Assembly (NCBI GenBank): GCA_001797815.1
Contig: MGQK01000031.1
Coordinates: 35,291-51,664 of the forward strand
From: Deltaproteobacteria bacterium RBG_13_61_14
GTDB lineage: Bacteria > RBG-13-61-14
Direction of reading: 5' to 3'
DNA length: 16,374 bases
The notes below the pieces were generated by a model. That model had not been told where the DNA came from, did no database searches, and saw only the letters and a list, made by a program, of their open reading frames with translations. The translations under genes and the position numbers were made by a program. Every line of letters begins with the position of its first letter. Position 1 is the first letter of the stretch. This document shows, in pieces, positions 1 through 16,374 of this stretch.

Positions 1-1101
1 GGAGTGGGAATCCTTGAGGTGCAGGAGCTGGTGTTGCGCTTGGGCCTGGTGGACGCCATCGTGGTCGGAGAGGGCGAGCGCACCGTGGTCGAGCTGGCCC
101 GCGCGCTGCCCGGACCCATTCCGGCCGGGATTCCCGGCGTGGCGGTGCTAAAGGACCGCGAGCTTCACTCGCAACTCCGGCCCCTGGAAAAAGACCTGGA
201 TGCCCTGCCCCGGCCTGACTTTGAGGGGCTGCCCTTGCCCGGCGAAACTGTCGCCGATTACGCCCGCAACCGTCCCAACCGTTTTTATACTCCTTATTAC
301 AACGGTTTCCCGGTCTCTGCCACCCGGGGCTGCGTCAACCATTGCGCCTATTGCTCGGAGACGGCTTACTGGAAGCGCTATCGCCAGCGCCGGCCGGAGG
401 CGGTGGCGGCCGAGATCGAGGCGCGGCACCGGCGCTACCAGGTTTCGGAGTTCGAGTTCAACGACTCTTCTCTCAACGGTAACCCCGGTTGGCTCAAGGA
501 ATTTTGCCGGCTACTGATCGCGCTGGACTTTCAACTCCGTTTTTCGGGTTACATTATTGCGGACCAGGCGATAGACGGGGAGCTGGCCGGGCTGATGTTT
601 CGGGCCGGGTTCGGACACGTGAGCATCGGAGTCGAGACTTTTGCCGAGACGATCCGCAGCCGCATGAACAAGGGGATGGCGGCGGAAGACATCTTTGCCT
701 CGCTCCTGACCTTGACCCGGGCCGGGGTGAGCGTGAAGGCCAATATCCTGATCGGCTTTCCGGGCGAAACCGAAGCGGATTTCCAAGCCTCCCTGGAATT
801 CATCGCCCGCGGCCGCCGGCTGTCTCCCGAAGAGCGCGGGCCGGGTCGCCTGATCTTCGATGCCGGGCATCCGCTGCGGCTGGAACCTTATTCGGACTTG
901 TTCGCCCATCCCGATCGCTACGGCGTCCGGCTGGAACCCTGGACCCTGCCTTTGCCGGATGAGCTTTCCCCTCTCCAGCCCCTCTTGTCCCGCATGCTCT
1001 TTACCTGGCGGCGCGATCCTGACCGCGAGCATCTGGAGCAACAGTCGGCCAGGATGAGAGAGGAAGCCCGCCGCACCGATTTCTCACCAGGATTCAGGTA
1101 A
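1..1101 (+). CDS. B12-binding-type radical SAM protein (5' partial)
   Basis: The reading frame is open at the left edge, so the gene starts upstream. The GTG at 4 is not a credible start because the first visible residues already match the end of a cobalamin-binding domain (DAIVVGEGERTVVEL, the 'GEGE' region found just before the radical SAM core in this family). The radical SAM cluster motif CVNHCAYC (C-x3-C-x2-C) is at 331-354 and would bind the [4Fe-4S] cluster that cleaves S-adenosylmethionine. Further core signatures are the SIGVET stretch near 625 and ILIGFPGETEADF near 748-786. About 365 residues are visible, ending at TAA. Such enzymes do radical methylations, methylthiolations or rearrangements, and the substrate cannot be told from sequence. 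No terminator is visible just after the stop. The family call is secure and the specific reaction is unknown. Confidence 0.9.
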   Translation, partial: GVGILEVQELVLRLGLVDAIVVGEGERTVVELARALPGPIPAGIPGVAVLKDRELHSQLRPLEKDLDALPRPDFEGLPLPGETVADYARNRPNRFYTPYYNGFPVSATRGCVNHCAYCSETAYWKRYRQRRPEAVAAEIEARHRRYQVSEFEFNDSSLNGNPGWLKEFCRLLIALDFQLRFSGYIIADQAIDGELAGLMFRAGFGHVSIGVETFAETIRSRMNKGMAAEDIFASLLTLTRAGVSVKANILIGFPGETEADFQASLEFIARGRRLSPEERGPGRLIFDAGHPLRLEPYSDLFAHPDRYGVRLEPWTLPLPDELSPLQPLLSRMLFTWRRDPDREHLEQQSARMREEARRTDFSPGFR

Positions 1102-1800
1102 GGCAACTACCTCCATCTCAATCAAAAGATCGCTAAATTTCCTTCGTCTTAAATTTACCGCCATTTATAAACTTCTTGAGGGCGCAGGCTGGCCGGCTCT
1201 TTCCCTCACGGAGATGGCTCCAATGAAGTGGGGCTATCCATCCACGCCTCCTCTATCTCCCCGATTCCGCCCCCAAGAAGCGCCCTCCCGCTCCGAAAAA
1301 CTGCAACATTTCTACATATATAGAGAGGTGAAATGAACTTGAGGAGAATGAAAGCCAGGACTTGTAAAATTTATATAACTATTTGTTTTTACATGCTTTT
1401 TCTTGGTTGCCGCCTTTTTCATCTTGATCGCGGCTCCTGGCTCATCATGGATCAAAAAACAGGTTTTCAGCTCAATGTTTCCATTTCTGTAAAGCGCCGC
1501 TTACCATTTCTTCCACTTTCCTCCCACTTCCTCAATCTTTTCCCTCTCTTGCCTTCCCGACATACTCCATACGACATACGATATACCCTCTTCAAACGTC
1601 CCCCCATTCTGCACGCCAACCACCCCATCTTGCACAGCAACCACCCCATATTGCTCAGCAGCCACCCCATCCAACGCGGCAACCACCCCAGGCCAAAGCC
1701 GGTTGGCAGTTGACGGTTGACAGTTGGCGGAAAGCAAAAGGTAGCCGCGACCGCCCCGGTCGCGGAACACCGCGAACCGTGAACCCTTTTACGATCTTGC
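1102..1800. other. Long intergenic region without a convincing gene
   Basis: Between the radical SAM stop and the promoter at 1801 I see no credible protein gene. The part from 1102 to about 1330 has mixed composition with no clear motif. From about 1500 to 1560 the plus strand is a pyrimidine-rich tract of imperfect CTTCC/CTTTCC units. From 1561 to 1783 it becomes a patchwork of short tandem repeats, listed separately. A 126-codon ORF at 1333-1713 has a plausible ribosome site, but its second half is only the translation of these repeats. A small perfect hairpin (CCGCGACC / GGTCGCGG, 1745-1765) lies near the end. It has no T-tract, so it is not an intrinsic terminator. Confidence 0.6.
1561..1783. 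repeat. Patchwork of heptameric and 21-bp tandem repeats
   Basis: Several short tandem repeats lie side by side and nearly all have a period of 7 or a multiple of 7. CATACTC/CATACGA/CATACGA units run from 1561 to 1581. A 21-bp unit beginning CACCCCAT and ending CAAC runs through about 4.8 copies from 1600 to 1700, with unit starts at 1600, 1621, 1642, 1663 and 1684. GTTGGCA/GTTGACG/GTTGACA/GTTGGCG run from 1702 to 1729. CCGCGAA/CCGTGAA run from 1770 to 1783. The units within each block are imperfect copies. The lack of a constant repeat with unique spacers rules out CRISPR. They resemble in style the short tandemly repeated repeats described in cyanobacteria, but no relationship is claimed. 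Confidence 0.75.
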
Positions 1801-1829
1801 TTGACAAGCCTCGGCAAATCCTCTATATA
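1801..1829 (+). promoter_or_regulatory. Strong sigma70-type promoter with dyad over the -10
   Basis: A perfect -35 box TTGACA (1801-1806) is separated by 17 nt from TATATA (1824-1829), so transcription should begin near 1836. The -10 box lies inside a dyad, CCTCT-ATATAA-AGAGG (1820-1835), which could be an operator. There is no long ORF immediately downstream. The first credible gene begins at 2197, after an intrinsic terminator, so this promoter drives either a short RNA or a long leader. The boxes are seen directly and promoter activity is inferred. Confidence 0.7.
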
Positions 1830-1910
1830 AAGAGGCGGTAACGAAGTCGGCCAGAACCTTAACCAGGCCCTCACGCCCTGTCTGAGAAAAGGGCAGAAAA
1901 GAGGAGAGAC

Positions 1911-1955
1911 ATGGAGAAAGGAATTTTGAAACACAGAGACCACAGAGGGCACTGA
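1911..1955 (+). CDS. Possible 14-codon leader peptide
   Basis: ATG at 1911 follows GAGGAG (1901-1906) at suitable spacing and reads MEKGILKHRDHRGH before TGA. The His/Arg-rich end arises because the 9-nt DNA repeat encodes a 3-residue period (HRD-HRG-H), so the peptide may be incidental. Its position between a strong promoter and an intrinsic terminator is what a leader peptide would have. The terminator lies about 130 nt further on, which is far for classical attenuation. Treat as speculative. Confidence 0.2.
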   Translation: MEKGILKHRDHRGH

Positions 1956-2012
1956 GTCTCTTAAGCCAGGGAGACCATTATTCTCTGCGTTCTCTGTGCG
2001 CTCTGTGTTTCA
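1927..2012. repeat. Inverted repeat built of 9-nt units
   Basis: The left arm (1927-1956) and right arm (1983-2012) are reverse complements at 24 of 30 positions, with a 26-nt loop. Each arm is itself periodic. The right arm reads CTCTGCGTT/CTCTGTGCG/CTCTGTGTT and the left is the matching series of CACAGAG-type units. As RNA it would form a long bulged hairpin. The periodic arms suggest a mobile or amplifying intergenic repeat rather than a protein-binding site. Confidence 0.7.
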
Positions 2013-2084
2013 TTCCTGATTCAAGTCTCCGGGTATGGAGAGGTCGCCGTCCCTAAATCAGGATCCCAGGATCCGCGAGCAATC

Positions 2085-2125
2085 AAGCCGCATCAAGGCC
2101 CAAGGGCTAAAGTGCGGCTTTTTTT
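2085..2125 (+). terminator. Intrinsic terminator
   Basis: AAGCCGCA (2085-2092) pairs perfectly with TGCGGCTT (2113-2120), and a run of seven T ends at 2125. It lies only 71 bp before the start of the exported-protein gene. It therefore ends transcription arriving from the left, including from the promoter at 1801, or acts as a conditional attenuator for that gene. Confidence 0.75.
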
Positions 2126-2196
2126 GGGCTGAAAATTTTTGCGGAAGATATCGGAGCATCGTGGTCAAACCCTTTTCCGGAAGGGAGGGGAAATCC

Positions 2197-4080
2197 ATGA
2201 AAAGCGCGGGCTTGCTAATCCTTGTTATGACTCTTGTCTGCCTGCCCGGACTGGCTTGGGCCCAAACCTGCCCCAATCCGCAAAAGCTCGGGGCCGACTT
2301 CCGGATGACCGACGATGCGAGTTGGAGCATGTTGCCATCCCTTTCCTGGACAGGGTCCGAGTTCGGGGTGGGCTGGTGTGGTTCCAATATCTACTTTGCC
2401 CGCGTCTCCTCATCCGGAACCAAGCTCGGGACTGACCTCCTGGTGACCGATGATGCGACTTGTATCTGGGGGCCATCACTTTCCTGGACCGGGTCCGAGT
2501 TCGGGGTGAGCTGGTATGATAACCGGGATGGAAACTTCGAGATCTACTTTGCCCGGGTCTCTTCCTCCGGGGCCAAGATCGGGTCCGACCTCCGGGTGAC
2601 CAGCGACGCGAGTATTAGCTGGTATCCCTCCCTTTCCTGGACCGGGTCCGAGTTCGGCGTGAGCTGGCAGGATTACCGGGACGCGAACTACCCGATCTCC
2701 GACTGGAGCTACGAGATCTACTTTGCTCGCGTCTCCTCCTCCGGTGCCAAGCTCGGGTCCGACCTCCGGGTGACCAGCGCTGCGGGTTATAGCCAATGGC
2801 CTTCCCTTTCCTGGACCGGGTCCGAGTTCGGCGTGAGCTGGCAGGATTACCGGGACTGGAACTACGAGATCTACTTTGCCCGGATCTCCTCAGCCGGGGC
2901 CAAGATCGGGTCCGACCTCCGGGTGACCGACGACGCGCATGATAGTGAATATCCCTCCCTTTCCTGGACCGGGTCCGAGTTCGGGGTAAGCTGGAATGAT
3001 CGCCGCGACGGCAATGCCGAGATTTACTTTGCCCGAATTTCCTCGACCGGAGCCAAGCTCGGGTCCGACCTCCGCATGACCAGCGACGCGAATTATAGTC
3101 GGTATCCCTCCCTTTCCTGGACCGGGTCCGAGTTCGGGATGAGCTGGCATGATACCCGGGATGGGAATTACGAGATCTACTTTGCGCGCGTCTCTTCTTC
3201 CGGGGCAAAGCTCGGGTCCGACCTCCGGGTAACCAGCGCCGCGAGTGGAAGCTATGAGCCCTCGCTAGCCTGGACCGGGTCCGAGTTCGGGGTGAGCTGG
3301 TATGATGAGCGGGACGGGAACGATGTGATCTACTTTGCCCGGATCGGATACGATAGTGACTGCGACGGTCTGCCCGACGATTGGGAAAGTCTCTACCCCG
3401 CTTGTTTGGATCCCCTCGCCGGCGATTCCCTGGGCAATCCGGATGGGGACGCCTATCCCAATCTGGAAGAATACCAGGGGGGGACGAATCCGTGCGTCAG
3501 CGACTGTGTGGACGCCGACGGGGACAGCTTCGGTCCGGCCTGCCTGCCCGGGCCGGACTGCGACGACGCCGACCCGGATAATTGGACGGCTTGCGCGAGC
3601 TGCCTCGACGCCGACGGCGATAACTGGTTCGTCGGCTGCAACGCTTATATTATCCGCCATGGCCCGGACTGTAACGACGCCGATGGCGCCATTCACCCAA
3701 GGGCAAAGGAAACCCTTTGCGATGGTGTGGACCAGAACTGCAACGGCCAGGCAGACGACGATCGCAACCGGGACGGCGACGCCTATTCGGTCTGCGCCGG
3801 CGATTGCCACGACCGGAATGCGGCGGTTTATCCTGGGGCTCCTGAACTTTGCGATAAGATTGACAACCAATGTCCGGGAGATTGGGGTTACGGGGTCGCG
3901 GATGAGGGATGTGGCAAAAGAGGCCTCGAAGGAGGCGATGGTGGGGGCGGGGGCTGCTTCCAGATCGCTGGGGGTTCCTACTCCGGCCTCCTCTCCATGC
4001 TTCCGGTCCTGATTCTGTTGGGAATCCAATCGTTCCGCAACCTCCCGTGTTTTGGAAAAAGGAAAAAATCCCGGGGCTGA
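2197..4080 (+). CDS. Exported seven-repeat propeller protein with MopE-type metal-binding repeats and C-terminal anchor
   Basis: The ATG at 2197 is chosen over the in-frame ATG at 2035. It follows AAGGGAGGGG (2181-2190) and starts a clean signal peptide (residues 1-22, ending AWA before QTCP), whereas the longer version would run through the intrinsic terminator. The product has 627 residues. Residues about 30-385 hold seven copies of a roughly 51-residue repeat with core PSLSWTGSEFGVSW and IYFARVSSSGAKLGSDLRVT, which suggests a seven-bladed beta-propeller. Next come thrombospondin-3-like calcium motifs (DSDCDGLPDDWE, then NPDGDAYPNLEEY). Residues about 437-568 hold MopE-type putative metal-binding repeats (DADGDSF, PDCDDADPD, CDGVDQNCNG, PGAPELCDKIDNQC). 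The tail has a Gly run with Cys587, a hydrophobic segment and KRKKSR, like MYXO-CTERM or Synerg-CTERM sorting signals. A surface role is inferred and the ligand is unknown. Confidence 0.85.
   Translation: MKSAGLLILVMTLVCLPGLAWAQTCPNPQKLGADFRMTDDASWSMLPSLSWTGSEFGVGWCGSNIYFARVSSSGTKLGTDLLVTDDATCIWGPSLSWTGSEFGVSWYDNRDGNFEIYFARVSSSGAKIGSDLRVTSDASISWYPSLSWTGSEFGVSWQDYRDANYPISDWSYEIYFARVSSSGAKLGSDLRVTSAAGYSQWPSLSWTGSEFGVSWQDYRDWNYEIYFARISSAGAKIGSDLRVTDDAHDSEYPSLSWTGSEFGVSWNDRRDGNAEIYFARISSTGAKLGSDLRMTSDANYSRYPSLSWTGSEFGMSWHDTRDGNYEIYFARVSSSGAKLGSDLRVTSAASGSYEPSLAWTGSEFGVSWYDERDGNDVIYFARIGYDSDCDGLPDDWESLYPACLDPLAGDSLGNPDGDAYPNLEEYQGGTNPCVSDCVDADGDSFGPACLPGPDCDDADPDNWTACASCLDADGDNWFVGCNAYIIRHGPDCNDADGAIHPRAKETLCDGVDQNCNGQADDDRNRDGDAYSVCAGDCHDRNAAVYPGAPELCDKIDNQCPGDWGYGVADEGCGKRGLEGGDGGGGGCFQIAGGSYSGLLSMLPVLILLGIQSFRNLPCFGKRKKSRG
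2293..3351 (+). repeat. Seven tandem ~153-bp coding repeats
   Basis: A near-constant block around TCCTGGACCGGGTCCGAGTT recurs starting at about 2344, 2482, 2635, 2809, 2962, 3115 and 3268. The spacings are 138, 153, 174, 153, 153 and 153 bp, all multiples of three. The 174-bp unit carries a seven-codon insertion (around NYPISDW). Conservation reaches synonymous positions, so the copies arose recently or are being homogenised by recombination. Copy-number change between strains is likely. Confidence 0.9.
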
Positions 4081-4243
4081 GAGTGTGGCCGCGGGAACCG
4101 CTCCTGGTTCGGTGGATCGGCCAGAGGATAGCGAGGCGCACACGCCGGCGGTGCCGGGTCCGGAGGTGCAGATTAACGTGAACCCTTAGGAAAACCGGGA
4201 GATTCACCCCTTCTCAGTTGACCGGCATAAAATCTCGGTCCCC
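4081..4243. other. Intergenic stretch without features
   Basis: Between the stop of the exported protein and the palindromic element I see no gene, promoter or intrinsic terminator. Together with the element and the promoter that follow, it makes a gene-free stretch of about 360 bases up to 4438. The hairpin of the adjacent element may be what ends transcription here. Confidence 0.5.
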
Positions 4244-4360
4244 GTAACCCTTCAGTCTTGAGGGGCAATCAGGCTCTATGGCCGGGCCAGTAGGGGCGAC
4301 CGGCCGGTCGCCCCTACGAGGTCCTGCCATGTGCTTTGCCCCTGATAACTGAAGGGTTAC
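4244..4360. mobile_element. MITE-like palindromic element (117 bp)
   Basis: Terminal inverted repeats GTAACCCTTCAGT (4244-4256) and ACTGAAGGGTTAC (4348-4360) match over all 13 bp. A second internal pair is AGGGGCAA (4261-4268) and TTGCCCCT (4336-4343). The centre is a perfect 28-bp palindrome starting GTAGGGGCGACCGG (4290-4317). The whole element can fold as one long hairpin and encodes nothing, as expected for a miniature inverted-repeat element or an interspersed palindromic repeat. GTAGGGGCGACC-type palindromes occur in multiple copies in other bacterial genomes as I recall them. I see no clear target-site duplication. Confidence 0.75.
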
Positions 4361-4379
4361 AACCCCTCTCATCATTTTC

Positions 4380-4408
4380 TTGACACGATTGCACCTTTTT
4401 GCCATAAT
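4380..4408 (+). promoter_or_regulatory. Sigma70-type promoter of the TPR protein gene
   Basis: TTGACA (4380-4385), a 17-nt spacer and CATAAT (4403-4408) make a near-consensus promoter with a start site near 4415. This places the in-frame ATG at 4409 upstream of the mRNA and supports the start at 4439. The palindromic element ends only 19 bp before the -35 box. Confidence 0.8.
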
Positions 4409-4438
4409 ATGAAGAAATCATCCGAAAAGGAGTTGATC

Positions 4439-5806
4439 ATGGCCGGAAGAAAATGGGGGATCGGACTGATCGTTATTCTGGTCGGCCTGGGCATGAGCGC
4501 CTCGTCTCTGGCGGCAAAAAAATCCGGGATGAGCAAAAAGGAGCAGAAGAACTTCCAGGAAGGGAATCGCTTGCTCCGGGAAAATAAATACTATGAAGCC
4601 GCGGAAGCCTTTGCCAAGGCGGGCACGGAGGGACAAACCGGGCTTAACAACCTCATGAACAACTCCCGCGACGTGTATGACGCCCAGAAGAACGCCGCCC
4701 AGAGCCCCAAATCGTTCGAGGCGGCCCTGGCCCTGGCCAAGCTCTACCACCAGCGCTGGCAAGGTTTTGCCGAGGGCAAGAACCCCTTGGCCGACCCCTT
4801 TCTCAACCTGGCCGCCGCGGAGTATGAGCGGGCCGGTCAGTTGAACAGCAATAGCCTGGAGCCCTGGCAAGGCCGGGGCGATCTCTATTTCCAGGTCCGG
4901 AACTGGGACCAGGCCATTGCCGACTATCAGAAAGTCCTTTCGTTCGAGGGCAATAATACCGCGATCTCTCTCAAGCTGGCCCAGGCCTACTTTGAGAAAG
5001 GCAGCCTCGGCGAGGCGGAAACCCAGGCCAAGGCCGCTTGGCAGGCCGATCCGAAAAGCGGGGAGAGCGCCCAGCTATTGGGGCAAATCGAAGAAAAGAA
5101 GGGCAATCTGGACGGGGCGTTTAAATATTACCAGGCGGCTCTGCAAAGGAATCCCCGGCTGAAGCTGGCCAAGATCAAAGTCAACGAGATCATGGACGCC
5201 AAGGCGCCCAAGGGCTATATCAAAGTGGCCTTGATCACCGAAGCCGCGTCGGCAGAGATGTGGGGACTCTCGGATGTGGACAGCCAGAGCCAGTCCGGGG
5301 TTTCCGTGGGATCCTATTCTTCCAGCTCCAGCGGCTCTTACGATCGCAGCGGCTCGGCTTCGGCCTCCGGCTCTTATGATACAGACAGATACGGCAGCGG
5401 CTCGGGCGAGGCCTCGGGAGAATATTCCGAAAGCGGCTCCGCGGAAAGTTCCAGCTCCGGGTCCGCCATGTCCGGCACCATGTATTCCCAGCGCTATGCC
5501 TGCCGGCCCGACGATACCCAGGTAATCGCCTACAACATTGAGACCAAGCGGCAGTATCCTTTGGAGGACGGGGTCCGGACCCCCTTGCCTTCAGGCTCGT
5601 ATGTGCTCTATGCCAGCTTCCGCTCCCAGTGCGCCAAGCAGTTCGGCGATGATTACGTATCCAAGACCAAAACCGAGTGGAAAAAAGCTTTCACCCTTCC
5701 CACCGGACAATATTACAACCTGGAAATGCTCATGAAAGCCGGGATGACCGAGAAAGAATGTTTAATCGAAGTCCGGCCGGCCAAAGAGAAGTTTCAGGTG
5801 GATTAA
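4439..5806 (+). CDS. Secreted TPR protein with Ser/Gly/Tyr-rich linker
   Basis: The start at ATG 4439 is supported by AAAAGGAG (4425-4432), by the promoter just upstream, and by a signal peptide beginning directly at this Met (MAGRKW, then a hydrophobic core, cleaved near ASSLA, residues 21-25). The product has 455 residues. Residues about 35-245 contain tetratricopeptide repeats, including [57 protein letters not shown] and [20 protein letters not shown]. Such repeats mediate protein-protein contacts. Residues about 280-350 are low-complexity Ser/Gly/Tyr-rich and probably disordered. The last 100 residues form a separate domain with three Cys (ACRPDD, SQCAKQF, KECLIE) that I do not recognise. 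It is monocistronic between its own promoter and terminator. A role in envelope assembly or scaffolding is possible but not shown. Confidence 0.85.
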
Positions 5807-5829
5807 GACTCCCAGGAATTTTAACCCAC

Positions 5830-5868
5830 AAAAAAATCGGGCGGCTCCTTCGAGCCGCCCGATTTTTT
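5830..5868. terminator. Bidirectional intrinsic terminator
   Basis: A perfect 11-bp stem, TCGGGCGGCTC / GAGCCGCCCGA with a CTTC loop (5837-5862), is flanked by seven A on the left and six T on the right. It therefore works on both strands and serves the convergent TPR protein gene (plus) and hppA (minus). Confidence 0.92.
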
Positions 5869-5881
5869 CGACTCAAATTCC

Positions 5882-7969
5882 CTATCGAGACAAAAGCGGC
5901 GCGATCACCAGGCTGACGATGCTCATGAGCTTGATCAAAATGTTCATGCTCGGGCCTGAGGTGTCCTTGAAGGGGTCGCCCACGGTGTCGCCGACCACCG
6001 CGGCCTTATGGGCCGGCGAGCCTTTGCCGCCCAGGTTGCCCTTCTCGATATACTTTTTGGCGTTGTCCCAGGCGCCGCCGCCGTTGGCCATCATCAGGGC
6101 CAGCATCACCCCGCTGGCCGTGGCCCCGGCCAACATGCCGCCCAAGGCTTCGGGACCTAAAATCATCCCTACCACCACCGGCGCGACCACCGCCGTAGAG
6201 CCGGGCACGATCATCCGCTTGAGCGCGCCCTTGGTGGCGATATCCACGCAGGTGGCCGGATCCGGCTTGGCCCCCGGCTTGCCTTCGAGCAGGCCCGGGA
6301 TCTCCCGGAACTGGCGCCGGATTTCCTCCACCATGTCCCCGGCCGCATCGCCCACCGCCAGCATGGTCCGGGCGCCGATAAAGAAGGGCAGGATCGAGCC
6401 GATGAACAACCCGATCACCGCCGTGGCATCGGTGAGGTTGATGAACAGAACTTCGATGATGCTGGTCTGGGGATCGTCCACGTTAATGGCCTGAGAATAG
6501 GCCGCGAACAGGGCCAGCGCGGTCAGCGCCGCGGAGCCGATGGCAAAGCCCTTGCCGATGGCCGCGGTGGTGTTGCCGAGCGCGTCGAGCCCGTCGGTGA
6601 TCTTGCGGGTCTCCGGGCCCAGCTCCGCCATCTCGGAGATGCCGCCGGCGTTGTCCGCGATCGGGCCGTAGGAGTCCACGCTCATGGTGATGCCCACGGT
6701 GGCCAGCATCCCGACCGCGGCGACCGCGATCCCGTAAAGCCCGGCGAAATGGTTGGCGATGAAGATGGAGACGCAGATCATCAGCACCGGCAGGACCACG
6801 CTCTCCATGCCCACGGCCAGGCCGTGGATGACCGTGGTCGCGGCCCCGGTCTTGCTGGCCTCGGCGATGTCCCGGATCGGCTTGGCCGAAGTGTAGTATT
6901 CGGTGATCAGGCCGATGATCACGCCGCTGATGGTGCCCAGGAGCACGGCCATGAAAATATTGCCCTTGCCGGCCAGAGCGCCGCCGAACCCGGCATCGAG
7001 GCCAAATTGCCAAATGAAGGCCCAGGCCCCGGCCAGGAAAAGCGCCGCGGCGATGAACATGGAGTAGCGCAGCGCCGCCTGGGGACTGATGTGCTGCAGC
7101 CACTTGATCGAGTAAATGCCCACGAAGCTGGCCAGGAGCCCGATCGCGGCCATGAAGATGGGCAGGCCCATAAAGTAAAGCTTGAACGAAGGATCAATGA
7201 TTCCCCAGGTCGCGCCGATGGCGATGGTCGCGACAATGCTCCCCACGTAGGATTCGAAAATGTCCGCGCCCATGCCCGCGGTATCGCCCACGTTGTCGCC
7301 CACCAGGTCCGCGATCACACCCGGGTTGCGGGGGTCGTCCTCCGGAATGCCGGCTTCCACCTTGCCCACCAGGTCCGCGCCCACGTCCGCGCTCTTGGTA
7401 TAAATGCCGCCGCCGACCCGGGCGAAGAGCGCGATCGAGCTGGCGCCCATGGCAAAGCCGTTGATGGCCGAAGCCGGCAGCGCCTGCTCGCCGAGATAGC
7501 GATGGAGAATGAAAAGGATCGAGGTCCCGAGCAGGCCCAGCGAGGCCACCGAGAGACCCATGACGCCCCCGCCCCGGAAGGCCATTTCCAGGGCCGAGCC
7601 TTGGCCTTTCTGGTTGGCGGCCCAGGCAGTGCGGATGTTGGCCAGGGTGGCGGCCTGCATCCCGAACCACCCGGCGAACATGGAGCAGGTGGCCCCGCAC
7701 AGGAAGAAGATCGCGGTCCGATAGTCAATGAAAATGAAGAGCAGGATAAACACCAGCGCCTCGAACACGGCGATGAACATATATTCCCGTTTGAGGAAGG
7801 CCATGGCCCCGGCATGGATCATGCCCGCGATCTCTTTCATCCGGTCGGTGCCCTCCGGCTGCTTTCGGATCCAATAGAAAATCGCCAACGCCACCACCAG
7901 GCCCACCACGGCCAGGCTCGGTGAAGCCACCAGACCCAACTGATCCAAGCGTGTTGCCAACTCACTCAT
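5882..7969 (-). CDS. hppA: Membrane-bound ion-translocating pyrophosphatase, K+-dependent type
   Basis: The enzyme couples PPi hydrolysis to pumping H+ or Na+ across the inner membrane. The length of 695 residues is full for the family, which typically has about 16 membrane helices. The pyrophosphate/Mg site motif D-x7-K-x-E is present (D195, K203, E205), followed by [20 protein letters not shown] with D236 and E239. The C-terminal [20 protein letters not shown] motif is intact. At the position that sets potassium dependence it reads [10 protein letters not shown] (Ala469, Gly472) rather than GNTTKAIT, pointing to the K+-dependent subgroup. Whether Na+ or H+ is pumped cannot be decided by eye. 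The ATG start at 7969 is preceded by AAAGGAGGT at 8-nt spacing. It has its own promoter and leader and shares a terminator with the convergent gene. In anaerobes it conserves energy from PPi made by biosynthesis. Confidence 0.97.
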
Positions 7970-8001
7970 TGACCGTTACCTCCTTTATTCACAAATTTCG
8001 G

Positions 8002-8046
8002 CATCTTTCGCAACCGGACGCGTCCTGCCGCGAAACCGGAAAGATG
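8002..8046 (-). promoter_or_regulatory. Structured element in the hppA leader
   Basis: CATCTTTC (8002-8009) is perfectly complementary to GAAAGATG (8039-8046). Inside are paired CCGG (8014-8017 with 8036-8039) and CGCG (8019-8022 with 8029-8032) segments and a perfect palindrome GGACGCGTCC (8016-8025). The hppA leader of about 145 nt would therefore fold as a long bulged hairpin some 35 nt before the start codon. I do not recognise it as a known riboswitch, and a regulatory role is inferred. Confidence 0.4.
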
Positions 8047-8120
8047 GCACTTACGAAGTGGAGTCCACCAGGCTGTGGGATGATATGGGCTTAGGAATCA
8101 AAATGGCCAAAGTGCCGCCC

Positions 8121-8150
8121 ATCATAATCGAAAAAGCACCTCTTTGTCAA
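8121..8150 (-). promoter_or_regulatory. Sigma70-type promoter of hppA
   Basis: On the minus strand, TTGACA (complement of 8145-8150) is followed after 18 nt by TATGAT (complement of 8121-8126). Transcription should start near 8114, giving a leader of about 145 nt. The surrounding DNA is AT-rich compared with the genes. Confidence 0.75.
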
Positions 8151-8515
8151 TAAAAATTAAACGCCAGATTAATAAAGCCATCCAAACAGATTAAAATTTC
8201 ATTAGTAAAGATAATTGCCCCCTGCCCATGGCTCCTGGCAACTCGGTCTCAAGGCTTGCTATCCAATTCCCCTGGCTCCGCTGACTATTCCCCTTGCCGC
8301 GGACCCCGAACGACCGGCCAGACACCTTTTACGCCCTGCCACCCGCTTTCGCCTCCCCCTGGCTCAGGCGATCCCAGCCGCGGCCAGACCCTTTTTCTCT
8401 GGAACCGGCCGGCCATAAAATCACCTAAATTTTTTTCTGGACAGACTTTCGGCTTTGTGCTAAGTTTTCACCTGATTTTGACTAGACCACTGGTTTCACG
8501 AAGGAGGGGTAAGCC
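8151..8515. other. Intergenic region between hppA and hydrolase genes
   Basis: The first 70 bases are AT-rich and lie upstream of the divergent hppA promoter. The rest (8220-8430) is C-rich on the plus strand with no recognisable gene or repeat. A short ORF here has Pro/Ala-rich composition and no ribosome site. I found no convincing -35/-10 pair for the hydrolase gene, although one presumably lies near 8430-8500. Confidence 0.5.
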
Positions 8516-9703
8516 ATGGGACGAAAGACCGCTTGCGTAGTGGCGCTGCTCGCGCTGAGTGCATTCAGCTTCACCGCCTGCTATAGCCTGATCGAGAAGC
8601 CGATCCTGAAACGGCGCGACTTTCAACCGTTCGCCGCCAAGGACTACCTGGCGCCGTGCCAGTTCATCCAGGTGGAGGACATCAACCTGGCTTATGTGGA
8701 AGCTGGAGCAGGACCCACTGTGATTTTGATCCATGGCGGGGTCTTTCCCGTCGAATTTTCTGATTCCATTCTCACCACCCCCCTCTTTGACGCCTTTTCC
8801 CTCCTGACCTTTCATATCCTCCCGCCTCGCGCTCAGACTTACGGCCATCTTGGCGCCGTGGCCACCATTGACACCTGGCAATACAACGTGGAGGATCTGG
8901 CCAAACATTTCCACGTCCTCGCCCTGGATTTGCCCGGGTTCGGCAATTCCGACAAGCCGAATATTGCCTACAAAATGGAAGATTTTACCCGATACTTGAC
9001 CGGCTTCATGGACGCCAAGAAGGTTGAGCGCGCCTCTCTGGTCGGCCTGGATATCGGGGGGATGATCGCGATGGATTTTGCGCTCACCCATCCGGAGCGA
9101 GTGGACAAGCTGGTTCTGGTGAACACCGCGGGGGTGGACGTAGGCCTAACCTTGGGTGACCCAGTGGTCCCCATGTTTTCCCGAATTTTCCAAAAGAACA
9201 ATGCCGCCCAAATCAATGTCTGGATTCCGCTTTGCCAGCGCCTGTTCCTGAAGCAGGGGGTCCGCAACGTTCTTCATGAACGCGGCCAGGACCTCCACCA
9301 ATATTACATTGTTGAAGACCAGGGAACCGCCAAGGAATTCCTGGACCAGGTCATTGACTATAAGAAGCAATACGTGAAGAGCGAGGAGTTCACCAAGGAA
9401 GTGCACGCGCTCCATAAAGCGCTGGTCAACCTCAAACGACGGGAAGTCGGAGAGAAGCTGGTTCAAGGAGCGGCGACCATCCCAGCGCCGACCCTCATCA
9501 TTGGGGGCGTTAAAAACCCCTACCCCCCCAAGGCGGAGGGCATCCCCGAGTACCTCAACGAGGCTATGCCCCGCTCATCGCTGAGCACGTTTAACCAAAG
9601 CGGCCATTTCCCCATGATCGAGGAACCGGAAAAGTTCAACCAGCAGGTGATCCAGTTCTTGACCGGGGAAGTTTCCGGCCCGGCGGCGGCGGCGACTCCG
9701 TAA
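8516..9703 (+). CDS. Alpha/beta hydrolase, probable lipoprotein, Asp in nucleophile position
   Basis: ATG 8516 follows AAGGAGGGG (8500-8508). The N-terminus is a hydrophobic signal ending SFTAC at Cys22, a loose lipobox, so the protein is probably lipid-anchored. The alpha/beta-hydrolase fold shows in VILIHGG (oxyanion region, residues 69-75), ALDLPGFGNSDKP, and the nucleophile elbow VGLDIGG (Asp179). The catalytic His is likely H364 in SGHFPMIEEPEKF. Most relatives have Ser in the elbow. Asp there is the mark of haloalkane dehalogenases and epoxide hydrolases, but the Trp that usually follows is Ile here. The usual acid loop after strand 7 reads GGVKNPYPP with no Asp or Glu. About 35 extra residues (76-110) sit after HGG. 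The activity is unknown and may even be lost. It is monocistronic and ends at a strong terminator. Confidence 0.85.
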   Translation: MGRKTACVVALLALSAFSFTACYSLIEKPILKRRDFQPFAAKDYLAPCQFIQVEDINLAYVEAGAGPTVILIHGGVFPVEFSDSILTTPLFDAFSLLTFHILPPRAQTYGHLGAVATIDTWQYNVEDLAKHFHVLALDLPGFGNSDKPNIAYKMEDFTRYLTGFMDAKKVERASLVGLDIGGMIAMDFALTHPERVDKLVLVNTAGVDVGLTLGDPVVPMFSRIFQKNNAAQINVWIPLCQRLFLKQGVRNVLHERGQDLHQYYIVEDQGTAKEFLDQVIDYKKQYVKSEEFTKEVHALHKALVNLKRREVGEKLVQGAATIPAPTLIIGGVKNPYPPKAEGIPEYLNEAMPRSSLSTFNQSGHFPMIEEPEKFNQQVIQFLTGEVSGPAAAATP

Positions 9704-9725
9704 GCCGCCTTGGCTTCCTTCCCAG

Positions 9726-9753
9726 AAGGGGCGCGGGATTCCGCGCCCTTTTT
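9726..9753 (+). terminator. Intrinsic terminator of the hydrolase gene
   Basis: GGGCGCGG (9729-9736) pairs with CCGCGCCC (9741-9748) around a GATT loop, followed by five T. It sits 23 bp after the hydrolase stop codon. The minus-strand side lacks a T-run, so it serves only the plus strand. Confidence 0.88.
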
Positions 9754-9888
9754 CGTTAAGATCCAGAAGAAGGAGGGGATGACAAACCCCGGTGGGCGGG
9801 AAGGAGAGAAACGGTCAGCCGCGCGAGCTCTGAGTCGCCCCGGCCGGGAAAAGGCGAAAGCCCCTGTTCTTGGAGCGAAGCGGGTCGG

Positions 9889-10701
9889 CTAGTTTGGTCG
9901 GGCTTCCCTCCGCAGCTTGCTCTCGACGTAATGCTTGAAGTCTTTCATGGTCTTGCGCATGGCGATGCTGCTGAAATAGCGGATGATCCGCTTGGGCAAG
10001 GGGAAGTTCGCGGTTACGCTCAGTTCGTAAGTCGAAGCGGTCGCGCCTTCTCTTTGAGAGAGAAAGAAATAGCGGCCGGTAATGCTGAGAAAGTCGCCGC
10101 CGGAGTTGACCCAGCTCAGACAATATTTCGGATCATCATAGGCATAATCCAAAACGTAGCGCACTTTGCGCAGGTAAGCATTGGCCACGAACTCCACCCG
10201 CCGGGGCCGGCCATCCGGGTAGCGGTCCCGCACCTGCACCTGCTCCAGGATTTTCGCCCATTCGGGATAGCGTTCGAAATCGCAAAGGAATTGATAGCAA
10301 TCCCGCGCCGAGGCCTCGATCAAGACGGAATGCGACGCGGCGTAGCGCATCACTTCGCCCTGGATCTGCAAGAAGGGGATACCTTCAAGGCTCTCTTCAT
10401 TGAACTTGATTCCGGCCAAGAAGGAAAAAGGTATGCTCGGATAGTCCGGGTTCTGGACACAATGGCAGACCACGCCCCAGAGTTCAAGACTCAGGGCGCG
10501 ATCCGGCAGGAGCAAAGTCATCTTGTTGACCGACCCCGCGGCCAGGGATTCGTTACAATAGATCCCGATTCCCTGCGGCGAGACGTCCCGGCTTCGGGTC
10601 ATGAATGTTTGCCCCTCGCAGGTGGCAAAGAGTTCGTAGCCGGCCGGCATTCGCGGATGTTTGCGCTTTTCGGTTCTTGCCGAACCCATTCTCGTCACCA
10701 T
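9889..10701 (-). CDS. PilZ domain fused to SRPBCC (COQ10/cyclase-like) domain
   Basis: The start at 10701 is preferred because GGAGG sits 8 nt before it. An in-frame ATG at 10761 would overlap the upstream gene by 47 bp and add 20 residues. The product has 270 residues. An N-terminal PilZ domain (about 10-115) has both c-di-GMP-contacting motifs: RKHPR (R13, R17) and DVSPQG (D39, S41, G44). A C-terminal SRPBCC domain (about 118-260) has the usual opening 'SVLIEASARDCYQFLCDFER YPEW' pattern and a long last helix (MKDFKHYVESKL). That fold binds hydrophobic ligands in a deep pocket. The fusion suggests a cytosolic protein whose ligand-binding or chaperone activity responds to c-di-GMP. It is the second gene of a two-gene operon. 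The family assignments are firm and the joint function is inferred. Confidence 0.85.
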   Translation of the reverse strand: MVTRMGSARTEKRKHPRMPAGYELFATCEGQTFMTRSRDVSPQGIGIYCNESLAAGSVNKMTLLLPDRALSLELWGVVCHCVQNPDYPSIPFSFLAGIKFNEESLEGIPFLQIQGEVMRYAASHSVLIEASARDCYQFLCDFERYPEWAKILEQVQVRDRYPDGRPRRVEFVANAYLRKVRYVLDYAYDDPKYCLSWVNSGGDFLSITGRYFFLSQREGATASTYELSVTANFPLPKRIIRYFSSIAMRKTMKDFKHYVESKLRREARPN

Positions 10702-10714
10702 CCTCTTTCCCTCC

Positions 10715-11326
10715 CTATGGTTCCGATTTCCCTCCAGGCCGCCAGCGGCCCACAAATTCATGAAAAGGATCTCCCTGGGATGGGCAGCGAACCTCGCGGA
10801 TCTCTTCCACCCAGACTCCGCCGGTCTCCACCACCACCTGGGAGAACCACCCTTCCATCAGCCGGCAGTGGGCCGGGGCCATCTGGGGAAAATCATAGAT
10901 CCGAATGACCGAGTGATCGGGCGAGCTGTCTTCCACTTTCATGGCGCCCGATTGCAAGTGGTAATTTTTCCAGAAGACATCGCCCACCCGAACCAGGTCC
11001 TCGGGCCGGGGCCGCCGCTTGAACATGTCCGAGACGATCTGGAGGTTTTGGGTGGCAAGATATTCCCCCAGCTTCCGGCATACCGCCAAGTCCCCCTTGC
11101 CCAAGACCCGATCCAGAGCCCGCAGATAATCCACAAAAACCGCATACGGGTAATCCGCCACCGCGATCAGTTTCTTGCTGATCACCTGGGCGGTTGATTC
11201 CGGCAAGGCCGCCAAGATTTTTTGCCGCAAAGCTTCGGTTCCCGGCTGGGTCTTGAGATACTTGAAAAAAATAATCAAGGCTGTCCCCTTGACTTGCGGT
11301 CCGGTGTCAGTGCTGGCGGCAGGCAT
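10715..11326 (-). CDS. DUF2378/V4R-like protein
   Basis: The product has 203 residues. ATG 11326 follows GGAGGGG at good spacing. The opening 'VKGTALIIFFKYLKTQPGTE' and the segments LPESTAQVISKKLIAVADYPYAVF, CRKLGEYLATQNL, YDFPQ and HCRLMEGWFSQVVVETGG resemble the DUF2378 (TIGR02265) family, multiplied in myxobacteria and found in related deltaproteobacteria. The ending VRCPSQGDPFHEFVGRW matches the 4-vinyl-reductase/heme-NO-like small-molecule-binding fold (C..GDP..F..). It has no signal peptide, so it is cytosolic. It precedes the PilZ-SRPBCC gene by 13 bp on the same strand, so the two are almost certainly cotranscribed. A sensory partner role is inferred. The family call is moderate and the ligand is unknown. 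Confidence 0.75.
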   Translation of the reverse strand: MPAASTDTGPQVKGTALIIFFKYLKTQPGTEALRQKILAALPESTAQVISKKLIAVADYPYAVFVDYLRALDRVLGKGDLAVCRKLGEYLATQNLQIVSDMFKRRPRPEDLVRVGDVFWKNYHLQSGAMKVEDSSPDHSVIRIYDFPQMAPAHCRLMEGWFSQVVVETGGVWVEEIREVRCPSQGDPFHEFVGRWRPGGKSEP

Positions 11327-11398
11327 GGAGTCCCCTCCGGCCCAGACCCTTTTTCATCTTTTTCCGCGCAAGCTGTCCGGATGGATCTGCGGGCACTG

Positions 11399-11428
11399 TT
11401 ATCATGCCACAAGCCCCGCTAAAGTCAA
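11399..11428 (-). promoter_or_regulatory. Probable promoter of the DUF2378/PilZ operon
   Basis: On the minus strand TTGACT (complement of 11423-11428) and TGATAA (complement of 11399-11404) are separated by 18 nt. They lie about 75 bp upstream of the first gene of the operon. Confidence 0.5.
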
Positions 11429-11461
11429 TCTCGCGGCCAGACCCGGCTCGGCGCGAAGTAT

Positions 11462-11491
11462 TTGACAAAAGGATACGATCTGGGGAAAAAT
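11462..11491 (+). promoter_or_regulatory. Possible promoter of the kinase-aldolase operon
   Basis: A perfect TTGACA lies at 11462-11467. The best -10 match at 17-18 nt is poor (GAAAAA/AAAAAT near 11485-11491), so this promoter may be weak or need an activator. It is back-to-back with the divergent minus-strand promoter. Confidence 0.35.
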
Positions 11492-11516
11492 GACCTGACC
11501 AGAGGAAATGGCAGGA

Positions 11517-13016
11517 ATGAGCGACCCTCTTTATCTGGCGCTCGACGCCGGCACCGGCGGCGGCCGCGCCGTCGTTTTTGACGGCCGGGGCCGACTCCTT
11601 CGCCGCGCTTATCGCGCCTGGGACTACGTCACCCCGGCCGGCCTCGACCCTTACGGCAAGGAGTTCGACGCCGGGCGATTCTGGGCGCTGCTCGCCGAGG
11701 CCAGCCGGGAGGCGCTCCAGGGGCTGGACCGATCCCGCCTGGCCGCGGTCTCTTCCACCTCCATGCGCCAAGGCTGCGTCTTCCTGGACGCCTCCGGCCG
11801 CGAGCTCTATGCCGGCCCCAACCGCGATGCCCGGGGGATCGAGGTCGGGCTCGAGCTGGAAGAAAAAATCCAGGAGGATTCGGCCGCCGGGATCTGCGGT
11901 CGCTGGCCGCCCTGGATCTTCGCGCCCGGCCGGCTGCTGTGGTTTAAGTTGAACGCTCCGGAAATTTTCAGCCGCATCGCCCGCGTGCTCATGCTTAATG
12001 ACTGGATCCTGTTCCGTTTAAGCGGAGAGGCCGCGGCCGAGATCAGCGCGGCCGGCGACTCTTTCCTGCTCGACATTCGCACCCGGCAGTGGTCCCCCGA
12101 ATTGCTCTCCGCCTGGGACCTGCCCCTTTCCTGGTTCCCTCCCCTCGTGCTCTCCGGCAGCCGGGTGGGTCAAGTCAGCGGGCCGGCGGCTCTGGAAACC
12201 GGAATCCCGGCCGGCACCCCGGTGGTGGCCGGCGCCGCGGACAGCCAGGCCGCGCTCTGGGCCGCGGGCGTGATCGAACCCGACCAGGTCGGCATCATCG
12301 CCGGGACCACCGCGCCGGTGATGGCCGTCTGCGACCAGCCCTTGCTCGGGCCGGCCGGCCGCATCTGGACCAACTGCCACCTGCTGCCCGGCCGCTGGCT
12401 CCTGGAAAGCAATTGCGGCGACGCCGGGAAACTCCTGCGCTGGTATGTGGAGGGCCACGCCTCCGGCGATTACGAGACTTTGCTCGCCCAGGCCGAGGCG
12501 ATCCCTCCGGGCAGCAACCTGGTGATCGCCTCGCTCGGTCCCATGGTCTTTAACCTCAAGGAGATCAACCCCGCTCGGCGGACCGGATTCCTCTTCCCCT
12601 TCCCGCTCGAGCTCGAGCAAGTCAGCCCCGGCGCCATCACCCGTTCCATCCTGGAAAATATCGCCTTCGCTATCCGGGGAAACCGGGATCAGCTTTTGCC
12701 GGTCTTGGACAGGGAGCCGAAAAGCATTACTATAACAGGAGGCATGGCCCGCAGCCGGCTCTTCGCCCGGATCGTGGCCGCGGTGCTGGCCCGGCCGGTC
12801 ACGGTGGTGGAAGCGCCGGAGGCCTCGGCCCTGGGCGCGGCCATGGCCGCCGCGGTGGGCTGTGGCCGGATGGCGGATTTGAAGTCCGCGGCCGAGGCTT
12901 TTCAGCCGGCCCGCACGCCGATCGAGCCGGACCCGGCCTGGACCTCGGAATACGAAGACCTTTACCCGGATTGGCAGGAGCAGATCAAGAAGTTCGAGAA
13001 CCCGTTCGAGGAGTAG
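11517..13016 (+). CDS. FGGY-family carbohydrate kinase (LsrK/YgcE-like)
   Basis: It transfers phosphate from ATP to a sugar or sugar-like substrate in the cytosol. The product has 499 residues, normal for FGGY kinases. The N-terminal phosphate loop reads YLALDAGTGGGRAVVFD. The segment AAVSSTSMRQGCVFLDASGR then AGPNRDARG matches the pattern in autoinducer-2 kinase LsrK and YgcE. The second nucleotide-binding part has VVAGAADSQAALWA and, near residues 404-442, ITITGGMARSRLFARIVAAV with EAPEASALGAA. ATG 11517 has AGAGGA 10 nt upstream. ATG 11508, three codons earlier, has it too close but cannot be excluded. The stop lies 4 bp before the aldolase start, whose ribosome site GAGGAG is inside this gene's last codons. 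The substrate is unknown. The aldolase partner suggests a ketose or another aldol-cleavable sugar. Confidence 0.92.
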   Translation: MSDPLYLALDAGTGGGRAVVFDGRGRLLRRAYRAWDYVTPAGLDPYGKEFDAGRFWALLAEASREALQGLDRSRLAAVSSTSMRQGCVFLDASGRELYAGPNRDARGIEVGLELEEKIQEDSAAGICGRWPPWIFAPGRLLWFKLNAPEIFSRIARVLMLNDWILFRLSGEAAAEISAAGDSFLLDIRTRQWSPELLSAWDLPLSWFPPLVLSGSRVGQVSGPAALETGIPAGTPVVAGAADSQAALWAAGVIEPDQVGIIAGTTAPVMAVCDQPLLGPAGRIWTNCHLLPGRWLLESNCGDAGKLLRWYVEGHASGDYETLLAQAEAIPPGSNLVIASLGPMVFNLKEINPARRTGFLFPFPLELEQVSPGAITRSILENIAFAIRGNRDQLLPVLDREPKSITITGGMARSRLFARIVAAVLARPVTVVEAPEASALGAAMAAAVGCGRMADLKSAAEAFQPARTPIEPDPAWTSEYEDLYPDWQEQIKKFENPFEE

Positions 13017-13020
13017 CCCG

Positions 13021-13671
13021 ATGAGCGATTACCTGGAGCTGCGCAACCAAGTTCACGCTTATGCCGTGAAGATGTATCAGGCGGGCATGGTTACCGGCTC
13101 GGCCGGCAACGTGAGCGCGCGGGTGCCGGACGAGGCGGACCGCTATGTGATCACGCCCACCAGCATCAGCTACCAAGAGCTCAAGCCCGAGGAAGTGGTG
13201 GTGGTGGATGGCGAGGGCGACCTGGTGGTCGGCGAAAACGCGCCCAGCTTTGAGTATCCTATACACATCGCCATTTACAGGGCGCGGCCGGACGCCGGCG
13301 CCATCTTTCACACCCACTCGGTCTATTCCTCGATCCTGGCCGTGCTCCGTAAGCCGATCCCGCCGATCATCGAGGAATTGGTGCCCTATGCCGGCGGAGA
13401 GGTGGCGGTGGCCGAGTATGCCCAGTCCGGCAGCGACGCCCTGGCCGAGAACGCGGTCAAGGCGCTCTTCGGCAAGAGCGCCGTGCTCCTCGCCAACCAT
13501 GGCAACCTCTGCCTGGGCAAGAACCTGCGCAAGGCCTTCAACCTCTGCGCGCTGGTGGAGCGGGCCGCCCGGATTTACGTGGAGGCCCTCAAACTCGGCC
13601 AAGTCCATCTCCTGCCCGAAGAAGTGGTCCAGGCGGAGAAAGAAATGTACGAAGTGGTGAAAGATTTATAA
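13021..13671 (+). CDS. Class II aldolase (FucA/AraD family)
   Basis: The 216-residue length is typical of L-fuculose-1-phosphate aldolase relatives. Zinc ligands are visible as H97 and H99 (FHTHS) and H160 (ANHGN). The catalytic Glu is E78 (FEYPIH). The phosphate-binding segments TGSAGNVS (25-32) and TPTS (45-48) are present. Such enzymes split ketose 1-phosphates into DHAP and an aldehyde. Members with AraD function are epimerases instead. GAGGAG (13008-13013) is 7 nt before ATG, and translation is coupled to the kinase. Together the pair would phosphorylate and cleave one substrate, for example fuculose, rhamnulose-like sugars, ribulose, or a deoxy- or methylthio-pentulose from nucleoside salvage. 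The choice cannot be made from sequence. No terminator is seen before the next gene, 78 bp away. Confidence 0.92.
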   Translation: MSDYLELRNQVHAYAVKMYQAGMVTGSAGNVSARVPDEADRYVITPTSISYQELKPEEVVVVDGEGDLVVGENAPSFEYPIHIAIYRARPDAGAIFHTHSVYSSILAVLRKPIPPIIEELVPYAGGEVAVAEYAQSGSDALAENAVKALFGKSAVLLANHGNLCLGKNLRKAFNLCALVERAARIYVEALKLGQVHLLPEEVVQAEKEMYEVVKDL

Positions 13672-13749
13672 GCCCTGGGGCTGAACGCTGCCACCGATCT
13701 ATAGCCGAACGACCCGCGAGGACCGCAAGTCAGGAAGGACAACGAGCTA

Positions 13750-14631
13750 ATGAAAAGACCGTGGGGATGGTCGCTGCCCATTCTGATCCTAATCAGCGGC
13801 CTGCTTTCGATCAGGCGTCTGACCGTGGCCGAAACCGGTCCGACCCTGCCTGCGGATTGGCCTCGGACCTTTCGGCTGGGGTATGTGGCCGTGAGCGGCG
13901 GCGCCAACCGGAGCGATCCTTCCCAGGTGGTAGGGCAGTACCTGGCCCGGGAATTGAAGCTGGAGGTGAAGGTGGTGTCGTATCCGGATTATCTTTCCCT
14001 GATCGCCGGCTTCAAAGCCAGGAACCTGGAAGGCGCTTACCTGGGTCCTTATCCTTACGTGGAGGCCGCGGAGCTGGCGGAGGTCGAGGCCGCGGTCATG
14101 GAGCTCGATCCTCAAGGCCAGCGCGGCTATCGGAGCATCCTCATCACCCGCACCGGCTCGGGGATCCATCGTCTGGAAGATGCGCGCGGCCGGGTGTTGG
14201 CCTTTACTTATCCGGATTCCACCTCGGGTTGCTTTATTCCCATGCTCCCTTTCCTCCGCGATCTGGGCCAACCCCCAGGCACCTTCGCCTCGAAGGTGGT
14301 GTTCGCCGGAACCCACCAGGCCGTGGTCCAGGGCGTTTTCAACCACAGTTACGCCCTCGGCGCTACCAACGACCTCGACTTTGCGCGGGCGGCGGAAGAA
14401 CTGCACCTTCAGGTCCAGGACTTTCAGATCCTCTGGACCAGCCCCTTGATCCCCGGCTCGGTCTACGCGATCCGGAAAGATTTGCCCCAGAGTTTCAAGA
14501 AGGCTTTCCGGCAGTCCCTGTTGAATCTGAAAGACCCGTCGCTCTTGGCGAGCATGAAAATCGGCGGGTTCGGCCCGGCGGATAATTCCGAATACACTAT
14601 TATCCGGCAACTCCGGGAGTTAAAGAAATAG
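13750..14631 (+). CDS. PhnD-type periplasmic substrate-binding protein 1
   Basis: A solute receptor of the phosphonate/phosphite/phosphate ABC-transporter type. The product has 293 residues with a signal peptide (MKRPWGW, then a hydrophobic core to about residue 20). The mature part opens ADWPRTFRLGYVAV. It has the PhnD-family anion-site motif DSTSG (in YPDSTSGCFIP), VFAGTHQAVVQGVF, and LWTSPLIPGSVYAIRKDLPQ. AGGAAGGA lies about 10 nt before the ATG. It is the first of three tandem paralogs and follows the aldolase gene by 78 bp without a visible terminator, so it could belong to that operon. Compared with its neighbours it has Cys in place of Leu after STSG. The ligand is unknown. No permease or ATPase gene is in the window. 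Confidence 0.88.
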   Translation: MKRPWGWSLPILILISGLLSIRRLTVAETGPTLPADWPRTFRLGYVAVSGGANRSDPSQVVGQYLARELKLEVKVVSYPDYLSLIAGFKARNLEGAYLGPYPYVEAAELAEVEAAVMELDPQGQRGYRSILITRTGSGIHRLEDARGRVLAFTYPDSTSGCFIPMLPFLRDLGQPPGTFASKVVFAGTHQAVVQGVFNHSYALGATNDLDFARAAEELHLQVQDFQILWTSPLIPGSVYAIRKDLPQSFKKAFRQSLLNLKDPSLLASMKIGGFGPADNSEYTIIRQLRELKK

Positions 14632-14638
14632 AACCTCC

Positions 14639-15541
14639 ATGCTGGAGGCAATTTTTCAGAAGACAAAACGGCACCAGAGCGGGCCGAAGCGCCTAACGAT
14701 GGCCCCGGCGATCCTGGCGCTCTCCCTCGGCCTGCTCGCGGCGCAGGCTTCCGCGCCCCCGGCCGACTGGCCGAAGACGCTTCGACTCGGCTATGTTCCG
14801 GTCCAGGGGAAATCCGAGCAGGTGGACGTTTATCTCTTGGTGGGCCAACACCTGGCCCGGGAATTGAACCTGGAAGTGAAGATGGTGGCCAAGCCCAGCT
14901 ATCTCGAGGTCATCTCCGAACTGCGCAACCGCGCCGTGGAAGCGGCCAACCTCGGCCCTTACGCCTATGTGGAAACCGCGGAGTTGGCGGGAGTCGAAGC
15001 CGTGGTCATGGAACTTGACCCTCAAGGCCGACGCGGGTATCAAAGTATTATCATTACCCGCGCCGACGCGGAGATTAATTCAGTCGAGAACGCCCGGGGC
15101 AAGGTGCTGGCCTTCAGCGATCCCAAGTCCACCTCCGGGTTCCTGGTCACGATGCTTCACTTCCTGCAAGACCTGAAAACCCCGCCGGCGGTCTTTGCTT
15201 CCCAAGTCGTTTTTGCCGGCAGCCACGGCGCCGTGGCCAGAGGGGTGTTCGACCGCCGCTTTGCCCTGGGAGCGACCGGCGATCTGGATTTTGCCCGCGC
15301 CCTTGAAGAAATGAACCTGAACGAAAAAGATTTTCGGGTCCTCTGGACCAGCCGCATGATTCCCGGGACCCCCTACTGCCTGCGCCAAGATCTGCCCCAG
15401 AGTTTCAAGACCGCGTTCCGCGAGGCCATGGTCAACATGAAAGACCCCGAAACTTTGGCTCGGCTGAAAATCGGGGTATTTTCCGTTGCCACCGATTCGG
15501 ATTACAATATTATCCGCGAGCTGAGAAAATTCAACCAATAA
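14639..15541 (+). CDS. PhnD-type periplasmic substrate-binding protein 2
   Basis: Starts 7 bp after the previous stop and is 300 residues long. The signal sequence has a long basic n-region (KTKRHQSGPKR), a hydrophobic core (ILALSLGLLAAQ) and likely cleavage at ASA before PPADW. The body has RLGYVPVQGK, LGPYAYVETAELAG, DPKSTSGFLV (anion-site STSG), VFAGSHGAVARGVF and LWTSRMIPGTPYCLRQDLPQ. It is clearly homologous to its neighbours along its whole length. ATG 14639 has no good ribosome site and lies in a small hairpin (CCTCCA-TGC-TGGAGG, 14634-14648). ATG 14699 would also leave a signal-like segment. Translation is probably coupled to the preceding gene. Ligand preference may differ from the paralogs. 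Confidence 0.88.
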   Translation: MLEAIFQKTKRHQSGPKRLTMAPAILALSLGLLAAQASAPPADWPKTLRLGYVPVQGKSEQVDVYLLVGQHLARELNLEVKMVAKPSYLEVISELRNRAVEAANLGPYAYVETAELAGVEAVVMELDPQGRRGYQSIIITRADAEINSVENARGKVLAFSDPKSTSGFLVTMLHFLQDLKTPPAVFASQVVFAGSHGAVARGVFDRRFALGATGDLDFARALEEMNLNEKDFRVLWTSRMIPGTPYCLRQDLPQSFKTAFREAMVNMKDPETLARLKIGVFSVATDSDYNIIRELRKFNQ

Positions 15542-15569
15542 CTCCGAGAAAAATTTTCAGGTCACAAAT

Positions 15570-16374
15570 TTGACAAAACTATCTCATCGTTTTAAGCGGT
15601 TCCGGCCCTTCGCGCTCCTGCCGGTCGTCGTTCTCTTGGTCTCAAGCCTGCTGGCCGCGGGTCCGGCCCAACCCCCGCCCCCCGATTGGCCGCAGGTGTT
15701 TCGACTGGGTTATGTCCCGATTGGCACAGCGAAAAACGGGCACGACCCTTTCCAGCTCATGGGAAACTACTTAACTCGGGAACTCGGCATCCCGGTGAAA
15801 ATGGATGCCCTGGGAAACTACCTCGCGGTCATCCATGGATTGAAGAACCAAAGCCTCGAAGGCGCGCTCCTCGGACCCAATGCCTACATCGAGGCCGCGG
15901 CCCTGACCGGAATTGAGCTGGCGGCCATGGAACTTTATTATCCGGGGCATCGCGGCTACCAGAGTGTCCTGATCACTCGCAAGGGATCAAACCTCCGCCG
16001 CCTGGAAGACGCCCGCGGCAAAGTCCTGGCCTTCAGCGACCCGGACTCGACCTCAGGGTTCCTGGTGCCCATGCTTCATTTTGTCCGCGACCTGGGCGTC
16101 GCCCCGGCCGGCTTCGCGTCCAAGGTGGTTTTTGCCGGAAGCCATGGCGCCGTCGCCAAAGGCGTGTTCGAGGGCCGCTACGCGCTGGGAGCCACCAACG
16201 ACGTGGATCTGGCCCGGGCCATTGCCGAGCTTAATCTCCAGATGACCGACTTCCAGGTGCTCTGGACCAGCCAGATGATCCCGGGCGCGCCTTATTGTAT
16301 CCGCAAGGATCTGCCGGACAGCCTGAAGGCCGCTTATCGCCGAGCGCTTTTAAATCTGAAAGACCCGATGATCC
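15570..16374 (+). CDS. PhnD-type periplasmic substrate-binding protein 3 (3' partial)
   Basis: The frame runs open to the window end, so about 30 C-terminal residues are missing by comparison with the paralogs. No ATG precedes the signal peptide. The only fitting start is TTG 15570, with a weak CAGGT ribosome site 7 nt upstream. The N-terminus is basic (KLSHRFKRFR), followed by a hydrophobic segment and AAGPAQPPPPDWP. The body has RLGYVPIGTAKNG, LGPNAYIEAAALTG, DPDSTSGFLVP, VFAGSHGAVAKGVF, LGATNDVDLARA and LWTSQMIPGAPYCIRKDLPD. It lies 28 bp after gene 2 of the trio. It has Asn in GPNAY where the others have Tyr, at a likely ligand-pocket position. The permease and ATPase may follow downstream, outside the window. 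Confidence 0.87.
   Translation, partial: MTKLSHRFKRFRPFALLPVVVLLVSSLLAAGPAQPPPPDWPQVFRLGYVPIGTAKNGHDPFQLMGNYLTRELGIPVKMDALGNYLAVIHGLKNQSLEGALLGPNAYIEAAALTGIELAAMELYYPGHRGYQSVLITRKGSNLRRLEDARGKVLAFSDPDSTSGFLVPMLHFVRDLGVAPAGFASKVVFAGSHGAVAKGVFEGRYALGATNDVDLARAIAELNLQMTDFQVLWTSQMIPGAPYCIRKDLPDSLKAAYRRALLNLKDPMI

Follow-up and report, generated by a model that had tools for sequence, protein, structure and literature searches.

A promoter, leader and terminator unit repeated upstream of exported-protein genes in Deltaproteobacteria bacterium RBG_13_61_14

In a 16,374-nucleotide stretch of contig MGQK01000031.1 from Deltaproteobacteria bacterium RBG_13_61_14 (hereafter the window), a promoter, a large hairpin and an intrinsic terminator lie directly upstream of an exported repeat-protein gene. 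This raises the question of whether the interval encodes a small RNA or whether termination gates expression of the gene. Both possibilities had been put forward in an earlier interpretation made from the DNA letters and open reading frames (the sequence-only reading). The features relevant to the question are the following.

1801..1829, + strand: sigma70-type promoter, assigned by sequence (-35 TTGACA 1801-1806, 17-nt spacer, -10 TATATA 1824-1829)
1836..2125, + strand: predicted leader transcript, inferred from promoter, terminator and multi-copy conservation
1853..1903, + strand: conserved leader core 1 (AGAACCTTAACCAGGCCCTCACGCCCTG...AGAAAAGGGCAGAAAAGAG), mean pairwise identity 0.93 in 6 copies
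1911..1917, + strand: ATGGAGA, left heptamer of a candidate target-site duplication, single in most insert-free copies
1918..2034, no strand assigned: inserted 117-bp palindromic repeat with CTCTGTG/CACAGAG motif, absent from 5 other intact copies
2035..2041, + strand: ATGGAGA, right copy of the candidate target-site duplication (two in the window)
2042..2084, + strand: conserved leader core 3' of the insertion (GGTCGCCGTCCCTAAATCAGGATCCCAGGATCC...), 0.92 identity over the AAATCAGGATCCCAGGATCC part
2085..2125, + strand: intrinsic terminator (arms AAGCCGCAT 2085-2093 and GTGCGGCTT 2112-2120, seven T residues 2119-2125)
2197..4080, + strand: exported 627-aa repeat protein with MopE-type metal-binding motifs (Pfam PF11617)

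The unit in the window and its copies in the genome

Both ends of the proposed unit were confirmed. The window contains two TTGACA promoters of comparable quality and three terminators of comparable strength, compared with 0.1 and 0.3, respectively, expected over both strands from 40 dinucleotide shuffles of the window; promoter and terminator at these positions are thus both rare by chance. The terminator hairpin folds with -20.9 kcal/mol. An automatic promoter scan missed the promoter at 1801 only because its -10 rule requires T at position 6. The predicted leader is 290 nt long with the insert and approximately 166 nt long without the insert and one of the duplicates, and the 300-nt predicted transcript has a folding z value of -4.4 relative to shuffled sequences. 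The dyad over the -10 region (CCTCTATATAAAGAGG), to which the sequence-only reading had drawn attention, is present in the window but was found in only one further copy, that on contig C49, and is not general to the unit.

In the genome that contains the window (4.74 Mb in 132 contigs), promoter, leader and terminator were found at five other places, on contigs C49, C82, C124, C96 and C36, and a truncated copy is located on C22. All seven copies have kept the TTGACA element. Mean pairwise identity among the aligned copies was 0.19-0.29 in the upstream flanks, 0.93 in the -35 segment, 0.55 in the spacer and -10 region, 0.70 in the initial transcript, 0.93, 0.82 and 0.92 in the leader core segments, and 0.93 in the 5' arm of the terminator. 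The value for the 3' arm together with the T-tract (0.34) is lowered by gaps and by divergent sequence aligned after the T-tract; the 3' arm is retained in five of six copies and altered in that of C124. Given the high identity inside the unit and the unrelated upstream flanks, similarity follows the transcription unit.

Searches outside this genome gave no homolog of the leader. Its DNA was absent from 59 other genomes, two of the same order included, and a covariance model of the leader produced only chance-level scores in 20 other genomes. A leader pattern had 18 matches in named genomes and one in a viral contig, all of which matched only the 19-mer. The leader matched no Rfam family at either the gathering or a permissive threshold. 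Covariance analysis, which had been suggested for the hairpin and terminator, lent a leader structure no support, with 0 pairs changed on both sides among the copies, and no alternative pairing that might act as an antiterminator was consistent across six leader copies. A ligand-sensing switch is therefore not supported.

The large hairpin as an inserted palindrome

The arms of the large hairpin (1927-1956 and 1983-2012) are 80% complementary and enclose a 26-nt loop without open reading frame. The sequence-only reading had counted this hairpin as a component of the unit, which could not be upheld. As judged from the aligned copies, the hairpin arose when a dispersed palindromic repeat inserted later at this site, and it is not part of the leader unit, because it is missing from all five other intact copies. 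The two ATGGAGA heptamers bracketing the 117 bp suggest a target-site duplication, of which this is a single case; the copy on C82 has ATGGAAA at the corresponding position. The palindrome belongs to a family with 40 matches to CTCTGYGNNCTCTGTGNNCTCTGTG in the genome (at most 2 mismatches; 0 matches with the reversed pattern as control), and among 192 genomes of differing relatedness, 16 contained its motif. At one locus (L002, C79:45775-46305), CACAGAG half-palindromes form a tandem array with a period of approximately 57 bp that adjoins full palindromes.

A link between CTCTGTG repeats and GxxExxY genes, which we had presumed at the outset, was tested in this analysis. Genes of this family (PF13366) were present in 14 of the 16 motif-bearing genomes and in 2 of 16 motif-free genomes, the latter having been chosen by hand from the list. 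Among 30 GxxExxY loci, the motif was located within 260 bp of the gene in 11, and six are bracketed in -/+ orientation as in the window; farther from the gene, over 4.5 times as much sequence, it occurred at three of the 30. One bracketed gene, which matches TIGR04256, resides in the same genome (L183, C75). The window hairpin likewise qualifies as a CTCTGTG-type inverted repeat in -/+ orientation, and it shares with the GxxExxY genes (TIGR04256, PF13366) the motif, this orientation and the presence in genomes that carry such genes. Whereas GxxExxY cassettes have a gene between the repeats, the window contains an empty palindrome, with no GxxExxY gene in the 26-nt loop between its arms. As the motif brackets GxxExxY genes in the same orientation, the window hairpin is best read as a putative gene-less relative of their inverted repeats rather than as a full cassette.

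REP/BIME- or MITE-type repeats are similarly dispersed, intergenic, palindromic and gene-free, and may be accompanied by a short target duplication. In apparent contrast to these, the palindrome family described here is associated with GxxExxY genes and not evidently with a transposase. Searches of a literature collection for the CTCTGTG repeat, GxxExxY and PDDEXK_3 yielded nothing relevant. The tie of CTCTGTG palindromes to GxxExxY genes across unrelated genomes is concrete and testable; moreover, the case illustrates that a dispersed palindrome can pass for a built-in regulatory hairpin.

Genes downstream of the leaders

The exported gene at 2197-4080 is preceded by a ribosome-binding site (GGGAGGGG) immediately 5' of the ATG and begins with a signal peptide (MKSAGLLILVMTLVCLPGLAWAQ). 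At the C-terminus of the protein (window 3940-4080), a Gly-rich, Cys-containing stretch is followed by a transmembrane helix and a basic tail, an arrangement reminiscent of a sorting signal; there was no NCBIfam match.

In the window and on C96 and C36, the unit is directly followed by a co-oriented exported repeat-protein gene. The next gene on C124, approximately 200 nt further on, encodes a sulfatase-like membrane protein, and contigs C49 and C82 end inside a homolog of the window's 3' flank, such that downstream genes are not visible. The exported-protein family comprises about 15 loci in the genome, and the leader terminator was absent upstream of the related genes on C102, C125, C130, C79 and C106.

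In agreement with the sequence-only reading, which had seen no promoter for the exported gene itself, a sequence scan detected no promoter-like site at 2126-2196, between the terminator and the gene; the corresponding interval on C96 contained none either. On C36 the Shine-Dalgarno sequence (GGAGGAGG) is positioned approximately 10 nt after the T-tract, which leaves no space for another promoter and makes the leader promoter the sole nearby candidate. A promoter, a leader and an intrinsic terminator thus stand 5' of the gene with no promoter in between, an arrangement that is strongest in C36.

The earlier statement that the unit contains no long open reading frame holds only in part, as the frame starting with the ATG at 2035 is open and in phase with the exported gene up to 4080. 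The frame on C96 is also open and in phase, as found by reading the sequence. The coding region might accordingly be extended N-terminally, with translation that begins at 2035, crosses the terminator and continues into the exported gene. We regard this as highly improbable in view of the strong ribosome-binding site and the signal peptide that begin at 2197, and of the 2-nt deletion followed by a stop in the C36 copy. Differences among the copies, 52 nonsynonymous versus 13 synonymous, give no sign of coding, and on this substitution pattern a coding reading of 2035-2196 was rejected.

A more serious alternative is a family of trans-acting small RNAs of about 165 nt, with exported genes that use their own promoters or read-through from further upstream. 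Promoter and terminator are self-contained, the leader core is 0.92-0.93 identical across dispersed copies while the promoter spacer has diverged, and the C124 copy is not directly followed by an exported gene. However, in each of the three copies whose next gene lies within 100 nt, that gene is an exported one, the spacing on C36 leaves no place for a promoter, and the layout recurs with unrelated RNA sequence on contigs C34, C35 and C42 (see below). We consider small RNAs possible but rather unlikely. Because the layout is recurrent and because of the C36 geometry, attenuation in cis is favored over a free small RNA. Of the two options left by the sequence-only reading, gating is thus the better supported, and a single-copy small RNA has become less likely.

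Leaders of unrelated sequence and the proposed mode of control

Contigs C34, C35 and C42 show a TTGACA promoter, an interior of 90-270 nt, a terminator of the form AGCCGC...GCGGCT and an exported protein; on C42 a scaffold gap lies ahead of the gene, and the downstream gene was not seen directly. The C34 unit consists of TTGACA-17-TATAGT, a leader of approximately 270 nt and a terminator, behind which begins a gene, interrupted by assembly gaps, for a very large secreted protein. No homology was detectable between the interiors of these three leaders and those of the main group, alignments being no better than those of shuffled sequences. Promoter, terminator and position are the features common to the four leader types, which points to a function in cis. 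Genome-wide (4.7 Mb), the pattern AGCCGC..GCGGCT-TKTKT had 11 matches at about 10 loci (control, 1+1), eight of which are promoter-leader-terminator units of the exported-gene layout. An unselected 1.2 Mb was also scanned with crude, lossy heuristics that missed known cases as well; there, promoter-terminator leaders preceded 1 of 37 signal-peptide genes versus 2 of 365 others, an enrichment that was not significant. Taking this result together with the family members that lack the terminator, the leaders mark a subset of such genes and are not the rule.

These leaders also bear on a third explanation, namely that a duplicated segment has spread with the gene 5' ends of the exported family, so that the likeness reflects recent common descent and the terminator plays no part in regulation. 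The restriction of the copies to one genome, their repeat-rich surroundings and the similarity between the window and C96, which extends up to the signal peptide, fit such a history. It does not account well for the sharp fall in conservation outside the promoter-terminator unit and in the -10 region, nor for a layout preserved by leaders of unrelated sequence, and a terminator that merely insulates would be expected 5' of the promoter, not 3'. On balance this explanation appears unlikely.

With moderate confidence, and on sequence grounds, we propose that the unit in the window is a cis-acting transcription-attenuation leader of the secreted-protein gene. RNA polymerase would start at the TTGACA-17-TATATA promoter, transcribe a leader of approximately 166 nt (290 nt where the insert is present) and in most cases halt at the terminator that ends at 2125. 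Polymerases that read through would go on into the exported repeat-protein gene and thereby set its expression level; the 117-bp palindrome insert would be dispensable for the leader design. We infer that the leader is transcribed, that the gene is reached chiefly by read-through and that the extent of read-through can be adjusted. Termination probably tunes the expression of large secreted proteins in this way. A leader of this kind is ordinary; its repetition before large secreted proteins is unusual. It suggests that this organism, whose lineage has hardly any sequenced relatives, may control costly surface proteins by early termination.

Structured leaders followed by an intrinsic terminator and then a gene are also known from the riboswitches and terminator-type attenuators in Rfam; the leaders described here differ from these in having no Rfam match, no conserved antiterminator and interiors that vary between loci. 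The leaders controlled by the NusG paralog LoaP in the dfn and mln operons of Bacillus velezensis, in which a UNCG-tetraloop hairpin is needed for antitermination, resemble them in promoter, long 5' leader, intrinsic terminator and very large genes, and likewise share their layout between different target operons (PMC12691694). Unlike the LoaP leader, none of ten leader sequences tested contained a UNCG hairpin of at least 4 bp. The leaders might even belong to one regulon, with a read-through factor of its own, such as a specialised NusG paralog, that overrides one type of terminator and so licenses transcription of a set of very large secreted proteins; to this speculation we assign a distinctly low probability.

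Two other loci deserve mention. On the minus strand of L313:377-1441 (C16), a gene whose N-terminus resembles that of a semialdehyde dehydrogenase has a TTGACA promoter and, 26 nt upstream, a strong terminator; these possibly constitute another attenuator. On the minus strand of L316:14093-15415 (C41), TTGACA-17-CAAAAT and a terminator are found 83 nt upstream of a gene for 440 aa with a signal-peptide-like start, possibly a further leader of the same layout.

Further repeats were observed near the leaders. Window positions 1293-1693 correspond to a dispersed element of approximately 400 bp with at least 25 copies in the genome, which was absent from 8 other genomes searched. Its 5' end (AAAACTGCAACATTTCT.CATAT) is conserved, as is its 3' end with about four 21-bp direct repeats (CCCCATTCTGCACGCCAACCA), and the middle is variable. 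The direct repeats lie in different reading frames among the copies, which implies conservation at the DNA or RNA level. Upstream of the leader copies on C82, C96 and C36 (L064, L066 and L067, respectively), a second subtype of the element with a similar 5' end was recognized by eye; on C82 and C96 it appears to carry different 21-bp repeats (about GATTCTTCCTTACCACGACAT). Another dispersed repeat (GTTGGCAGTTGACGGTTGACAGTTGGCGG) occupies window positions 1700-1770 and recurs at well over ten more places in the genome.
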